Assembly: GCF_002846365.1 (NCBI RefSeq) | Contig: NZ_PJMW01000002.1 | Span: 5,890,001 to 5,954,000, forward strand | DNA: 64,000 nucleotides | Source: Nocardia fluminea | GTDB lineage: Bacteria; Actinomycetota; Actinomycetes; Mycobacteriales; Mycobacteriaceae | Direction: 5' to 3' | Shown: positions 1 to 64,000 of the stretch, piece after piece | Numbering within the stretch: position 1 is the first letter of the stretch | Layout: each line of letters opens with the position of its first letter | Program-made: the position numbers and the translations under genes | The notes under the pieces: model-generated | The model's database searches: none | The model's input: only the letters and a program-made list of their open reading frames with translations | What the model was told of the DNA's origin: nothing

Positions 1-1242
1 GCCCGAATGCTTGAGCCGATCCAGCACTGTTGTCAGGGCCGCGGTGTCGGCGGGATGCAGTCCCGCCGAGGGTTCGTCGAGAATGTAGACGACACCGAAC
101 AGGCCCGACCGCAACTGCCCGGCCAACCGCAACCGCTGCAGCTCACCCCCGGACAGTGTCGGGCTCTCCCGATCGACACTCAGGTAACCGAGCCCGAGCT
201 CGATGAGCACGTCTATGCGGGAAGTGAGGTCTTGGGTGAGAACCGCGACCGCTTCGGTGCCAGGGGTGTAGGGGCGCAACACCTCGACGAGGTCGCTCAG
301 CGGCAGATCGGCCAGTTCGGTGATGTTGTACCCGGCGAAGGTCACCGCGAGCGCTTCCGGTTTGAGCCGGCGCCCCGCACACAGCGGACACTCTGCGGTG
401 TGCAGGAATTCGGCCGCGCGGGCCCGGGTGGCTTCGCTCTTGGATTCGGCGTGCGAACGCAACAGCAACTGCTTGGCGCCGGTGTAGGTGCCCTGGTAGG
501 GGCGATGGATGCGATGTGGTTCGCGTACCGGTTCCACGGTGACGACCGGCTTCTCCTCGGTGAACAGGATCCATTCGCGGGCAGCCGGTGAGAGTTCACG
601 CCAGGGGCGGTCGATGTCGTAGCCGAGCGCGCTGAGCACGTCGCGTAGGTTCTTGCCCTGCCAGGCCCCTGGCCACGACGCGATCGCGCCCTCGCGGATG
701 CTCAGCGACGGGTCGGGGACCATCGAGGACTCGGTGGCCTCGTGGACGACACCTTGTCCGTGGCAGCGTGGGCAGGCGCCCTCGACAGTGTTCGGGGAGA
801 ACGCGTCGGAGTAGAGCCGGTTGGTGCCCTCGGGGTAGTGCCCGGGTCCGGTTCTGGCCGGAGTGTCGGGGTAGTCGCCTTCGCGGGACATGAGCATGCG
901 CAGCGTGTTCGAGATCGCGGTGACGGTCCCGACGGTCGATCGCGACGAGGGAGCGGACCGGCGTTGAGCCAGGGCCACGGTCGGCGGTAGACCGGTGACG
1001 GTGTCGACATCGGGCGCTTCCACCTGATTCAGCAACCTACGGGCATACGGTGCCACCGACTCCAGGTAGCGGCGTTGCGATTCCGCGTAGAGCGTGCCGA
1101 ACGCCAACGACGATTTGCCGGATCCCGACACTCCGGTGAAGGCGACCAGCGCATTTCGTGGCATGTCCGCGTCGACGTCGCGCAGGTTGTGGACCCGGGC
1201 GCCACGCACCCGAACCGAAGAATCGACCTCGTGCGAATCCAC
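1..1242 (-). CDS. UvrA-like excinuclease ABC ATPase (C-terminus outside window)
   Basis: Only the first 414 codons are in the window. A Walker A motif GVSGSGKSS lies at residues 37-45. CxxC pairs (CPRC near 155, CPLC near 285) look like the UvrA zinc modules. The ABC signature LSGGELQRLRLAG is near 360 and Walker B VYILDEPSAGLHP near 388. The first ATPase half is therefore complete and the second lies beyond base 1. The GTG at 1242 is chosen because an in-frame TAG sits 9 bases upstream of it. UvrA binds damaged DNA as a dimer and loads UvrB. The short insert between the Walker motifs suggests the compact UvrA paralogue common in actinomycetes, often tied to drug self-protection, rather than housekeeping UvrA. 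That distinction is inferred. Confidence 0.88.
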   Translation of the reverse strand, partial: MDSHEVDSSVRVRGARVHNLRDVDADMPRNALVAFTGVSGSGKSSLAFGTLYAESQRRYLESVAPYARRLLNQVEAPDVDTVTGLPPTVALAQRRSAPSSRSTVGTVTAISNTLRMLMSREGDYPDTPARTGPGHYPEGTNRLYSDAFSPNTVEGACPRCHGQGVVHEATESSMVPDPSLSIREGAIASWPGAWQGKNLRDVLSALGYDIDRPWRELSPAAREWILFTEEKPVVTVEPVREPHRIHRPYQGTYTGAKQLLLRSHAESKSEATRARAAEFLHTAECPLCAGRRLKPEALAVTFAGYNITELADLPLSDLVEVLRPYTPGTEAVAVLTQDLTSRIDVLIELGLGYLSVDRESPTLSGGELQRLRLAGQLRSGLFGVVYILDEPSAGLHPADTAALTTVLDRLKHSG

Positions 1243-1304
1243 AGCTACCTACCGTACTCCCGGGTGGGCGAGCTTCGGCGTGAACGCGCCCGGAGGCGGA
1301 GAGG

Positions 1305-2510
1305 TCAGAAGAACCAGCCCAGCTGCGGGGCGCGGTCGGTGGTGAACGCTTCATCGAACGCGCGCAGCGCCTTCGGGTCCTCGACGGTGATCCGGCTCGC
1401 GGCGGCGAACATGGTGGCGCGATGGGCGCCGAAGTAGAGAGCACCGAGGATATTGATGTCGAAGCCGAGAGCCGCTGTCCGGGAAGTCGGCTCGCACTCG
1501 GCGACGCCGTCGCGGATCCGCAGGGCGAAGTTCCCGCCTGCGTCGCGGAACGGGTCGTGCACCGCCACCACGGTATCGAGGTCGGCGCGGTAGGCACGGG
1601 CGGTCAGGGCGGCGGGGACATCCATCACGCGCGCCCACAGTGCGTCGCCTCGGTGGGTTACCTGCACCGCGCGTGGGTCGGTGAGCAGGTAGGCCAGCGG
1701 ATCGTCGTCGGCGATCTCGGCTTCCACGGTGTCGACGAGGTCCATCCCGAGCAGGACCCGCCAGAGCGCGGCGTGCGCGTCGGGGGTGACCGCACGAAAT
1801 TCCCACACCGAGGCGATGTCGCGGTTCTCGCGTCGCGAGCGCCGATACAGGGCATAGCCGTCGGCGTGGAGCAGGACGAACAGCGTTGTCGCACCGCGGC
1901 GGTGACGTTCCACGTCGGCGAAGAACAGGTCCCACTTGGCATCGGGGCGCGCCTGCGCGCCCGCCGTCATCTTCTGCCAGCGCTCGTAGATCTCCCGGAT
2001 CCGCGGGGCGGCTTCTGCCAGAGTCTCCAGTGTCACGCCACCAGGATCCGGTGTGGTGGCACGGAATTCGGCCCGGCGTGTATCGATGAACACCGCGGTG
2101 TCGATGATGGCCACCTCGTAGCCGAACCGCCCGTAGATCGTGCCCTCACTGGCGGTGAAGATCGTCAACGGCAAACCGTCGGCCTCGGTCCGCGCGTGCT
2201 GAGCCCGATAGAGTTCGCGCAGGATTCCGCGCCGCCGATGTGTCGGCGCCACCGCGACCCCCGACACCCCACACGCGCGCACCGTCCGTTCCCCCGGCAC
2301 CGTGACCGTCATCGTCAGATCCACCGTGTGCCCGACGATCCGGTCACCCTCCACCGCGACCAGTGACCGCTCCACCGGAAACACCGCTCCCCGGAATTCG
2401 TTCTCGTCACCCCCGTACCGCATCCCGAACCCGGCCTCCTGCAACCCCGTGATCGCCGCCGAGTCCGCGGGAGTCCCCGCCCGAACGCACACGCTCTTCG
2501 CCGATGCCAT
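1305..2510 (-). CDS. Eis-type GNAT N-acetyltransferase
   Basis: This 401-residue protein matches mycobacterial Eis in length. The acetyl-CoA loop APTHRRRGILREL is near residue 90. The protein ends in Phe (QLGWFF), and in Eis the C-terminal carboxylate takes part in catalysis. Eis acetylates several amines of aminoglycosides, and some homologues acetylate lysines or polyamines. The ATG at 2510 is preferred over an in-frame start at 2546 because AGGG lies 6-9 bases upstream. It is followed after 62 bases by the UvrA-like gene on the same strand. The family call is firm, the substrate is not known. Confidence 0.88.
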   Translation of the reverse strand: MASAKSVCVRAGTPADSAAITGLQEAGFGMRYGGDENEFRGAVFPVERSLVAVEGDRIVGHTVDLTMTVTVPGERTVRACGVSGVAVAPTHRRRGILRELYRAQHARTEADGLPLTIFTASEGTIYGRFGYEVAIIDTAVFIDTRRAEFRATTPDPGGVTLETLAEAAPRIREIYERWQKMTAGAQARPDAKWDLFFADVERHRRGATTLFVLLHADGYALYRRSRRENRDIASVWEFRAVTPDAHAALWRVLLGMDLVDTVEAEIADDDPLAYLLTDPRAVQVTHRGDALWARVMDVPAALTARAYRADLDTVVAVHDPFRDAGGNFALRIRDGVAECEPTSRTAALGFDINILGALYFGAHRATMFAAASRITVEDPKALRAFDEAFTTDRAPQLGWFF

Positions 2511-2588
2511 GCTCGTACCCTGCCACGCCACCCCGCCCCGGCACATCCGGTTTTAGACCCGGCAGAGCACGTGTCCGTCCGGGCAGAG

Positions 2589-3206
2589 TCATACCCAGTC
2601 GGTCAGCACACTGATCAACTCGACAACCGGGCCCAGCGCCGAAGGCGCGGCGACCGAACCGGCCCCGCCGACCCACAGCGACACCGGAACGCGATGGAAT
2701 CGCACGGCAGCGGCGCCCCAGGGCACATCGGTGTGCGCGACCCCGTCCACCGCCACCCCGAGCTCCCTGTCGACCGACCAGTTCTCGGCCGGTGTCACGA
2801 CAACCGTCGGGTCCGCCGTATCGCTGAGACTCTGAGCCTGGGCGGTCGTGCGGCCGGTCAGCAGATCGATGACGGCCCCGATCGCGACCGGATCACGCGT
2901 CCCGTCGTAGATCCAGCGCCGCCCCAGCACCCCGTGCTCGGCGATGCCGATCAGTGCCGAGTCGCCACCGGGCAACGGTGCCCCGCGATAGGTCATCGGC
3001 ACCTGATACAGCACCTGGTCGGGACCTGAATCGTCGACGAACAGCACGAATTCGATGCCGACTTCACCGGCCGGATCGTCGAGGCGGAAGCCACCGACCT
3101 TGTCCAGGCGTGGAATCGTGCCCAGATACCACTGTTGACGGGGCAGCCATGCCGCGACGAGATCGCGCTTGGACGGTGTGACGGTGGTCTGGTGGATGAC
3201 TGCCAT
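2589..3206 (-). CDS. Maltokinase N-terminal cap-like domain protein
   Basis: A 205-residue protein opening MAVIHQTTVTPSKRDLVAAW, which resembles the cap domain that precedes the kinase fold in actinobacterial maltokinases (Mak). Here the cap stands alone: no APH-like kinase core follows. Stand-alone cap proteins occur in actinomycetes and their function is unknown to me. The ATG at 3206 lies 7 bases after the stop of the upstream protease gene, so the two are probably co-transcribed. No signal peptide or membrane segment is seen. Confidence 0.7.
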   Translation of the reverse strand: MAVIHQTTVTPSKRDLVAAWLPRQQWYLGTIPRLDKVGGFRLDDPAGEVGIEFVLFVDDSGPDQVLYQVPMTYRGAPLPGGDSALIGIAEHGVLGRRWIYDGTRDPVAIGAVIDLLTGRTTAQAQSLSDTADPTVVVTPAENWSVDRELGVAVDGVAHTDVPWGAAAVRFHRVPVSLWVGGAGSVAAPSALGPVVELISVLTDWV

Positions 3207-3213
3207 CTGTGCG

Positions 3214-4668
3214 TCAACCTTTCGCGGTCATGGCGCGCAGATCGGGCAGGGTGCCGATGCGCTGGGTGGTGGGACGGCCGGGGGCCGCGGTTTGGGGGGA
3301 GCCGGTGCTACGGAGCAGGGTACGGATCTGGTCGGGGCTCGCCCGGCCCGCGCCCCGGGTGCGGATGCCCTGGTAGGCGGCGATGGCGCCGACGACGATC
3401 GGGGACGCGCTGGAGGTGCCGCTGAATTCGTCGGTGTACCAGAGGTCCTCGTCGGGACCGCCTTGCAGGTCGCCGTAACCGGTGGTGGTGACTTCGCGGC
3501 CCCAGCCCTGGGCGTCGAGCCGGGCCCCGTGGTTGGAGAAGTCCAGGCGCGAGCGGGCGGGTCCGTGGTCGCGACCGTGCAGACCCGGTGGTGGGGCGCC
3601 CGCACCGACCACGATGGCACCGGAGTCGGCCGGGCCCGCGCGGAACGGGTTGTGCCAGGTGGCGGGGAAGTCGCCGGGGCGGGTGTCGTAGACGGCGTCG
3701 TCGAGATTCTCGCCACCGTTGCCCGCCGCTTCGACGACGACGATTCCCCGGCTCACCGCGTAGCGGATGGCGGCGAAGTCGTCGGGCCACCATTCGACGG
3801 CGATGTAGCCGCGCTGATCAGGGGTGGCCCGGTAGTCGAATCGTGGTCCGGGACGGTGCAGTTCGATGAGGACGATGTCGCCGGGGTCCAGGGCGTCGGC
3901 CGCGGAGCGGATCGCGGCGGCCGAGCCGATCCCGAAGATCGAGATGGCCCGGATGTGCGCTTCGGGGGCGATCCCGGTGACACCGAATTCGTTGAGGTCG
4001 CCGCTGATCTCGCCGGCGACGGCGGTGCCGTGGTTGCGCCATCCCACGTCGGCGGAGACGGTGCCGCCGATGATTCCGCCTTGGTTCTGTCGCAGGTCCT
4101 CGTGGGTGAATCGCCATGCGCCCTCGACATCGATCACCCGCACCCCGGCACCGAGCCCGCCGGGCTGAGCGTGCGCCCACACCGCGTCGATGCCGTGGGG
4201 CGCTGCGTCCAGGTAGGCCTGCCTGACCCGGAAATCGGGCGTCACGGCGGGTGCTCGCGGTGCGACGATGTTCTCCGCGAGCGGGGCCAGCGGAAGTTCG
4301 GCCGCCGGCTTCACGTAGGCGGCGGCGACGGTGTCGTCCTCGCGCAGCCGGTGCGCGAGCTCGGCGAGGTCGCCCAGTTCACCGTGCACCGAGTAATAGC
4401 TCAGGTACTCCCCCGCGACCGGCGCCTGCGGTGTGTCGGCCAACCGGGCCGCGAGCCGGTTGGCCGGGCCGAAGATCGGTACCAGACGCGCGGCGGGGGG
4501 CAGCAGCTCGTCGACTCTGGTGCGCACGGACCGGTTCTCGCGCAACGCGATCGGGGTGATTTCCTGGCCGGTCGGCGTGGTGACGACGATCAGTTCACCC
4601 GGCGGCACCGAGGGCGCGGGCACCCCGGCTCGGCGCTGCCTGCTGGATCGTGTGGAGGCCATACTCAC
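3214..4668 (-). CDS. S8 (subtilisin-like) serine peptidase
   Basis: A 484-residue protein with a complete S8 triad: Asp180 (VIDVEG), His213 (NHGTAVAGE), Ser419 (SGTSSASP) and oxyanion Asn317 (AAGNGG). The first 150 residues form an unassigned N-terminal region. No convincing signal peptide is visible, so it may act in the cytoplasm or leave by another route. The start is GTG 4668 or ATG 4662, two codons apart. It follows the membrane-protein operon by 63 bases and precedes the maltokinase-cap gene by 7, so it may be part of one long minus-strand transcript. Confidence 0.9.
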   Translation of the reverse strand: MSMASTRSSRQRRAGVPAPSVPPGELIVVTTPTGQEITPIALRENRSVRTRVDELLPPAARLVPIFGPANRLAARLADTPQAPVAGEYLSYYSVHGELGDLAELAHRLREDDTVAAAYVKPAAELPLAPLAENIVAPRAPAVTPDFRVRQAYLDAAPHGIDAVWAHAQPGGLGAGVRVIDVEGAWRFTHEDLRQNQGGIIGGTVSADVGWRNHGTAVAGEISGDLNEFGVTGIAPEAHIRAISIFGIGSAAAIRSAADALDPGDIVLIELHRPGPRFDYRATPDQRGYIAVEWWPDDFAAIRYAVSRGIVVVEAAGNGGENLDDAVYDTRPGDFPATWHNPFRAGPADSGAIVVGAGAPPPGLHGRDHGPARSRLDFSNHGARLDAQGWGREVTTTGYGDLQGGPDEDLWYTDEFSGTSSASPIVVGAIAAYQGIRTRGAGRASPDQIRTLLRSTGSPQTAAPGRPTTQRIGTLPDLRAMTAKG

Positions 4669-4731
4669 CAGTCAACCGTGCCCCGCGCCCGCCCGCTACG
4701 GTTCCGCCACACCGGCTTCGGCGACACGCCG

Positions 4732-5004
4732 TTACCACAGCGCGGCGAGCACCCCGAACACGGCGATCACCCCGACATACCCCAGCACGAGCCGGGTGTC
4801 ACGCAACCAGCAACGGCTGCGCTTCAACCCGGCCCGCCACGCCCGCCAGTATCCGGCGAAGGCGAGCGCCCCGAACCCGGCTACCGCCCACGGGCCCACC
4901 AACCAGGTCAGCAACGCTACGGTCGCGACCACACACAACGTCAACGGGTCGTGCGGGGTCTGCCCGCGCATCGCCTCCTCGTAGTAGACCCCGCGCTCGC
5001 TCAC
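4732..5004 (-). CDS. Small two-helix membrane protein, end of Lgt-like/radical SAM operon
   Basis: A 90-residue protein beginning with GTG, whose GTGA overlaps the stop of the radical SAM gene (stop at 5001-5003). It has a short cytosolic-looking head (SERGVYYEEAMRGQ), one hydrophobic segment near residues 24-50 and another near 71-89, with a basic stretch (RAWRAGLKRSR) between. A longer reading frame continues upstream but runs antiparallel through the radical SAM gene and is rejected. I do not recognise the family. The overlap implies translation coupled to the radical SAM enzyme, so it may be a membrane partner. Confidence 0.72.
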   Translation of the reverse strand: MSERGVYYEEAMRGQTPHDPLTLCVVATVALLTWLVGPWAVAGFGALAFAGYWRAWRAGLKRSRCWLRDTRLVLGYVGVIAVFGVLAALW

Positions 5005-6560
5005 CGCACCTCCACCGGCAACAACGCCCGTCCCGACGGTGCCGCCGCCGACAACCGTTGCCGCGACAACGCGGGCCACGCCTGCACCGCGCAGAACGGC
5101 GCGCACTGATCGGCATCGGCACGGGTTCCGACGTGCACGCAGCACTGGGTGAGCCGCTCCTCGATCATCGTCGACATGTCCATGAACGGTTTCACCGTGA
5201 TCCGCACAACCCGTTCCCCGAGCAGTGTGCGCAACCGTGTGCGCCGCCCCGGCAACGCCGAGGACGCCAACGTGAGCAGGGTCGACATGCCCAGATCGCA
5301 GTTCTCGCAGATGTTGCGCCAGACCCGCCCGATCTCCGGATGCGACAGCGAGGACTGCTCCGAGAGCAATCCCAGCAACGATTCCTGCACCGCCGTCCGC
5401 AGTTCCGCGGGCAGCGCCGAGTCCGCGATCCGGTTGGACACCAGTCCCAGCTGTTGCTTCAACCTCTCGTGCCCGATCAGCGAGACCAGCGAACGCCATT
5501 CGCCCGCGTCGTCACGCAGCAGGTAGCCGACCGAGCAGCAGTGTGGATGCGAGCACGGCAGCGCGGTGAGGTCGCGCCAGGTCACCAGCCCGTCGGTCTG
5601 TGGGCCGAGCCTGCGCAGCACCCCGGTGTGGGTGAGCCGGTTCATCGGGTCGATCGCTCCCGAACGCCCGGAACCGAACTGCGGTTGGATCGAGACCCCG
5701 CCGACGAAGGGTGTGTCCATGGCGGTGCGCAGGACCGCACCGATCTCGTCGTCGTTGACGCCCAGCGCCACGGTCATCACCAACGTGGTGAAGACGGCGT
5801 TGGACGACAGCCGTTGCAGCGCTTGTTGTTTGCGGACTCGCAGGTCCCCGCCGCGGTGATGGCGTGAGGCCTGCGCCGATTCCCCGTCGTATTGCAGATA
5901 CACCTCGACCCGGTCGCGATGCGCGCGCAGCAGCGCCAGCAGTTCGTCGTCGACGGCGATGCGCAGACCGTTGGTATTGAGCAGGATCCGGGTGATGGGC
6001 CGCGCGGTCAGCTCGGTCAGCAGTCGCGCCAACTGGGGATGTAGGGTCGGTTCGCCGCCGCTGAGCATCAGCACGTCCAAGCGCCCGTTTTCGCGGGCCA
6101 ATCGCTGGTCGACATTGGCCAGCGCGTCCTCGACGGCCACCACACCGCGCAGTTCGGGCGAGGAGTCGGCGAAGCAGGTGGGACAGCGCAGGTTACAGCT
6201 GTCGATGATGTCTTCGAGCAGGATGCAGGTGTGCTGGGTCTGCATCTCGGGCAGCCCCCGAAGGTACGCCGAGGGCACCGGGTCGAAATTGCCCACGGTG
6301 TCGGGCAGGTGCGCTTTGGTGGGCGCGGTCCATTCCTCCAGGTAGGCCAGGATTTCGGGGTCTTCGTCGTAGAGGGTCCGCACCATGCCGTGAGTGCGGC
6401 ATCCTCGTTCGAGGAAGACTTTCCCGTCCCGTTCTGCCAGCCACCCCGACAGTCTGGCGACGTCGGGCAGGGCGGTGCCGGGGTGTTCGTCGTGGCAGCG
6501 GGGACAGAACGCGGTGACGTAGCGCAGGATCCGATCGCCCCGCAAGGGCATCCCGGTCAT
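5001..6560 (-). CDS. Radical SAM enzyme, Tes/MJ0619-like
   Basis: A 519-residue protein with the radical SAM cluster motif CNLRCPTC (CX3CX2C) at residues 122-129. Further cysteine sets are CPRC at 19-22 with Cys54 in CRTHG, CSHPHCC, ICENCDLG, and a C-terminal TQCCVHV followed by PFCAVQ. This multi-cluster pattern is that of archaeal MJ0619/Tes, the family that joins lipid chains by C-C bonds through radical chemistry. ATG 6560 is chosen because its ATGA overlaps the stop of the upstream gene; an in-frame start at 6644 would run deep into that gene. The downstream small membrane gene overlaps its stop. Substrate is unknown; the Lgt-like neighbour points to a lipid. Confidence 0.85.
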   Translation of the reverse strand: MTGMPLRGDRILRYVTAFCPRCHDEHPGTALPDVARLSGWLAERDGKVFLERGCRTHGMVRTLYDEDPEILAYLEEWTAPTKAHLPDTVGNFDPVPSAYLRGLPEMQTQHTCILLEDIIDSCNLRCPTCFADSSPELRGVVAVEDALANVDQRLARENGRLDVLMLSGGEPTLHPQLARLLTELTARPITRILLNTNGLRIAVDDELLALLRAHRDRVEVYLQYDGESAQASRHHRGGDLRVRKQQALQRLSSNAVFTTLVMTVALGVNDDEIGAVLRTAMDTPFVGGVSIQPQFGSGRSGAIDPMNRLTHTGVLRRLGPQTDGLVTWRDLTALPCSHPHCCSVGYLLRDDAGEWRSLVSLIGHERLKQQLGLVSNRIADSALPAELRTAVQESLLGLLSEQSSLSHPEIGRVWRNICENCDLGMSTLLTLASSALPGRRTRLRTLLGERVVRITVKPFMDMSTMIEERLTQCCVHVGTRADADQCAPFCAVQAWPALSRQRLSAAAPSGRALLPVEVR

Positions 6561-6955
6561 CGCGCCATGCCGAACATGCCCGTGTACAGCTCCGGGTTGA
6601 TCGCGGTGCACAAACCGGCCGTGCAGACCGTGACCAGCGACCACCCGATCATCAACCCTATCCCGAATCCTTTGGGCGCGGGCCGTTTACGCCGGATCAA
6701 CAGCCAACCCCCACCGAAAGCCGCGGCCGCGCTTGCCACCGCGGTCAGCCCGACCAGTGCCTTGGTCGCGGCGTCGTCGTTGATGGAGGCGATCACCAGG
6801 AACACGAAGAATCCCGCCATGGCGTTCACCACGATGAACGCCATCGTCCCCGCCAGCGCCATCGCCGCGACCTGACCGCCCTGCCCCGGCGGTTTCCCGC
6901 CCTGCGGGGGCGGTGGGGGCGGCATGTTCGGTGGTGGGCCGGGAGGAAAGTTCAT
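6557..6955 (-). CDS. Proline-rich small membrane protein
   Basis: A 132-residue protein. The first 28 residues are Pro/Gly-rich (MNFPPGPPPNMPPPPPP), followed by about three hydrophobic segments (roughly 30-55, 65-85 and 96-118) and a basic loop RRKRPAPKG. ATG 6955 overlaps the stop of the Lgt-like gene (ATGA) and has AAAGG about 8 bases upstream. Its own stop overlaps the radical SAM ATG. I do not recognise a named family. The architecture resembles small actinobacterial membrane proteins with disordered heads, and its place suggests an accessory subunit of the neighbouring enzymes. Confidence 0.75.
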   Translation of the reverse strand: MNFPPGPPPNMPPPPPPQGGKPPGQGGQVAAMALAGTMAFIVVNAMAGFFVFLVIASINDDAATKALVGLTAVASAAAAFGGGWLLIRRKRPAPKGFGIGLMIGWSLVTVCTAGLCTAINPELYTGMFGMAR

Positions 6956-7707
6956 GTCGTGACCTTTCGTCGAAGTACACCGTCGTAGTTCCCGCGCCGG
7001 TAGCCGATGCTCCAGCGCACGGCGACCAGGACCAATCCCGGCAGCAGGAACCATTGCGGGCGCGTCAGATCCAGCCAGACCGTGTCGTTGGCGCGGGTGA
7101 ACTCGACCAGGAACCGGAAGATCGCGTACGCCCCGACGTAGAGGGTGAACAGCTCCCCCGGCGTGCTGATCCGGTCGCGCAACCACCACAGTGCGCCGAA
7201 AGCGGCCAGCTGGAACACGATTTCGTAGAGAAAGCTCGGATGCATGGCGACACCGGCCGCACACCCGGGGCACTGCGGCACCGTCGCGGGGGCGTGGATC
7301 CCCCACGGCAGGCTGGTCGGCCGTCCCGGTGCCTCGGTGAGCAAGCAGCCGATGCGCCCCACCGCCATACCCAGCGCCACCGCGGGTGCGAACAGGTCAC
7401 CGGTCCGCTCGCGATATCCGATGATCCGCTTCGCGATCAACACACCCACATACGCCCCGAACAAGCCGCCGAGCACGCTGCGCGCACCGAACATCCAGCT
7501 CTCGTACGGATCGAGCGTCTCGGCCAGACTCGACAACCGCATACCGATCGCCCCACCGACCAGCGCCCCGGTGACCGCGACCAGGGATTCCTCGCGCAGC
7601 GCGTCGCGGCGCCGGCATTCGGTCACGAACACCACCGCGGCCACGGCGACGCCGAGCGCGACGAAGAACCCGTGCGTCGGGATCCCCCACATCAGCTGCG
7701 CCACCAT
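6952..7707 (-). CDS. Lgt-like (prolipoprotein diacylglyceryl transferase family) membrane protein
   Basis: A 251-residue multi-pass membrane protein. Family marks are VLGGLFGAYVG, AVGRIGCLLTEAPGRPT, LPWGIHAP and HPSFLYEI, matching Lgt in order and spacing. Canonical Lgt moves diacylglyceryl from phosphatidylglycerol to a lipobox cysteine. Here the catalytic His of HGGL is replaced (SVLGG) and the GRIGNF-type motif reads GRIGCL, so it is a divergent paralogue and probably not the housekeeping Lgt. First gene of a four-gene operon with 4-base overlaps to the radical SAM gene and two small membrane proteins. Start ATG 7707 has no strong ribosome site. Confidence 0.8.
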   Translation of the reverse strand: MVAQLMWGIPTHGFFVALGVAVAAVVFVTECRRRDALREESLVAVTGALVGGAIGMRLSSLAETLDPYESWMFGARSVLGGLFGAYVGVLIAKRIIGYRERTGDLFAPAVALGMAVGRIGCLLTEAPGRPTSLPWGIHAPATVPQCPGCAAGVAMHPSFLYEIVFQLAAFGALWWLRDRISTPGELFTLYVGAYAIFRFLVEFTRANDTVWLDLTRPQWFLLPGLVLVAVRWSIGYRRGNYDGVLRRKVTT

Positions 7708-7752
7708 GGCGAAAGGTTAGCGGGCCCACGGGCCGGCGCGCGTGAGTGAAAC

Positions 7753-7770
7753 TACCCGTTAATTCGGGTA
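7753..7770. promoter_or_regulatory. Palindrome in the lgt-like / hydrolase divergent region
   Basis: TACCCG-TTAATT-CGGGTA has 6-bp perfect arms. It lies about 45 bases upstream of the Lgt-like gene and 170 bases upstream of the divergent peptidoglycan hydrolase. A -10-like TAGAAT (7818-7823) reads toward the hydrolase. An operator role is inferred. Confidence 0.35.
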
Positions 7771-7939
7771 CTACCCTCTTCGTTGGTGAACGGCGGTGCG
7801 GGAGTGAACGTTTCGTTTAGAATGGTGCACGGTGAGTTCCTCACCCCGGTACCGATCCTCGGGTACCAGCGTAGATCATCGCGATAGTTCCACCATCTCG
7901 GGAATTCCATCGGGTACGCAGTCATACAGGGGGTCCATC

Positions 7940-9652
7940 ATGTCTACAGCTGTCGATTTCGCGGCCAGGCTCATCGAACCGCGGGCGATCGTCGCGGCGG
8001 GCCATTCGGCGGTTCTCGCCTACATCTCACCGAGCAGACCCGGCGCGAACTTCGGCGCCAAACCGATCACCGCCGACTACGCTCGCGCCCTCACCGCCGC
8101 CGGGCTCGACATCGTCTCCATCTGGCAGTACGGCAAACCCGGTGACCCGACCCCCTCGGACTGGACAACCGGATCCGACGGCGGTCGCCGGATGGCCGAA
8201 CAGGCGCTGGCCACCCACCTGAGCGTGGGCGCGCCTCGGCAAGCACCGATCTTCTTCGCCGTCGACGAGGACATCTCGCTGTCGCAGTGGAACAGCACGG
8301 CCGTGGAGTTCTTCCGCGGCGTGAATTCGGTGCTGGGCACCGCCTGGACCGGGATCTACGGGCATTCGCGGGTGTGCGCGTGGGCGATCGAGGACGGGGT
8401 GGTCGGCGCGCGCGGCGAATTCAGCTGGGCATGGCAGACGCGGGCCTGGTCGGGTACCGAACGGGAACCACGCGCGGTGCTCTACCAGCGGGTGATCGAC
8501 ACCCCGAGCAACCCGGGACCGATCATCGACGGCACCCGCGTCGACGTCAACGACATCCTCGCCCCCGACTTCGGGCAGTGGGCGCTCGACCGATCGGTAT
8601 CGATACCGCAGTTCACCGAGATCGACCGGCTCGGGCCGTCGCACTCCCCACGCGAGGGCGCGCGCGTCACCAACTTCCTGTTGCACACCCAGGAAGGCAA
8701 CGGCACCGCCGAATCCCTTGCCGCCTACCTGAACAACCCGGCCAACGGCGTGTCCTATCACTACACGCTGCGCGACGCGGTGGTGGTGCGGGTGGTGCCC
8801 GAGGAGCTCGCGGCCTGGTCGGTGCTCTCGGCGAACCCCTTCACGGTCAATCTGTGCTTCGCGGGCAGCCGGATCGCCTGGACACGCCAGCAATGGCTGG
8901 CCATCGACGGCGATCTGCGGATCGCGGCGTTCCTGGCTGTCCGCAGCGCGCACCGGCACGGGTACTCCACCGAGGTGATCGAACCCGACTATTACGTCGG
9001 TGAGGGGATCTCCGACCACAAGTACGTCACCAGGGCGCTGGGCATCGGTTCGCATACCGATGTCGGCCCGAACTTCCCGTGGGATGTGTTCGCCGCCCAC
9101 GTCGCCTCCTTCGCCGGCGGAACCGAGCCGACGGCGATCGATCTGCGGGCTGCCGCGTCGCCGTGGTTGGGTGCGCGCCGCACCGACGGCGAACTCAGCA
9201 CACCGGACGGGGTGGGTCGTTTCGCCGAATTCGAGCACGGCTACATCTACTGGCACCCCGACACCGACGCCCACGCCATCCCGACCGCGATCATGGACAA
9301 GTACGCGGAACTGGATTGGGAAACCGGACCGTTGGGCTATCCGACGGCCGAGCACTCCGAGCTGCCCGATCCGCGAGGTTCCGGACCCGGTCTGGCACAG
9401 ACCTTTCAGGGCGGCATCGTCTACCGTCGCGCCGCGCAACCCGCGTACTGGGTGCACGGTGCGATCGGTGCGCGGTGGGCGGCCGCCGGGTACGAGAACG
9501 GCGAGCTCGGCTGGCCGGCCTCCGACGAGACCGCCCACGACGACGGGGTCTATCAGTCGTTCGAGTTCGGCCGGATCTATTGGGTGCCGGACCAGATCGT
9601 CGCGCTGCGCAATTCCGGTGATCCCGACACCCCGCTGGACCGGCCCGCGTAG
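7940..9652 (+). CDS. DUF1906 / N-acetylmuramoyl-L-alanine amidase / LGFP-repeat cell-wall hydrolase
   Basis: A 570-residue three-part protein. Residues 5-205 resemble the DUF1906 glycoside-hydrolase-like domain (Rv2525c type): SRPGANFGAKPITADYARA, then FFAVDED. Residues 240-395 form an amidase-2 domain with zinc-ligand positions in NFLLHTQEG near 247 and GSHTDVGPNFPWD near 372. From residue 407 there are LGFP-type repeats (TGPLGYPTAEHSELPD, ENGELGWPASDE), which anchor proteins to the actinobacterial envelope. ATG 7940 is chosen because AGGGGG lies 5-10 bases upstream. No obvious signal peptide, so export is unclear. It would cut peptidoglycan between MurNAc and L-Ala. Confidence 0.87.
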   Translation: MSTAVDFAARLIEPRAIVAAGHSAVLAYISPSRPGANFGAKPITADYARALTAAGLDIVSIWQYGKPGDPTPSDWTTGSDGGRRMAEQALATHLSVGAPRQAPIFFAVDEDISLSQWNSTAVEFFRGVNSVLGTAWTGIYGHSRVCAWAIEDGVVGARGEFSWAWQTRAWSGTEREPRAVLYQRVIDTPSNPGPIIDGTRVDVNDILAPDFGQWALDRSVSIPQFTEIDRLGPSHSPREGARVTNFLLHTQEGNGTAESLAAYLNNPANGVSYHYTLRDAVVVRVVPEELAAWSVLSANPFTVNLCFAGSRIAWTRQQWLAIDGDLRIAAFLAVRSAHRHGYSTEVIEPDYYVGEGISDHKYVTRALGIGSHTDVGPNFPWDVFAAHVASFAGGTEPTAIDLRAAASPWLGARRTDGELSTPDGVGRFAEFEHGYIYWHPDTDAHAIPTAIMDKYAELDWETGPLGYPTAEHSELPDPRGSGPGLAQTFQGGIVYRRAAQPAYWVHGAIGARWAAAGYENGELGWPASDETAHDDGVYQSFEFGRIYWVPDQIVALRNSGDPDTPLDRPA

Positions 9653-9656
9653 CAGG

Positions 9657-9842
9657 TCAGGCCAGCAGGATCGCGAGGGCGGTGGCACCGGCGCCCACTA
9701 GCAGCGCCGCCACCAACAGGATCGCGATCAGTCGCGTCCGTGAGGTCGGTCCGGTGTAGGTTTCGTCGGCGTTCAGCATGTCGTCGATATCGATGGCGGC
9801 GAACTCACGCGTCGTTTCGAGAGGGCCGGGCTGCTCGGTCAT
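9657..9842 (-). CDS. Small single-pass membrane protein
   Basis: A 61-residue protein with an acidic head (EFAAIDIDDMLNADETYTG), a short basic turn (SRTRL) and one C-terminal hydrophobic helix (residues 38-60). It lies convergent to the hydrolase gene and downstream of the coiled-coil gene. No family is recognised. The clean charged-head/anchor layout and ATG start support a real gene, but no strong ribosome site is seen. Confidence 0.5.
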   Translation of the reverse strand: MTEQPGPLETTREFAAIDIDDMLNADETYTGPTSRTRLIAILLVAALLVGAGATALAILLA

Positions 9843-9890
9843 GTGCGTGACGCTAGTCCAGGTCGCTGTTCACCGCCGCCGATACCCCAC

Positions 9891-11009
9891 TCATGTTTGT
9901 GCCAACGGTGCGCGGGTGGTGGCGAGCAGTTCGTCGAGCTGCGCTTCGGCGCGTTCGGCCCGGGCCAGCGTTTGTTTGCGGGCGTCGTCGAGCGCGGCCC
10001 ACCGCTCGGCGGCTTCGGCGCGCACCTGCTCGAGCGCGGCTGCCGCTTCGTCGCGGCGTTGCTGGGTTTCGAGGGTGGTGGTGCGGCGCAGTTCGGCGAG
10101 TTCGGTACGGGTGCGGTCGAGTTCGCCGCGCGCGGTGTCGAGTTCGGTGCGGGCCCGGCGCCACTCCTCGCGTGCCTCGGCGGCGGCTTCCACTCGTTCG
10201 GCGGTGGCTTGCTCGGCGCGTTCGGTGGCACGCTCGGCGTCGGCGGCTCGCTGGATCGCGAGGTCGCGTTCGGCGTTCGCGGCCGCGATCCGGGCGTCGG
10301 CGTCGCGACGCTGGTGCGCGATCTCGGTGTCGGCGCGCTGTTGGGCGCGCGCCACGGTGTCGTCGGCTATTTGCTGGGCCGCGGCGATGTCGTCGGCCGC
10401 TTGTTGTTGCGCCGCACGCACTTGCGCCTCGGCATCGCTGCGCGCGGCGAACACATCTTCGGAAGCCTGCCGGGTGAGCGCGTCGACCGAGGCCACGACT
10501 TCGTCCCTGGCCGCGAGCGCTTCACCGACCGCCTGCTCGGCCTGTTCCGCGGCCGCCACCGCCTCTTCGGCCACCGATTCCGCCAGTGCGCGAGCTTCTT
10601 CGGCCTCGCGTCGCGCTTGTTCGGCCGCCACCGTCGCCATCTCCGCCTCGGCGATCCGGCGGGCAGCGTCGGCTTGGGCAGCCTGGACCTGCGCCTCGGC
10701 CACCGACGGATCGCCGATTGTCTGTAGCTCGGCCACCGCCGCGTTCAGCGTGGTCCCCAACTGCTCGGCCAGTCCCCGGAACTGTCCGAGCAGCTCGTCG
10801 GCCCGCAACCGGGCCACTGTCACCGGCCCCTGAGCCGTCACAGTGACGGCAGCGGTCGCACTCTCGGACTCCTGTTGCTGCCGCTGTCTTTCCCGCCATG
10901 CCCGCCACCGGGTGTGGTCGGGGTGATCGCAGTACTCGGAGGGACGACCCGGCCCACCGGCGCGAGTAATGGGACGGGCACAGCCTGGGTAGTTGCATAC
11001 GCTCGACAC
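9891..11009 (-). CDS. Coiled-coil protein with N-terminal Cys/His cluster
   Basis: A 372-residue protein. Residues 5-31 hold a probable zinc site (CNYPGCARP, then YCDHPDH). From about residue 65 to the end it is almost uninterrupted heptad-like Ala/Glu/Arg/Gln sequence, expected to be a long parallel coiled coil. The form recalls actinobacterial KfrA-like or cell-division-type coiled-coil proteins that pair a small DNA-binding head with a rod, but no specific function can be assigned. GTG 11009 has no clear ribosome site and may be leaderless. Confidence 0.72.
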   Translation of the reverse strand: MSSVCNYPGCARPITRAGGPGRPSEYCDHPDHTRWRAWRERQRQQQESESATAAVTVTAQGPVTVARLRADELLGQFRGLAEQLGTTLNAAVAELQTIGDPSVAEAQVQAAQADAARRIAEAEMATVAAEQARREAEEARALAESVAEEAVAAAEQAEQAVGEALAARDEVVASVDALTRQASEDVFAARSDAEAQVRAAQQQAADDIAAAQQIADDTVARAQQRADTEIAHQRRDADARIAAANAERDLAIQRAADAERATERAEQATAERVEAAAEAREEWRRARTELDTARGELDRTRTELAELRRTTTLETQQRRDEAAAALEQVRAEAAERWAALDDARKQTLARAERAEAQLDELLATTRAPLAQT

Positions 11010-11100
11010 CAGAGAATCGTAGCGTTGGTTTCGTCATTCCGTTACGTATTGCACGAAACGAAAACCATGTCGCCCCTTCAGGAGTCAGATCCCGCCATTC

Positions 11101-11145
11101 CGATCCTGACCGCCGATAAGTGAACATTATCGGCGGTCAGGATCG
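11101..11145. repeat. Perfect inverted repeat, 19-bp arms, 7-base loop
   Basis: The left arm CGATCCTGACCGCCGATAA (11101-11119) is exactly complementary to the right arm (11127-11145), with loop GTGAACA. One more G-C pair extends it outward. No T-run follows on either strand, so it is not a standard terminator. It sits in an intergenic strip between the coiled-coil gene and a decayed transporter gene. It could be a mobile-element remnant or a strong operator. Confidence 0.8.
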
Positions 11146-11427
11146 GGGAACGTCCCGAATGACGGTGAATGATTTACGTTTACGTTTGGTCACCCCAACG
11201 CAACGTAATATCAACGGAACTGGTGAAAAACTGTGCTCGCCTGTACGCGCGTACCAATGACGGATTCACACGGCCGGATTCGCCGATGCCTGACCCGCGC
11301 CCGGCAAATGAGATGCTCGCCCTTGGCCCCGTCGACGTAGCGTCGCCCGACGATCCGGTCGCCCAAGCCATCACGCGGTTTCGAGGCTCAGGACACACCT
11401 GGCGGGCGACGACCGCGCCTGTTGAGG
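11146..11427. other. AT-richer strip with no convincing gene
   Basis: This stretch has lower GC than its surroundings (for example around 11170-11230). A reading frame from 11169 runs through it but shows no recognisable protein and changes character where the EamA remnant begins, so no gene is called. Confidence 0.4.
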
Positions 11428-11848
11428 GCGGTGGGCCGCTCGGAATCGCCCTCGGGGGTGTTCATCGCGCTGGCAGACGTCTCCCCCGCGACGGTCACCG
11501 TCTTCCGATGTACGCTCGCCGTGCCCGCACTGGGGTGGCTCGCGTGCAGGGAACGTCGCCGGGACGGTCCGCCGCCTCGGCGGGCGGTCGTGGTCGCGGC
11601 GATAGCCGGGGTGCCGTTCGCCGCTGACGCGCGGCTGTGGACACAGGCGGTGTTCGAAGTCGGAGCTGGAATGACCGCGGGTTCTCGTGAACACGCAGGT
11701 CGTCATCGCGCCGATACTTGCCCGGCTCGCGGACCGCGAGCCGATCGCACGGACCTAACCGGTCGAGTCCTATGTCGTGATCCTGATCTCCGCTTCAGTC
11801 CGGCTCACCCTCTTCGCGGCTACGCCGACCTCAGGGACGAACTCGTGT
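11428..11848 (+). pseudogene. Decayed EamA/DMT-type transporter fragment
   Basis: One frame reads PSGVFIALADVSPATVTVFR followed by a transporter-like LAVPALGWLACRERRRDG, VVVAAIAGVPFAADARLW and AVFEVGAGM, the pattern of the first helices of EamA drug/metabolite transporters. Near 11670 the homology shifts frame to VLVNTQVVIAPILARLADRE, which then meets a stop. No proper N-terminus or second half is present. The remnant's end overlaps the FUSC gene on the other strand. Confidence 0.6.
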
Positions 11849-13303
11849 GACGCAAGGCTTCGCGCCGGTGGGCGCGGCGGCCTGGAGATGCTGTAGGTCC
11901 GAACGGCTGATCGTCACGGCCGCGACGACGACGCCGATCGTGACGCCGATCAGGGTGTCCACGATCCGGCTGACGCCGATCTCGGGCGAGAGGTGGACCC
12001 CGAGGCCGACCATCAGCAACGCCATCGGCGTGACCGCCAGCGAGGTGAGTGCGTAGTTGCGGGCGGCCATCACTTCGGCGCTCACCTGCAACACCACGAT
12101 CACCACGGCCGTCGCCCAGTACCCCAAGCTCGCCGCGATCAGTAGTGCCCCGATGAGCGCGCCGCCGACATTGCCGAGCAGTCGCTGGATTCCCCGCTGC
12201 ACGGTCATCGCGTACGAGACACCCTGCATCGCGGCCATCGCCCCCATCGTCGCCCACAGTGGACTGGCCAGCCCGGCCGCCGCCGCGAACCACCCCGCGC
12301 AAGCCGAGGCGAGCGCGATGCGGGCGGCATTGCCCAGGACAACGGGTGAGCGCAGTCCGGACAGGCTCGCGGCCGTGAACCTCTCGGGACGAGGCAGTGT
12401 GGACACCCGGGCTGGGGCAGCACGGTCGAAAATGATGCTGCGCCGCTTGATCTTGCGCAGTTCGGCCTCGTACCGGACTACGTCGAGCAGTCGCGTTCGG
12501 TCCCCTGCTGTCCAGTCGTCGAGCGCGGCTTCTACCTCGTCGAGCAGGGCGACCAGGTCACGGTAGTGCCTCGCGTCGCAGGTTCGAATGCCGCTGAGCG
12601 CCAGCTTCTCCCGCGCGTTCGCGATCGCGGCGCGGGCCGGTTCGACGGGCCCGCCACGATCGAGCGCGGCGAGCGCTGAGAGGGCCCGCGCGACAGCCAG
12701 CCGGGCGGGGCCCAGGGGAAGCACCAGCAGGGGCGCGGTCTGTGCGAGCAGTCCCACCGCGGCGCCGATCGCCGCGGCCGAGCACGCGTGGACGAGATGA
12801 CCGGGGGTGGTGACGTATCCGACGGACGCGGTGGCCGCGAAGACGAGGATCACCGGGCCCGGTCCGGTGATCCGGAATGCCGATATCGACATCGCCGCGA
12901 CCGCGGCGCCGACCGACATCAGCGCGACCTCGGCCCACATCGGCACGTGGGCGAGCGCGAGCAGTCCCCCGGCTGCGACGAAGGTGACGACCAGTGCGCC
13001 GACGAAGCTCACGGTGGCGACGAGCCGGGCCATCGGCTCGTGTCGCGCGAAGGCGGAGGCCAGTGCGCCCAGAACTGCGAAGCCGACGTATGGCCGCAGA
13101 TCGAGCAGACCACAGCCGGCGAACACCAGAGCCGCGGCGGCGCCGACGCGCAACGAGACCGCCACGGTCGCGTCGGCGGACCGCATCTCGAGCGCGCGCC
13201 GCCAGGTGGCGGCGGAGACCGAGTGCGCCAACGCGCCACGGGAATGCCGCAACCGGGCAGGGGCGGCAGGTGGGTTCGGTAGGTCGCGGGTCGCGGCAGG
13301 CAC
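11831..13303 (-). CDS. FUSC-family (aromatic acid exporter-like) membrane protein
   Basis: A 490-residue protein made of two sets of hydrophobic helices (about residues 48-195 and 325-470) around a charged cytosolic middle (ALDDWTAGDRTRLLDVVRY, KIKRRS). This is the FUSC/ArAE arrangement of fusaric-acid and aromatic-acid export proteins. It is divergent from a MarR regulator, a frequent pairing for phenolic or antibiotic efflux; a palindrome lies between them. The substrate is unknown. Confidence 0.82.
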   Translation of the reverse strand: MPAATRDLPNPPAAPARLRHSRGALAHSVSAATWRRALEMRSADATVAVSLRVGAAAALVFAGCGLLDLRPYVGFAVLGALASAFARHEPMARLVATVSFVGALVVTFVAAGGLLALAHVPMWAEVALMSVGAAVAAMSISAFRITGPGPVILVFAATASVGYVTTPGHLVHACSAAAIGAAVGLLAQTAPLLVLPLGPARLAVARALSALAALDRGGPVEPARAAIANAREKLALSGIRTCDARHYRDLVALLDEVEAALDDWTAGDRTRLLDVVRYEAELRKIKRRSIIFDRAAPARVSTLPRPERFTAASLSGLRSPVVLGNAARIALASACAGWFAAAAGLASPLWATMGAMAAMQGVSYAMTVQRGIQRLLGNVGGALIGALLIAASLGYWATAVVIVVLQVSAEVMAARNYALTSLAVTPMALLMVGLGVHLSPEIGVSRIVDTLIGVTIGVVVAAVTISRSDLQHLQAAAPTGAKPCVTRVRP

Positions 13304-13322
13304 GCTGCCATCCTAAATCTAT

Positions 13323-13334
13323 TTTACTAGTAAA
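13323..13334. promoter_or_regulatory. Probable MarR operator
   Basis: TTTACTAGTAAA is a perfect 12-bp palindrome in an AT-rich island midway between the FUSC gene (starts 13303) and the MarR gene (starts 13377). The position would allow control of both promoters. The MarR assignment is inferred from neighbourhood. Confidence 0.6.
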
Positions 13335-13376
13335 GTATATCTGAAATAGTGTGAAACCGATCGCTAGGATGAGGGC

Positions 13377-13895
13377 ATGGGCGACACTTCCCCCGACTTC
13401 GTCGACGGCGTTCGAGCGGAATGGGCCGAGACCTACCCCGAGGTGGACACCTCCACGATCGAAGTGATCGGGCGGATCAATCGGATCAGTTCGCTGGCCC
13501 TGCACCAGCTCGACCGGGCGCTCGCACCCAGGGGCGTCAACCGCGGCGAGTTCGACATCCTGTGCGCCCTGGCTCGTGCCGGTCGCCCGCTGCGCGCCAG
13601 CGAGGTGACCGCGAGGACCATGACCAGCGGCGCGTCGACCACCAAACACGCCGACCGGCTGACGAAGATCGGACTGATCGAACGTCTGCCGTTCGAGCGC
13701 GACGGCCGGGTGGTACTGCTCCGGCTGACCGAGGCCGGGCGCGAGCTCGTCGACGCCGAACTACCCAGCCGCGTCGACCGAGACCACAAGCTCCTAGAAG
13801 GACTCGACGAGCAGGAGCGGCAGATGCTCGCGTCCCTGCTACGCCGGGTGTCGCGCAACACCGACGCTGCCGCCTGGCCGGGCCCCGGGTCCTGA
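13377..13895 (+). CDS. MarR-family transcriptional regulator
   Basis: A 172-residue winged-helix protein. The recognition region is LRASEVTARTMTSGASTTKH and the wing is ERLPFERDGRVVLLRLTEAG, typical for MarR. Members bind phenolic or other small ligands and leave their operator. Divergent from the FUSC exporter with a palindrome in the 73-base gap, so it probably represses that gene and itself. A strong hairpin terminator follows 23 bases after its stop. Confidence 0.9.
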   Translation: MGDTSPDFVDGVRAEWAETYPEVDTSTIEVIGRINRISSLALHQLDRALAPRGVNRGEFDILCALARAGRPLRASEVTARTMTSGASTTKHADRLTKIGLIERLPFERDGRVVLLRLTEAGRELVDAELPSRVDRDHKLLEGLDEQERQMLASLLRRVSRNTDAAAWPGPGS

Positions 13896-13918
13896 GCTCC
13901 TTCCTCGCCGCCGGAGCT

Positions 13919-13956
13919 CCGCCCCGATCGAAGGTGACGATCGGGGCGGTACTTTT
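13919..13956 (+). terminator. Rho-independent terminator after MarR gene
   Basis: A perfect 12-bp stem CCGCCCCGATCG / CGATCGGGGCGG with 7-base loop AAGGTGA is followed by TACTTTT. It lies just after the MarR stop and before the convergent DUF1330 gene. Confidence 0.82.
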
Positions 13957-13962
13957 CCCGCG

Positions 13963-14307
13963 TCAGGCACTCAGTGCGGCACGCATGGCCTCGGCAGTGG
14001 CGGCAGGGTTGTAGTCGTCGGCGACGCCGTCGACCAGGATGATGTCGCCTTCGATGTGCCGCGAGCGCAACGGCGCGATCTCCTGGTAGGCGGGTGAGTC
14101 CCACCAGTCGCGGGCTTCGTCGAGCCCCGGGAAGCCGATCATCACGATGCCTCCGCTCCAGCTGCCTTCCTTCACTTCGTGTGGCGTCACGTGCACGAGA
14201 AAGCGGCCTCCATAGGGTTCGAAGGTGGCGGGGATGCGCTCGATGTACTCGGCGATCTCCTCGTGCAGCGGGGCGTCCTGCAATCTGGCGATGGCGTAGG
14301 CGGTCAT
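13963..14307 (-). CDS. DUF1330 domain protein
   Basis: A 114-residue ferredoxin-like alpha/beta-barrel protein: IPATFEPYGGRFLVH, then GGIVMIGFPGLDEARDWWDS and YQEIAPLRSRH are the DUF1330 landmarks. The family is widespread, dimeric and of unknown function. ATG 14307 is used. It lies between a terminator and an amidase gene on the same strand and shows no operon link. Confidence 0.85.
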   Translation of the reverse strand: MTAYAIARLQDAPLHEEIAEYIERIPATFEPYGGRFLVHVTPHEVKEGSWSGGIVMIGFPGLDEARDWWDSPAYQEIAPLRSRHIEGDIILVDGVADDYNPAATAEAMRAALSA

Positions 14308-14427
14308 GATTCTCCTCGGTTCCGTCAGCGGCTCGGTGCTCGAATTCGCGTGGTGAACACCAAGTTAGGTGGCTGACAGTGATCCGGAATCTGTCGCCTA
14401 TAGGTACTGAGGAGAGAGCCCGTGGCG

Positions 14428-15879
14428 CTACTGCGGTATCCGGAAGCCGCCGATCCTCTGCTCGAGTAGTTCGGCGAGCCGCAAGGGGGTCCGATCCTCG
14501 AACTTCGGGCCGATGAGCTGCACCCCCACCGGCAGGCCATCGGGTGAGCGTCCCGCCGGGACGGCGGTGGCGGGCAGGCCCGGCATCGTGGCGACGCCGG
14601 CCCAGACGAGCTGGTCGAGGTAGGGGTGATCGACGCCGTCGATGTCGAGGCGACGGCCCAGCAGGTCAGGGTCGTGGTCGTGCGGGAAGGCGGGGGTGGG
14701 CGTGATCGGGCACACGACCACATCGAATTCGGTGAACAGTGCCCGCCAGCCGGCGCGGTGGAGTTCGCGACTGTTGTTCGCCGCGAGCCAGTCCCGGTGG
14801 CTGCACACCAGAGCGCGTTGGCGCACCGCGGCGAGACTGCGATCGTCCGGGCTCAGTTCCGCGGCTCGGGTTCGCAATTCCGTGTAGGCGTCGGCGGGGA
14901 AACGTGCGCCCGCGCCCGCGAACAGCAACTGCATGTACACCGTCGCGGCTTCGGCGAGATCGGGTAGCAGCGAACTGTGTCGTCGCACGCGAGCACCACC
15001 GTCGACCAGCGCGTCGGCCACCCGCTGCACACCGGCGCGTACCGCCGACCCGGTCGGGAGGAGCGGATGCTCGTCGATGATCAGGACACGGAAGTCCGCG
15101 AGGTGCTCGTGGCGCGCGGGCGGCAGGGCCAGGTCGTAGGCGATGCCGGCCGTCAGCGGGTCGGGTCCGGCCATGACGTCGAGGAGCAGGCTGAGGTCGC
15201 GGGCCGTGCGCGCCATCGGACCGGCGACCGCGAGGTCGAGATCGACTGGCAACGCCGGTGCGGGCGGTGCGACCATACCGCGGGTCGCGACCAGCCCCAC
15301 GGTCGGCTTGTGGGCGTAGATGCCGCAGAAATGAGCGGGGGTACGCAGGGAACCGCCGATGTCGGACCCGATGGACAGCGCACCGAATCCGGACGCCAGT
15401 GCCGCCGCGGACCCACCGGAGGATCCGCCGGGCGTGCGTGTGTGATCCCACGGATTGTTGGTGGTGCCGTAGATCTCGTTGAAGCTCTGGACGTCGTGCA
15501 GTCCCAGCGGCACATTGGTTTTGCCGAGCACCACCGCACCCGCGGCGGTGAGCCGCGACACCTGCACCGCGTCCTCGGTCGGCAGATGGTTCGCGAATTG
15601 CGGCATGCCCCAGGTCGTGGGAAGTCCGGCGATGTCGTAGGACTCCTTGACCGTCACCGGGACACCGAGCAGTGCGCTGTCGGCGCCGCGGGCACGCGCC
15701 TGGTCGGCACGGTGCGCGGTCCGTCTCGCGCGGTCGAAGTCGCGCACACAGATCGCGTTGATCGCCTTGTCGTCACGGTCGATCCGGTCGATCGCCTCGT
15801 CGGTCAGTTCCACCGAAGACACCGCACCCGCCCGCAGCGCGGAGACGAGTTGTTCGGCCGATTGAAAGCTCCACTCCAT
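14428..15879 (-). CDS. Amidase-signature hydrolase
   Basis: A 483-residue amidase-signature enzyme. The Ser-cisSer-Lys triad is visible as Lys in PVTVKESYD, the first Ser in GGSSGGSAAALASG and the nucleophile region in GSDIGGSLRTPAH. These enzymes hydrolyse amides, but substrate cannot be read from sequence. ATG 15879 gives the usual N-terminus (MEWSFQSAEQLVSALRAG); an in-frame extension to 15975 lacks family resemblance. Probably a single-gene transcript. Confidence 0.88.
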   Translation of the reverse strand: MEWSFQSAEQLVSALRAGAVSSVELTDEAIDRIDRDDKAINAICVRDFDRARRTAHRADQARARGADSALLGVPVTVKESYDIAGLPTTWGMPQFANHLPTEDAVQVSRLTAAGAVVLGKTNVPLGLHDVQSFNEIYGTTNNPWDHTRTPGGSSGGSAAALASGFGALSIGSDIGGSLRTPAHFCGIYAHKPTVGLVATRGMVAPPAPALPVDLDLAVAGPMARTARDLSLLLDVMAGPDPLTAGIAYDLALPPARHEHLADFRVLIIDEHPLLPTGSAVRAGVQRVADALVDGGARVRRHSSLLPDLAEAATVYMQLLFAGAGARFPADAYTELRTRAAELSPDDRSLAAVRQRALVCSHRDWLAANNSRELHRAGWRALFTEFDVVVCPITPTPAFPHDHDPDLLGRRLDIDGVDHPYLDQLVWAGVATMPGLPATAVPAGRSPDGLPVGVQLIGPKFEDRTPLRLAELLEQRIGGFRIPQ

Positions 15880-16255
15880 GGATTCGACCGTACCGAGCTG
15901 TCGTGGGCTCTCGATCTCGCTGAACTCCCACCCACCCACCAGAGACGGCGAACCGCCCACCGGCACTGAGGACATCGCGTTCTCGTCGCGTCCTCACGGG
16001 CACAACATCCCAGTTCACAGCATTCATGCCGCAGGGCACACGTGCGCGTCGGCCACGAAATTCCGGTGCGCACAACGCGAGAGATGTCTCACCGGGCCGC
16101 ACGGCAATCAGGGTTTTCGCGGGAGGAAGTCGTGGGTAGTTCGTTCAGGGGAGTTGCCCCCGCCGTGACCGGTCGGGCCGCACTGCCGCGGTGCCGACGG
16201 TCGTCGATCGGCTGACCGGCACCGGGAATTCGCCGAATCAACTGCCAGGAGAAAA
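15880..16255. other. 376-bp intergenic region
   Basis: Divergent space between the amidase gene (minus) and a small secreted-protein gene (plus). Only shadow frames occur. It presumably holds both promoters, but I see no strong palindrome or repeat. Confidence 0.4.
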
Positions 16256-16537
16256 ATGCGTTCTGTCAAAGCCGGTGCCGTCGCGGTCGCCGCCGCCGCT
16301 GCCGTCGTCTGCCTCGCCGGACCGGCCCATGCCGTCGACAACCCCGCGGAGCCCAACGAGATCATCACCATCGATCTCAATCTGCTCGGGTGCTCCATCG
16401 GAGCCGGGCTCGGTGGCGAACTCGCCGCCGCGTTCACCGGAGCCACGACCGGTTCCGCCACCGGATCGAGCAGCAGCGTCGACACCGGCTTCGCGTCCCG
16501 CCTGCGGGCCGCTGGCTGCCTGCCGTCCTGGAAGTAA
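16256..16537 (+). CDS. Small secreted protein
   Basis: A 93-residue protein with a Sec signal peptide (basic MRSVKAG, long Ala/Val core, AHA-type cleavage near residue 26). The mature part of about 67 residues has two cysteines (LLGCSIG, AAGCLPSWK) that could form one disulfide, and a small-residue stretch (AAAFTGATTGSATGSSSS) that may be amphipathic. AGGAG lies 4-8 bases before the ATG. No named family recognised; similar small exported proteins are common in Nocardia and mycobacteria. Confidence 0.78.
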   Translation: MRSVKAGAVAVAAAAAVVCLAGPAHAVDNPAEPNEIITIDLNLLGCSIGAGLGGELAAAFTGATTGSATGSSSSVDTGFASRLRAAGCLPSWK

Positions 16538-16695
16538 CTCGAACGAACATCCGACGCCGAGCCACCGCGAACACTGCCGCTTGGTGGCTCGGCGCCGCGG
16601 CCCTGTTGACTCGGCCCATTACCACCGGGCCACTTGCGCCAAGATGAACCGCGCGTGGTGACGCATGGATCCGCAATGCTAAGTCTGGGTCTGAT

Positions 16696-17868
16696 TCAGC
16701 CCAGCAGGTTTTCGATGAGGTCGGCTGCGCGCGTCGTTCCACCTTCGGCGTGTGCGTCGGCGCGCAGCCGAGCGGAGCGGGCGGCGACTTCGGGATCTGT
16801 GACCAGGTCGTGCAGCGCCTGCCGCAGGTTCGCCGCGGTGGCGTCGGCGGTGTCGAGACGGCGGGCGACGCCCAGTTCGACGAGCCGATCGGCATTCATG
16901 AACTGCTCGGCGCCCTGGGGTACGGCGATCATCGGCACTCCCGCCAGCAGACCTTCACCGCAGCCGCCCATGCCGGCGTGAGTGACGAAGGCATCGGCGC
17001 GTTCCAGAATCGCCCGCTGAGGAACCCAGGAGTGCACTTCGACATTGGCGGCGATATCGCCGAGCTCGCTCGGGTCGGTGTGTTTGCCGATCTGCAGAAC
17101 GACATGCCAACCGGGGAGGTCGCCGAAGGCTCGCAGGCACTGGCGGTAGAACTCCGGTTGGCGGGTGTACGCCGAGCCCAGCGAGATCAGCAGTACCTTC
17201 TCGGCGTGGGCGGGACGGTCCCAGCCCGCGCACGGGCGTGTCTCGAAGCAGGGGCCGACGAAAGTCACTGTGCCGGACTCGACCCGGTCGGCGTGTGGTT
17301 GCATCGCTCGGGGAATCAGCGCCAGCGCACGGTCGGGCAGGCCGGAGAAGTCATCGACGTCGGTGGTCACGGCGCCGCAGTCGGCGAGCCAGCGCGCGAA
17401 CCGCGTCTGGTAGGCGGCGGCACCCGGCAACTGCCGCAACGGTGCCGCGACTTCGTGTTCGTAGCCCTTCCACGCCACGAAGGTCGGCGAGAGCTGGATC
17501 AACGGGCGGCCGTGGGTTTCGGCGAGGGCGCGTCCGGCGTAGGCGCCGATGTCGTAGAGGTAGAGGTCCGCGGGGTCGTGGTCGTACGCCGCGTGTAGCT
17601 GCGGCAACGCGAGCTGGGCATTGTCGAGGAACAGGTTCATTGCCGCGACAGGGTCTTCGGGCCGGTTGTTCTCGGCCACCGGCAGCATCGAGCTACACGG
17701 GATCAGCTCGGCGCCGGCCGCGGTGATCAGGTCCGCGACGGCCGGGTCGTTGGCATAGGTGACGCGGTGGCCGCGGGCCACCAGCTCACGGATCACTTCC
17801 AGGCTCGGCAGGACGTGGCTGACGATGGGGACGCCGACCATCGCGATATGGGCTGGGCGAGATGTCAT
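16696..17868 (-). CDS. MGT-family (macrolide-type) glycosyltransferase
   Basis: A 390-residue GT-B, GT1-type enzyme. The acceptor-side opening is HIAMVGVPIVSHVLPSLEVI. The C-terminal nucleotide-sugar motif is VHSWVPQRAILERADAFVTH followed by GMGGCGEGLLAGVPMIAVPQ and EQFMNA. Actinomycete MGT enzymes inactivate macrolides by glucosylation. ATG 17868 is preceded by GGTGAG, while an in-frame GTG at 17877 overlaps the upstream stop; either is possible. It directly follows a Vat-like acetyltransferase gene, so the pair is probably one transcript controlled by the divergent TetR protein. Confidence 0.87.
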   Translation of the reverse strand: MTSRPAHIAMVGVPIVSHVLPSLEVIRELVARGHRVTYANDPAVADLITAAGAELIPCSSMLPVAENNRPEDPVAAMNLFLDNAQLALPQLHAAYDHDPADLYLYDIGAYAGRALAETHGRPLIQLSPTFVAWKGYEHEVAAPLRQLPGAAAYQTRFARWLADCGAVTTDVDDFSGLPDRALALIPRAMQPHADRVESGTVTFVGPCFETRPCAGWDRPAHAEKVLLISLGSAYTRQPEFYRQCLRAFGDLPGWHVVLQIGKHTDPSELGDIAANVEVHSWVPQRAILERADAFVTHAGMGGCGEGLLAGVPMIAVPQGAEQFMNADRLVELGVARRLDTADATAANLRQALHDLVTDPEVAARSARLRADAHAEGGTTRAADLIENLLG

Positions 17869-17873
17869 TTCAC

Positions 17874-18533
17874 TCACCGGAAAGAGTCGGCGGCGGCTTC
17901 GAGGTCGTCGATGTCGCCGGACATGATCGTCGGGATGTGCGCGGTAACCTGCTCGGCGGTCCAGTCCCACCACGCCACTGCCAGCAGGCGGGCGATATCG
18001 CGGTCGTCGAAGCGGGTTCGGATGAGCCGGGCCGGATTTCCGCCGACGATGCCGTAGTCGGGGACATCGCCGGTGACGAGGGAGCCGGTGCTGATGATGG
18101 CGCCGTGGCCGATCCGCACGCCGGGCATCACCGTCGCGCCGTTGCCGAACCAGACGTCGTTGCCCACGACGGTGTCTCCTCTGCCGGGCAGGCCGGTGAG
18201 CAGGTCGAAGTGGTTCGACCAGGAGCCACCCATGGTGGGGAACGGGAAGGTCGAGGGACCGTCCATGCGGTGGTTGGCCCCGTTCATGATGAATCGCGTT
18301 CCGGTGCCCAGGGCGCAGAACTTCCCGATGATCAGTTTCTCGGGGCCGTGGTGGTAGAGGACGTTGCGGGTTTCGAAGGCGGTCGGGTTATCGGGATCGT
18401 CGTAGTAGGAGTACTCACCGACCTCGATGAGCGGCGAGGTGATCAGCGGTTTCAGCAGCACGACTCGCGGCTGGCCGGGCATGGGGTGCAGCACGGTCGG
18501 GTCGGCGGGAACAGACGGGCGGTCCTGCGGCAC
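17874..18533 (-). CDS. Vat/CatB-type xenobiotic O-acetyltransferase
   Basis: A 219-residue left-handed beta-helix acetyltransferase. The pattern VGEYSYYDDP, KLIIGKFCALGTGTRFIMNG, ANHRMDG (catalytic His), GDTVVGNDVWFGNGATVMPG, GNPARLIRTRF and WWDW follows streptogramin A acetyltransferases (Vat) closely and in order. Vat enzymes acetylate the hydroxyl of group A streptogramins; relatives acetylate chloramphenicol. It heads a two-gene unit with a macrolide-type glycosyltransferase and faces a TetR gene across about 115 bases. Drug spectrum is inferred. Confidence 0.88.
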   Translation of the reverse strand: MPQDRPSVPADPTVLHPMPGQPRVVLLKPLITSPLIEVGEYSYYDDPDNPTAFETRNVLYHHGPEKLIIGKFCALGTGTRFIMNGANHRMDGPSTFPFPTMGGSWSNHFDLLTGLPGRGDTVVGNDVWFGNGATVMPGVRIGHGAIISTGSLVTGDVPDYGIVGGNPARLIRTRFDDRDIARLLAVAWWDWTAEQVTAHIPTIMSGDIDDLEAAADSFR

Positions 18534-18585
18534 AACGGACTCCTTCGGCGCGTGCGCTGTCAGAGGGCGCTGACACTTTCTAATA

Positions 18586-18597
18586 CGACAGCTGTCG
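18586..18597. promoter_or_regulatory. Probable TetR operator at vat-like / tetR divergent promoter
   Basis: CGACAGCTGTCG is a perfect 12-bp palindrome between the Vat-like gene (start 18533) and the TetR gene (start 18649). Its position would let a TetR dimer control both directions. Confidence 0.5.
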
Positions 18598-18648
18598 CAC
18601 TAAGCTACGGCGGTAGCACTGACCCGTCAAGCGATCGGATTGCCGACA

Positions 18649-19269
18649 ATGAGATCCGCAGCGGATGCCGCCGAGCCCGCTCCCCCGGTGCGCTCGCGCC
18701 CAGGAGGCCGAACCGCCCGCATCCGAACCCAGGTGCTCGACGCCGTCACCGCCGAACTGGCCGAACACGGTTACGACGGGCTCAGCATGGATGCCGTCGC
18801 GGCCCGCGCGGGCGTGCACCGCGCCACGGTGTATCGCCGCTGGCAAGAGGTCGGCGGCCTGCTCGCCGACCTCTTCGACGCGGCGGGCAACCAGCGATGG
18901 GACCCCCGCGACACCGGTTCCCTGCACGGCGATCTCGCCGCCCTCAACCACGAGATCCAGGATTCGTTCACCGAGCAACCCTCGCTCGCGATGGCGCTGA
19001 TCGCCGCCTCGTTCCGTTCCGAGGAGGCCGCCCGAGCACTGCGGCGCCTCTGGGACGAGCGCTACACCCAGTCCGAGATCATCGTCGAGCGCGCGATCCA
19101 GCGCGGCGAACTCCCCTCCGACGTCGACGCCCGAGCCCTCCTGATCGCCGCGACCGCCCCGCTCTACCACCACCTGGTCCTGCTCCGCACCCCACCCGAC
19201 CCTCACCTGCCCGAGCTGGCGGCGACCACCGCCACCCTCGCCGCAGGCGCGGGCGCATTCACCCGCTGA
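18649..19269 (+). CDS. TetR-family regulator of the vat-like/mgt pair
   Basis: A 206-residue protein. The N-terminal helix-turn-helix is LAEHGYDGLSMDAVAARAGV then HRATVYRRWQEVGGLLADLF, and the C-terminal half is the helical ligand domain. ATG 18649 is preferred to an in-frame TTG at 18640. Divergence from an acetyltransferase/glycosyltransferase pair with a palindrome between suggests that an antibiotic-like ligand releases repression. That role is inferred. Confidence 0.88.
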   Translation: MRSAADAAEPAPPVRSRPGGRTARIRTQVLDAVTAELAEHGYDGLSMDAVAARAGVHRATVYRRWQEVGGLLADLFDAAGNQRWDPRDTGSLHGDLAALNHEIQDSFTEQPSLAMALIAASFRSEEAARALRRLWDERYTQSEIIVERAIQRGELPSDVDARALLIAATAPLYHHLVLLRTPPDPHLPELAATTATLAAGAGAFTR

Positions 19270-19329
19270 CCTGCACCTGCGGTTGGAGGGGTGGCACGCG
19301 AATGGCCTCGGACGCACCTACTTCGAGCG

Positions 19330-19974
19330 CTACACCAGCGCTCCGTGGCCGACGGTGACGTTTCCGTAGAGGTTGCGCGCGAAAACCTGCACGGCCTCCC
19401 CGGTTGCCTGTGGCTGATCGATGGGGTCCAAGCGGTTGTGGACGCTGCCGTACAGCGCGTTGGCTTCCAGCCGCGCCGCGCTGCCCGCCCGGATACCGAC
19501 CTCGAGGTCACCCATCGATGTCTCCAGTCGCAGGATCCCCCGCGCGGCCTCGTCGACGCGGATGTTGCCCTTGGCGGTCTTCGCGCTCACCGAACCGCGC
19601 GGGTGCTCGACCACGATGTCACCGGCGGACACTTCGAGGTCGCACCGGCCGAATTCGCCGACGCTCACCAGTTGGCCCATTGCCAGGGTCGCGTCGAGAG
19701 CGGAGCCGGCCGGCACCTCGACGGTGACCGAGACCGTCGGGTTGCCGCCGAAGGGGGTGAAGCCCTTCCACTTCTTCGGGGCCACGACCGTCAGCGTGCC
19801 GTCGGCGAACTCGACCCGAAGCTGTTCGGCGGCACGGATATCGGCTTTGCTGGAGGTATCGGCCGGCCGGATCGCGACGACAGAGTCGGTTCGGTCGGAG
19901 GCGATCACGGTGACGTCACCACAGGGCACGTCGACGGTGACGGCGATCGGCTGCGGCGTCTGGAAAGTAGGCAT
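19330..19974 (-). CDS. DUF4097-domain beta-solenoid protein
   Basis: A 214-residue protein with alternating beta turns such as GDIVVEHPRGSVSAKTAKGN and GDLEVGIRAGSAARLEANAL, the DUF4097 pattern. No signal peptide is visible, so it is likely cytosolic. AGGAG 5-9 bases before ATG 19974 fixes the start, rejecting a longer open frame. Upstream, two identical 15-mers bracket the probable promoter. Function of the family is not established; members often sit next to small regulators in actinomycetes. Confidence 0.82.
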   Translation of the reverse strand: MPTFQTPQPIAVTVDVPCGDVTVIASDRTDSVVAIRPADTSSKADIRAAEQLRVEFADGTLTVVAPKKWKGFTPFGGNPTVSVTVEVPAGSALDATLAMGQLVSVGEFGRCDLEVSAGDIVVEHPRGSVSAKTAKGNIRVDEAARGILRLETSMGDLEVGIRAGSAARLEANALYGSVHNRLDPIDQPQATGEAVQVFARNLYGNVTVGHGALV

Positions 19975-20002
19975 CTGTACTCCTAGGTCGGCTTCTCTGT
20001 AC

Positions 20003-20053
20003 GTAGATGTATACGTACATTGCGTGCTCTCACTATAAGTAGATGTATACGTA
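20003..20053 (-). promoter_or_regulatory. Direct-repeat operator and promoter of the DUF4097 gene
   Basis: GTAGATGTATACGTA occurs at 20003-20017 and again at 20039-20053, spaced 36 bases start to start. The first copy is flanked to give TACGTA-N6-TACGTA. Between them, reading on the minus strand, is a -10-like TATAGT. The arrangement suggests an unknown regulator binding two sites around the promoter. Confidence 0.55.
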
Positions 20054-20090
20054 TAAAGCAAGTGTGAGTTTTCGCCGTGGCCCCCGGACC

Positions 20091-20609
20091 TCAGAGAGCG
20101 AGCCTGGTGACATCGGGTGCGTAGACGGTCATCCAGTGCGGACGCAGCCGGTAATAGACCACCTCGTTGTCCCAGTCGAACGCGTCGCCGCCGTAGAAGT
20201 CCTGGAGATATGCCCGCAGCTCCGGCCAGCCCGAAGCAGGTTCGCCGCCCAGGGGGTTGAGGATCTCGACCGCGCCGTGGGTGAACACGCCCAGGTTCTC
20301 GCCACGTAGATGCGCGACACTGGCAGCGGACCTGGCCGCGAGATGGCGAGCTTTCGCGGCGGTGCGCGCGGTGCCGAAGTGCCACTGCCCGTGCAGGAAA
20401 TGACCGTCCGCCCCACTGATGCGCGGTTCACCCTTCGCCGTCACAGTGGACAACGCGAGGGTGCACATGCCGGTCAGAGTCTGGGCCAGTTGCTCGGCGC
20501 TCAGCGTGTTCTCGGCGTCGATGATCGAACGCAGGTGCGATGTGGCGCTGGTGAGCGAGTTGTCGAGAAGCGCCTGCAGCGCTGCGAGTTCTTCGGGAGT
20601 TTCACGCAA
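20091..20609 (-). CDS. Pyridoxamine 5'-phosphate oxidase-like (FMN split barrel) protein
   Basis: A 172-residue protein. The split-barrel core is ALSTVTAKGEPRISGADGHF, LHGQWHFGTA and SVAHLRGENLGVFTHG, with WDNEVVYYRLRPHWMTVYAP at the end. Such proteins bind FMN, F420 or heme, and this one cannot be refined further. The TTG at 20609 (LRETPEELAAL) with AAGGGG upstream is chosen; the frame stays open to an ATG at 20687, but that would put a perfect palindrome inside the coding sequence. Single gene on the minus strand. Confidence 0.72.
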   Translation of the reverse strand: MRETPEELAALQALLDNSLTSATSHLRSIIDAENTLSAEQLAQTLTGMCTLALSTVTAKGEPRISGADGHFLHGQWHFGTARTAAKARHLAARSAASVAHLRGENLGVFTHGAVEILNPLGGEPASGWPELRAYLQDFYGGDAFDWDNEVVYYRLRPHWMTVYAPDVTRLAL

Positions 20610-20671
20610 AGCGGTGCCCCTTGCCTGTGGGTGATGTGCCAATCGGCGATTCCCATCCTCGACCACAACCT

Positions 20672-20686
20672 TGACACCTTGTGTCA
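20672..20686. promoter_or_regulatory. Palindrome upstream of the PPOX-like gene
   Basis: TGACAC-CTT-GTGTCA is a perfect 6-3-6 palindrome, a form typical for TetR or GntR dimers. It lies 63 bases upstream of the preferred start. The regulator is not known. Confidence 0.5.
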
Positions 20687-20804
20687 TCTTTGCGCGCTGT
20701 CACGGCAACAGACAGGCAAGAGCATGCGGCGCCGAAGAGCCCGACGCACGACGGTCGAGTGGCCGTGCGCACACGCGCAGTGCCGCGAAGAAATAGGAGC
20801 GGGG

Positions 20805-21887
20805 TCAGCCCTGCTCGAGGCTGTTCACGAAGAATTCCCGGATGTCGGCGGCGAGCAGGTCGGGCACCTCCATCGCGGCGAAGTGTCCGCCGCGGTCGAA
20901 TTCCGACCAGTGCCTGATGTCGTAGAGCCGCTCGGCCAGCGGGCGCACCGACTGGGTGATGTCGTGGGCGAAGACGGCGACGCCGAGTGGCACCGGGCAC
21001 GGTTCGCTTCCCCTCGTGGACTCGCGGTGCAGGCGTGCGGAGGACGCCGCGGTGGCGGTGAGCCAGTACAGGGAGATGTCGGTGAGCATCCGGTCGTCGC
21101 TGATCGGCGAGCGCGGGTCTGTCCAGTGTGCGAAACGTTCGGCGATCCATGCGAGTTGGCCGACCGGTGAGTCGGTGAGCGCGTAGCCGATGGTCTGCGG
21201 GATCGCGGCCTGCAACGCTTGATATGGCGGCCGATTCGCCATCAGCTGCGTGATCTTGCCGAGTCGCGCTTCGTCGGCGCCGGAGAGTTCGACCTCGGGA
21301 TTCGGTCGCGTCGGCAGGTAGTTGACGTGAACGCCGACAACCTTGTCCGGTGCCACCGCGGCGAGCGACTGGGAGATACCCGAACCGAAGTCGCCGCCTT
21401 GTGCACCGTAGCGCTCGTACCCCAGGCGCGACATCAGTTCGGCCCACGCGCGCGCCACGCGCCCGATGTCCCAGCCGCGCTCACGGGTCGGCCCGGAGAA
21501 CCCGTAGCCCGGAATCGAGGGAATCACCAGGTGGAAGTCACGTGACAGTGGCTCGATCACATCGAGGAACTCGAGGAACGAGCCGGGCCAGCCGTGGGTC
21601 AGGATCAGCGCGAGCGCGTCCGGCTTCGCCGAGCGGACATGAACGAAATGGATGTTCTGGCCGTCGATTTCGGTGGTGAAGTGCGCGAGTTCGTTGAGTT
21701 TCGCCTCGTGTGCTCGCCAGTCGTAGCCGGTGCGCCAGTATTCGGCGAGTTCCTGCAGCCGCGCCAGCGGGAAGCCGTAATCCCAGCCGGCGTCGGCGAT
21801 CTCGTTGGGCCAGCGGGTGCGGGCGAGTCGCTCGTTGAGGTCGTCGATATCGGCCTGGGGGATGTCGATGCGGAACGATTCGATCAT
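20805..21887 (-). CDS. Epoxide hydrolase (alpha/beta hydrolase with EHN domain)
   Basis: A 360-residue enzyme. The N-terminal EHN region (FRIDIPQADIDDLNERLART, RWPNEIADAGWDYGFPLARL) is followed by an alpha/beta-hydrolase fold with oxyanion HGWPGS, the nucleophile Asp in GAQGGDFGS and the catalytic His in DRGGHFAAMEVPD. Epoxide hydrolases open epoxides with water through an alkyl-enzyme ester. ATG 21887 is used. It is divergent from a MarR gene, with imperfect palindromes between. Confidence 0.9.
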   Translation of the reverse strand: MIESFRIDIPQADIDDLNERLARTRWPNEIADAGWDYGFPLARLQELAEYWRTGYDWRAHEAKLNELAHFTTEIDGQNIHFVHVRSAKPDALALILTHGWPGSFLEFLDVIEPLSRDFHLVIPSIPGYGFSGPTRERGWDIGRVARAWAELMSRLGYERYGAQGGDFGSGISQSLAAVAPDKVVGVHVNYLPTRPNPEVELSGADEARLGKITQLMANRPPYQALQAAIPQTIGYALTDSPVGQLAWIAERFAHWTDPRSPISDDRMLTDISLYWLTATAASSARLHRESTRGSEPCPVPLGVAVFAHDITQSVRPLAERLYDIRHWSEFDRGGHFAAMEVPDLLAADIREFFVNSLEQG

Positions 21888-21938
21888 GGTGGCGACTCCT
21901 TCGACGGCCCAACGTTCGGGCGACTAACGTTTGCCTGA

Positions 21939-21960
21939 CCAACGATATCGCGATCATTGG
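21939..21960. promoter_or_regulatory. Probable MarR operator at epoxide hydrolase promoter
   Basis: CCAACGAT-atcgcg-ATCATTGG has 8-bp arms with one mismatch. Related AACG half sites recur at about 21910, 21926 and 21968, suggesting several binding sites between the epoxide hydrolase and MarR genes. Confidence 0.45.
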
Positions 21961-21989
21961 TCGTCCCAACGATTTGTTAGAGTTGTCAC

Positions 21990-22469
21990 ATGCAGCACCC
22001 CCCAGAGCCGCCCCCAGCCAGGTGGCAAAACCTGCCCACCTGGCTCCTGACCCAAACCGCGAACCACGCTCATCGCCTGGTCAGCGACGGTTTCGCGGCA
22101 GTCGACGCCCGCGGCTACCACTACCGGCTCCTGGCCACCCTCGACGAATTCGGCCCCGCCAGCCAAGCCACCCTCGGGCGCCGCAGCGGCATCCACGTCA
22201 GCGACATGGTCGCCACCGTCAACGAACTCGCCGACCACCACCTCGTCGAGCGCACCCCCGACCCCACCGACCGCCGCCGCAACATCATCACCCTGACCAC
22301 CGCGGGCAAACGCCAGCTGCGCCGCCTGGAAAACCGACTCGCCCACAGCCAGGAAGAACTCCTCGAACCACTCTCCCCCGCGCAGCGCCAACAGCTGACC
22401 GAACTGCTGGCGACGCTGCTGGACCACCACGATCAACGAATCGGGAACCAGGACCAGCCGCTGGGCTGA
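21990..22469 (+). CDS. MarR-family transcriptional regulator
   Basis: A 159-residue winged-helix protein. Its DNA-binding section is SQATLGRRSGIHVSDMVATV and its wing VERTPDPTDRRRNIITLTTA is characteristic of MarR. Divergent from the epoxide hydrolase gene, which it probably represses. Start ATG 21990 has little space for a ribosome site and may be leaderless. It ends 16 bases before the convergent amidohydrolase stop. Confidence 0.88.
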   Translation: MQHPPEPPPARWQNLPTWLLTQTANHAHRLVSDGFAAVDARGYHYRLLATLDEFGPASQATLGRRSGIHVSDMVATVNELADHHLVERTPDPTDRRRNIITLTTAGKRQLRRLENRLAHSQEELLEPLSPAQRQQLTELLATLLDHHDQRIGNQDQPLG

Positions 22470-22485
22470 GCGACCGTACCGGCGA

Positions 22486-24207
22486 TTACCTGGCCGGCAG
22501 AAACTGTCCGGCGTGCACGGTGGTGCCGAATCCCTCGGCGAAGACGCCGTATTCGTAGAGCACGTGACCGGCGACGATCGTGGCCGCGACGGCCTGGTCG
22601 TTGCGGTTGACCATGCGGTCGACCCCGTCGAGGCCGGGCATGGGTGATTCGGCGTAAGCGGCACTGGAACCGTCGAAACCGGCGGGGTCGATGATCGCGA
22701 TATCGGCGCGCGAACCCACGGCGAGGTGCCCAGCGTCGAGCCCGTACCAGTCGGCCAGCTCACCGGTGAGGCGATGCACCGCGGTTTCGAGAGGCATGAA
22801 TTTGCGGGCATGTACCCGTTCGAGCATCCGGACCCCGAAGTTGTAGAAGGCCATATTGCGCAGGTGCGCACCCGAATCGGCGAACCCGACCTGCACCTGC
22901 GCCGACTGCTGGAGTCGATCGAGCACGTCGTCGCGGTCATTGGCGATGGTGGTGCGCCAGCGCAAGGCCGTGCCGTGCGCCACCGCCAGGTCCAGCAGCA
23001 TGTCGACCGGTGAGACGCCCCGTTCGACCGCGATCGCGCCGAACGACTTTCCCACCACCGAGGCATCCGGGCAGGCCACGATCTCGGCATCGTGCAAGTC
23101 GCGATGCCACACCTTGAAACCGCTCGCCGTCATCTCCTCGCGGAAGCGGCGCCGGAAGCTCTCATCGGCCAGCAGCTCGCCACGGGCGATGACATCACGA
23201 ATGTTCAACGCCGCTGCACCGGAACCGAATTCCTCGAAGACGACCACGTCGATCCCATCGGCGTATACCTCGAACGGAACCGGTAGATGCTGCCACCGGA
23301 ACCCGTCACCGCCGAGTTTGTTGACGATCCTCGCCGCGGCGATCGCCATGCGCACCACGGTCCGGTCGGCCTTGACGTCGGCGGCACTGATGATGGTGGT
23401 CTTGAGCGGCTTGCGCTTTCGGCCCATGCTCTGGGCGAAGTAGCGCGCCATCTCCGAGCGTTTGGCGAGATTGGGTGTGCTCTGATGGATTCGGCCCCGC
23501 GCGCGCAGCAGCTCGTTGAGTACACCGAACTCACGCCAGCCGGCATAGGTGGAGGGCAGCAGTCTCGCGGGCCAGCGGGTCCCCTCCAGCTTGGAGAACG
23601 AGCTGCGGATCGTGGACAGTCCGACGAATCCGGCATCGAGGGCGTCGGTCAGCATGGTTTTCATCCGTGCCAGCTCGGCATCGGTGGGCGCGACGTCCGG
23701 GGAGGTCGCGCGGTCCAAACCCATGACCGCGGCACGGATATCGGAGTGCCCGAGGAATCCGGCGACATTGCACCCGAGCGGCAATGCGTTGATCGCCTCG
23801 GCGTAGGACTGCGGATCGGTCCAGGTCTTGTGCTCCTTGACCGCGGAATGCACTGCGTCCCAGGGCAATGCCTCGACGCGGGCGAACAGGTCGGCGCAGT
23901 CGTCGGCATCGGCGTAGACAGTCGAGAGCGAGCAATTGCCGAGCACGACCGAGGTGACCCCGTGCCGCACGCTCTCCCCCAGGCCCGGCGAGCCAAGGAC
24001 CTCGGCGTCGTAGTGGGTGTGGACGTCGAGCATGCCCGGGATCACCCATTTGCCTGCGGCGTCGATCTCGCGCTCGGCGGTCCCGGCCTCGATCGCGCCG
24101 AGCGCGACGATCTTGCCTTCGTGGACGCCGACATCGGTGCGAACGGGTGCTGATCCCGCACCGTCGAACACGGTGCCGTTGCGGATGACGAGCGAATAGT
24201 GCGACAT
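22486..24207 (-). CDS. N-acyl-D-amino-acid deacylase-like amidohydrolase
   Basis: A 573-residue TIM-barrel amidohydrolase. Landmarks are the small beta domain LVIRNGTVFDGAGSAPVRTD, the metal motif DVHTHYD, GHSDIRAAVMG, GFADSGAHLRNMA and the closing GSRADIAIIDPAGFDG. These match the D-aminoacylase/dihydroorotase-like group, which removes acyl groups from N-acyl-D-amino acids; the true substrate is unknown. ATG 24207 has GGG upstream and starts the family N-terminus; a longer open frame runs through the divergent TetR gene and is rejected. Two tandem operators lie just upstream. Confidence 0.85.
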   Translation of the reverse strand: MSHYSLVIRNGTVFDGAGSAPVRTDVGVHEGKIVALGAIEAGTAEREIDAAGKWVIPGMLDVHTHYDAEVLGSPGLGESVRHGVTSVVLGNCSLSTVYADADDCADLFARVEALPWDAVHSAVKEHKTWTDPQSYAEAINALPLGCNVAGFLGHSDIRAAVMGLDRATSPDVAPTDAELARMKTMLTDALDAGFVGLSTIRSSFSKLEGTRWPARLLPSTYAGWREFGVLNELLRARGRIHQSTPNLAKRSEMARYFAQSMGRKRKPLKTTIISAADVKADRTVVRMAIAAARIVNKLGGDGFRWQHLPVPFEVYADGIDVVVFEEFGSGAAALNIRDVIARGELLADESFRRRFREEMTASGFKVWHRDLHDAEIVACPDASVVGKSFGAIAVERGVSPVDMLLDLAVAHGTALRWRTTIANDRDDVLDRLQQSAQVQVGFADSGAHLRNMAFYNFGVRMLERVHARKFMPLETAVHRLTGELADWYGLDAGHLAVGSRADIAIIDPAGFDGSSAAYAESPMPGLDGVDRMVNRNDQAVAATIVAGHVLYEYGVFAEGFGTTVHAGQFLPAR

Positions 24208-24218
24208 CAGAACCCTTC

Positions 24219-24258
24219 GATACTGGCGAGTATTGAAATTTGGATACTGGCGAGTATC
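24219..24258. promoter_or_regulatory. Tandem TetR operators
   Basis: GATACTGGCGAGTATT (24219-24234) and GATACTGGCGAGTATC (24243-24258) are near-identical copies 24 bases apart. The second is a perfect GATACT-N4-AGTATC palindrome; the first differs at one end base. They fill the gap between the amidohydrolase ATG and the TetR GTG. Confidence 0.78.
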
Positions 24259-24267
24259 GTCACAGTG

Positions 24268-24855
24268 GTGACCACAGTCAACCCCCGAATCCGCACCCCG
24301 CGCGCCGAAGTACGAGAGCGAATTCTGGCCGCGGCCCTGGCCGAATTCGCCCGCAAGGGGTTCGTCGGCACCACGATCGACGCGATCGCCGACGCCGCCG
24401 GATTCACCAAGGGGGCCGTCTACTCCAACTTCGGATCCAAAGACGACCTGTTCTTCGCGTTGCTCGACCAGCAGATCAGCCGACGGATCGAGGCCGTCAC
24501 CACGCTGGCCGACGCCGCCGCGACCCGCCCCACGGTCACCGCGATCGGCGATCTGCTGATGCGAGGCCTGCTCGACAACCGCGACTGGCAACTGCTGTTC
24601 ACCGAATACTGGCTGCGCGCCCTCCGCGACGAGTCGGTCCGCGAGAGATTCGTCGAGCACCGCCGTGCCGTCCGCGCCGCCATCGCAGAAGCGGTCCGGC
24701 GCCTGGACCTCGAAACCGACATCGACCCCGCCACCACCGCCGTGCTGGTCCTGGCACTCAACAGCGGCCTGTCGATCGAGGAATTCACCGAACCTGGCGT
24801 CGTCCCCGCGGACCTGTTCGGCACCGTCCTGCAAGCCGTGACGGCACAGCGATGA
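24268..24855 (+). CDS. TetR-family transcriptional regulator
   Basis: A 195-residue protein. The helix-turn-helix is FARKGFVGTTIDAIADAAGF then TKGAVYSNFGSKDDLFFALL, followed by a helical ligand domain. The GTG at 24268 (VTTVNPRIRTP) is chosen because the longer frame would encode the operators; the message may be leaderless. Its stop overlaps the ATG of an alpha/beta hydrolase (ATGA). It probably controls both that hydrolase and the divergent amidohydrolase. Confidence 0.88.
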   Translation: MTTVNPRIRTPRAEVRERILAAALAEFARKGFVGTTIDAIADAAGFTKGAVYSNFGSKDDLFFALLDQQISRRIEAVTTLADAAATRPTVTAIGDLLMRGLLDNRDWQLLFTEYWLRALRDESVRERFVEHRRAVRAAIAEAVRRLDLETDIDPATTAVLVLALNSGLSIEEFTEPGVVPADLFGTVLQAVTAQR

Positions 24856-25745
24856 CCGCGATGCCGCGACCGCAGCGCGCAGCGGTGGGTGAACTGCTGA
24901 GGGTCGGATCCCACGAACTCCACGTCCGCCGAGACGGACCCGCAGACGCCGAACCGCTGCTGCTCGTGCACGGTTTCATGGAATCGCTGCACTGGTGGGA
25001 CCGGCTCACGCCCTTGTTGAGCGACACCTACCGTGTCATCAGAGTCGATCTGGCCGGTTACGGATGCACCCGTGCCGACACCGCATTCGACGCGACCGCG
25101 CAAGCCGCGCTCCTGGAATCGGTAGCGGACAGCCTCGAACTCACCGGCATCACCGCCGTCGGGCATTCCTGGGGCGCCGATCACGTCCTGTCTCTGGCCG
25201 AACGCTCCGATCGGGTTACCAGGATCGTCATCATCGGCCAAGCACCCGACTACAGCGATCTGCCGATACCGGCGATCGCACGCCTGCTCGGCTTCGATGC
25301 CGTGGACCCGATAGTCGCGCTGGCGCATCGAAGTCTGCCGGAATGGGCATTCCGTCGCATCATCGCGCAGGGCTTCGCCGAGGGCTTCGATCTGACCACG
25401 TTGGAAGACCCCGCACAGCTGTACGCCGACTATCGAGCGATGTCACCGCGCATGTATCGCGCCGTTGCTCTGGACCGCCCGAAAGCGCTCGCGCTACGTC
25501 CTCTCGATGTCCGGGTGCGCGATCTCGGCCTTCCGACGCTGGTGATCCACGGCGAGCGAGACCGCATGTACGACTGCGCGAGCACCGTCGCCCGATATGC
25601 CGCGGTCGGCGCGCGCACCGAAGTCGTCCCCGCTGCCGGACATTCGCCGCAGATCGAAACACCACACCGAGTCGCCGCTCTGCTCAGAGCCTTCTGCCAC
25701 CCGGTGAGAGCGCCGAAAGCGGCCGTCGATGAGCCCGCCGGCTAG
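24852..25745 (+). CDS. Alpha/beta hydrolase
   Basis: A 297-residue protein with a complete triad: Ser in VGHSWGADH, Asp in IHGERDRMYD and His in PAAGHSPQIE. The oxyanion motif is HGFMES. The fold is that of lactonases, esterases and haloperoxidase-like enzymes; the substrate is unknown. Its ATG overlaps the TetR stop, so they are translationally coupled. The stop shares CTAG with the convergent methyltransferase stop. Confidence 0.87.
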   Translation: MTAMPRPQRAAVGELLRVGSHELHVRRDGPADAEPLLLVHGFMESLHWWDRLTPLLSDTYRVIRVDLAGYGCTRADTAFDATAQAALLESVADSLELTGITAVGHSWGADHVLSLAERSDRVTRIVIIGQAPDYSDLPIPAIARLLGFDAVDPIVALAHRSLPEWAFRRIIAQGFAEGFDLTTLEDPAQLYADYRAMSPRMYRAVALDRPKALALRPLDVRVRDLGLPTLVIHGERDRMYDCASTVARYAAVGARTEVVPAAGHSPQIETPHRVAALLRAFCHPVRAPKAAVDEPAG

Positions 25746-26455
25746 GTGGGCACCGGACAGACCAGCATCTCGTCGGCACCGTCCTGGAATTCGTAGTCGA
25801 CCCTCGCGATTCGGCTCCGGATCCCCACTTCGGACAGATCGGCGAGCAACTGCTCGAGCCGCGGGTACCGCTTCGACGAACCGATGGGTGTCAGCGGAAA
25901 CAGGCGGACCTCGGTGATGGCGACGCGCGCCAGTTCGACGATCGATCGGTAGTGGAAGGCGTAGTCGAGGTCGTCGGCGTAACTGAAGAGCAGGTGCGAG
26001 CTCAGGACCAGGTCGAAGGTGTGGTCGGGGAACGGGAGAGTGGGCAGGCGGGCCGCGACGTAGCGGTCGGGTGCGGCGCGGGCATGGGCGGCGAAGTGTT
26101 CGGCTGACTCGCGGCGGGCGCGGTGGTGTGCGTCGGGATCGGCGAAGAAGGTCCAGCTGTAGGCGTCGGCGTGCTCGCGTACGTACCGATTGCCACGGTC
26201 GGCTTCGGCGACCGCGGTGGCGGCCACCTGCTCGAGGCCATCGCCGAAATAGGCTACGTCACAAGCGGTTACATCACCGCCGCGTCGACTGACCTCCGCG
26301 GTGAAACCAGCCGCACCGCCCGGGCAATCGAGAATTCGGCGGTCGAGGTCGTCGTCGGTGAGCGCGAACATCGCCTGGTACTCGGCGAGCGAACGCGAGC
26401 TGACGAGGATCTCGCCGAACCCACCGGTGCCCGTGGACATGTCGTTGTCGATCAT
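25742..26455 (-). CDS. SAM-dependent methyltransferase-like protein
   Basis: A 237-residue class I methyltransferase-like protein. Motif I reads ILDCPGGAAGFTAEVSRRGG and motif II VTACDVAYF; the later LPFPDHTFDLVLSSHLLFSY is the motif IV region. GGAAGG lies upstream of ATG 26455. The acceptor is unknown, and the tail (GADEMLVCPVPT) is not informative. Ends tail to tail with the alpha/beta hydrolase gene. Confidence 0.75.
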   Translation of the reverse strand: MIDNDMSTGTGGFGEILVSSRSLAEYQAMFALTDDDLDRRILDCPGGAAGFTAEVSRRGGDVTACDVAYFGDGLEQVAATAVAEADRGNRYVREHADAYSWTFFADPDAHHRARRESAEHFAAHARAAPDRYVAARLPTLPFPDHTFDLVLSSHLLFSYADDLDYAFHYRSIVELARVAITEVRLFPLTPIGSSKRYPRLEQLLADLSEVGIRSRIARVDYEFQDGADEMLVCPVPT

Positions 26456-26634
26456 GGTCGTCCTTCCATTCTGGACCGCCCTCAGGGCCGAACAGATGTC
26501 GTCACGACAGATCTGGCCACCCACGGGGCGGCCGCGCACAACTCGGTCAGCCGCTAACTCAGCGGCCACCACAGTTGCGCGAACATCATCACCCGGTGAT
26601 TCAACCACGCGAAAGTTCACGCGAGTAGGAGATT

Positions 26635-26666
26635 TTCACCGCTTTGACGGATCATGTGGCGGTGAA
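26635..26666. promoter_or_regulatory. Inverted repeat in the 26456-26762 divergent region
   Basis: TTCACCGC (26635-26642) and GCGGTGAA (26659-26666) form 8-bp perfect arms 16 bases apart, just upstream of the CPCC-motif gene. The rest of the 307-base divergent region shows no gene. A TCACC-C-GGTGA palindrome lies near 26590. Function is inferred. Confidence 0.4.
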
Positions 26667-26762
26667 TCAAGATCGATCGATGGCCTCGGAGACAGATTTC
26701 GCCGCCACATCCCAGGTACGGACGCTGGTGTGGCGTCCGGTCGTGGTGATCGGCGCTCCGAC

Positions 26763-27203
26763 ATGAATACGGCCGAACTCGCGGCGGATCTGGACGAACG
26801 ACAGTTCGCCCGCTACGAATGCCCCTGTTGCGAAGAGCCGATCGAGCGCACCTGGAACATGGTCACCCGCGACGGGATCGCCTACGCGGCGTACTTCGCC
26901 AACAGCTACCACCACACCGACCAAGCCCATGACACCTGGATCGATGTCATCCTGGGCACCTGGGATACCGAATCCGTCGACGATCACGTGACTTTCGGTT
27001 GCCGCGTCGGCCCGGTGCAACGCAGTCCGTACCCGGCGGCCACCCTGGTCCAGGCCTGCCTGGACGGATCCGCCGACGAGGTCCACGGGGTGGTGCTCTC
27101 GCGTGAGGACGGCTTGGCCCACCCTCGCCTGCCGGAGTTCTGGGAGGTCGTCGACTTCGTCTTGGCCAACGACCCGACCGTCACCGCCCACCTGTACCCG
27201 TGA
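26763..27203 (+). CDS. Hypothetical protein with N-terminal CPCC motif
   Basis: A 146-residue protein. A conserved-looking YECPCCEEPIERTW at residues 19-32 suggests a small metal site with only one Cys cluster visible. The rest (AYFANSYHHTDQAHDTWIDV, ILGTWDTESVDDHVTFGCRV) is a soluble alpha/beta protein. I do not recognise the family, though similar single-domain proteins occur in actinomycetes. ATG 26763 gives a compact protein; a longer frame upstream lacks homology character. Confidence 0.65.
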   Translation: MNTAELAADLDERQFARYECPCCEEPIERTWNMVTRDGIAYAAYFANSYHHTDQAHDTWIDVILGTWDTESVDDHVTFGCRVGPVQRSPYPAATLVQACLDGSADEVHGVVLSREDGLAHPRLPEFWEVVDFVLANDPTVTAHLYP

Positions 27204-27239
27204 CCAAGGGGCCATCCGAACCGGATGACCCCTGCCCGC

Positions 27240-28361
27240 TCAGTCGAGTGGGCTGTGCCCCAACAGCACCAGTCCGCTGAAGCGGGTCTGCTTCGCCCGG
27301 GGCAAGGGGTGGAACTGGCAACCGTGGATGTCGCGGTAGAGGCGTTCGAGGTCGCAGGTGCGCGAGTACCCCGCGCCGCCGGTGGTTTCGATGGCCAGGC
27401 GGACGGTCGTGATGAGCGCGTCGGCCGCGACGGTCTTGCGGCTGAGGGTGCGGGCAGCGTAGGCGTCGGTGTTGGGGAAGCTCAGATTCTCCGAAGCGGT
27501 GAACATGGCGGCGATGAGATCCTCGGCAGTGGTGTAGGCATTGAGCATCTCACCTGCCGACTGGACTGTGTGGGCATCGGGACGGCCCGCCAGCAGGCGC
27601 GCGGTGAGCTCGACAGCCGCGTCCGCCACCCCGAGGTAGGCGGCCAGCACCAGGGGAAGAGCCGCGCCGATCACCACATTCAGCACCGGCGGCCACGGAC
27701 CGGCCGGACGGGTCATCGAGACCGCGGCGTCGGGCACGAACACCTCATCGAGCACGACCGTGTGCGACCCGCTCGCCCGCAAACCGAACGAATCCCAGGT
27801 CTTGTCGATGCTCACCCCCGCAGCGGACAACGGGATCGCGAAATGCAGCACCTCGCCGTCACAGCGGACACTGGTGACGAGCACATCGCCCACCTCACAC
27901 CCACTCGCGGGCGCCTTCCGCGCACTCACCCGATACCCGCCCTCGACGCGCTCGGCCTGCCCGTTGGAGTCGACCCAGTCCGAGGCGCCGGTGCTGACCA
28001 GGATCGCCCCGCCCGCCACCTTCGCGAACACCGCCGAAGCATCCACGCCGTGGTTGTGCCGCCACACCTGGGCGGCCACCAGGTGCGAGTGCATCGCGAA
28101 CGCGACCGCCGTCGACGGATCGTGCCTGCCGAGCTCGCGCAGGATCTCACCCATCTCCCGATGGGAGGCGCCCCCACCGCCGAACTCGACCGGTACGAGC
28201 GCCACGGACAGCCCGCTCGAACGCAACCGATCGAACGCGGCGACGGAGATTTCACCGGTGCGGTCCCGCTCGGCGACCTCGAGACGCAGGGTTTCACCGA
28301 TTTCGCGGGCCACCGAAACCCGGTCGATGCTGGATGTGGTGTCAGAAATTGTGGAAGTCAT
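27240..28361 (-). CDS. Acyl-CoA dehydrogenase-family flavoprotein
   Basis: A 373-residue protein with the ACAD fold: N-terminal helices (FDRLRSSGLSVALVPVEFGG), mid beta domain (GAILVSTGASDWVDSNGQAE, RVSARKAPASGCEVGDVLV) and C-terminal helices (AIETTGGAGYSRTCDLERLY, RDIHG). The usual Glu base position is not evident, and the sequence is closer to the group of FMN/FAD hydroxylase- or desulfurase-like ACAD relatives. Divergent from an HxlR regulator with two matching operators between. Confidence 0.83.
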   Translation of the reverse strand: MTSTISDTTSSIDRVSVAREIGETLRLEVAERDRTGEISVAAFDRLRSSGLSVALVPVEFGGGGASHREMGEILRELGRHDPSTAVAFAMHSHLVAAQVWRHNHGVDASAVFAKVAGGAILVSTGASDWVDSNGQAERVEGGYRVSARKAPASGCEVGDVLVTSVRCDGEVLHFAIPLSAAGVSIDKTWDSFGLRASGSHTVVLDEVFVPDAAVSMTRPAGPWPPVLNVVIGAALPLVLAAYLGVADAAVELTARLLAGRPDAHTVQSAGEMLNAYTTAEDLIAAMFTASENLSFPNTDAYAARTLSRKTVAADALITTVRLAIETTGGAGYSRTCDLERLYRDIHGCQFHPLPRAKQTRFSGLVLLGHSPLD

Positions 28362-28396
28362 GTTTCGAAGGTAGGAAGCGCCGCGATAACCAGATA

Positions 28397-28433
28397 GTCC
28401 AGAAAGTGGACTCTCCCGGTCCAGAAAGTGGAC
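28397..28433. promoter_or_regulatory. Two HxlR-type operators
   Basis: GTCCAGAAAGTGGAC occurs twice, at 28397-28411 and 28419-28433. Each copy is itself a palindrome (GTCCA-N5-TGGAC). The 22-base spacing is two helical turns, as for two dimers on one face. They lie between the ACAD start (28361) and the HxlR start (28478). Confidence 0.78.
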
Positions 28434-28477
28434 CCCGTCGCCGCGACGGAGGAGCGATCACGACCACTGAGGTGCCC

Positions 28478-29176
28478 ATGACGATCACGACCGCAGGCTA
28501 CGGCCAGTACTGCCCCATCTCGCGTGCTCTCGACGTGCTCGGCGAACGGTGGTCCTTGCTCATCCTGCGGGATCTGTTCGTCGGCACCACCCGCTTCAAC
28601 GACCTCGCCCGCGGACTGCCCGGCCTGTCGCGCAGCCTGCTCGCCAAACGCCTGCGCCAGTTCGAACGCGCCGGACTCATCGAGAAGATCGGCACCGAAC
28701 ACCTGCTCACCGAAGCGGGCAGCCAACTCGAACCCATCCTGTTCGGCCTCGGCGAATGGGGCGCACGCTGGACCTTCGGCGAACCACAGGACGAGGAACT
28801 CGACGCCGCCCTGCTCGTGTGGTGGATGCACACCCGCGTCGACACGTCCATGCTGCCCGGTCGGCGGCAGGTGCTGCACGTCCGCTTCACCGACGACGTT
28901 CGCCGTTTCTGGATCGTGGTCGAAGGCGCGGTGCCCTCGGTGTGCGAGACCGATCCCGGCTATCCCGTCGACATCACCATCAGCGCCGATGTCGCCGGCC
29001 TCTACGAGGTGTGGCTGGGGCGCATGCCGCTCACCCACGCCCAACGCACCGGGCGGATCACCTTCACCGGCCCGCCCGCGCTGACCCGCCGGATGCCCGC
29101 GGTTTTGCAGCTGAGCCCGGTGGCCGGATATGTCGCGGCGTCGGCCCGCCCGGACCCGCACGCGCGCGCCTCATGA
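28478..29176 (+). CDS. HxlR-family regulator with C-terminal SCP2-like domain
   Basis: A 232-residue protein. Residues 8-95 are the HxlR winged helix (YCPISRALDVLGERWSLLIL, GLSRSLLAKRLRQFERAGLI). The C-terminal half (RQVLHVRFTDDVRRFWIVVE, TISADVAGLYEVWLGRMP) resembles a sterol-carrier-like sensor domain often fused to HxlR in actinomycetes. ATG 28478 follows GAGGTG. Probably represses itself and the divergent flavoprotein gene through the paired operators. Confidence 0.87.
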   Translation: MTITTAGYGQYCPISRALDVLGERWSLLILRDLFVGTTRFNDLARGLPGLSRSLLAKRLRQFERAGLIEKIGTEHLLTEAGSQLEPILFGLGEWGARWTFGEPQDEELDAALLVWWMHTRVDTSMLPGRRQVLHVRFTDDVRRFWIVVEGAVPSVCETDPGYPVDITISADVAGLYEVWLGRMPLTHAQRTGRITFTGPPALTRRMPAVLQLSPVAGYVAASARPDPHARAS

Positions 29177-29194
29177 GACGAACACCGCTGCCGC

Positions 29195-29749
29195 TCACAC
29201 CGCTTCGGCTCGACCGGCAATCTCCATCGCCCAGCGGTACAGCGCTACCGGATCTCCCAGACTCGCCTGCGCTTCAGGCCGGACCAGGACTCCGTTCGCC
29301 GCGGACAACAGGTCGTACAGGCCCAGATACACCCACTCCCACAACATGCTGTCGAAGTTGTAGGACATCATGGCCCGTTCGACACGACCACGGATCTCGA
29401 CGATCTCCGCCGACCCCAGTCCCACCCCGTGCAACCGTGCTTCGGTCGCCCGCTGGTCCTCGGCATCGAACCAGGTGTCGAGAAACGGTTCGAGCAGATC
29501 AGCCCAGATATCGAGACGTCGATGCACCGCGATCGCGTTGCGCCGGCAGAACTCGTCGAGCGCGCGACGGTGCTCGGCATGCACGAACAGCATCTCACCG
29601 GCGACGGTGCGCAGGTACGGGCGGATCGCGCCGGGATCGGCTTCGGTGATCGCGGATACAACGATCATGCCCTCGGGATACACCGACGCGCCCGCGAAAG
29701 GGTAGTCGACGAACCCGATTTCCGTGTCGGCCATGACCACCCGCATCAC
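29195..29749 (-). CDS. Hypothetical protein, 184 residues
   Basis: A soluble protein with helical middle (HAEHRRALDEFCRRNAIAVH, DIWADLLEPFLDTWFDAED) and C-terminal FDSMLWEWVYLGLYDLLSAA. No domain is recognised. The start could be GTG 29749, ATG 29746 or ATG 29734. Convergent with the HxlR gene and upstream of nothing obvious on its strand. Confidence 0.6.
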   Translation of the reverse strand: MMRVVMADTEIGFVDYPFAGASVYPEGMIVVSAITEADPGAIRPYLRTVAGEMLFVHAEHRRALDEFCRRNAIAVHRRLDIWADLLEPFLDTWFDAEDQRATEARLHGVGLGSAEIVEIRGRVERAMMSYNFDSMLWEWVYLGLYDLLSAANGVLVRPEAQASLGDPVALYRWAMEIAGRAEAV

Positions 29750-29875
29750 TCGATGATGTCGGCTCGACCAGGTCCCGACCAGGCCTCGTGAACTATATGG
29801 AACAAAACGTGGCGGTAATCACTAGTTGCCGCGTCATGTTGGCGGCCGCCGTGATCAAAACGTTAGGATTCGATT

Positions 29876-30115
29876 ATGGTGCGTACCGGAGCAGTAACGT
29901 CAGAGCCGTACGAACCGAATGTTCCGCTCCCCCAAGCACATCCGGCTCGCCTCGAACTGGTCAGCGAAGCTCCCGACACCGCCGCGGCGCCCACCGGAGC
30001 AGCCGACGACCACTTCCCGCGCCTTGGCGACACCAGCTTCCTCACCGGCGCGGCCCGGCACCGGCTCGCCGCCTACATCCATACCCAGCTCGCCGAACTC
30101 GAAGAGATGCCGTGA
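29876..30115 (+). CDS. Small protein preceding the tyrosine recombinase
   Basis: A 79-residue acidic protein (DDHFPRLGDTSFLTGAARHR then LAAYIHTQLAELEEMP). It ends 73 bases before the recombinase start on the same strand. No helix-turn-helix or excisionase pattern is clear. The codon pattern and short spacing suggest it is co-transcribed with the recombinase. Confidence 0.45.
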   Translation: MVRTGAVTSEPYEPNVPLPQAHPARLELVSEAPDTAAAPTGAADDHFPRLGDTSFLTGAARHRLAAYIHTQLAELEEMP

Positions 30116-30188
30116 CGGCACGCCGATGACATAAGCTGCGACGCCGGTAACTATCGGCGCCAGCGGCGATTCACAAGGAGTGGCGAGC

Positions 30189-31391
30189 TTGAGCGACGCA
30201 TCGGTCGTGCTTCCCGAGCAAGTCCGCACCGAACTGCGCCGCGGAGTACGCAGTGTCCTCGTCGACACCGCCGCCCTTCGCCTGGTCCGCGAACGCTTCG
30301 ACGACACCCAAGCAGGCGCACTGCGCCGCTACCTCGAAGCCTCCCAATCGGCGAACACCCTGCGCGCCTACCGCACCGACTGGATCGCCTGGGCGGGCTG
30401 GTGCGCGGCCGAACACCGACAGGCCCTGCCCGCCGACCCGCTCGACGTGGCCGTTTACCTGGCCGCCTCCGCCGACGCCCGACGAGAAAACGGCACGTGG
30501 GCATTCAGCCCCGCCACCCTCGATCGCAAGTCCGCCGCCATCGCCGCGGTTCACGCCGCCAACGGACTCCCCTCACCGACCCGCTCCGACGTCGTACGAC
30601 TCACCCTGCGCGGCATCCGCCGCACCCGCCGCACCCCACCGACCCGGAAACGCCCCGTCCTGCTGCACACCCTCGACCAGCTGCTCGCCGAACTCCCCGC
30701 CCCCGCCTGGCCCACCGAACCCGCGCGCCGCCGCGACGGCCTCGCGCTGCTGGTCGGTTTCGCCGGCGCACTGCGACGCAGCGAACTCGCGGGCCTGCGT
30801 ATCAGCGACGTGCACGTACGTACCGACCACAGCACCGGCGAACCGCTGCTCGTCGTGCACCTGCCGACCACCAAGACCGACCCGACCGGCGTCGCCGAAC
30901 AGCGCATCGCCCTACCCCGCGGCAAACACCCACGCACCTGCCCGATCTGCGCGTTCGCCGACTGGGTCCGTCTCCTGGAAGTCCACGCCGACACCGGCGA
31001 CGAGGGCACCCGAGCCTGGACGGCGAGCAACCTCATCGCCGACACCACGATCCACCGCTGCCACGGCTTCACCGGCAGCCGGCTCAGCACCGACGAGGAC
31101 CGCCCACTGTTCCCCACCATCAACCGGCACGGCTCCATCGGCGACGCCGCACTGTCGGGCCGGGCCGTCGCCGAACTCGTCAAGCGCTACGCGGCCCGTG
31201 CGGGCCTCGACCCCGACCTGTTCTCCGGGCACTCCCTGCGCGCGGGCTTCGCCACCCAGGCCGCACTCGGCGGCGCCAGCGACCGCGAGATCATGCGCCA
31301 GGGCCGCTGGGCCAACCCCCGCACCGTCCACGGCTACATCCGCACCGCGAATCCACTCGAAGACAACGCCGTCACCAAACTCGGCCTCTGA
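30189..31391 (+). CDS. Tyrosine recombinase / integrase
   Basis: A 400-residue phage-integrase-family protein. The N-terminal SAM-like DNA-binding region is YLEASQSANTLRAYRTDWIA. Catalytic residues can be placed: Arg in GALRRSELAGLRISD, Lys in TTKTD, HSLRAG, RWANPRTVHGYIR with the Tyr near the end. A CPICAF pair lies in the catalytic domain insert. TTG 30189 sits 8 bases after AAGGAG; the GTG at 30180 overlaps that site and is rejected. No tRNA or att repeat is visible nearby, so a present-day element boundary is not supported. Confidence 0.87.
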   Translation: MSDASVVLPEQVRTELRRGVRSVLVDTAALRLVRERFDDTQAGALRRYLEASQSANTLRAYRTDWIAWAGWCAAEHRQALPADPLDVAVYLAASADARRENGTWAFSPATLDRKSAAIAAVHAANGLPSPTRSDVVRLTLRGIRRTRRTPPTRKRPVLLHTLDQLLAELPAPAWPTEPARRRDGLALLVGFAGALRRSELAGLRISDVHVRTDHSTGEPLLVVHLPTTKTDPTGVAEQRIALPRGKHPRTCPICAFADWVRLLEVHADTGDEGTRAWTASNLIADTTIHRCHGFTGSRLSTDEDRPLFPTINRHGSIGDAALSGRAVAELVKRYAARAGLDPDLFSGHSLRAGFATQAALGGASDREIMRQGRWANPRTVHGYIRTANPLEDNAVTKLGL

Positions 31392-31446
31392 ACTGAGCGG
31401 ATGTCAGTCGGCCGCCGGCGCCGCATACGCTTTCGCGGCCATCGGA

Positions 31447-31929
31447 TCAGGCGATCCGGTCGAGCCGGAAGATGCGGAACTCGCGGCCGCCCGAGCGCTG
31501 GAACTCCATCTCGTAGCCCGGCCAGAACTCCACGGCCTGGTCCCACACACGCTTACGCTCGACGCCGGTGATCTCCACGACCGACACCGGGAACGCGGAG
31601 CTGCCGTCGAAGCGCGCCGACGCCGTGCGGGCGGCGCGCAGGTTCGCCGACCAGGCCGGATGCTCGGGCTTACCCCAGTTCGAGCCCACGAGATAGAAGC
31701 CGTCGCCGTCGGGGACGCACAGCAGCGAGGTCGTGCGCGGCTGGCCCGACTTGCGTCCGACCACGGTGATCTCGATCGACGGGAGCCCGGCCAGATCGAG
31801 CACGCCCCACCGACCGCCGCTGAGCCTGCGCAACAACCGCTCGGTCGGCAGAACGACGCCGGCGCCACGCATCACCCAGGGCTGAGACGCGAATACGCGC
31901 GCGAAGCCCGGCAAGGGATTCCAAACCAT
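31447..31929 (-). CDS. Deazaflavin (F420)-dependent nitroreductase-family protein
   Basis: A 160-residue split-barrel protein of the Ddn type: RRLSGGRWGVLDLAGLP, ITVVGRKSGQPRTTSLLCVP, YLVGSNWGKPEHPAWSANLR and FPVSVVEI match the family core in order. Family members bind reduced F420 and reduce quinones or nitroaromatics. ATG 31929 has GGAG close upstream and gives the usual family length; the open frame continues to 32082 without homology. Confidence 0.85.
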   Translation of the reverse strand: MVWNPLPGFARVFASQPWVMRGAGVVLPTERLLRRLSGGRWGVLDLAGLPSIEITVVGRKSGQPRTTSLLCVPDGDGFYLVGSNWGKPEHPAWSANLRAARTASARFDGSSAFPVSVVEITGVERKRVWDQAVEFWPGYEMEFQRSGGREFRIFRLDRIA

Positions 31930-32127
31930 CTCCGAATCCTGGCTCGAGCGAACCCGCTTCGCCCACTCACGACGGTGTCCTGAGAGACAACTCACTACCA
32001 GGTCATGCCCTAACCCTCGCATCCGAGACCAGCGGGGACCTCCCCTGTCTTTGCTGGTGAGTTCGATATTTCGTATGAACATGTCGTGTGGCGAGTGACG
32101 TTTCGGTGATTGAGGGAGTATTCATGT

Positions 32128-32145
32128 GTAGATGCGCATATCTAC
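32128..32145. promoter_or_regulatory. Palindrome in the 31930-32266 divergent region
   Basis: GTAGAT-GCGCAT-ATCTAC has 6-bp arms, in an AT-richer patch upstream of the secreted glycosidase. The rest of the 337-base gap shows no gene. Possible operator of the glycosidase. Confidence 0.4.
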
Positions 32146-32266
32146 GTAACTACATGGAATTTTGCCAAGTTCTAATGCCGCCGCTCCGGCTCGATCCCTC
32201 CGCACAGTTGCTCGATGTCGCAGACTGTTATCACTCCCCTCCCCCTTCCTAGCTGCCAGGAGCGCA

Positions 32267-33589
32267 ATGCCCTCCCCCAGTGGTCGACGCATACTCGCTA
32301 CGCTCGCCGTAGCCGCCTTCGCGCTGCTCACGACCAGCCCCTCCCCCGCTCTCGCTCGACCGGACGCCCCGGCCCATCTGGCGCCTCTCGGGCCTGAATT
32401 CCTGTGGGGCGTGGCGGCTTCCGGCTTCCAGGCCGAGGGTGATGCGCCGGACAGCAATTGGCGCCGTTATGCCGAATCGGGCAGCACGGCCGACCCCTAC
32501 CTGAACTCGGTGGACTTCCGCAGCCGGTACCGCTCCGACATCGCCCTGGCCGCGGAACTCGGTGTGCGCGTGTACCGCATCGGCATCGAGTGGGCCCGTG
32601 TCCAACCGCAACCCGGAGTCTGGGACGAATCAGCGTTCGCGTTCTACGACGATGTCATCGCGGCGATCACGGAGGCCGGGATGCGCCCGATGCTGACCCT
32701 CGATCACTGGGTGTACCCGGGCTGGGCGGCCGACCGCGGCGGCTGGCGCGATCCGGAGATCGTCGCGAACTGGCTGTCCAATGCCCGCCGCGTCGTCGAC
32801 CGGTTCGCCCCCGCGAATCCATTGTGGGTGACCTTCAACGAGCCCACGGTCTATCTGGTCAACGAACTGCGGCACGGCGGCATCGGCGCGGCCGACATTC
32901 TCACCATGGGCGAACGAATCACCCAGGCCCACAACAGCGTCTACGACTACATCCACTCGGTTCACCCCGGCGCCCAGGTGACCAGCAACGTGGCCTACAT
33001 CCCCGCAGTCGACGACGCGGTCAGCGGACCGCTGCTCGACCGGATCTCGGCGCGCCTGGACTACATCGGCATCGACTACTACTACGGCCTCTCCCCCACA
33101 CAGCCGCAACTTCCCGATCCCGAGCGCCTCTGGACGATTCCGCTGCAAGCCGAAGGCATCTACTACGCCCTCGACCACTACGCCCGCAAGTTCCCGGGCC
33201 GCCCGCTCTACATCGTCGAAAACGGCATCCCCACCGAGAACGGACGCCCTCGCGCCGACGGCTACACCCGCGCGGACTCGCTGCGCGACACCGTCTACTG
33301 GCTGCAGCGCGCCGTCGCCGACGGCATCCCGCTGATGGGCTACAACTACTGGAGCTTGACCGACAACTACGAATGGGGCTCCTACACACCACGTTTCGGC
33401 CTCTACACCGTCGACGTGCTCACCGATCCCTCGTTGACCCGCAGACCGACCGACGCGGTCGCGGCCTACCGTGCGATCACCACGGCCGGCGGCGTCGGCC
33501 CCGGCTACCGGCCGACACGCCCCGTCACCGCATGCTCACTCGTCGACGGACTCGCCAGTTGCACCGATCCGGTGTCGGTCCCCCGGTAG
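32267..33589 (+). CDS. Secreted GH1 beta-glycosidase
   Basis: A 440-residue protein. A signal peptide covers about residues 1-31 (GRRILATLAVAAFALL, cleavage near ALARPD). The GH1 barrel follows, with FLWGVAASGFQAEG, acid/base Glu in VTFNEPTVYL and nucleophile Glu in YIVENGIPTENG, then GYNYWSLTDNYEW. A short Cys pair lies at the end (TACSLVDGLASCTD). The enzyme would cleave beta-glucosides or related glycosides outside the membrane. AGGAG precedes ATG 32267. Confidence 0.9.
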   Translation: MPSPSGRRILATLAVAAFALLTTSPSPALARPDAPAHLAPLGPEFLWGVAASGFQAEGDAPDSNWRRYAESGSTADPYLNSVDFRSRYRSDIALAAELGVRVYRIGIEWARVQPQPGVWDESAFAFYDDVIAAITEAGMRPMLTLDHWVYPGWAADRGGWRDPEIVANWLSNARRVVDRFAPANPLWVTFNEPTVYLVNELRHGGIGAADILTMGERITQAHNSVYDYIHSVHPGAQVTSNVAYIPAVDDAVSGPLLDRISARLDYIGIDYYYGLSPTQPQLPDPERLWTIPLQAEGIYYALDHYARKFPGRPLYIVENGIPTENGRPRADGYTRADSLRDTVYWLQRAVADGIPLMGYNYWSLTDNYEWGSYTPRFGLYTVDVLTDPSLTRRPTDAVAAYRAITTAGGVGPGYRPTRPVTACSLVDGLASCTDPVSVPR

Positions 33590-33627
33590 AGGTTTGAAGC
33601 GTCAACGTGTGCTCTACACTCGGGCGG

Positions 33628-34350
33628 GTGTCGAGCACAGCGTCACACTCCTCCAGCGCCGTGAGCGGCAGGCAAGCCCGATGGCAGCCGCACAACGACA
33701 GCCGCCGGGAGCGGATCGTGCTGGCCGCGGTCGAGCTGATCGAACAGGCGCCCGCGGGCGTCGAGGTGCCGATCATCCAGATCGCCGAGTACGCGGGGCT
33801 CGCGAAATCAGTGGTCTACCGGCAGTTCGCCGGTCGCGACGAGCTGGATCGCCGGATCAGGAGCGAGATCGCCGACCGTTTCGTCGCCGACATCGAGGAC
33901 GCCCTCGACATCGCCGAGGGCTCCATCCACGAAATCCTGGTCCGCACGATCGGCGGCGTGGTGACCTGGATTCAGGACCATCCCCGATTACACGAGTTCC
34001 TGCGGACAGGCCCGTCGGAGACCGATCCCGATATCGACGCGATGAGCGCGCTCATCGCCACCATCGCCGGGTCGACCAGGGCGCTGGTCACCGGCCTGGC
34101 CGGGGTGGTCGGCGTGACCGACGAGGCCTCGGCCGACACGATGACCTTCGCCATCGTGTCGATGACCGAGGCCACCGTCACCCGCTGGGCCAACGATCCC
34201 GAGCCCGCGCTCACCCGGGATCAGCTCATCGAGGAGGTCGCCTCCTACGCCTGGCACGTGGTCGACGGCGTCGCCCGCCGCCACGGCCTGAACCTCGACC
34301 CCGAGCAGCAACTCACCGAGATCATCACGCAGTTGGTCGCCGGCAACTGA
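33628..34350 (+). CDS. TetR-family transcriptional regulator
   Basis: A 240-residue protein with the helix-turn-helix VPIIQIAEYAGLAKSVVYRQ then FAGRDELDRRI and a helical C-terminal domain. GTG 33628 with a GGGCGG just upstream is chosen; GTG 33607 is an in-frame alternative. Its end is 19 bases from the convergent end of the AurF-type oxygenase gene. It may control that gene, whose promoter has a palindrome. Confidence 0.85.
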   Translation: MSSTASHSSSAVSGRQARWQPHNDSRRERIVLAAVELIEQAPAGVEVPIIQIAEYAGLAKSVVYRQFAGRDELDRRIRSEIADRFVADIEDALDIAEGSIHEILVRTIGGVVTWIQDHPRLHEFLRTGPSETDPDIDAMSALIATIAGSTRALVTGLAGVVGVTDEASADTMTFAIVSMTEATVTRWANDPEPALTRDQLIEEVASYAWHVVDGVARRHGLNLDPEQQLTEIITQLVAGN

Positions 34351-34368
34351 ATCGCCGCCGGCAACCGC

Positions 34369-35367
34369 TCACGCGACGCGACGCGCGCTGCGTTCCGGCT
34401 CGCTGCGGTAGCGCGACGCGGGTCCGTCGATACCGAACTTGCGCCACAGCCACTTGGCTGTCGGGTTCATCAGACCGAGGTCGTTGGCCAGTTTGCGCAT
34501 GTCGCCGAAGTAGCCCGCCAGGATCTGCTGGGAATGCTCCGACTTCCAGAACGCCTGCTCGATGACCTCGCGCGGAATATCGAACTCACGCTCGAACGAG
34601 CGCGGTGGGGCCATGATCTCGCCGGCCAGCCAGCGCATCGCGATCGGGAACGCCACCGAGCAGACACCACGATTGAACTTGCCCATCCGGCCGATGTGCG
34701 CGGTGAGGAAATCCCCGGCGAAGGAGATGTGGCGCGCCTCCTCGGCGATGTGGATCTCCATGGTGCGCAACACCATCGGCGGCATCGACGCGCCCTCACG
34801 GATCACGGCCTTCTGGTAGTGATCGATGGGTTCCTCGCCGCCGAGGATGCCGATGAACAGGATCGTGTGGGCGTAGCCGCCGGCGACGCCGATCAGTGGC
34901 GACAGCGCGCGGAACAGCGGCCGCATGCCGGGCACATCGACGTCGATGCGGTTGACCAGCTCCTGGAACATCTGGATGTGGTTGCACTCTTCGGTCATCT
35001 CGTGCAAGCAGTACCGGAACTCGGGCGAGCCGTTCGGCAGCTTCATGATGTATTGCATCATTCCGCGGATCAGCACGCTCTCGAAGGCGGCGCCGACCTT
35101 GATCGCGTTGGCGGTCCGCCACTTGCCGATCGCGATCCGCCGGTCGAGCGGCTGGTCGCGATACCACTGCGTGGCGCCGAGCGGGTCGACGTGGGGCGAG
35201 AGAACCCATCGCACATCGTTCGGGTCAAGGGCGAGCTCGGGCGAATCCCAGTCGATGTCGAGGTAGGGATCGAAATGACGGTCGACAGAACCCTGTGACA
35301 GGGTTGCCAGCGCCTCTCGGTACTCCTCGGTGATGGGTCCGCCACGGCTCGATTCGGTCAGCGTCAT
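34369..35367 (-). CDS. AurF-type diiron oxygenase
   Basis: A 332-residue protein with ferritin-like carboxylate/histidine motifs: MTEECNHIQMFQELV and AEEARHISFAGDF, preceded by GAAFESVLIRGMM. This is the AurF family, whose founding member oxidises an aryl amine to a nitro group; mycobacterial homologues have unknown roles. GAGGAGG lies upstream of ATG 35367. A palindrome in the promoter and the nearby TetR gene suggest ligand-controlled expression. Confidence 0.88.
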   Translation of the reverse strand: MTLTESSRGGPITEEYREALATLSQGSVDRHFDPYLDIDWDSPELALDPNDVRWVLSPHVDPLGATQWYRDQPLDRRIAIGKWRTANAIKVGAAFESVLIRGMMQYIMKLPNGSPEFRYCLHEMTEECNHIQMFQELVNRIDVDVPGMRPLFRALSPLIGVAGGYAHTILFIGILGGEEPIDHYQKAVIREGASMPPMVLRTMEIHIAEEARHISFAGDFLTAHIGRMGKFNRGVCSVAFPIAMRWLAGEIMAPPRSFEREFDIPREVIEQAFWKSEHSQQILAGYFGDMRKLANDLGLMNPTAKWLWRKFGIDGPASRYRSEPERSARRVA

Positions 35368-35442
35368 CGGTGCCTCCTCGGTTCGCGTCCGGCGCGCACG
35401 GCACCTGTTATCGCCGTCACACCGTTACCCGAGAATAACTGA

Positions 35443-35453
35443 GACTGTCAGTC
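35443..35453. promoter_or_regulatory. Palindrome in the AurF promoter
   Basis: GACTG-T-CAGTC is an 11-bp palindrome about 76 bases upstream of the AurF start. It is a plausible TetR site; the adjacent TetR gene is the natural candidate. Inferred. Confidence 0.42.
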
Positions 35454-35488
35454 CCACACAACCCTGACGCGATAACGTTTTCTCCCGC

Positions 35489-36082
35489 CTATTCGACGAG
35501 CAGCACCACCAACTGGCGGGCCAACTCGCCGTCGCCGGGGCCACCGAGCCAGATCAGCGGACGGCGCTGGTCGAGATGGTCCAGCGCTTCGGGCAGTGAC
35601 AGGAAGACCCGATCGGCGCGCACGACACACACCTGGGGTACCGACTCGGAAACGGTGGGTCCACCGTCGACATCGAGAGCCAGCGAGCCGGTCGAGGCGT
35701 CGCCTGCCACCGCGTCGCGAACCACCGCGTCGCCTCGCTCGACCGAATCCGAACCGCTGTGCACCACCAGGTGTCCCGGTGCGCCGGCCCAGTGATCGAG
35801 CCACGCCGGGCCCGGCTCGACCGCGGCGAGTACCGTTTGCACGCTCATGCCGTAGAGAACATCGGCGACAGCGGCGGGCAAACCGGCGACGTCGACGGTG
35901 CGCACCACCGATCCGTGCTCGCGCAACCGGTCGACGAACCGCTCGAGCACCTCGGCACGCTCGGCCGGGTCCACGATGGCGTGCCTGCCCCCGGATCGAC
36001 GCATGGGTACCCGGCGCTCGTCCTCGGGCAGGTCGAGCAGCCCGTCACGGACTCGGCGCAAGATCTCCTCGCGAGAATTCAC
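35489..36082 (-). CDS. Orphan LutC/LUD-domain protein
   Basis: A 197-residue protein. It opens like LutC (MNSREEILRRVRDGL) and keeps LVVHSGSDSVERGDA and SVPQVCVVRADRVFLSLPEA. The canonical GPSxTSDIE loop near the end is replaced by LIWLGGPGDGELARQLVVLL. LutC is normally one part of the LutABC lactate oxidation complex, but no lutA or lutB is in the window. A divergent or independent role is inferred. Confidence 0.75.
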   Translation of the reverse strand: MNSREEILRRVRDGLLDLPEDERRVPMRRSGGRHAIVDPAERAEVLERFVDRLREHGSVVRTVDVAGLPAAVADVLYGMSVQTVLAAVEPGPAWLDHWAGAPGHLVVHSGSDSVERGDAVVRDAVAGDASTGSLALDVDGGPTVSESVPQVCVVRADRVFLSLPEALDHLDQRRPLIWLGGPGDGELARQLVVLLVE

Positions 36083-36166
36083 TCGGGCACTCTCCTTCGT
36101 TGGCGACGCCGATGTCGCCGTTCACACATTCCCTCTCCCCACATACCGCGGGAACTCTTCAATTCG

Positions 36167-36907
36167 CTACCGTACCGACCGGTCCACATGATCCGGCTGC
36201 GGCACGACGAAGCCCAGCAGATGCAAGAGCCGGTCGACGTTGAGGTCGAAGATCTCCGCCCGATCAGCGAAGGTGTCGCGGCCGTACATGTCGAACACAT
36301 CGAAGTTCACGGCACCGAAAAGCGTCGTCCACGCGGTGAGGGCGGACGCGATCACGCGATCAGGGATGGCGAGTCCGAACTGCTCGCGGATAGTGGCGAA
36401 ATCGGCCGCCGTACGCGGGGAGATCGCGGGATCGGTCACACCACTGTCGAGCAGGCCCCGGCGATAGGCGCTGTCGATGATGCCGAGCAGGGTCGCGATC
36501 ACGCGCACGCCCGGCGCCTCGGTATCGGCGGCCGGGGCGGCATAGCCGGGGACGGGCGTGCCGAAGAGCAGGCCGTACCAGGCGGGTTCGGCCAGCGCCC
36601 AGTCCCGCACGGCGCGCGCGGTCACCCGGAAACGAGTTGCGGGGTCGTCGGGGGCGTCGATCAGGGCCGCGTCGACGGCGTCACCGAGTGCGTTGTAGCC
36701 GTCGACCACCAGCATGGTCAGCAGTTCGTCGCGGCTGCGGACATACCGGTACACCGCCGACGAGACAACGCCCAGATCGCGGGCGACCGCGCGCAACGAC
36801 AACGCCGCCGCGCCCTGCGTGGCCAAATGCTCGCGGCCGATGCGTTTGATGTCGGCGATCGTCTGCGCGCGGGCCACTGCGCGCGGACCCGGCCGGTCGG
36901 AGCTCAT
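36167..36907 (-). CDS. TetR-family regulator with WHG-type C-terminal domain
   Basis: A 246-residue protein. The helix-turn-helix is LRAVARDLGVVSSAVYRYVR then SRDELLTMLVVDGYN. The C-terminal domain contains WYGLLFGTPVPGY, typical of the actinobacterial WHG type. ATG 36907 lies 7 bases after the MerR stop on the same strand, so the two regulators are one transcript. Its target is not evident. Confidence 0.85.
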   Translation of the reverse strand: MSSDRPGPRAVARAQTIADIKRIGREHLATQGAAALSLRAVARDLGVVSSAVYRYVRSRDELLTMLVVDGYNALGDAVDAALIDAPDDPATRFRVTARAVRDWALAEPAWYGLLFGTPVPGYAAPAADTEAPGVRVIATLLGIIDSAYRRGLLDSGVTDPAISPRTAADFATIREQFGLAIPDRVIASALTAWTTLFGAVNFDVFDMYGRDTFADRAEIFDLNVDRLLHLLGFVVPQPDHVDRSVR

Positions 36908-36914
36908 CGTTCGA

Positions 36915-37628
36915 TCATCGCCCACTCGCGGCGCGGGCCGGATCCCGGCGTGCGGCCGTGTCGTCTTCGGCGGCGGCGCGCTCGATCTCGGCGGCCAGCG
37001 TCGCGCCGCCGACCGCGAAGGCCATCGCCAGCAAGCGGTCGCGGAAGCGGCTCAGATCCACACTCACGCCTTCACCGCCGTACCCGGTGCCCGCCGCTTC
37101 GCGCACCGTGCCCACCACCTCGTCGGCGAGGTCGGCGATGCGTGACTGGATGAGCGTGCGCAGGGCCCCGCTGAGCGTGACGTCGATGCCGACGTCGTAG
37201 AGGACGAGGGCGGCTTTGAACATCGTGGGGTCCGCGACGAACCACCGCTGACCGCGCCGTTCCAGATAGCCCGCCGCGGCGAGTTCGGCGAGCACGTCGG
37301 TGCCGCGCTCGCCCAGCATCGCGGCGATCTCGGCATCGTCGAGAAAGGACGAGCGTTCGATGGACTGCCCCGCACGCGGGTCGAACAGGGTGCGCCAGTC
37401 GCCTGCCTGCGGTTCGGTGTCGAACACCTCGCGGATGGCGTCGAGCCGCAGCCCGCGCGCCTGCATGGCGACGATGTCGCGCAGCCGGTCCAAGTGCTCG
37501 TCGGTGTAGACGACTTCTTTGCCCGCGCGGCCGGGTTTCGGCAGGACGCCGAGCGAGTGGTAATAGCGGATGGTGCGCGACGCCACGCCGCTGACGTCGG
37601 CGAGTTCCGCTCGGGTGTATCGGGCCAC
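36915..37628 (-). CDS. MerR-family transcriptional regulator
   Basis: A 237-residue protein. The MerR head is ARYTRAELADVSGVASRTIR then YYHSLGVLPKPGRAGKEVVY, followed by a long C-terminal helical region (MFKAALVLYDVGIDVTLSGA, RTLIQSRI). GTG 37628 starts the DNA-binding domain. It faces choD across 99 bases holding a MerR-like palindrome between -35 and -10. Co-transcribed with the TetR gene behind it. Confidence 0.87.
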   Translation of the reverse strand: MARYTRAELADVSGVASRTIRYYHSLGVLPKPGRAGKEVVYTDEHLDRLRDIVAMQARGLRLDAIREVFDTEPQAGDWRTLFDPRAGQSIERSSFLDDAEIAAMLGERGTDVLAELAAAGYLERRGQRWFVADPTMFKAALVLYDVGIDVTLSGALRTLIQSRIADLADEVVGTVREAAGTGYGGEGVSVDLSRFRDRLLAMAFAVGGATLAAEIERAAAEDDTAARRDPARAASGR

Positions 37629-37661
37629 CCGACCAGCATAGGGTGGTTCGGCACCTACGTT

Positions 37662-37677
37662 GACAGCTCTGGCTGTC
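37662..37677. promoter_or_regulatory. MerR-type operator within choD promoter spacer
   Basis: GACAGC-TCTG-GCTGTC is a perfect 6-4-6 palindrome. It starts within a -35 TTGACA (37660-37665) and lies upstream of a -10-like TAGCGT (37683-37688), the layout expected for MerR activators. Confidence 0.68.
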
Positions 37678-37727
37678 GCCATTAGCGTTACCCGCGTCAC
37701 TGTCGACACCGATCGAGGAGCTCCCCC

Positions 37728-39455
37728 ATGCCCGAGCGCACCACCGATTTCGACGTTCTGATCGTCGGCTCCGGTTTCGGTGGCAGTGTCACCGCACTGC
37801 GGCTGGTGGAGAAGGGCTACAAGGTCGGCGTCATCGAGGCCGGTCGCCGCTTCGCCGATGACGAACTACCCAAGACCAGCTGGGACCTGCGCAAATTCGT
37901 GTGGGCGCCCAAGCTCGGCTGTTACGGCATCCAGCGCATCCACCCGCTGCGCGACGTCCTGATCCTGGGCGGCGCCGGCGTCGGCGGTGGTTCGCTGAAC
38001 TACGCCAACACCCTCTACGTGCCGCCGGAGCCGTTCTTCCAGGACCCGCAGTGGCGCGAGATCACCGACTGGCGCAGCGAGCTCACCCCTTATTACGAGC
38101 AAGCGAAGAAGATGCTCGGGGTGGTGACAAATCCCCACATGACTCCCGCCGACGAGATCTTCAAAGCCGTCGCCGAGGACATGGGTGTGGGCGAGACATT
38201 CGTGCAGACGCCCGTGGGAGTGTTCTTCGGGACGCCTGGCGAGACCGAGGCCGACCCCTACTTCGGTGGTGTCGGTCCCGAGCGCACCGGCTGTGTGGAA
38301 TGTGGCGACTGCATGGTCGGCTGCAAATTCGGCGCCAAGAACACGCTGGTGAAGAACTACCTCTACCTCGCGGAACAGGCGGGTGCGCAGGTCGTTCCGA
38401 TGACCACGGTGACATCGCTGCGACCGCTGCCCGACGGCACATGGGACGTGGCCACCGAGCGCACCGGTGCCTGGGTACGCAAGGCTCCCAAGACACTGAC
38501 CGCGAAGCATGTCGTGCTCGCGGCCGGAACGCTCGGCACGCAGAAGTTGCTGCACGCGATGCGCGACGAAGGTGCGCTGCCGAACCTGTCGGACAAGCTC
38601 GGCCTGCTGACCCGCACGAACTCCGAGTCGATCGTCGGTGCCGCGACCAAGACACTCGGGCCCGACCAGGACTTCACCAAGGGCGTCGCGATCACCTCGT
38701 CGATCCATCCCACCCCCGATACCCACGTCGAGCCGGTGCGCTACGGCAAGGGCTCGAACTCGATGGGCATGCTGCAAACGCTCATGGTCGACGGCGGCGG
38801 GCGGGTGCCGCGATGGCTGCGGTTCCTCGGCCTCGTGCTGTCCAACCCCCTGATCTTCCTGCGCTTCATGAGCGTGAAGAACTGGAGCGAGCGCACGATC
38901 ATCTCCCTGGTCATGCAGCACCTGGACAATTCGATCACCACCTACACCAAGCGCGGGCTCTTCGGTGGCCGCAAGCTGACCTCCAAACAGGGCCACGGAC
39001 AACCGAACCCGACGTGGATCCCGGCGGGCAACGATGTGACCCGCCGGGTCGCGGACAAGATCGGCGGCGTGGCCGGTGGCACCTGGGGTGATGTGTTCAA
39101 TGTGCCGATGACCGCCCACTTCCTCGGTGGCGCGGCGATCGGCGCCGACCGCGACCACGGCGTGATCGACGCCTACCACCGCGTATACGGCTACCCGACG
39201 CTCAGTGTCGTCGACGGTGCCGCCGTCTCGGCCAACCTCGGTGTCAACCCCTCGCTCACCATCACCGCCCAGGCCGAGCGCGCGGCCGCGTACTGGCCGA
39301 ACAACGGCGAACTCGACACCCGCCCCGAACAGAGCGCCGGCTACACCAAGATCGCCCCGGTCCGCCCGAACCAGCCGGTCGTGCCCGAAGGCGCACCCGC
39401 CGCCCTGGTCCTGCCGATCGTCGAGATCCGCAGCTCGGAGAAGACCGCGGGCTGA
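37728..39455 (+). CDS. choD: GMC-type cholesterol oxidase (ChoD-like)
   Basis: A 575-residue FAD enzyme. The dinucleotide motif is VGSGFGGSVTALRL at residues 14-27. ILGGAGVGGGSLNYANTLYV follows the GMC pattern. A Cys cluster CVECGDCMVGCKFGAKN near 190 and the C-terminal VDGAAVSANLGVNPSLTITA agree with mycobacterial ChoD (about 578 residues). ChoD-type enzymes oxidise 3-hydroxysteroids, though physiological roles are debated. Regulated probably by the divergent MerR protein. A terminator follows. Confidence 0.88.
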   Translation: MPERTTDFDVLIVGSGFGGSVTALRLVEKGYKVGVIEAGRRFADDELPKTSWDLRKFVWAPKLGCYGIQRIHPLRDVLILGGAGVGGGSLNYANTLYVPPEPFFQDPQWREITDWRSELTPYYEQAKKMLGVVTNPHMTPADEIFKAVAEDMGVGETFVQTPVGVFFGTPGETEADPYFGGVGPERTGCVECGDCMVGCKFGAKNTLVKNYLYLAEQAGAQVVPMTTVTSLRPLPDGTWDVATERTGAWVRKAPKTLTAKHVVLAAGTLGTQKLLHAMRDEGALPNLSDKLGLLTRTNSESIVGAATKTLGPDQDFTKGVAITSSIHPTPDTHVEPVRYGKGSNSMGMLQTLMVDGGGRVPRWLRFLGLVLSNPLIFLRFMSVKNWSERTIISLVMQHLDNSITTYTKRGLFGGRKLTSKQGHGQPNPTWIPAGNDVTRRVADKIGGVAGGTWGDVFNVPMTAHFLGGAAIGADRDHGVIDAYHRVYGYPTLSVVDGAAVSANLGVNPSLTITAQAERAAAYWPNNGELDTRPEQSAGYTKIAPVRPNQPVVPEGAPAALVLPIVEIRSSEKTAG

Positions 39456-39468
39456 TCGAACCAACCCC

Positions 39469-39507
39469 GGCCCCGGCCTTGCGGTTACCCACCGCGAAGC
39501 CGGGGCC
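39469..39507. terminator. Bidirectional hairpin between choD and the DUF5995 gene
   Basis: Seventeen-base arms (GGCCCCGGCCTTGCGGT and its partner ending GCCGGGGCC) pair with two mismatches around a short loop. It lies between two convergent genes. No long T-run follows. Confidence 0.55.
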
Positions 39508-39529
39508 GTCCCGTTTCGCCGCTACGTGT

Positions 39530-40411
39530 TCAGAGTGCGTTGATCCGGGCCAGCGCTTCGAAAGCCAGGTCGGCGGCCTGCCACAAGGCCGTGATCTCGG
39601 TGCGGATGGCGGGGGCGAGCGCGGGGTCTTGCAAGGCCAGGCCGTTGCTGAAGATCACCGTGTTCGCGGCGAGGTCGGCGGCGATGAGCATCTGTTCGGT
39701 GGCGACGCCCGCGCCGAACAGCTGGTCCAATCCCTCACCGACGAAATAGAACCGCCACAGCGGGCCGAGGTCGGCACCATAGGCCGCCTTGGTGCGGTCG
39801 ATGATCACGTCACCGACCGAGGCGATACCGGCCACGATCTTGAAATAGTCCGGCGCGTTCTCCGGCTTGCTCCCCACGGCTGCCACCGAGTAGCTCAGGT
39901 CGACGGTGAGGTGGGCGTTGTAGCCGGCCATGGCGGTGCGGGCGCGCGATGCCTCGCAGTCCCGAGCGAGGGAGAAATAGTGTGCCCATTGCGGTTCCGC
40001 GATGCCGCCGGTGAATTCGGCATGCAGATTGTCGAGGAATCGGCGCAGCAGTTCCGTGCTGATCGCGTGCGCGTACTCGCGGTTCGCGAACGCCGCCGGG
40101 TTACGCTGCATGGGCATCACCGCGGCGTATTCGACGCCGTCGAGCCCGATCGCGAACAGTCCGCGCAGGTCGCGGTGCTCGACCAGGAGTTCGGTGATCC
40201 GATGATGGCGGGCCACCGCGTCTTCGAGCCGGTCCAGGCTGTCGGCGCCGGAGATCGCCGACGTGTCCGACAACCGCGCGATCTCGGCGATATCGGTCTG
40301 GGACAGGGTGGACCCGCACGCGGTGTCCCCGACCGCGCCCGCAGCCGGGCCCGCGGGCAGAATCAGGGCCGCGACGGCGACACCGGCAGCTATTGCACTC
40401 GATACGCGCAC
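39530..40411 (-). CDS. DUF5995-family exported protein
   Basis: A 293-residue protein. A signal-like N-terminus (VRVSSAIAAGVAVAALILPA) is followed by AGAVGDTACG, then a helical domain with NREYAHAISTELLRRFLDNL, HAEFTGG and MAGYNAHLTVDLSYSVAAV, matching DUF5995. Function is unknown. GTG 40411 is chosen since the frame upstream loses hydrophobicity and is Arg/Trp-rich shadow. Convergent with choD. Confidence 0.75.
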   Translation of the reverse strand: MRVSSAIAAGVAVAALILPAGPAAGAVGDTACGSTLSQTDIAEIARLSDTSAISGADSLDRLEDAVARHHRITELLVEHRDLRGLFAIGLDGVEYAAVMPMQRNPAAFANREYAHAISTELLRRFLDNLHAEFTGGIAEPQWAHYFSLARDCEASRARTAMAGYNAHLTVDLSYSVAAVGSKPENAPDYFKIVAGIASVGDVIIDRTKAAYGADLGPLWRFYFVGEGLDQLFGAGVATEQMLIAADLAANTVIFSNGLALQDPALAPAIRTEITALWQAADLAFEALARINAL

Positions 40412-40518
40412 GCGCCGATTCCACCATCTCTCGGCGTGATTCGCGCATCGACGCGCGCGTTGACCCACCGATGGGCGTGTCGGACCACCACGGTGCGACG
40501 GGCCCATAGCCTGGACCG

Positions 40519-41367
40519 ATGCCGGAGACCATCGCGATTTCAGGGGCCAGCGGACATATCGGCGGCCGCGTGGCCCGTCTGCTCGCACCCTCGGCCGCGC
40601 GCCTGCGACTGCTGGGACGCCACGTCGAGCACATCGCGCCGATCGACGGTGCGACCACCGCCACCATCGACTTCGGCGATCCCACCACGGTGGCCGCGGC
40701 ACTCGACGGCGTGGGGACCTTCTTCTTCGTCTCCGCCACCGAGAGCGCCGACCGCGCAGCCCAGCAGGCCGCGGTGGTGAACGCCGCGAAAGACGCGGGC
40801 GTGCACCGGATCGTGTATCTGTCGTTCGTCGGGGCCGCGCCCGATGCCACGTTCACGTTCGCCCGCGACCACTGGTACACCGAACAGGCCATCCGGGCGT
40901 CCGGCCTCGCGTTCACCTTCCTGCGCGACAACCAGTACCAGGACATCATCCCGCACTTCGCCGACGCAGACGGTGTGATCGAAGGTCCGGCCGGTGACGG
41001 CGAGGTCGCCGCGGTCACCCGTGCCGATGTCGCCGATTGCGCCGCGGCGGTGCTCGATTCGGACGCGCACTACGGCGAGACCTTCGACCTCACCGGTCCG
41101 CGCGCCTTCACCCTGCGCACGGCCACCGCCGACATGTCCGAAGTCCTCGGCCGACCGTTCCGTTACGTCGAGCAGACTGTCGAGCAGGCTTATGCGTCCC
41201 GCGCGAAGTACAACGCGCCGACATGGGAAGTCGACGGCTGGGTCAGCACTTACACCTCGATCGCGCAGGGCGACCTCGCCCAGGTCACCGACGCGGTCCC
41301 GCACCTGACCGGCCACCCGGCCACCGACTTCCGCAAATTCCTCGCGACTCTTCCGAAGGACGCCTGA
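40519..41367 (+). CDS. NmrA-like NAD(P)-binding protein
   Basis: A 282-residue atypical short-chain dehydrogenase. The nucleotide motif is ISGASGHIGGRVARLL. Further marks are GTFFFVSATES, AAKDAGVHRIVYLSFVGAAP and FLRDNQYQDIIPHFA, typical of NmrA/quinone oxidoreductase-2-like proteins. They bind NAD(P)H and act as reductases or redox sensors. Single gene, divergent from the DUF5995 gene. Confidence 0.85.
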   Translation: MPETIAISGASGHIGGRVARLLAPSAARLRLLGRHVEHIAPIDGATTATIDFGDPTTVAAALDGVGTFFFVSATESADRAAQQAAVVNAAKDAGVHRIVYLSFVGAAPDATFTFARDHWYTEQAIRASGLAFTFLRDNQYQDIIPHFADADGVIEGPAGDGEVAAVTRADVADCAAAVLDSDAHYGETFDLTGPRAFTLRTATADMSEVLGRPFRYVEQTVEQAYASRAKYNAPTWEVDGWVSTYTSIAQGDLAQVTDAVPHLTGHPATDFRKFLATLPKDA

Positions 41368-41394
41368 CCAGGCTCCCGGAGCCGTCGTCAAGAC

Positions 41395-42969
41395 TTACGC
41401 GGTGGTCTCCTCGGCGGCAGGCGTCGCGGTCGGCAGCAGTGAGTACGCCAGGCAGACGAGCGCGAAGAACAGATAACCCAGTGCCACACCGGGCGCGGCG
41501 GCCCATTCGACCGCGTGCGCGTGAATCAGTCCGATCCAGCTCAATCCGGCGCCGATGACCGCCGCCACTCCCGCCGCACGGAAACGTTTGTCGAGGATGA
41601 AGGTGACGATCGCGCCGAGCACCAGACCGGCCAGCACCGCACCGGACCCGAACACCTTCAGCCCGTCATAGACCACCCCCGCCTGACCCAGCGCGTCCGA
41701 GCCGACCTTCTCCGCCGACGTTCCCGCCGCGGACAGGGCGTTGTCGATCTGGGTGACGGCCCACTCCGCCAGGTTGGGCAGCAGCGCGGCCACGACCGCC
41801 ACCGCGTGGATCCGCGGTACCGCCTGGAACGCTTGCGCGCCGATCAGCAGCCCGATGTAGAGCAGGATCGGGACGATCGCCGGGATCGGCAGCAGCGTCG
41901 CGAGAATGCCGAAAAGCCCCAGCAGGCACATGATGCCGATGGTCAGGCCGCTGGCGAGCGAATAGCCGGTGCGCCCGCCTGCGTCCTTCCAGCCCGGGTG
42001 GCCGATGTAGACCGCGGGCGGGAAGGGTGAGCCGAAGCCCGCGCCGATCACCGCACCGAAACCGTCGGCCAGCAGCACACTGCGCAGGTTGTAGTTGTCG
42101 CCCGCGGCCGCGGCGCTCTCCACGTTGCTCATGGCTTCGGTGAAGTTGTAGATACCCAGCGGGATGGCGGTGGCCAGCAGTGGGGCCAGGTCGCCGAGTC
42201 CGTCGAAGAGCAGGCCGAGGCGCAGGTCGGGCAGACCGAGCGCGATGTCGTGTGCGGCCTGGGCGACATCGGGTGCTGACATGTAGCCGCCGATCCAGCC
42301 GATCGCGGTGCCGACCAGCAGCGCGACCAGGCCGACCGGGATATTGCCCGGCAGTGTGATGTCGGTGAAGAAGCCGATCAGGATGATGGCCAGCACCGGC
42401 AGCCCGATCCAGGCCACCTCCCACATCTGCGCGGCGGGGCGCATGGCGATGAAGGTGATCGAGATACCGGCCAGGGTGCCGAGCATCGCCGCCCGCGGGG
42501 TGACCTTGCGGATGTAGGGGCCGACGAAGGCTCCGATCATCACGATCACGCCGATCATGAACGCCCAGGCCAGCCCAGCCGCCCACGCCCGCAACGGATC
42601 TCCGGTGGCCAGGTAGATCGGCAGCATCACCACGAACACGACGATGAACATGTGGGGAACGCTCGGCCCGTAGGGCAGCGCCGTCACATCGGTGCGGCCT
42701 TCGCGGGTGGCCAGGCGCCTGGCCAGCACCATGTAGTACAGGTTGCCCAGCACGAGCGCGATACCCAGAGCGGGCAGCACCGTGCCGAGCACATCGGTGC
42801 TGGGGATCTTCACCACCGCGATGGTGAGCGTGGTCAGGGTCAGGACGTTGACCAGGATGTTGAACGCCAGCCCGAAGAAGGCGTTGGTGTCTCCTCTGGT
42901 CCACCACGCGAGTGCCGGTGGCGCGGGAGGTTCCGGGGCGGTGGTCGTTTTCGAGGTGTCGACGGACAT
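41395..42969 (-). CDS. NCS2-type (xanthine/uracil permease-like) transporter
   Basis: A 524-residue membrane protein with about 12-14 hydrophobic helices. The signature region ALPYGPSVPHMFIV and the later IYNFTEAMSNVESAAAAGDN plus FGAVIGAGFGSPFPPAVYIG fit the nucleobase-cation symporter-2 fold. It lies 15 bases behind a cysteine hydrolase gene, itself overlapping an allophanate-hydrolase-like gene, so it probably imports the nitrogen compound they degrade. Substrate is inferred. Confidence 0.82.
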   Translation of the reverse strand: MSVDTSKTTTAPEPPAPPALAWWTRGDTNAFFGLAFNILVNVLTLTTLTIAVVKIPSTDVLGTVLPALGIALVLGNLYYMVLARRLATREGRTDVTALPYGPSVPHMFIVVFVVMLPIYLATGDPLRAWAAGLAWAFMIGVIVMIGAFVGPYIRKVTPRAAMLGTLAGISITFIAMRPAAQMWEVAWIGLPVLAIILIGFFTDITLPGNIPVGLVALLVGTAIGWIGGYMSAPDVAQAAHDIALGLPDLRLGLLFDGLGDLAPLLATAIPLGIYNFTEAMSNVESAAAAGDNYNLRSVLLADGFGAVIGAGFGSPFPPAVYIGHPGWKDAGGRTGYSLASGLTIGIMCLLGLFGILATLLPIPAIVPILLYIGLLIGAQAFQAVPRIHAVAVVAALLPNLAEWAVTQIDNALSAAGTSAEKVGSDALGQAGVVYDGLKVFGSGAVLAGLVLGAIVTFILDKRFRAAGVAAVIGAGLSWIGLIHAHAVEWAAAPGVALGYLFFALVCLAYSLLPTATPAAEETTA

Positions 42970-42984
42970 GGTGGATCCTGTTCG

Positions 42985-43668
42985 CTAGGCCGTGACGGGG
43001 GCGGTGGTGCCGAGTGCGGCGATGACGTCCGCGGAGTCGGCGACCCAGCCGAAGATCGCGCCCTGGGCCGCGATCATCGACAGCCCGACGCGCTGGAATT
43101 CGGGAAAATAGGAGCCGACGCAGTCCGCGACCACGAGGCATTCGTAGCCGCGGTCGTTGGCCTCGCGGACGGTGGTGTGGACGCAGACCTCGGTGGTGAC
43201 GCCGGCGACGAGCAGGGTGGCGATCGAATGCTGTCGCAGCACAGTGGCCAATTCGGTCGCGTAGAACGCGCCCTTGCCCGGTTTGTCGATGACGGTCTCG
43301 CCGTCGAGTGGGGCCAGCTCGTCGATGATGTCGTGGCCGTATTCGCCGCGGATCAGGATGCGCCCGAAACGCCCCGGGTCACCGATGCGCTGCGACGGGT
43401 TGCCCCGCCGCAGTTTCGCCGGTGGGCAATCGGACAGGTCCGGCAGATGGCCCTCCCTGGTGTGGATCACCGTGATGCCCGCGGCCCTGGCGCAGGCGAG
43501 CACACCGGCGAGTGGTTCGATGACGGTGCGCAACAGCGCCACGTCGTTGCCGAGGCTCTCGCCGAAGCCACCCGGAAGCAGGAAGTCTCGCTGCATGTCG
43601 ATGATGACGAGCGCGGTCGTGGCGGGATCGAAGGTGAACGGACTCGGGATGGCGGGGATTTCGGTCAT
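42985..43668 (-). CDS. Isochorismatase-like cysteine hydrolase
   Basis: A 227-residue enzyme with the catalytic Asp in [11 protein letters not shown], Lys in [13 protein letters not shown] and Cys in [17 protein letters not shown]. The fold covers isochorismatase, ureidoacrylate/peroxyureidoacrylate hydrolase and biuret hydrolase. ATG 43668 overlaps the upstream amidase stop (ATGA) with AGGAG before it. Next to an allophanate-hydrolase-like amidase, a biuret- or ureide-type substrate is attractive but inferred. Confidence 0.86.
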
Positions 43669-45050
43669 CGTCGCTCCTGGAGGACTACCTGGTCGAGAGG
43701 GTGAAGCGTTGCGGCGCTGCGCGGTTCGTCCAGCAGCCGGGCGGCGGCGGCGAGAACGACGTCGTCGGCGAGTGCCGGGCCGAAGATCATGAGCGAGACC
43801 GGCCTGCCGTCGCGGGTAGTGCCCGCGGGGACCGCGATCGCGGTCAGGTCCAGAAGGTTGCCGAAGTGGGTGTAGTGGCCGAGCACGGTGTTGGTCGCGA
43901 TGGGGTCGGCCAGTACCTCGGGGACGGTGAAGGTGGTGCCGATGGTCGGCACGACGATCGCGTCGACCTCGTCCCACATCCGGGCGACCTCGGCGCGGAG
44001 CTCCTGCAACCGCTGCTGCGCGCGGAACACGTCCACCGCGTCGAATCGCCTTCCGCTGTCGAGGATCTCCCGGATCACGGGCAGGATCGAGTCGGGCCGC
44101 TCGGTCAGGAACTCGTCGAATTCGACCAGCCGTTCCGCGACCCACGGGCCCTGGTAGAGCAGCGCGCCTGCGGCGAGGAAGGGTGCGAGTGTCGTGTCGA
44201 CACAGGTGAATCCCTTGCCCGGCAATGTGTCTCGCGCGCCGAGATGCGCCGCGCGCATCGCCTCGTCGCCGAAGAACTCGAGCTCCCGCGGTGCCGGTAA
44301 GCCGAGCCGGATCGGGCCGCCGGAAAATCGCCCGCCCCGTGCGCGGGTCCACGGGTCCTCGTGATCGATCGCCATGATCACCTCGGCGACCAGGTCGAGG
44401 TCCTCGACGGTGTGCGCCATGAGGGTGAGGCAGTCCAGCGACTTGCAGGCGGGTACGAGCCCGACGGTGCTGATCAGACCGCGCGACGGCTTCCAGCCGA
44501 CGATGCCGTTGAGTGCGGCGGGTACGCGACCCGAACCCGCGGTATCCGTCGCCACACAGAACGGCACCTGGCCGAGCGCGACCGCGAGCGCCGACCCGGA
44601 ACTCGACCCGCCGGAGATCAGATCGCCGCCGAAGACGCTGCGTGGCACCGGGTACGGAGTTCGGGTGCCGTTCAGGCCGGTGGCGAACTGGTCGAGATTG
44701 GTCTTGCCGACGAACAGCGCGCCCGCGTCGAGCAGGCGCTGCACGGCGGGGGCGGTCCGGGTGGCGTGGTAGGCGTAATCGGGGCAGGCCAGCGTCGTCG
44801 GATAGCCGGCGACGTCGATGCTGTCCTTCACGCCGAAGGGAACGCCGTACAGCGGCAGCGTGCGTGCGCCCGGCATCCTTTCGACAGCCGCCGCGGCAGC
44901 GAGCAATTCGTCACGGGGTACCGGGGTGATCCAGGTGCCGTCGTCGCCGCGTGCGGCGATCGCGTCGGCCACGCGTGCTGCGGTACTGGTCGGAGAGCCG
45001 TTGCCGCCCTGGTGCTGGGCGAGGATTTCCGTGACCGTAGAGCCTGTCAT
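43665..45050 (-). CDS. Allophanate hydrolase-like amidase
   Basis: A 461-residue amidase-signature enzyme. [20 protein letters not shown] carries the Lys, [20 protein letters not shown] and [15 protein letters not shown] the first Ser, [20 protein letters not shown] the nucleophile region and [14 protein letters not shown] the rest. These phrases are specific to AtzF/Dur-type allophanate hydrolases. The C-terminal domain of full AtzF is absent. It would convert allophanate to ammonia and carbon dioxide, or attack a related ureide. First gene of a three-gene unit. Confidence 0.85.
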
Positions 45051-45052
45051 GT

Positions 45053-45067
45053 TGTCGATTGTCGACA
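45053..45067. promoter_or_regulatory. Probable GntR operator
   Basis: TGTCGA-TTG-TCGACA is a perfect palindrome 3 bases upstream of the amidase start and 41 bases downstream of the GntR stop, on the shared strand. FCD-type GntR proteins bind such short palindromes. Confidence 0.58.
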
Positions 45068-45107
45068 GAAAGTGTGACGACGGTGGGATCGGTCTGTATC
45101 GGATGTG

Positions 45108-45773
45108 TTAGGGAATACCGAGTTTCAGGTATGTTTGCTCGCCGTGCCTGCGGAGCGCGGTCGCTGCCCGCAGCGGGTCGTTGGTCTCCACGGCGGCGAG
45201 CAGTTCCTCATGGCGGCGCACACCTTCGAGGCGGGCACCGGCCTCGGTTTCCTCGCGCAGGTTGCGTGCCATCGCGAGCTGCAACTTCACCAGGATCTGC
45301 TCGTACACCAGGTCCAGTTGCCGATTGCCCGCCAGCGCGACGATTTCGACGTGGAAGCGGCGGTGTGCGTCGTCGCGGGCGACCCAGTCCTTGCGCCGGT
45401 CCGCCGCGGTCAGTTCTGCGAGCGCCGCGCGCACTCGCCCCAGCCGCAGGTCCGCGCTCGGGAGCGCCGCGGCCAGCGCGTGCTGTTCCAGGGCTCTACG
45501 CACCTCGAACAGTTCGACGATGTCGTGCGCCGACCACACCACGACCCGATACCCACGCCGCGGCAGGTGTTCGACCAGTCCCTGCTCGGCCAGGCGCCGC
45601 AGCGCCTCGCGCACCGGCGCCCGGCTGATGCCGAGTCGCGCGCACAGCGCTTCCTCGCCTACCCGCTCCCCCGGTGCCAGCGCGCCGCTGAGAACTTCCG
45701 CGCGCACGTGCTCGGCGGTCATCTCCACCAGACTCGCCGGGAGATCGGTCGAATTCGATGCGGCTGCCGTCAT
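45108..45773 (-). CDS. GntR-family regulator (FCD domain)
   Basis: A 221-residue protein. The winged helix is EEALCARLGISRAPVREALR then RLAEQGLVEHLPRRGYRVVV, and the all-helical FCD domain contains FEVRRALEQHALAAA and DDAHRRFHVEIVALAGNRQL (metal-site His residues). Upstream of and co-oriented with the amidase/cysteine hydrolase/transporter unit, whose start is preceded by a palindrome. FCD regulators sense carboxylates. Confidence 0.88.
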   Translation of the reverse strand: MTAAASNSTDLPASLVEMTAEHVRAEVLSGALAPGERVGEEALCARLGISRAPVREALRRLAEQGLVEHLPRRGYRVVVWSAHDIVELFEVRRALEQHALAAALPSADLRLGRVRAALAELTAADRRKDWVARDDAHRRFHVEIVALAGNRQLDLVYEQILVKLQLAMARNLREETEAGARLEGVRRHEELLAAVETNDPLRAATALRRHGEQTYLKLGIP

Positions 45774-45815
45774 GAGTCGAGTCTACGAACCGCGACCGCT
45801 GCGATGCCTACGTCG

Positions 45816-47150
45816 CTAGACCAGGCGCAGGCTGTCGATCAACTTCTTCGCCTGCTCGGCGGTGAGTTCGCCGGTGGTGCCGCGGTCGACGAGGATGGTC
45901 AGCACGAGGGTCGTGTTGACGGCGTTGCGGAACCCGAAGGTGTAGACGGAGTAGGCATTCGCGGTGCATCCCGGGAGCTGCGGGGTCCACGGCCCGGAGG
46001 TCTCGACGAATTGACCGCTGATTCCGCTCTGGGTCTTCAGCGAGGTCGGCGTGCTGATCTTGCCGCCGGTCGGGTCCGAATATCCGCCCGCGGCGGCTAT
46101 CTTCGCGACACTCTTGGCGGCGGCCGCGAGATCGGTCTCGGTCGTCGAGGTCACCGCGGCCATCGCGCGATACACCGAGCCGGGGCAGTAGTCGGCTCCC
46201 TCGGTCGCCTGGCCGCGACCGTCGATCGCGCCGGTCGCGCCGGAGAACGACATGGTGTCGCTCTCGGGGTGGATCGTCCACGCCGAGGGCACGTCGTAGG
46301 CGACCCGATAGCCGGCGATGAGCACACCTTTCGAGCCCGGCGCGAGCGGTGCGGTGCTGGTGCCCGACAGGGGTCCCGATTTCGTCGTGGTGGTGGACGT
46401 GCTCGCCGCGGTGGTGGATTCGTCCGAGGAGCTGGCGGCGAACCCGACCGCGACCGCGACTCCGATCACCAGCATGACGACCACCGCTATTACCGCGATG
46501 ATCGTGCCCGAACCGCCACCACGGCGCGGTGGCGGCGAATAGTACTGCGGCGCGGGTGGGTAGCCATAGGGCTGCTGGCCGTGTCCCGGTTGCGGGGCGA
46601 ACTGCCCCGGTGCGAACTGGGGCCCGTACGGCTGCTGGCCGATCGCGGGCTGGGAGGTGAACGGCTGCCCACCACCGGGCTGCGCCGCGTACGGGGCGTG
46701 ACCCGCTCCGCCTGGCTGACCGAACATCTGCTGCCCGCCACCGGGCTGGGACGCGGAGGGATCTCGGCCCGGTACCGGTGGCTGTCCGTAGGTTTGCTGG
46801 CCGGTCCAGGGCTGGCCGACCACGGTCGGCGGCGCGAACGGATGCTGCCCGCTCCCTGCCTGTCCCGCTCCGGGCTGCTGCCACTGCTGCCCGGTCCCGT
46901 ACGGCTGCTCTCCCGTCCCCGGTGGTGTGAACGATTGGCCGAATACGGTGGGTGGCGCGACCGAATGCTGTCCGCTGCTCGGGTGATTCGCCCCCGGCTG
47001 CGGGCCGTCTTGCGGTCGGGGCGCCGGCTGCTCAGCCGCGCTGGCGGGCGAGCGAAGGATGGTGGGGTCGGCGGGTGGTTGTGTGGCGGGGTCAGGGGCT
47101 GGGCCTGACATTCCGGGCGCCTCCCACCACCGATCACTGTCGTTTGCCAC
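45816..47150 (-). CDS. Proline/glutamine-rich single-pass membrane protein with extracytoplasmic domain
   Basis: A 444-residue protein. The first 210 residues are a disordered Pro/Gln/Gly region with repeats such as GQQPYG and PPTVVGQPW. A transmembrane helix follows (GTIIAVIAVVVMLVIGVAVA). After a Ser/Thr linker comes a domain of about 170 residues with two cysteines (DYCPGSVYRAM, LPGCTANAYSVYTF). The domain resembles uncharacterised exported domains of Nocardia/Mycobacterium. GTG 47150 has AAGGA 6-10 bases upstream. Confidence 0.8.
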   Translation of the reverse strand: MANDSDRWWEAPGMSGPAPDPATQPPADPTILRSPASAAEQPAPRPQDGPQPGANHPSSGQHSVAPPTVFGQSFTPPGTGEQPYGTGQQWQQPGAGQAGSGQHPFAPPTVVGQPWTGQQTYGQPPVPGRDPSASQPGGGQQMFGQPGGAGHAPYAAQPGGGQPFTSQPAIGQQPYGPQFAPGQFAPQPGHGQQPYGYPPAPQYYSPPPRRGGGSGTIIAVIAVVVMLVIGVAVAVGFAASSSDESTTAASTSTTTTKSGPLSGTSTAPLAPGSKGVLIAGYRVAYDVPSAWTIHPESDTMSFSGATGAIDGRGQATEGADYCPGSVYRAMAAVTSTTETDLAAAAKSVAKIAAAGGYSDPTGGKISTPTSLKTQSGISGQFVETSGPWTPQLPGCTANAYSVYTFGFRNAVNTTLVLTILVDRGTTGELTAEQAKKLIDSLRLV

Positions 47151-47312
47151 AGCACGTCCTTCCTCGCCCTCTGCCTCCACGACCGTCGAGCGGGTCGTGT
47201 CCGGTCAGATCCCCCCTCAGGGTAATGGCGAATCACTGTGGCCGAGAACTCGAATCGGGTGTTCTCCGGGCATTCGGGGCGGCCGTGGTCTCGATGCAGC
47301 GGGACCGCGAGG

Positions 47313-48185
47313 TCAGTACCCCGGTCCGCTGGAGGTGATGCGGTCGGCGGCGCTCACCGTCGCCGCGCCGAGTTCACTCAGGGCAACGGCGGACAAGCGA
47401 CTGTCGGGGCAGCTCACGACCGCGGCGACGACGGCACCGGCGCGATCGCGGATCGGGGCGGACAGTGTGACGACGGCGTTCTCGGGCCCGAGTTCGTCAG
47501 GGAGATAGTCGATGGTGATCAGTTCGGTGATGACGGAACCGAGTTGTGCTCGCAGCGCGGCGGTGATCGGTGAATCACGCAGGCCCGCCAGTACTTCCAG
47601 CATCGGTGTCGAGTCGTCTACCAGCCGTTCGACGGAGTAGCCGCGGGTGCGGATCTCGGCGAGCACGCGGGCGAGGCGGTCGCGGTGGGCCGGGTCGGCG
47701 GTGGCCAGCCAGGCCTGCTGAACGGGTTCGGGCGCCCAGGCGATGAACTCGCGGCAGACGGGCGGCGCGAGCGGCAGCCGCCTGCCGGGACGGATCCAGC
47801 CGGCCGACGGGTTGCCGACGACCTCGGTGACCACGATGCTCTCACCGGCGCGCTCGGCGAGGAACACCGGCACACCCGCTTGCCCGGACAGGTCTCGCAG
47901 GTGCGGCACAGCAGTACGGCGCAGTGGAAACGCCGCTTCGGCGCGGCGGGCGACGGTGAGCAGTCGTAGCCCGATGCCATAGCAGCCGTCGTCGTCGCGC
48001 ACGGTCCAGCCGTCGGCGGTGAGCTGGGCGAGTACGGCGTGCGCGGTGGCGCGCGACAGCCCCGCTTCGCGCACGATCCGGGCCAGCGACAGACGGTCCG
48101 TGGGATGTCGTGACAGCAGTTCGAGCACCTTCACCACCCGCTGCGTCGGCGGCGACGCGGCACCGGGAATCTCGGCATCGACCAT
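47313..48185 (-). CDS. IclR-family regulator
   Basis: A 290-residue protein. The N-terminal winged helix is LSLARIVREAGLSRATAHAV then LAQLTADGWTVRDDDGCYGI, and the effector domain has HLRDLSGQAGVPVFLAERAG. ATG 48185 begins the usual domain; an open frame to 48254 adds little. Divergent from the cysD-cysNC-sulfotransferase unit with a 14-bp palindrome between, so it probably controls that unit. Confidence 0.85.
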   Translation of the reverse strand: MVDAEIPGAASPPTQRVVKVLELLSRHPTDRLSLARIVREAGLSRATAHAVLAQLTADGWTVRDDDGCYGIGLRLLTVARRAEAAFPLRRTAVPHLRDLSGQAGVPVFLAERAGESIVVTEVVGNPSAGWIRPGRRLPLAPPVCREFIAWAPEPVQQAWLATADPAHRDRLARVLAEIRTRGYSVERLVDDSTPMLEVLAGLRDSPITAALRAQLGSVITELITIDYLPDELGPENAVVTLSAPIRDRAGAVVAAVVSCPDSRLSAVALSELGAATVSAADRITSSGPGY

Positions 48186-48258
48186 CGAATCCGGGGCCGG
48201 CTCTTGACCGGCATGCTCGGCCCGGCTTATCGTCGGTGTCACAATACCGAACAATAGC

Positions 48259-48303
48259 GTCGAATATTCGACAACGCAACCCGCCGGGGAAAGTTCTCCG
48301 GCG
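48259..48303. promoter_or_regulatory. Palindromes in the iclR / cysD divergent region
   Basis: GTCGAATATTCGAC (48259-48272) is a perfect 14-bp palindrome. CGCCGGGGAA / TTCTCCGGCG (48282-48303) pairs with one mismatch around AG. Either may be the IclR site or affect cysD mRNA; the second is close to the start codon at 48330. Confidence 0.55.
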
Positions 48304-48329
48304 AACTGCCCGAACGAAGTGGGTGAACA

Positions 48330-49235
48330 GTGCAGGCGGGGTACGAGTTATCGCATCTGGCGGCCTTGGAGGCCGAGTCGGTGCACATCTTCCGGGAGGT
48401 CGCGGCCACTCTCGCGCGACCGGCCCTGCTGTTTTCCGGCGGCAAGGATTCCGCCGTGCTGCTGCACCTGGCGCGACGCGCGTTCTGGCCCGCGCCGCTG
48501 CCCTTTCCGCTGCTGCACGTGGACACCGGTCACAACTTCGACGAAGTGATCGAGTTCCGCGACCGCACCGCCGAGCGCACCGGCGCGCGCCTCGAGATCG
48601 CCCGGGTCCAAGACGACATCGACGCGGGTCGCGCCGTGGAACGCCCCGGCGGCACACGCAACCCTCTCCAGACCACCACGCTGCTGCGCGCGATCGGTGA
48701 GCACCGGTTCGACGCGGCATTCGGTGGCGCCCGCCGTGACGAGGAGAAGGCACGCGCCAAGGAGCGAGTGTTCAGCTTCCGCAACAGTTTCGGCGAATGG
48801 GACCCGCGCGCACAGCGGCCCGAGGTGTGGAACCTCTACAACGGCCGCCATCAGCCCGGCGAACACATCCGGGTGTTCCCGCTGTCGAACTGGACCGAGC
48901 TCGACATCTGGGAGTACATCGACCGCGAGGCCGTGGAGCTGCCGTCGCTGTACTACGCGCACCGGCGCCAGGTCATCGAACGCGACGGCATGTTGCTGTC
49001 GGCCACCCGCTTCATCACGCCGAAGGCCGGCGAGCGCACCTTCGAGGCGACCGTCCGATTCCGCACGGTCGGCGACGCCACCTGCACCGGCTGCGTCGAG
49101 AGCACCGCCGACACCGCGGCGAAGGTGATCGCCGAGACCGCCGCCACCCGGCTCACCGAACGCGGCGCGACCCGCGCCGACGACCGGATCTCCGAGACCG
49201 GCATGGAAGACCGCAAGCGAGAGGGCTATTTCTGA
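48330..49235 (+). CDS. cysD: Sulfate adenylyltransferase subunit 2
   Basis: A 301-residue protein with the PP-loop LLFSGGKDSAVLLHLA near residue 33, TGHNFDEVIEFRD, FGGARRDEEKARAKER and the C-terminal EDRKREGYF, all CysD landmarks. With CysN it makes APS from ATP and sulfate. GTG 48330 gives the correct N-terminus. Stop and cysNC start overlap by one base. In this locus it heads an operon ending in a sulfotransferase, so it feeds sulfation rather than obviously cysteine synthesis. Confidence 0.95.
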   Translation: MQAGYELSHLAALEAESVHIFREVAATLARPALLFSGGKDSAVLLHLARRAFWPAPLPFPLLHVDTGHNFDEVIEFRDRTAERTGARLEIARVQDDIDAGRAVERPGGTRNPLQTTTLLRAIGEHRFDAAFGGARRDEEKARAKERVFSFRNSFGEWDPRAQRPEVWNLYNGRHQPGEHIRVFPLSNWTELDIWEYIDREAVELPSLYYAHRRQVIERDGMLLSATRFITPKAGERTFEATVRFRTVGDATCTGCVESTADTAAKVIAETAATRLTERGATRADDRISETGMEDRKREGYF

Positions 49236-51109
49236 TGCGCCGCAACCTGTTACGACTGGCGACCGCGGGCAGCGTCGACGACGGCAAGTCCACCCTCATC
49301 GGCCGGCTGCTCTACGACTCCAAGTCCCTGTTCGACGATCAACTCGCCGCCATCGAGCGCCTCAGCACCGAACGCGGCGGTGCCGCCGCGGATCTCGCGT
49401 TGGTCACCGACGGTCTGCGCGCCGAACGCGAGCAGGGCATCACCATCGACGTCGCCTATCGCTACGTGACCACACCCCGCCGCAAGTTCGTCATCGCCGA
49501 TACCCCCGGCCACGTGCAGTACACCCGCAACATGGTCACCGGCGCCTCCACCGCGGACCTCGCGCTGATCCTGGTCGACGCCCGCACCGGCGTGTCCGAA
49601 CAGACCCGCAGGCATGCGTTCCTCGCGACGCTGCTCGGCGTACCGCACCTGGTGGTGTGCGTGAACAAGATGGACCTGGTCGACTGGTCGCAGGAGCGTT
49701 TCGAGGAGATCCGTACCGAGTTCGCCGCGTTCGCCGCCAAACTGACGGTGGGCGACCTGAGTTTCGTGCCGGTGTCGGCGCTGCTCGGCGACAACGTGGT
49801 CGACGGCTCGCAGCACATGGACTGGTATCCGGGACCGCCGTTGCTGCGCCACCTCGAGGACGTGCACATCGCCTCGGACCGCAACCTCATCGATGCCCGG
49901 CTGCCGATCCAATACGTGATTCGGGCGCAGGAGGGGCTCGATCACCGCAGTTACGCGGGCACCATCGCGGGCGGCATCTTCAAGCCCGGCGACGAAGTGG
50001 TGGTCCTGCCCGGCGGACGGTCCTCTCACGTCAAGGAGATCTGGGGTCCGGGTGGCACGAAGGTCGATGAGGCGTTCACCGGCATGGCGGTCTCGCTCAC
50101 CCTCGACGACGACATCGACGTCGGACGCGGCGACCTGCTCGCCCGCCCGGGTAACCGTCCCCACATCGGCACCGACCTGGACGCGATGGTGTGCTGGTTC
50201 TCCGAGACCGCTCAGCTGCGCGAGGGCGCCCAGTACCTGGTGCGCACCGCGGCGCAGACCTCTTCCGCCGAGGTCACCGCGATCGACTACCGCCTCGATG
50301 TCAACACCCTGCACCGGGTCGAGGAGGTCACCACGTTGTCGCTCAACGACATCGCGCGCATCCGATTGCGCAGCCGTCATCCGCTGCTGTCGGACCCGTA
50401 TCGGGAGAACCGGCGCACGGGCAGCTTCATCCTGATCGATCCGGTGACCGATCAAACGGTCGCCGCGGGCATGGTGACCGGCCGGGAGTCGGGGGCCGAT
50501 GCCCCGACCGGCGAGCGCGAACGCACAGCACCGGCCGTGGTCTGGCACCGGTCGGCGGTCAGTCGCTCCGAGCGTGGACACATCGGCGCGACGGTGTGGT
50601 TGACCGGCCTGTCCGGGTCGGGGAAGTCCACCCTGGCCGTCGAGCTCGAGCGACAGCTGGTCGCAGCAGGCCGGCCCGCCTACCTGCTCGACGGCGACAA
50701 CCTGCGGCACGGTCTCAACGCGGGCCTCGGCTTCTCCCCCGCCGACCGCGACGAGAACGTCCGCCGGGTCGCCGAGGTGGCCGCGCTGTTCGCCGATTCG
50801 GGTGCGGTGGCGATCGTGTCGGTGATCAGCCCGTTCGCCGCGCAGCGCGCCGCCGCCCGGACCGCTCACGCCGACCGCGAACTGCCGTTCCACGAAGTCT
50901 TCGTCGACACTCCGCTCGAGGTGTGCGAACGCCGCGACTCCAAGGGCCTCTACGCGAAGGCCCGTGCGGGAGAGCTGCCCGGCTTCACCGGAATCGGTTC
51001 CCCCTACGAACGACCCGAGCATGCTGACCTGGTCATCACTCCCGAGCTCGGCTCCCCTGCCGACATCGCCGCCCACATCCTCCGAGAGCTAGGAATCGCA
51101 GACCGTTGA
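49235..51109 (+). CDS. cysNC: Bifunctional sulfate adenylyltransferase GTPase / APS kinase (CysNC)
   Basis: A 624-residue fusion. Residues 1-430 are the CysN GTPase (P-loop TAGSVDDGKSTLIG, DTPGHVQYTRNMVTG, NKMD). From about 450 the APS kinase begins, with P-loop GLSGSGKSTLAVELE, DGDNLRHGLN and SKGLYAKARAGELPGFTGI. Together with CysD it turns sulfate into PAPS. Starts one base inside the cysD stop; the following gene begins on TTGA over its stop. This fused form is normal in actinomycetes. Confidence 0.95.
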   Translation: MRRNLLRLATAGSVDDGKSTLIGRLLYDSKSLFDDQLAAIERLSTERGGAAADLALVTDGLRAEREQGITIDVAYRYVTTPRRKFVIADTPGHVQYTRNMVTGASTADLALILVDARTGVSEQTRRHAFLATLLGVPHLVVCVNKMDLVDWSQERFEEIRTEFAAFAAKLTVGDLSFVPVSALLGDNVVDGSQHMDWYPGPPLLRHLEDVHIASDRNLIDARLPIQYVIRAQEGLDHRSYAGTIAGGIFKPGDEVVVLPGGRSSHVKEIWGPGGTKVDEAFTGMAVSLTLDDDIDVGRGDLLARPGNRPHIGTDLDAMVCWFSETAQLREGAQYLVRTAAQTSSAEVTAIDYRLDVNTLHRVEEVTTLSLNDIARIRLRSRHPLLSDPYRENRRTGSFILIDPVTDQTVAAGMVTGRESGADAPTGERERTAPAVVWHRSAVSRSERGHIGATVWLTGLSGSGKSTLAVELERQLVAAGRPAYLLDGDNLRHGLNAGLGFSPADRDENVRRVAEVAALFADSGAVAIVSVISPFAAQRAAARTAHADRELPFHEVFVDTPLEVCERRDSKGLYAKARAGELPGFTGIGSPYERPEHADLVITPELGSPADIAAHILRELGIADR

Positions 51110-52323
51110 CCCACTCCAGTACCGCCACCGAATCCGGTAGCAGCGCACCGCCGGAACCGCTCACCGCGCCGTTCCTCGCCGCGGTGGCCCAGGCCGAGAC
51201 GCTCATCGCTGGCGCGGAATTCGTCCGCAGCGAGCAGGATCTCGCCGAGGGCTACGACTACCTCGCCGCCAGTGTCGCCGCCTGTCTGCGCCTTTCGGGC
51301 GCCCACGGCACCTCGCATCCCTACTTCGTGTCCTCGACCGGCCCCTACGCCAAAATGGGTCTGGACAACCCGGACACCCTCTACTACCACGCCACCATCG
51401 AGCCGACCGCCGAGTACCTGGTGAGCGGAGTGCGCGGCAGCACCGTCGATCTGAGTTTCCAGGTGCTCAAAGGTGACTACACCGCGACCGATGTGCCCGG
51501 CGGCGCCGACGCCTTCGACGATCGGCGCATTCCGATCGCCGCCGACGGCAGTTTCTCGCTTCGCTTCGGACCGCCGAAGGACGATGCCGGGCCGGACTAC
51601 TTCCCGCTGGGGGAAGGCGCCTCCATGCTGGCGGTGCGCGAGGTCTACAGCGACTGGACCGAGCGCAAGGGCTCTATCCGGATCGAACGGGTCGACACCA
51701 TCGGCACCGCACCGGTCGAACCGGATCTCGCCCGTCTGCGCAAACGGTACGGCGCGGCAGCGAAAATGCTGCTCACGCGCGTGCACACCTGGTTCAACTT
51801 CCCGAAGTGGTTCTATCTCGATCTGCCGGTGAACACCCTCACCGCGCCCCGGCTCACGCCCGGTGGCTTGAGCACCCAGTACTCCTCGGTCGGGCATTTC
51901 GATCTGGCCGACGACCAGGCGCTGGTGATCACGGTCCCGAAATCGGATGCGCCGTATCAGGGTTTCCAGCTGGGCAGCCTCTGGTACATCTCCCTGGACT
52001 ACGTCAATCACCAGACGAGCCTCAATCACACTCAGGCCCAGGTGGATTCGGACGACCTGATCCGGATGGTGGTGAGCAAGCAGGACCCGGGCATCGCGAA
52101 CTGGATCGAGACCACGGGCCGCACCCGCGGCATTTTGCAGTTCCGGTGGCAGCGCACCGATCGGCCGATGACCGAGGCCGACGGGCCGACGGTCGAGGTC
52201 GTACCGATCGACGCTGTCGCACAACACCTTCCGTATTTCGAACACAACCGGATCGACGCCGCCGGATGGCGCGACCGGATCGCGGCCCGGCAGCGGGCTT
52301 TCGCCGAGAGGATGCTGGGATGA
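51106..52323 (+). CDS. DUF1214-domain protein in sulfation operon
   Basis: A 405-residue protein. Its C-terminal part (FDLADDQALVITVPKSDAPY, QGFQLGSLWYISLDYVNHQT, SKQDPGIANWIETTGRTRGI) fits DUF1214. No signal peptide or membrane segment is seen. TTG 51106 overlaps the cysNC stop (TTGA), and its stop overlaps the SDR ATG. Function of the domain is unknown; related proteins appear in steroid- and terpenoid-related loci of actinomycetes. Confidence 0.8.
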   Translation: MTHSSTATESGSSAPPEPLTAPFLAAVAQAETLIAGAEFVRSEQDLAEGYDYLAASVAACLRLSGAHGTSHPYFVSSTGPYAKMGLDNPDTLYYHATIEPTAEYLVSGVRGSTVDLSFQVLKGDYTATDVPGGADAFDDRRIPIAADGSFSLRFGPPKDDAGPDYFPLGEGASMLAVREVYSDWTERKGSIRIERVDTIGTAPVEPDLARLRKRYGAAAKMLLTRVHTWFNFPKWFYLDLPVNTLTAPRLTPGGLSTQYSSVGHFDLADDQALVITVPKSDAPYQGFQLGSLWYISLDYVNHQTSLNHTQAQVDSDDLIRMVVSKQDPGIANWIETTGRTRGILQFRWQRTDRPMTEADGPTVEVVPIDAVAQHLPYFEHNRIDAAGWRDRIAARQRAFAERMLG

Positions 52324-53105
52324 GCGGGGCACTGTTGGACGGCAAGGTCGTCGTCGTCTCCGGGGTCGGACCGGGGCTGGGCAGGTCGATCTGCCTGGAG
52401 GCGGCCGCGGCCGGGGCGACGGTCGTGCTCGCGGCGCGCACCGAATCCCGCCTGCTCGAGGTGGCCGCCGAGATCGAGGCAGCGGGCGGCGCCACGCTGA
52501 GCGTGCCCACCGATATCACCGACGAGGCCGCGGTACAGAATCTCGTGGCACGGACGGTCGACACCTTCGGCCGGGTCGACGCACTCGTGAACAACGCGTT
52601 CTCGGTGCCGTCGATGAAGCCGCTCGATCGCACCGATTTCGACCACATCCGGTCCAGCCTCGATATGACGGTGCTCGGCGGCCTGCGGATGACGCAGGCG
52701 TTCGCACCCGCTCTCGCCGACGCCAAAGGCGCTGTGGTGATGATCAATTCGATGGTCGTGCGCCACTCCGAGCCGCGCTACGGCAGCTACAAACTCACCA
52801 AGGCCGCGTTGCTGGCCATGTCACAGACCCTGGCCACCGAACTCGGCGGCAAGGGCGTGCGGGTCAACAGCGTGCTGCCCGGCTACATCTGGACCGATCA
52901 GCTGAAGTGGTACTTCGGTCAGGTCGCCGAGAAGTACGGCATCACCGTCGAACAGGTCTACGAGCAGACGGCGTCGAAATCCGACCTGAAGCGGTTGCCC
53001 GAGCCGGACGAAATCGCCCGTGCCGTGGTGTTTCTCGCCTCCGACTGGTCCTCGGCGATCACCGGTCAGACCCTCGACGTCAACTGCGGCGAATACCACA
53101 ACTAG
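52320..53105 (+). CDS. Short-chain dehydrogenase/reductase in sulfation operon
   Basis: A 261-residue classical SDR. The cofactor motif is VVSGVGPGLGRSICLEA, with LVNNAF and the catalytic MINSMVVRH then YGSYKLTK (Tyr-xxx-Lys). The cofactor preference is unclear. ATG overlaps the DUF1214 stop, and the sulfotransferase starts 13 bases after. It likely oxidises or reduces the alcohol that is later sulfated; this is inferred. Confidence 0.9.
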   Translation: MSGALLDGKVVVVSGVGPGLGRSICLEAAAAGATVVLAARTESRLLEVAAEIEAAGGATLSVPTDITDEAAVQNLVARTVDTFGRVDALVNNAFSVPSMKPLDRTDFDHIRSSLDMTVLGGLRMTQAFAPALADAKGAVVMINSMVVRHSEPRYGSYKLTKAALLAMSQTLATELGGKGVRVNSVLPGYIWTDQLKWYFGQVAEKYGITVEQVYEQTASKSDLKRLPEPDEIARAVVFLASDWSSAITGQTLDVNCGEYHN

Positions 53106-53118
53106 GAGCTTGTAGAAG

Positions 53119-54252
53119 ATGACTGTGCGCACCGATGTCGGCACCGTGGCCGACCTGCACGCCTCAGCGACCAAACTCACCGGTCTCACCGATTTCGGGG
53201 CCGACGACTACACCGAGGCGTTGCAGGTTCTGCTCGACTCGTATCGCGACGAGGCCGGGCTCACCGAACTCGGCTCCAAGATGTCGCGCTTCTTTCTGCG
53301 CGGTGCGCTGGTCGCTCGTGCGCTGAGCGAAGCCGCGTGGGCGGCGAATCCCGGCTATATCGAAACACCGGTCACCCAGCCGATTTTCGTCACCGGGCTG
53401 CCCCGGACCGGTACCACCGCACTGCACCGGCTGCTGGCGGCCGATCCGGCCAATCAGGGGCTGGAGATGTGGCTGACCGATTTCCCGCAGCCACGACCAC
53501 CGCGCGAGAGCTGGGCCGACAATCCCGCTTACGCGCAGATCGACGCGGGTCTGCGACAGCATCAGGTGCAGAACCCCGAGTTCATGGGCCTGCACTACAT
53601 GAGCGCCTCCGACGTGGAGGAATGCTGGCAGCTGCTGCGCCAATCGGGCATGTCGTACTCCTACGGATGCCTCGCCTATCTACCGGGCTACACGCAATGG
53701 CTGTCCGGTCAGGATTGGACACCCGCCTACGCGCGTCACCGTCGCAACCTGCAGCTGATCGGCATGAACGACACCCGCCGCTGGGTCCTCAAGAACCCCA
53801 GCCACCTGTTCTGCCTCGATGCCCTGCTGGCGACCTACCCCGACGCCATCGTCATCCAGACCCACCGCGACCCCGCCACCATCATCCCCTCGGTCTGCAG
53901 TCTCAACGAACACGCCACCCGAGGCTGGTCCACGGTCTTCACCGGCGACACCATCGGCCGCACCCAACTCGACCTGTGGGCCCGTGGCTTCGCCGAGTTC
54001 ACCGCCGCCCGCGCCCGCCACCCCGAGGCCACCTTCATCGACGTCGACTTCGACGACCTGCGCACCGATCCCCTCGGTGTCGTCGACCGCATCTACACCC
54101 GAACCGGCGCCACCCTCACCCCCGAGGCCAGGTCGGCCATCACCGCGCTGGATCAGGAGAGCCGAACCGGCGCACGCAAACCAACCCACCAGTACTCACT
54201 GGCCGACTACGGATTGTCCGAGGAGATGGTCGCCGAGAGTTTCAGCAGCTGA
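53119..54252 (+). CDS. PAPS-dependent sulfotransferase
   Basis: A 377-residue protein. The 5'-phosphosulfate loop is VTGLPRTGTTALHRLLA near residue 93, WVLKNPSHLFCLDALLATYP is the conserved mid region and VIQTHRDPATIIPSVCSL the 3'-phosphate-binding part. This is the actinobacterial Sulfotransfer family found with lipid, steroid or glycolipid acceptors. AGGAG lies at 53105-53109 upstream. It closes an operon that makes its own PAPS. Confidence 0.92.
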   Translation: MTVRTDVGTVADLHASATKLTGLTDFGADDYTEALQVLLDSYRDEAGLTELGSKMSRFFLRGALVARALSEAAWAANPGYIETPVTQPIFVTGLPRTGTTALHRLLAADPANQGLEMWLTDFPQPRPPRESWADNPAYAQIDAGLRQHQVQNPEFMGLHYMSASDVEECWQLLRQSGMSYSYGCLAYLPGYTQWLSGQDWTPAYARHRRNLQLIGMNDTRRWVLKNPSHLFCLDALLATYPDAIVIQTHRDPATIIPSVCSLNEHATRGWSTVFTGDTIGRTQLDLWARGFAEFTAARARHPEATFIDVDFDDLRTDPLGVVDRIYTRTGATLTPEARSAITALDQESRTGARKPTHQYSLADYGLSEEMVAESFSS

Positions 54253-54457
54253 TCTCGAACGGCCAGGCTACCGACGCTCGCCGGGCATCCCGGACCGGAT
54301 GCCCGGCGAGCGATGCGATGTCGTGCTTGTCAGCGAGGCCGGCGTCGACCGCCAGCAGGGAAAGCAAACGCAGTGGTCGACCGGCCTTCGCCGCCGCCTC
54401 CAGGTTGTGATGGCCGTCGAGTAGGAAGCGACCGGCCGCCACCTCGTGCGGCTTCAT
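54242..54457 (-). CDS. Small protein with LLDGHH motif
   Basis: A 71-residue protein, MKPHEVAAGRFLLDGHHNLE then AAAKAGRPLRLLSLLAV. The DGHH-x-LEAA segment recalls ParB-like/catalytic-fragment tails found at the end of larger proteins. ATG 54457 overlaps the stop of the TerD-fusion gene (ATGA). Its 3' half covers a strong hairpin that serves the opposite strand, so it may be a remnant. Confidence 0.5.
   Translation of the reverse strand: MKPHEVAAGRFLLDGHHNLEAAAKAGRPLRLLSLLAVDAGLADKHDIASLAGHPVRDARRASVAWPFEISC
54275..54312 (+). terminator. Hairpin after the sulfotransferase gene
   Basis: A perfect 16-bp stem, CGCTCGCCGGGCATCC and its complement, with loop CGGACC, 23 bases after the sulfotransferase stop. 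There is no T-run, so termination is likely but not certain. Confidence 0.6.
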
Positions 54458-56277
54458 TCGTCGACGTCGACCCCGTACCGCCTGGCGAGTTCGGCGAGAT
54501 CGGTCTCGTAGCCCTGGCCAACCGCGCGCAGCCGCCAATCTTCACCGCGCAGATACAGCTCGGCGAGCAGCAGGGTGCGTTCCACGGTCGCGGCATCGAG
54601 CGTGGAACGTATCGCGGTGCTCGATTCCGTGCCGGCGGCGAAGTCCAGCTCGATGGCGCCGACGTCGCCGAAGGTGAGACCGGCACCGTCGAGCGAAGCG
54701 GCGAGGACGACGCGAGTGCAGTGCTCGGGCAGGTCATCGAGGACCAGGGTGATCGACTGCTCGTTCGGCCCGTCCTCGGAAAGCTTGGCGCCCTGCGATT
54801 CTGGCTGGTTGTAGAACAGGAAGTCGTCGGAGTCGTCGACTCGCTCATCGCTGCCGAGCAGGAACGCGACGAGATCCACGGTCGGCGCACTGAGCTGGCT
54901 CCATGTTGCCCGCAGTGTCCACATATTGCCGCCCTCGGCGATCGGCACGTCGATCACCTGACCTCGCGACAAAACCGTCGGCTCCGCGGGCCGGACTTCA
55001 GCAGGACCAGGTGCGGTCGATGCCGCAGGGACGGCCGCGGGCGCGATCGCACCCTGCTCGAGCAGGTCTGGTCCGTGGACCGCCAGTGCGAGTTCGCGGG
55101 CCTTTCGCGCGCGCCGGTCGGATTCCCCACCTGCGAGAAGGACCAGATCTGTCACTGTCGCGGAGAGATTCACCGCGGCCGAACCACCGAACTCGACGAT
55201 CCGCGAACGCGCCGCCGCAGCCTCGCCGTGGGTGCCGCCCAGCACCAGAATCCGCCGACCGGCCAGCCGACCCGATATCGCCCGTGCGGGTACCGTCGAC
55301 CGACGTGGCGCCGCAACCTCAGGTACCGCAGCCCCTTTCAGGTGACCCGGTTCTACCGACTCGAGCAGCACGACGAACCGAGCCTCATCGATCACCGTTG
55401 TTCCGAACTCGAAGGCTTTGCGCGCCTTGCCCGTTCGAGCATGTGCATTGTTGGTGACCAGCACACTGGTCCGGTTACTCACCGTGCTCATGATGTCGAG
55501 CCCCGCAGCCTCGGCACGGGCGACGAGCTCTTCCCGTTCGATCCGGGTCTCTCCAGTAAGCGCTACCTTCATTCCCTGGCGCAGGCGGCCGGCCACCGCC
55601 AGCTTCCCTGGATAGGCGAAGTCGCACGGCTGCTTCGGGCCTCGACGTTCGACCGGCCACCTGGACTGCGTCGGCCTGGCCGAATCAGGTGCGCAGTCGA
55701 GCAAAGGGGGTGCGATACCGAGATGGGCCGCGTCGGCGACCAACGCTCGAAGAACATTCGCGAGAACACGGGTGTCGTCGAGCGCGTCGTGCGCCTTCTG
55801 CTGCGGCACACCGTAATACATCGCCAGCGTGCCCAGCCTGTAGTCGGGTGTCGGCAGCGCGATGCGGCGAGCCAGTGCCAACGTGCACAGTCGGCGCTGC
55901 ACCGGCAGAGCACCCCCGGCCCGGGCGAACTCCTGCAGCAGGAACCCGTAGTCGAACAACGCGTTGTGCGCCACCATCACCCGGCCGTCCAGCATGGCCG
56001 TCAGTTGGTCGCGCACCTGACCGAACTCGGGCGAGCCCCGCAGCACCTCGGCCGTGAGCCCGTGGATGTGCACGGGACCAGGATCGCAACCCGGATCGAT
56101 CAGGCTGTGGAACTCTCGCGTCACCCGGCCGGTGCCGTCCAGCGTCACCGCCGCGACGGACAGCACCCGGTGCCGGTGCGGCCGTAGCCCGGAGGTCTCG
56201 ACATCCACCACGGTGAACGCACCGAACCCGGCTGTTTGCTGCTGCTCATCGACCTGCGTCATCCCCTGCATGAGCAT
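54454..56277 (-). CDS. DnaQ-like exonuclease - BRCT - TerD fusion protein
   Basis: A 607-residue multidomain protein. Residues 18-180 are a DEDDh 3'-5' exonuclease (TVVDVETSGL, MVAHNALFDYGFLLQEF, KAHDALDDTRVLANVL). Residues 235-315 resemble a BRCT domain (MKVALTGETRIEREELVARA, TSVLVTNNAHARTGKARKA), and 340-400 a second BRCT-like unit. Residues 440-605 are a TerD domain with Ca-site-like DSDDFLFYNQP and GDVGAIELDFAAGTE. Start could be 56277, 56271 or 56262. TerD proteins belong to stress/tellurite and calcium-linked systems. The fusion suggests DNA-end processing under stress. Confidence 0.85.
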   Translation of the reverse strand: MLMQGMTQVDEQQQTAGFGAFTVVDVETSGLRPHRHRVLSVAAVTLDGTGRVTREFHSLIDPGCDPGPVHIHGLTAEVLRGSPEFGQVRDQLTAMLDGRVMVAHNALFDYGFLLQEFARAGGALPVQRRLCTLALARRIALPTPDYRLGTLAMYYGVPQQKAHDALDDTRVLANVLRALVADAAHLGIAPPLLDCAPDSARPTQSRWPVERRGPKQPCDFAYPGKLAVAGRLRQGMKVALTGETRIEREELVARAEAAGLDIMSTVSNRTSVLVTNNAHARTGKARKAFEFGTTVIDEARFVVLLESVEPGHLKGAAVPEVAAPRRSTVPARAISGRLAGRRILVLGGTHGEAAAARSRIVEFGGSAAVNLSATVTDLVLLAGGESDRRARKARELALAVHGPDLLEQGAIAPAAVPAASTAPGPAEVRPAEPTVLSRGQVIDVPIAEGGNMWTLRATWSQLSAPTVDLVAFLLGSDERVDDSDDFLFYNQPESQGAKLSEDGPNEQSITLVLDDLPEHCTRVVLAASLDGAGLTFGDVGAIELDFAAGTESSTAIRSTLDAATVERTLLLAELYLRGEDWRLRAVGQGYETDLAELARRYGVDVDE

Positions 56278-56426
56278 CGCATCGTTCGCCGGGCCCGGAA
56301 CGTTGCATTCGACGATCAGTGACGCGAGTTACGGTGCGAGACTTCGGCACCGAGTCGGGGCACCCGATCCGGGCCGTTGGCGCCGACAACTCAGGTGGCG
56401 GCCGGGGCACCTAGCGCCGCCGAAGA

Positions 56427-56510
56427 TCACTCGCCGCCCATCGCGATTTGGTAGAGGGTGGCGAGGGCGTCGTCACCGCGCAGGGACTCCAGGCCCACCT
56501 CAACCACCTT
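56427..56510 (-). pseudogene. Possible C-terminal gene fragment
   Basis: The minus strand reads VVEVGLESLRGDDALATLYQ then IAMGGE and a stop at 56427. It looks like the natural end of a protein but has no body upstream, because the next bases belong to a regulator fragment on the plus strand. Identity unknown. Confidence 0.3.
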
Positions 56511-56967
56511 GCCCAGCGGCAAGATCCTCCGTGCCTACCTCGACCCACTCCAGACCGTCCTGGACGGCAATGAGGTACTGCACCGGATGATGCCCTGCCT
56601 GGACAAGGCCGACCACAACGGCATGCGCTGGATGCTGACCCAGCCGCCCGTGACCCGCGTCTACGGCTGGCGCGGCGAACTGCTCGACCTCGTCCGTAAC
56701 CTGCGCACAGTGCTGGCCCGCTACCGCAACGATCCCCGGGCACAAGAACTGGTCCGCACGCTGCGCAAAGACATCGCTTTCCGTAGTGCCTGGGACGGCA
56801 CCCCGATGCAAGTCACCTACGACTGGCCCCGCACGACACCGATGCGCCTGCGGATTCCCGGCACCAGACAACCGCTCGCACTCAACCTCGAAATCAACGA
56901 GTACGGGGCATGCTCGGAAGTCCTCGTCGTCCACGGCCTCTACAGCACACCCGCGATCGTGTGCTGA
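56458..56967 (+). pseudogene. Truncated XRE/MmyB-type regulator (ligand domain only)
   Basis: From about 56520 the frame reads ILRAYLDPLQTVLDGNEVLH, NGMRWMLTQPPVTRVYGWRG, LVRNLRTVLARYRNDPRAQE and LNLEINEYGACSEVLVVHGL, resembling the MmyB-like sensor domain behind actinobacterial helix-turn-helix proteins. The helix-turn-helix half is missing and replaced by unrelated sequence, so this is probably a remnant. Confidence 0.5.
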
Positions 56968-57076
56968 GAACATCGGCGCGAGTCAGGGCAGAAGCGAAGC
57001 CAAGCCGCACATGGACTCTGCATTGGACCCTCGCCCTCTTGATCAGCTCTGCGAGGTGTACCGACCGTTGACATCG

Positions 57077-57547
57077 TTATGCCCTCGCTGCGCCTTCTGG
57101 CCATACGATGTCGACCGGGATGCCGTGCTTGCGCGCCAGCTCTACCACGGTGCCGGTGCCCGCGCGCTGCCCGTCCTGGCTGTCCCAGACCGCGATCATC
57201 CGATCTACGCCCTGGACGAGTGCCGCGTTCGCAGCCTCGTAGGCTTCGCGGCCCGCGCTGTCGAAGTCCATTGTTCGCACGTTGGCGGCACGAGCGATCA
57301 GCGCATCGAACTGGGCGGCATGGTCGGGCTTCACCTTCGCTTCCCGATAGTCGCGTGAGGGCAGCACGACCTCCAACTGGCCGCCGATGTCGAGGACGGC
57401 TTCGGCGAAGACGCTGTCGGCCCCGCGCGCGATGCACGATATCCCCACGAGATCTGGGGTTCCGTCGAGCAGGTCGATGACTGCTTCCCGCACCAGTTCG
57501 GCTGTCGCTGGGGTGATGTTCATGTGTCCGGTGACGCTGATCCTCAT
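57077..57547 (-). CDS. SLOG-type Rossmann protein
   Basis: A 156-residue protein. It opens MRISVTGHMNITPATAELVR, then ISCIARGADSVFAEAVLD, EVVLPSRDYREAKVKPDHAA, VDRMIAVWDSQDGQRAGTGT and VVELARKHGIPVDIVWPEGA. This order (GH start, GAD, nucleotide-like D, GGTG-type loop) is that of the SLOG superfamily, whose members bind nucleotides or nucleotide-derived signals. ATG 57547 lies 7 bases after the stop of an XRE gene on the same strand, so they form one unit, now broken upstream by an IS element. Confidence 0.8.
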   Translation of the reverse strand: MRISVTGHMNITPATAELVREAVIDLLDGTPDLVGISCIARGADSVFAEAVLDIGGQLEVVLPSRDYREAKVKPDHAAQFDALIARAANVRTMDFDSAGREAYEAANAALVQGVDRMIAVWDSQDGQRAGTGTVVELARKHGIPVDIVWPEGAARA

Positions 57548-58948
57548 TTCGCCATCATGCCGGGGACAGCACCAGCGGGTACAGCATGTCTCGTAGCTGT
57601 GCCGCTGGTCGGCTGGTTCCGTATTCGCCCGTGCGCTGGTACACCTCCAGAACTTTCGCCCGGACACGATCGGAACTGGTCCTACTGACATCTTCGAGGG
57701 CGGCTTCGCCGAGTCGGAGAGCTTCCGCGTATTCGCCTTGGATGAGCCGGGCCTCGGCGATTCCGAGCCGATCCAGCGCACTGGAACGCCAGCGTTCAGG
57801 GCGACGCATCGTAATGGCCGAGGTGATCGCCTCGGCGGCTTCGTCCGCGAACTCAGCTTGCGTGCGGGCGAGTTCAAGCAAACGGCCCCCCAGCGTGCCC
57901 GACAATTCCGCTGCATCGAAGTAATGCAGCCAGTAAGGGTCCTCCGCTGGGCGGGCGTCGCCGAAGGCGCCATGCGCCTTATCGGCGGCGCGATGGAATG
58001 CAGCAGGCCGCCCGAGTTTGGCGTACGCCCACGCTTCACGGGTGTACAGCAGCGCGCGAGTGGTCGGGGTGATCGACCGTCCGACGACGTCCTGGGCGAG
58101 GCGCACGAGTTCGAGGGCATCGTTCGCACGCGCGTGGGAGTAGGCGATCCGGTCGACTCCGTGACCCTCGGGTTGGAGAGTCAGCATTTGGCGGGCGAGG
58201 CCGGCGAGTGCGTTGGCGAACAGGCCCGGGTCGTCGGCGTGACGCGCGGAGCGGGCGGAGAGCAGGTAGTAACCCTGCGCGGTGTGCTGCTCACCGCAGT
58301 CCCAGGACATGGTGGCTGCCGTTTCGGCGAGCAGGGCACGGATGTGCCCTAGACGCTGGCGTCGCCCCCGGTTGGTCTCAGCGGCCACCATGTCGTTCAC
58401 CTCGGACAGTTGGCCGACGACGGCTTTGCGGCGTAGTCCTCCGCCGAACTTGTCGTCCCACTCCCGGAACAATCGAGCGGCGTGTTCGAGTTCGTCGAGT
58501 TCTTGGTTGCCGGTGCCGGTAATGACCGGGACAGATCGAGCCGTCCCGCGCTGTTGGCGTAACCAGCGTTCGAGAGGTTCGAGGAGGTACGCGCCGACGA
58601 CAACACTGACTAGCGTTGTCGCGGCTTCGCGGCGATCCACGAGGAGGTCCTTTCGTGCGAGGTCGTCGGCGACGTCCTCGCACGACGCTTTCCAGATCGG
58701 CGGATCAGGGTCGACCTCGAAGACGCCGGGCGCGACTGCCCGCCGGGTTTGTAGTTGATCGAACTTGGCTCGCTGCTCAAGGGTCGCCGCGGCGAGTATG
58801 GCTTCCATCCGGTCTGCGTGATCAGGGCGGAGCGTGATCGTTTCCTGTCGCTTGCACCACTTCTTGATCGTGTTGATGTGGATGCCAGCGCGAACAGAAA
58901 ACCGTTCGTGCGACAGATCCAGCGCTGCACGCAAATCCGCCGCACCTG

Positions 58949-58975
58949 TGAGGTTCCCCCGCTTTCACGGAGAGC
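58949..58975. repeat. Left inverted repeat of the IS
   Basis: Begins TGAGGTTCCCCCGCT, centre TTCA, ends CGGAGAGC. It pairs with the right end at 60214-60240 with only the four central bases different. Confidence 0.92.
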
Positions 58976-59014
58976 TCCAACCCGTGGTCCTATAGGACCG
59001 GAAGGAGTCGATCA

Positions 59015-59320
59015 GTGGCAGCACCGAAGAAATATCCGGACGAGTTGAGAGCTCGAGCCGTGCGGTTGTATCGAGAGTCCGATCCCAAGCCGACGATCCG
59101 GAAGCTCGCCGAGCAACTCGGGGTGCATCACGAGGCATTGCGGAACTGGATCCGCCAAGCCGAAGCCGATGCCGGCCACCGCCACGACCGCCCGACGACC
59201 GACATGGCCGAGGAGAACAAGCAACTCCGTAAACGAGTCGCCGAGCTGGAGCGGGTCAACGCTGTATTGCGTGATGCGAGTGCGTATTTCGCCTCGGAGC
59301 TCGGCCAGACCCGGCGGTGA
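59015..59320 (+). CDS. IS3-family transposase OrfA
   Basis: A 101-residue protein. The helix-turn-helix region is KKYPDELRARAVRLYRESDP then EQLGVHHEALRNWIRQAEAD, followed by a leucine-zipper-like coil (EENKQLRKRVAELERVNAVL). GTG 59015 has AAGGAG upstream. The start of orfB overlaps its stop as GTGA. Confidence 0.92.
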   Translation: MAAPKKYPDELRARAVRLYRESDPKPTIRKLAEQLGVHHEALRNWIRQAEADAGHRHDRPTTDMAEENKQLRKRVAELERVNAVLRDASAYFASELGQTRR

Positions 59321-60210
59321 TTGTGCGGTTCGTCAATGAATATCCGCAGCACCCGGTCGAGCTCGTATTACGGGTTCTGGGGATCGCGTCCTCGACGTAT
59401 TACGGCTGGTTGCGGCAGGCGAAGGCGCCGTCACGGCGGAAACTGGCCGACCAAGAGCTGCTGGCTGAGATCGTCGATATCCATACCAGCTCCGGCGGGA
59501 CTTACGGGTCGCCGCGGGTTCACGCGATGCTGGCCCGGCGCGGGTTCTCGGTCGGCCGCAAACGCGTTGAGCGGTTGATGCGGAGTGCGGGTTTGCAGGG
59601 CGCGTTCCTGCGGAAGAAGTGGCGGCTGGGCTCGACCCGACAGGATCGGCGTGCCGCCCCAGCTCCAGATCTGGTCAACCGGGACTTCACTGCCGGCGAG
59701 CCGGACCGGCTGTGGGTCGCCGATGCCACCCGCATCGTCTGCGGCGAGGGTGTGTTCTGGCTGGCCGCGGTCCGGGACGCGTTCTCGAACCGAATCGTGG
59801 GCTGGAAGTGCTCGGACCGTTGTGACACCGAGCTGGTTCTCGGCGCTCTCGAGTACGCGGTCTGGACCCGCGATGTTCGTGACGGGCAGCTCGTCCATCA
59901 TTCCGATCGCGGGTCGACCTACACGGCAATCCGGTTCGCTAACCGGTTGGCAGACAACGGGATAGCGCAATCCATGGGTTCAGTCGGAGACAGCTACGAC
60001 AACGCTCTCATGGAGAACTTCTTCTCCACTCTGAAGACCGAGTTGGTGTATCGGAACAGTTGGCGGACAAGGGAAGACGCCGAGAACGCCTTGTTCGCCT
60101 ACATCGATGGCTGGTACAACACCCAGCGGATCCAGAAGAGGCTGGGTTGGCAGTCACCCGACGAGTACGAAGCCAGCTACCATGGCCAGGTTCCAGCCGG
60201 AACCAGGTAA
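59317..60210 (+). CDS. IS3-family transposase OrfB
   Basis: A 297-residue rve-type transposase. The DDE residues can be placed as Asp in LWVADATRIV, Asp in LVHHSDRGSTYTA and Glu in NALMENFFSTLKTEL. HTH-like GTYGSPRVHAMLARRG precedes. GTG 59317 overlaps the OrfA stop; a fused OrfAB could arise by frameshift, as in other IS3 elements. Confidence 0.93.
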   Translation: MIVRFVNEYPQHPVELVLRVLGIASSTYYGWLRQAKAPSRRKLADQELLAEIVDIHTSSGGTYGSPRVHAMLARRGFSVGRKRVERLMRSAGLQGAFLRKKWRLGSTRQDRRAAPAPDLVNRDFTAGEPDRLWVADATRIVCGEGVFWLAAVRDAFSNRIVGWKCSDRCDTELVLGALEYAVWTRDVRDGQLVHHSDRGSTYTAIRFANRLADNGIAQSMGSVGDSYDNALMENFFSTLKTELVYRNSWRTREDAENALFAYIDGWYNTQRIQKRLGWQSPDEYEASYHGQVPAGTR

Positions 60211-60213
60211 TTC

Positions 60214-60240
60214 GCTCTCCGGCTCAGCGGGGGAACCTCA
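60214..60240. repeat. Right inverted repeat of the IS
   Basis: Reads GCTCTCCG-GCTC-AGCGGGGGAACCTCA, the inverted partner of the left end. The next four bases CCTG repeat the left flank. Confidence 0.92.
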
Positions 60241-60305
60241 CCTGCGCCCGTCCACTTCTTCATAGTCGACTCCTGGTCCCTGGCGAAAGAGGTTGTGTTC
60301 CAGCG

Positions 60306-60343
60306 TGTACCGGCCATGTACCGGTGCGTGTGTCGCGTGTACC
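60306..60343. promoter_or_regulatory. TGTACC repeats upstream of the interrupted XRE gene
   Basis: TGTACCGG occurs at 60306-60313 and 60317-60324 (11 bases apart), with TGTACC again at 60338-60343. They lie 43-80 bases upstream of the XRE start. Probably binding sites for that regulator or its promoter. Confidence 0.45.
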
Positions 60344-60540
60344 TACGTGGACTTCCGGGATGGTCGCTCGGGCAGCAAGGTTGGTTGGGCACCCGATGCC
60401 AGTTCGTCCCTCGTCTCCGGCAACGGCGAAACCGAACTCCTAGCGATTCAACCGTAGGCGGGTGATCCAATGCTGGCCAGTAGCAGTTTATTTCAGGCGA
60501 ACGAACACGTCCCGCGTGTAACGAGGACCTGCAATTCCCA

Positions 60541-60677
60541 GTACCTGGCCGGGAAATGCCACCGGAATACCACCGGAACGCCACCGCTGTGCGGTTCCTG
60601 GCGTTGCCGCTGGCAGGCAACGATTGAACACAGGACCCGATCCCGGGGCACCCGAAGCGAAGTCGCTGGCCAGGTAC
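60541..60677. repeat. Long-range inverted repeat upstream of the small-gene array
   Basis: GTACCTGGCC (60541-60550) is exactly complementary to GGCCAGGTAC (60668-60677), 117 bases apart. Between them CCACCGGAA repeats twice (near 60558-60580). The 450-base region 60264-60714 shows no gene and should carry the promoters for both strands. Confidence 0.45.
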
Positions 60678-60714
60678 CCCTCGTTGTCGGAAGCGCCACC
60701 AGAGAGGCCCGCAC

Positions 60715-60975
60715 ATGACACATTCCGACGAGCTGCACCCGCAATCCACCGCGGCGAGGCAGGAGCGGTCATCCAGTACTAGCGCGAACCCCTCAGCCGA
60801 CACGCTCACCCCCATCGAGGCCACTCACGCCTTCAGCCCAACGCGCGCCGAGCTTGTCAACGCGCTCGAGGCGATGCGCCAAGCCGGTTTCCTCGCCACC
60901 GCTCCTACTCCACCAACAGTCGACGCCACAGGGCCACACGCCCCGACGACTCCGGCGCCCGAGGAGTCCCGATGA
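60715..60975 (+). CDS. Small protein 1 of a four-gene overlapping array
   Basis: An 86-residue protein with a low-complexity head, a helical core (FSPTRAELVNALEAMRQAGF) and a Pro/Thr-rich tail. GAGAGG precedes the ATG. Its stop overlaps the next ATG by four bases. No family is recognised. Similar small-gene arrays beside XRE regulators are common in Nocardia. Confidence 0.6.
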   Translation: MTHSDELHPQSTAARQERSSSTSANPSADTLTPIEATHAFSPTRAELVNALEAMRQAGFLATAPTPPTVDATGPHAPTTPAPEESR

Positions 60976-61229
60976 CACAGACCAGCCCACCCCCAACGGC
61001 CTACACCGAGACACCTCGATCACGGTGCGAGTTCTACCGCCGCGAGTGCTCATTGCCCACCGTGATCGACCCCGACACCGGGCGGATCACGATGAAAGCC
61101 GGGTTCGTCGGTGCGGTGATGATGCCCACCGAGCTGGCGCAACGGGTCAAAACCGCCCTCGATGTGCGTGGTGTCGCGCCGTTGCCGATCATCGGCCACC
61201 CCGCGCCGGAGTGTGGACATTCCTGGTGA
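60972..61229 (+). CDS. Small protein 2 of the array
   Basis: An 85-residue protein: CEFYRRECSLPTVIDPDTGR, ITMKAGFVGAVMMPTELAQR and PLPIIGHPAPECGHSW. Three cysteines and the IxMKAGxVGAVxMP core give a recognisable but unnamed actinobacterial family. Starts on ATGA and ends on GTGA with its neighbours. Confidence 0.65.
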   Translation: MTQTSPPPTAYTETPRSRCEFYRRECSLPTVIDPDTGRITMKAGFVGAVMMPTELAQRVKTALDVRGVAPLPIIGHPAPECGHSW

Positions 61230-61450
61230 GGTCCGACATCCGCCCGATCGGTGACCCAGCCGTCGTGGCCCAGCTCTGGCGAGCGCGGGTGGTCGTGATC
61301 CGTGAGGGCGACATCGCGTTGCCCTCACCGGTGCCGGACGCGCTGATGGCTCGCACGTGGATATCTCCGGCCATCAGCAAGTTCCGGCCCTCCGGGGCGA
61401 TTGTCCTCGAATGTGTTCGAGCGTGCTTACAGGGCCAGCACTCCCGATGA
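61226..61450 (+). CDS. Small protein 3 of the array
   Basis: A 74-residue protein starting at GTG over the previous stop: RPIGDPAVVAQLWRARVVVI, REGDIALPSPVPDALM, then ISKFRPSGAIVLECVRA. No domain is recognised; the compact fold and overlaps on both sides support it. It is too short to appear as an independent ATG frame. Confidence 0.6.
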   Translation: MRSDIRPIGDPAVVAQLWRARVVVIREGDIALPSPVPDALMARTWISPAISKFRPSGAIVLECVRACLQGQHSR

Positions 61451-61665
61451 CGCCCGGCGGTGGGTCCCCGCGCCCGGAGGAACCCGATGTCCACCTCACC
61501 ATCCAGTTCCCCAGTGTGCGCATGGATTTCGCTGCCTGCCTGACTGCCGCCCTCGTTTTCGTCCAAGACATCGCCGCCCGCAGACCCTGCACTGTGGCTG
61601 TCGACTCCGGTCAGTGCGCCGGGCTCCCCCGACTCCCCAACGAACGCTTGTTTCTACTGCCCTGA
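61447..61665 (+). CDS. Small protein 4 of the array
   Basis: A 72-residue protein beginning at ATG 61447, overlapping the previous stop: EEPDVHLTIQFPSVRMDFAA, then ALVFVQDIAARRPCTVAV. Unknown function. The array ends here and about 320 bases of untranslated sequence follow. Confidence 0.55.
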   Translation: MTPGGGSPRPEEPDVHLTIQFPSVRMDFAACLTAALVFVQDIAARRPCTVAVDSGQCAGLPRLPNERLFLLP

Positions 61666-61988
61666 CCTGCGCGAATAGCGGGGCAACTCCGACCAACTGA
61701 ATGACCTTCGCGCTTGCCCCGGTGAGGACCTGAGACCCCCTCACCCGGTCCGGCCGCGCGGAGGCGGCCCCGGAATCGTTCCCAGGCGATGTCGCGATCT
61801 CCGGGGCCACCCAAACCTTCCGAACTTCCCGAAACCACGCCCCAAACGGAAGCGACCTCCCGTGTATGCCAGATCCTCCGCGAGTGGCAGGGGCCCGGCG
61901 CTGGCCGGGCAGCGCCATCTTCCTGAATCCCTGATGCCGTTGCACCACAACGGATTACGCCAACCGACATAAGAGGGAGAGACAACAC
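61666..61988. other. 323-bp intergenic region
   Basis: No gene is seen here. Reading frames on the other strand are shadows. AAGAGGGAGAG just before 61989 is the ribosome site of the methyltransferase. Confidence 0.4.
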
Positions 61989-62816
61989 ATGAGGGACCCC
62001 GGCCCGGACTACCCCATCGTGTTGGACCAGTCCAACTTCAACAGCGCGCGCATCCTCACCGCCATCCTGGGCGGCAAAGACCACTACCCCATCGACGAAA
62101 CGATCGCCCAGGAACTGGCCCCCAACACGATCACGCACGCGATCACCGAATCCCGCCGGTTCACCCGCCGCGCGGTCGGATACCTCGCCGACCACCACCA
62201 ACTCGCCCAGTTCGTGGAACTCGGGTGCGGGTACCCGCACCCACCGAATATCCACGACATCGCCGAAGAACGCACCACCACCGCGCGCACTCTCTACATC
62301 GACAACGACACCCTCGCCGCCGTCCACGCCCGCGCCATGATGTGCGGGCACGGCAGCCTCACCGCCGAACTCGACCTCACCGACACCGCCTCCGTGGTCG
62401 ACGCCATCACGAGCGTGTTCGACATGACGGCCCCGATCGCCCTGTGTCTGTCCGGCACCGCCGAACTCATCGAAGACGCCCCAGCGATGGTCGCCGAATT
62501 GACACGCGCGCTACCAGTCGGGACGTGGCTGGTGCTCACCCACGTCACCGCCGACATCTACGGCCACCAGATCGACTCTGCCGCGCAGACATTGCGCGCG
62601 GCCGGGATCGCGTACCACCCCCGCACCCACGACGAGGTCGCCGCGATGCTCACCGGCTACCACCTGCATAGTCCCGGGCTGGTCGCCCCGCACCGCTGGC
62701 GGCCCGAACCCCTCGGCCCTGGTCGCTACGACCACGCCACCGAAGCGGTGCGCCCCGCCGTCTGGGACCTGAGCGCCTACGCCGCCATCGGCCAACGACA
62801 GCAAGCGATGCCCTGA
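61989..62816 (+). CDS. SAM-dependent methyltransferase of the PF04672 (DUF574) type
   Basis: A 275-residue protein: SNFNSARILTAILGGKDHYP at the N-terminus, FVELGCGYPHPPNIHDIAEE as motif I and LCLSGTAELI later. This is the actinomycete S-adenosyl methyltransferase family often found beside XRE regulators. The substrate is unknown. AGGGAGAG precedes ATG 61989. Confidence 0.85.
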   Translation: MRDPGPDYPIVLDQSNFNSARILTAILGGKDHYPIDETIAQELAPNTITHAITESRRFTRRAVGYLADHHQLAQFVELGCGYPHPPNIHDIAEERTTTARTLYIDNDTLAAVHARAMMCGHGSLTAELDLTDTASVVDAITSVFDMTAPIALCLSGTAELIEDAPAMVAELTRALPVGTWLVLTHVTADIYGHQIDSAAQTLRAAGIAYHPRTHDEVAAMLTGYHLHSPGLVAPHRWRPEPLGPGRYDHATEAVRPAVWDLSAYAAIGQRQQAMP

Positions 62817-62919
62817 ACACCCAACCACGGCACGGCCCGGACCACTCGAATCTCGCCACACCGCCGGGTGCGCTCGTGTCGAGTGCGCTCTCCCGGCATG
62901 GCATTGAAGGGACCCAGAC

Positions 62920-63366
62920 ATGAACACCAAGATCCTCACCATCGCCCTACCGGTCATCGCCGCGCTCGCGCTCGGTGTGGGGCTCACCGCCGCCGCACCT
63001 GCCGAAGCAGTCTCCGACAGCCCGTGCGAGTTCCGGTTCCACCTCGGCGGGGCCTACCTCAAGGACGGCGCGGTCCTGGGCGGTGGCTATGTCGACTGCA
63101 AGACAGCGGGCAGCACACCCGTCCAGTTCAAAACGCTGCTCGAGCTCCGCCACAAGGCCAAGGGCTCGGGGTGGGCGACCCGTACGGTCGCGGAGTCAGA
63201 ACAGATCCCTGGCCCGGTACTCAACATCGCGACCTGGGCTCCGTGCGAGCCGGGAGGGTGGGAGATCAGGGTCACGATGTGGGACACTCGCCGATACACG
63301 CCCGAGGGTGCGGAGAAAACGAAAAAGTACTCCGACACCTCTGCGTCGATGATCACGAACTGCTGA
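62920..63366 (+). CDS. Secreted protein with four cysteines
   Basis: A 148-residue protein. A signal peptide (ILTIALPVIAALALGVGLTA) is cleaved near APAEAVSD. The mature part has Cys at four points (SPCEFRF, VDCKTAG, APCEPGG, TNC at the end), probably two disulfides, and is rich in beta-like segments. GAAGGGA precedes ATG 62920. No family recognised. Confidence 0.78.
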   Translation: MNTKILTIALPVIAALALGVGLTAAAPAEAVSDSPCEFRFHLGGAYLKDGAVLGGGYVDCKTAGSTPVQFKTLLELRHKAKGSGWATRTVAESEQIPGPVLNIATWAPCEPGGWEIRVTMWDTRRYTPEGAEKTKKYSDTSASMITNC

Positions 63367-63375
63367 GGGGCGATC

Positions 63376-63633
63376 ATGTTGCGTCAGGCCACAACCGCCG
63401 CGAGGTGGCGAATCACCCGCCTGTTCATGGATCTGCGCGCCCGCCGCGAGCATCGCAGCGACCCCGGAGCCTTCCGGATCCGCCGTGAATATGGCGGCTG
63501 GACGATCCGGCCGATGCACGGCTGGCGGTCGTTGCGCGGCATCGCTCCGCCACTGGCGTATACCCGCCGTATCCCGGCAACCGACAAGGACGCGGCGTGT
63601 GACTGGGCGATGGAACGGCAAGGCATCCGCTGA
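63376..63633 (+). CDS. Small basic hypothetical protein
   Basis: An 85-residue Arg-rich protein (ITRLFMDLRARREHRSDPGA, FRIRREYGGWTIRPMHGWRS) starting 9 bases after the secreted-protein stop, with AGGGG just upstream. Possibly a nucleic-acid-binding or structural protein; identity unknown. Confidence 0.5.
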   Translation: MLRQATTAARWRITRLFMDLRARREHRSDPGAFRIRREYGGWTIRPMHGWRSLRGIAPPLAYTRRIPATDKDAACDWAMERQGIR

Positions 63634-63684
63634 CCTCGCACCATCCCGGGCCGCCCCACACCGGTGGCGGCCCGAACCAAATTC

Positions 63685-64000
63685 TCAGTCGGGCATCGCC
63701 GCGTACGTCACTACGAGGGGCGCGTGATCGGAGAGGCGCTCGGCGGGTGACGGTTCCTTGTCGACGACGACAGACGTCGCGAGGCGGGCGAGGCCGGGTG
63801 TCGCGAGTTGGTGGTCCACCCGCCAACCCACATCCTTGGCGAACGATTGCCCCGCCCAACTCCACCAGGTGAGTGGACCCGGGCGATCGCCGTGCACCTG
63901 TCGCACCACGTCGACGAGCCGGCGCCTGCCGAGAACCGCACTAAACCACTCGCGGTCGGTGGGCAAAAAGCCGTCCATCGTGCGAGCGGCACGCCAGTTG
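63685..64000 (-). CDS. Exonuclease III-like protein (C-terminal part)
   Basis: The frame is open at the right edge and ends at 63685. It reads RTMDGFLPTDREWFSAVL, GPLTWWSWAGQSFAKDVG, WRVDHQLATPGLA and AERLSDHAPLVV, the C-terminal part of exodeoxyribonuclease III/EEP enzymes; the SDHAP holds the catalytic His. ExoIII cuts at abasic sites and trims 3' ends. The N-terminus is beyond base 64000. Confidence 0.85.
   Translation of the reverse strand, partial: NWRAARTMDGFLPTDREWFSAVLGRRRLVDVVRQVHGDRPGPLTWWSWAGQSFAKDVGWRVDHQLATPGLARLATSVVVDKEPSPAERLSDHAPLVVTYAAMPD

Follow-up and report, generated by a model that had tools for sequence, protein, structure and literature searches.

The Lgt of E. coli, which is reported to act at the outer side of the membrane (PMC4728403), is a close described relative of the Lgt-like protein studied here. 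In the accounts of this enzyme, Tyr26 and Asn146 are required (PMC13251419) and contact the lipid or its network (PMC8689077, PMC4728403), while R143, Y235, R239, E243 and R246 are placed in the lipid pocket or in its hydrogen-bond network (PMC4728403, PMC8689077). A second Lgt homolog from M. smegmatis, MSMEG_5408, is described as carrying the changes Y26H and N146C, and its activity is presumed to be low (PMC13251419). A relative of the radical SAM enzyme is GDGT-MAS (MJ0619), a tetraether synthase (Tes) reported to be a lipid enzyme, with an N-terminal auxiliary [4Fe-4S] cluster bound by C73, C77, C80 and a His; its Met439 and Tyr459 are given as conserved in 1000 archaeal homologs and as dispensable, both of them, in the published mutants (PMC9433317). 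Bacterial relatives of GDGT-MAS have been described in organisms without known biphytanyl chain synthesis (PMC9433317), and bacterial Tes homologs have also been reported (PMC8941075). A literature search over titles and abstract openings found no paper describing a pair made of an Lgt-like protein and a radical SAM enzyme.

Such a pair is encoded in the window, i.e. the whole 64,000-nucleotide stretch of Nocardia fluminea DNA analysed here. The four minus-strand genes joined by 4-base stop/start overlaps, as announced by the original prediction, were confirmed (Table 1); they form a small portable cassette. An Rfam scan of the window gave no family reaching its gathering score, and no promoter or terminator was found by consensus.

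Table 1. Genes of the cassette and their overlaps (window coordinates)
Feature	Position	Strand	Description
Lgt-like gene	6952..7707	minus	251 aa membrane protein
m1	6557..6955	minus	132 aa, Pro-rich small membrane protein
rSAM (radical SAM enzyme)	5001..6560	minus	519 aa
m2	4732..5004	minus	90 aa, GTG start, small membrane protein
Lgt-like/m1 overlap	6952..6955	minus	ATGA, 4 bases, from sequence
m1/rSAM overlap	6557..6560	minus	ATGA, 4 bases, from sequence
rSAM/m2 overlap	5001..5004	minus	GTGA, 4 bases, from sequence

The Lgt-like protein was indeed a divergent one: it scored 114.9 bits against Pfam LGT (gathering cut-off 24.9), yet stayed below the cut-off of the curated NCBIfam lgt equivalog TIGR00544 (71.9 versus 118.9). 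When it was aligned to E. coli Lgt (5azb; see also 5azc), residues R118, E125, G128, Y194, R198, E202 and R205 fell on R143, E151, G154, Y235, R239, E243 and R246, seven equivalents present in the Nocardia-type proteins. Conservation was followed in an alignment of 48 rows, selected from the window protein and the 120 matches listed out of 2400. R118, R198, Y194 and R205 (Arg143, Arg239, Tyr235 and Arg246 of Lgt) were kept in 48/48 rows and many further positions were invariant as well. Equally constant were three changes relative to the E. coli enzyme (Y26 to H12, H103 to L79 and N146 to C121) and an additional CPxC loop (C146/C149). Judged on Asn146 and Tyr26, the protein departs from Lgt in every row; the L79 found in place of His103 of HGGL is to be read knowing that actinobacterial Lgt has W at this site. 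The same genome also encodes a canonical Lgt, whose residues at these three positions are Tyr, Trp and Asn. MSMEG_5408, compared by its published description only, has both Y26H and N146C (PMC13251419) and is probably a member of the same subfamily.

The radical SAM enzyme (rSAM) contains the Pfam domains PF04055 (Radical_SAM) and PF23545 (a zinc ribbon). Its best PDB match was GDGT-MAS/MJ0619 (7tol), with E = 2.6e-30 for the single sequence and 2.9e-80 for the family profile; the match runs from 7 to 506 of the profile and from 17 to 503 of the chain, C-terminal domain included. Both enzymes have the rubredoxin-like site (C19/C22/C54/H57, CxxC...CxxH) and the SAM cluster (C122/C126/C129, CX3CX2C), which were invariant in 20/20 rows of the family alignment, and a C-terminal Cys-rich region (in rSAM, C473/C474/C486/C490). 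The resemblance to Tes/MJ0619 that had been proposed therefore holds as homology over the whole length, whereas identity with Tes does not by the tests applied: rSAM reached 139.4 bits against NCBIfam NF045702 (Tes), for a cut-off of 450, Met439 and Tyr459 of GDGT-MAS align with K457 and V477, and the N-terminal [4Fe-4S] ligands equivalent to C73/C77/C80 are absent from the window-type rows (they are present in locus L132 and in the TrsS-like locus L130). rSAM also differs from MJ0619 by C336/C341/C342 and C486, missing from the latter, and from Tes/GDGT-MAS by having an Lgt-like partner.

The best NCBIfam score of rSAM, above that for Tes, was obtained with NF045646 (TrsS), although at 186.3 bits it lies far under the cut-off of 490. 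A Q-H-x-C motif and the zinc-site residues are common to rSAM and L130. TrsS typically adjoins the methyltransferase TrsM. None was found beside rSAM, where the next gene is m2, whereas at L130 and L133 a methyltransferase is adjacent. L130 and L120 are themselves TrsS-like by best score only (335 and 331, also under 490). No Lgt-like match was found at L130 or at eight TrsS-like Actinomycetota loci (L120-L127); likewise, a Mycolicibacterium vanbaalenii relative and a haloarchaeal one (one examined of five listed) each adjoin a methyltransferase, and the annotation at these places shows no Lgt. The literature yielded no function for the TrsS family.

Hydropathy predicts three membrane segments for m1 and two for m2. 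Homologs of m1 were found in 79 of the 80 loci, for a total of 92 copies, the gene being duplicated in 13 loci. Its front part is variable while the C-terminal motif, around GLMIGW..[ST]AGxCT..NPxxY and including Cys116, is almost invariant. The motif Cys is present in 89/92 copies (the other three, all second copies, have a Cys two positions on) and a positive loop precedes the motif in 92/92. In the predicted topology the conserved Cys lies at the outer face, where a membrane helix ends; a bulky residue precedes it and there is no canonical lipobox. Nine of 16 m1 rows matched Pfam Mycobacteriophage_TM, under its cut-off. For m2, an alignment of 13 rows gave the conserved motifs DPLxLC and SxCxLxDTRLV (C24 and C65). 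The gene was present in 51 of the 80 loci, always directly after rSAM, and also, by profile search, in L115 and L116; in the other 29 it was not found, two of these being cut just past rSAM.

The genes are inherited together. Within Nocardia, rSAM, the Lgt-like gene and m1 occurred in an identical set of 8 out of 59 genomes, m1 being found in these cassette genomes only (E<=0.001). In a set of 346 genomes of Actinomycetota, nine had the Lgt-like gene and the same nine had a full-scoring rSAM, the two lying at most 600 bases apart. The co-occurrence check attached to the original prediction thus gave a positive answer for these two comparisons. All three genes were present in 78/80 named loci, the remaining two being cut by contig ends. 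As the reading frames are conserved across many genera and the same 8/59 Nocardia genomes carry rSAM, Lgt-like and m1 genes, the cassette is more than a chance assembly. Both m1 and m2 are almost restricted to cassette-bearing genomes. The proposed four-gene operon held as regards the linked enzyme pair but not as a fixed set: besides the loci in which m2 was not found, six deep-branching Actinomycetota loci keep the Lgt-like protein, rSAM and m2, and m1 was not detected in them. Outside the cassette, no family occurred in more than 39 of the 80 loci, as counted with a simple gene caller that overlooked many of the lgt and m1 genes. A plasmid of Persicobacter (Bacteroidota), a single example, bears the Lgt-like/rSAM pair with a different small membrane protein, ending in GTGICGSLLS. 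Its Lgt-like protein has a Cys at the Asn146 position; in addition, R246 is replaced by K and E151 has no clear equivalent.

Two other contexts were considered. A role in defence was rejected: PADLOC returned just two models, both for viperin (34 and 23 bits), and these matched the common radical SAM core. A phage origin was not supported, since viral contigs were without rSAM relatives and one m1 protein was unmatched in phage records.

It is very probable that the two enzymes share a single pathway in the membrane. To our knowledge, no activity is known for any member of the cassette. The reading that we favour, plausible though somewhat short of probable, is a two-enzyme system for membrane-lipid modification that has small membrane proteins as its dedicated partners. 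The Lgt-like protein, with C121 replacing Asn146 in an altered active site, would handle a lipid of the phosphatidylglycerol type, within the Lgt cavity on the outer side of the membrane. The acyl chains of this lipid may then be the target of rSAM, which, with its tetraether-synthase-like build, would use radical chemistry to create C-C bonds, possibly between lipid chains, or C-S bonds. The modified diacylglyceryl unit would then constitute a special lipid or be passed to a dedicated acceptor, for which the C-terminal cysteine of m1 is the simplest candidate where m1 exists; m2 may dock rSAM to the membrane. Consistent with this system are the strict co-occurrence and close linkage of the two enzyme genes, the recurrence of the pair, Cys included, in Persicobacter, the membership of both enzymes in families with lipid-handling members, the full-length homology between rSAM and an enzyme that couples lipid tails, C-terminal domain included, the retention by the Lgt-like protein of the R143, Y235, R239, E243 and R246 equivalents, the near confinement of m1 and m2 to cassette genomes and the predicted position of the m1 Cys on the side where Lgt acts. 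Against it, rSAM lacks residues that are fully conserved among the archaeal GDGT-MAS enzymes, and its TrsS score is higher than its Tes score; the m1 Cys is not in a canonical lipobox, and m1, undetected in the six deep loci, cannot be the universal acceptor. Lipid binding itself is not certain, since the changed Tyr26 and Asn146 are among the residues for which contacts with the lipid or its network have been reported. The thioether resulting from Lgt chemistry is stable, so that C121 would be a poor relay. An unlikely extension of the lipid system is a new protein lipidation route, in which the Lgt-like protein would put diacylglyceryl on an internal Cys of m1, or of its Persicobacter GTGICGSLLS analogue, located where the last membrane helix reaches the outer side, and rSAM would fuse the acyl chain ends into a covalently cross-linked, possibly membrane-spanning, lipid-protein anchor in ordinary bacteria.

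The near-invariance of the m1 motif behind a variable front, the duplications and the cassette-specificity of m1 in Nocardia would also suit a RiPP-like protein-modification cassette, with m1 as its dedicated substrate: rSAM would modify the C-terminal motif (e.g. by introducing a thioether or a C-C crosslink at Cys116), and m1 would be anchored or lipidated by the Lgt-like protein. Many of the lower-scoring NCBIfam relatives of rSAM are indeed peptide maturases. We consider this somewhat unlikely, given that the deep Actinomycetota do with Lgt-like, rSAM and m2 without detected m1, that the motif is predicted at the outer helix end, distant from a cytoplasmic enzyme, and that its Cys is missing from three second copies. 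The changes at Tyr26 and Asn146 could alternatively mean that the Lgt-like protein is a non-catalytic subunit binding or anchoring lipid, rSAM acting on a cofactor or another non-lipid molecule; MJ0619 was reportedly once proposed to do pterin methylation, and the name of PF23545 derives from the HMPTM role. The R143 and R239 equivalents and the many other positions invariant in 48/48 rows are not what a passive anchor would be expected to display and MJ0619 is reported to be a lipid enzyme (PMC9433317), which makes this reading distinctly unlikely. Very improbable, finally, is an ordinary second lipoprotein diacylglyceryl transferase beside an unrelated rSAM: the Pfam LGT match agrees with it, but the strict phylum-wide co-occurrence, the Bacteroidota example and the canonical Lgt already present in the genome argue against it, as does the low activity presumed for MSMEG_5408, which shares the Y26H and N146C changes (PMC13251419).

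If the lipid-modification reading is true, Nocardia and a Bacteroidota species, far apart, would share an undescribed lipid pathway in which a repurposed Lgt is paired with a relative of tetraether synthase. The second lgt genes found in mycobacteria would then be accounted for, at least in some cases, as would some of the bacterial GDGT-MAS relatives reported in organisms without known biphytanyl chains (PMC9433317).

The original prediction of an operon of four minus-strand genes joined by short overlaps, running from 7707 to 4732, proved correct in its coordinates and gene order. The genes code for an Lgt-like membrane protein, a small membrane protein (m1), a radical SAM enzyme (rSAM), whose closest named relatives are from Nocardia, and a second small membrane protein (m2); they overlap by 4 bases at all three junctions (ATGA, ATGA and GTGA, in that order). 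The window also contains integrase-family and rve-type transposase genes, which are signs of mobile DNA.

Cassette genes and other features noted in the window
Feature	Position	Strand	Length	Remark
Lgt-like membrane protein	first gene of run 7707 to 4732	minus	251 aa	
m1	second gene of the run	minus	132 aa	
rSAM	third gene of the run	minus	519 aa	
m2	fourth gene of the run	minus	90 aa	
Subtilase-family protein	3214-4668	minus		directly after m2; not seen within the conserved cassette
Divergent neighbour gene	7940-9652			Rv2525c-like glycoside hydrolase domain, borderline amidase domain, LGFP repeats
Phage-integrase-family gene	30180-31391			
Small ORF	59015-59320			precedes the transposase gene
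rve-type transposase gene	59317-60210			

The make-up of the cassette was compared across the best 80 of 352 rSAM relatives, named loci from Nocardia, Mycobacterium/Mycolicibacterium, Mycobacteroides, Aldersonia, Nonomuraea, Microbispora, Microtetraspora, Planomonospora, Planobispora, Planotetraspora and Sphaerimonospora. The Lgt-like gene and m1 are each present in 79 loci (the former as a split copy in L090), and in the two loci missing one or the other (L025 and L078) a contig end falls just where that gene would lie. Many mycobacterial loci lack m2, as do some from Streptosporangiaceae; in two of the 29 m2-less loci (L069 and L090) the contig ends less than 150 bases past the rSAM stop. 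The gene order is lgt-m1-rSAM in most loci and m1-lgt-rSAM in Nonomuraea. Two m1 copies occur in 13 of the 80 loci, and cassettes of this kind are also found on M. branderi and M. avium plasmid records.

Co-occurrence was counted in genome surveys in which only the best first-look candidates were scored per genome; the genomes are related to one another, and the counts are not independent events. Among 59 Nocardia genomes, rSAM was found in eight (E <= 1e-60); the high-scoring Lgt-like gene (466-484 bits) was found in the same eight, to which m1 was also confined (E <= 0.001). Scores of 58-82 bits, at the level of the canonical Lgt of the Nocardia genome of the window, were obtained for the second Lgt matches of these eight and for matches in another 50 genomes (G037 has two such matches); the one genome without an Lgt match is incomplete. 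An rSAM match was present in 20 of 346 Actinomycetota genomes (E <= 1e-20). It was full-scoring (at least 446 bits) in nine, and exactly those nine have an Lgt-like match (E <= 1e-40), always at most 600 bases away and, in three of them, with m1 in between (G381 being among the genomes checked); the remaining 11, with a best score of about 217 bits, gave no Lgt-like match at E <= 1e-40. Across the phylum, m1 matched 2 of 198 genomes, both cassette carriers, and m2 gave six matches, with the four strong ones all accompanied by the cassette and a single weak one in genome G226. We conclude that the four genes are a cassette. Their co-occurrence holds for rSAM, Lgt-like and m1 in Nocardia, but m2 lies directly downstream of rSAM in only 51 of the 80 loci. 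The sixth m2 match is a broken m2-like remnant in another Nocardia genome (G003, contig C105, locus L135, about 8835-9015), where rSAM (E <= 1e-60), cassette-type Lgt and m1 (E <= 0.001) were all unmatched; it is probably a decayed cassette.

Pairwise distances of the Lgt-like and rSAM proteins are correlated (Pearson 0.92 over 93 loci and 0.87 over the 89 left when the deep loci are omitted; matched by none of 999 label shuffles), as co-inheritance would predict. The rSAM tree and the Lgt-like tree both place one Nocardia copy (L010, genome G057) with those of Nonomuraea, which suggests that the cassette was transferred as a unit. Its contig is 3,762 bases long and its placement may reflect assembly contamination; when this genome is removed, the co-occurrence in Nocardia is still 7 of 7.

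In all six deep-branching Actinomycetota genomes with readable cassettes (L113, L114, L115, L116, L117, and L118 with L119 in one genome), the Lgt-like gene lies 5' of rSAM and m2 follows it, and m1 was undetected. For this reason Lgt-like, rSAM and m2 look like the ancestral Actinomycetota set, which m1 joined later. In the L117 rSAM (8002-9807), the PCSHPHCC motif is followed by an in-frame insert of about 70 residues that is repetitive and of low complexity. The single Bacteroidota example of the Lgt-like/rSAM pair, on a Persicobacter plasmid, consists of overlapping genes for an Lgt-like protein (GRIGC), an rSAM retaining the cluster motif CPYDCGLCPDH, and a 59-aa membrane protein ending in GTGICGSLLS; neither the m1 nor the m2 profile matched at this locus. 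Close relatives of rSAM also occur in Flavobacterium, Tenacibaculum and Flammeovirga.

The Lgt-like protein matches Pfam LGT strongly and reaches the cut-off of none of the curated lgt models. All 48 aligned rows retain the equivalents of E. coli R143, E151, G154, Y235, R239, E243 and R246, and all carry the substitutions Y26 to H, H103 to L and N146 to C. The Persicobacter protein has H, M and C at these three sites, and the canonical Lgt of the window's genome has Y, W and N. E. coli Lgt is reported to require Y26, H103, R143, N146, G154 and R239, with W or Y at the H103 position in Actinobacteria and Firmicutes (PMC13251419). For the second M. smegmatis Lgt homolog, MSMEG_5408, that paper gives Y26H and N146C and presumes low activity; this homolog probably belongs with the cassette proteins. 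Since Tyr26 and Asn146 are reported to be close to the lipid (PMC8689077, PMC4728403), the cassette protein may have a substrate different from that of Lgt.

The predicted resemblance of rSAM to Tes/MJ0619 was borne out by an end-to-end profile alignment with GDGT-MAS (7tol; E 2.9e-80), but not by the NCBIfam scores. The rubredoxin-like ligands and SAM cluster are retained. The scores miss both the Tes (139, cut-off 450) and the TrsS (186, cut-off 490) models; the Persicobacter enzyme also falls below both (285 and 328, respectively). Unlike GDGT-MAS, the aligned Actinomycetota enzymes lack the N-terminal cluster cysteines, and K457 and V477 occupy the positions of Met439 and Tyr459 in the alignment. 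The latter are conserved among 1000 archaeal GDGT-MAS, and both are dispensable for activity in published mutants (PMC9433317), so their loss speaks against GDGT-MAS membership more than against similar chemistry. We read the cassette rSAM as a separate branch of this superfamily. On plasmids of Mycolicibacterium vanbaalenii (L130) and the archaeon Halorarius (L133), a methyltransferase gene lies immediately 3' of a TrsS-like radical SAM gene; this is a separate sister system.

In m1, a Pro-rich front is followed by two predicted helices of variable sequence and by a C-terminal helix, at the end of which lies a conserved motif. The Cys of this motif is kept by 89 of the 92 copies; the exceptions (L071:8669, L085:8699 and L089:8699) are second copies in which the preceding helix is kept and a Cys lies two positions further along. 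Of the 92 first loops, 45 are negative, 39 neutral and 8 positive; the loop preceding the motif is positive in all 92, so that the positive-inside rule predicts the Cys to be at the outer face of the membrane. Its context is not that of a standard lipobox, because a bulky residue precedes it. In m2, the motifs DPLxLC and SxCxLxDTRLV are invariant in 13 aligned rows; none of 51 copies lacks the second Cys, whereas the S and T are variable.

Taken together, genomics, residue changes and homology make a joint, lipid-directed pathway of Lgt-like and rSAM a tentative proposal, to which we give somewhat less than an even chance, marginally lowered because two of the changed Lgt residues contact lipid. 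The Lgt-like protein would supply or accept a phosphatidylglycerol-type lipid through its altered active site, and rSAM would perform radical chemistry on the chains of that lipid; m1, where present, would be the simplest dedicated acceptor, and m2 would act as a docking protein. The bolder version, in which m1 is lipidated and its lipid chains are cross-linked, is unlikely. Bacterial Tes/GDGT-MAS relatives without assigned function (PMC9433317, PMC8941075) and aberrant second Lgt proteins (PMC13251419) have already been acknowledged; no description of the pair was found among the titles and abstract openings listed by searches of the open literature. What appears to be new is that the Lgt-like protein and rSAM form a unit and have small membrane proteins as dedicated partners.
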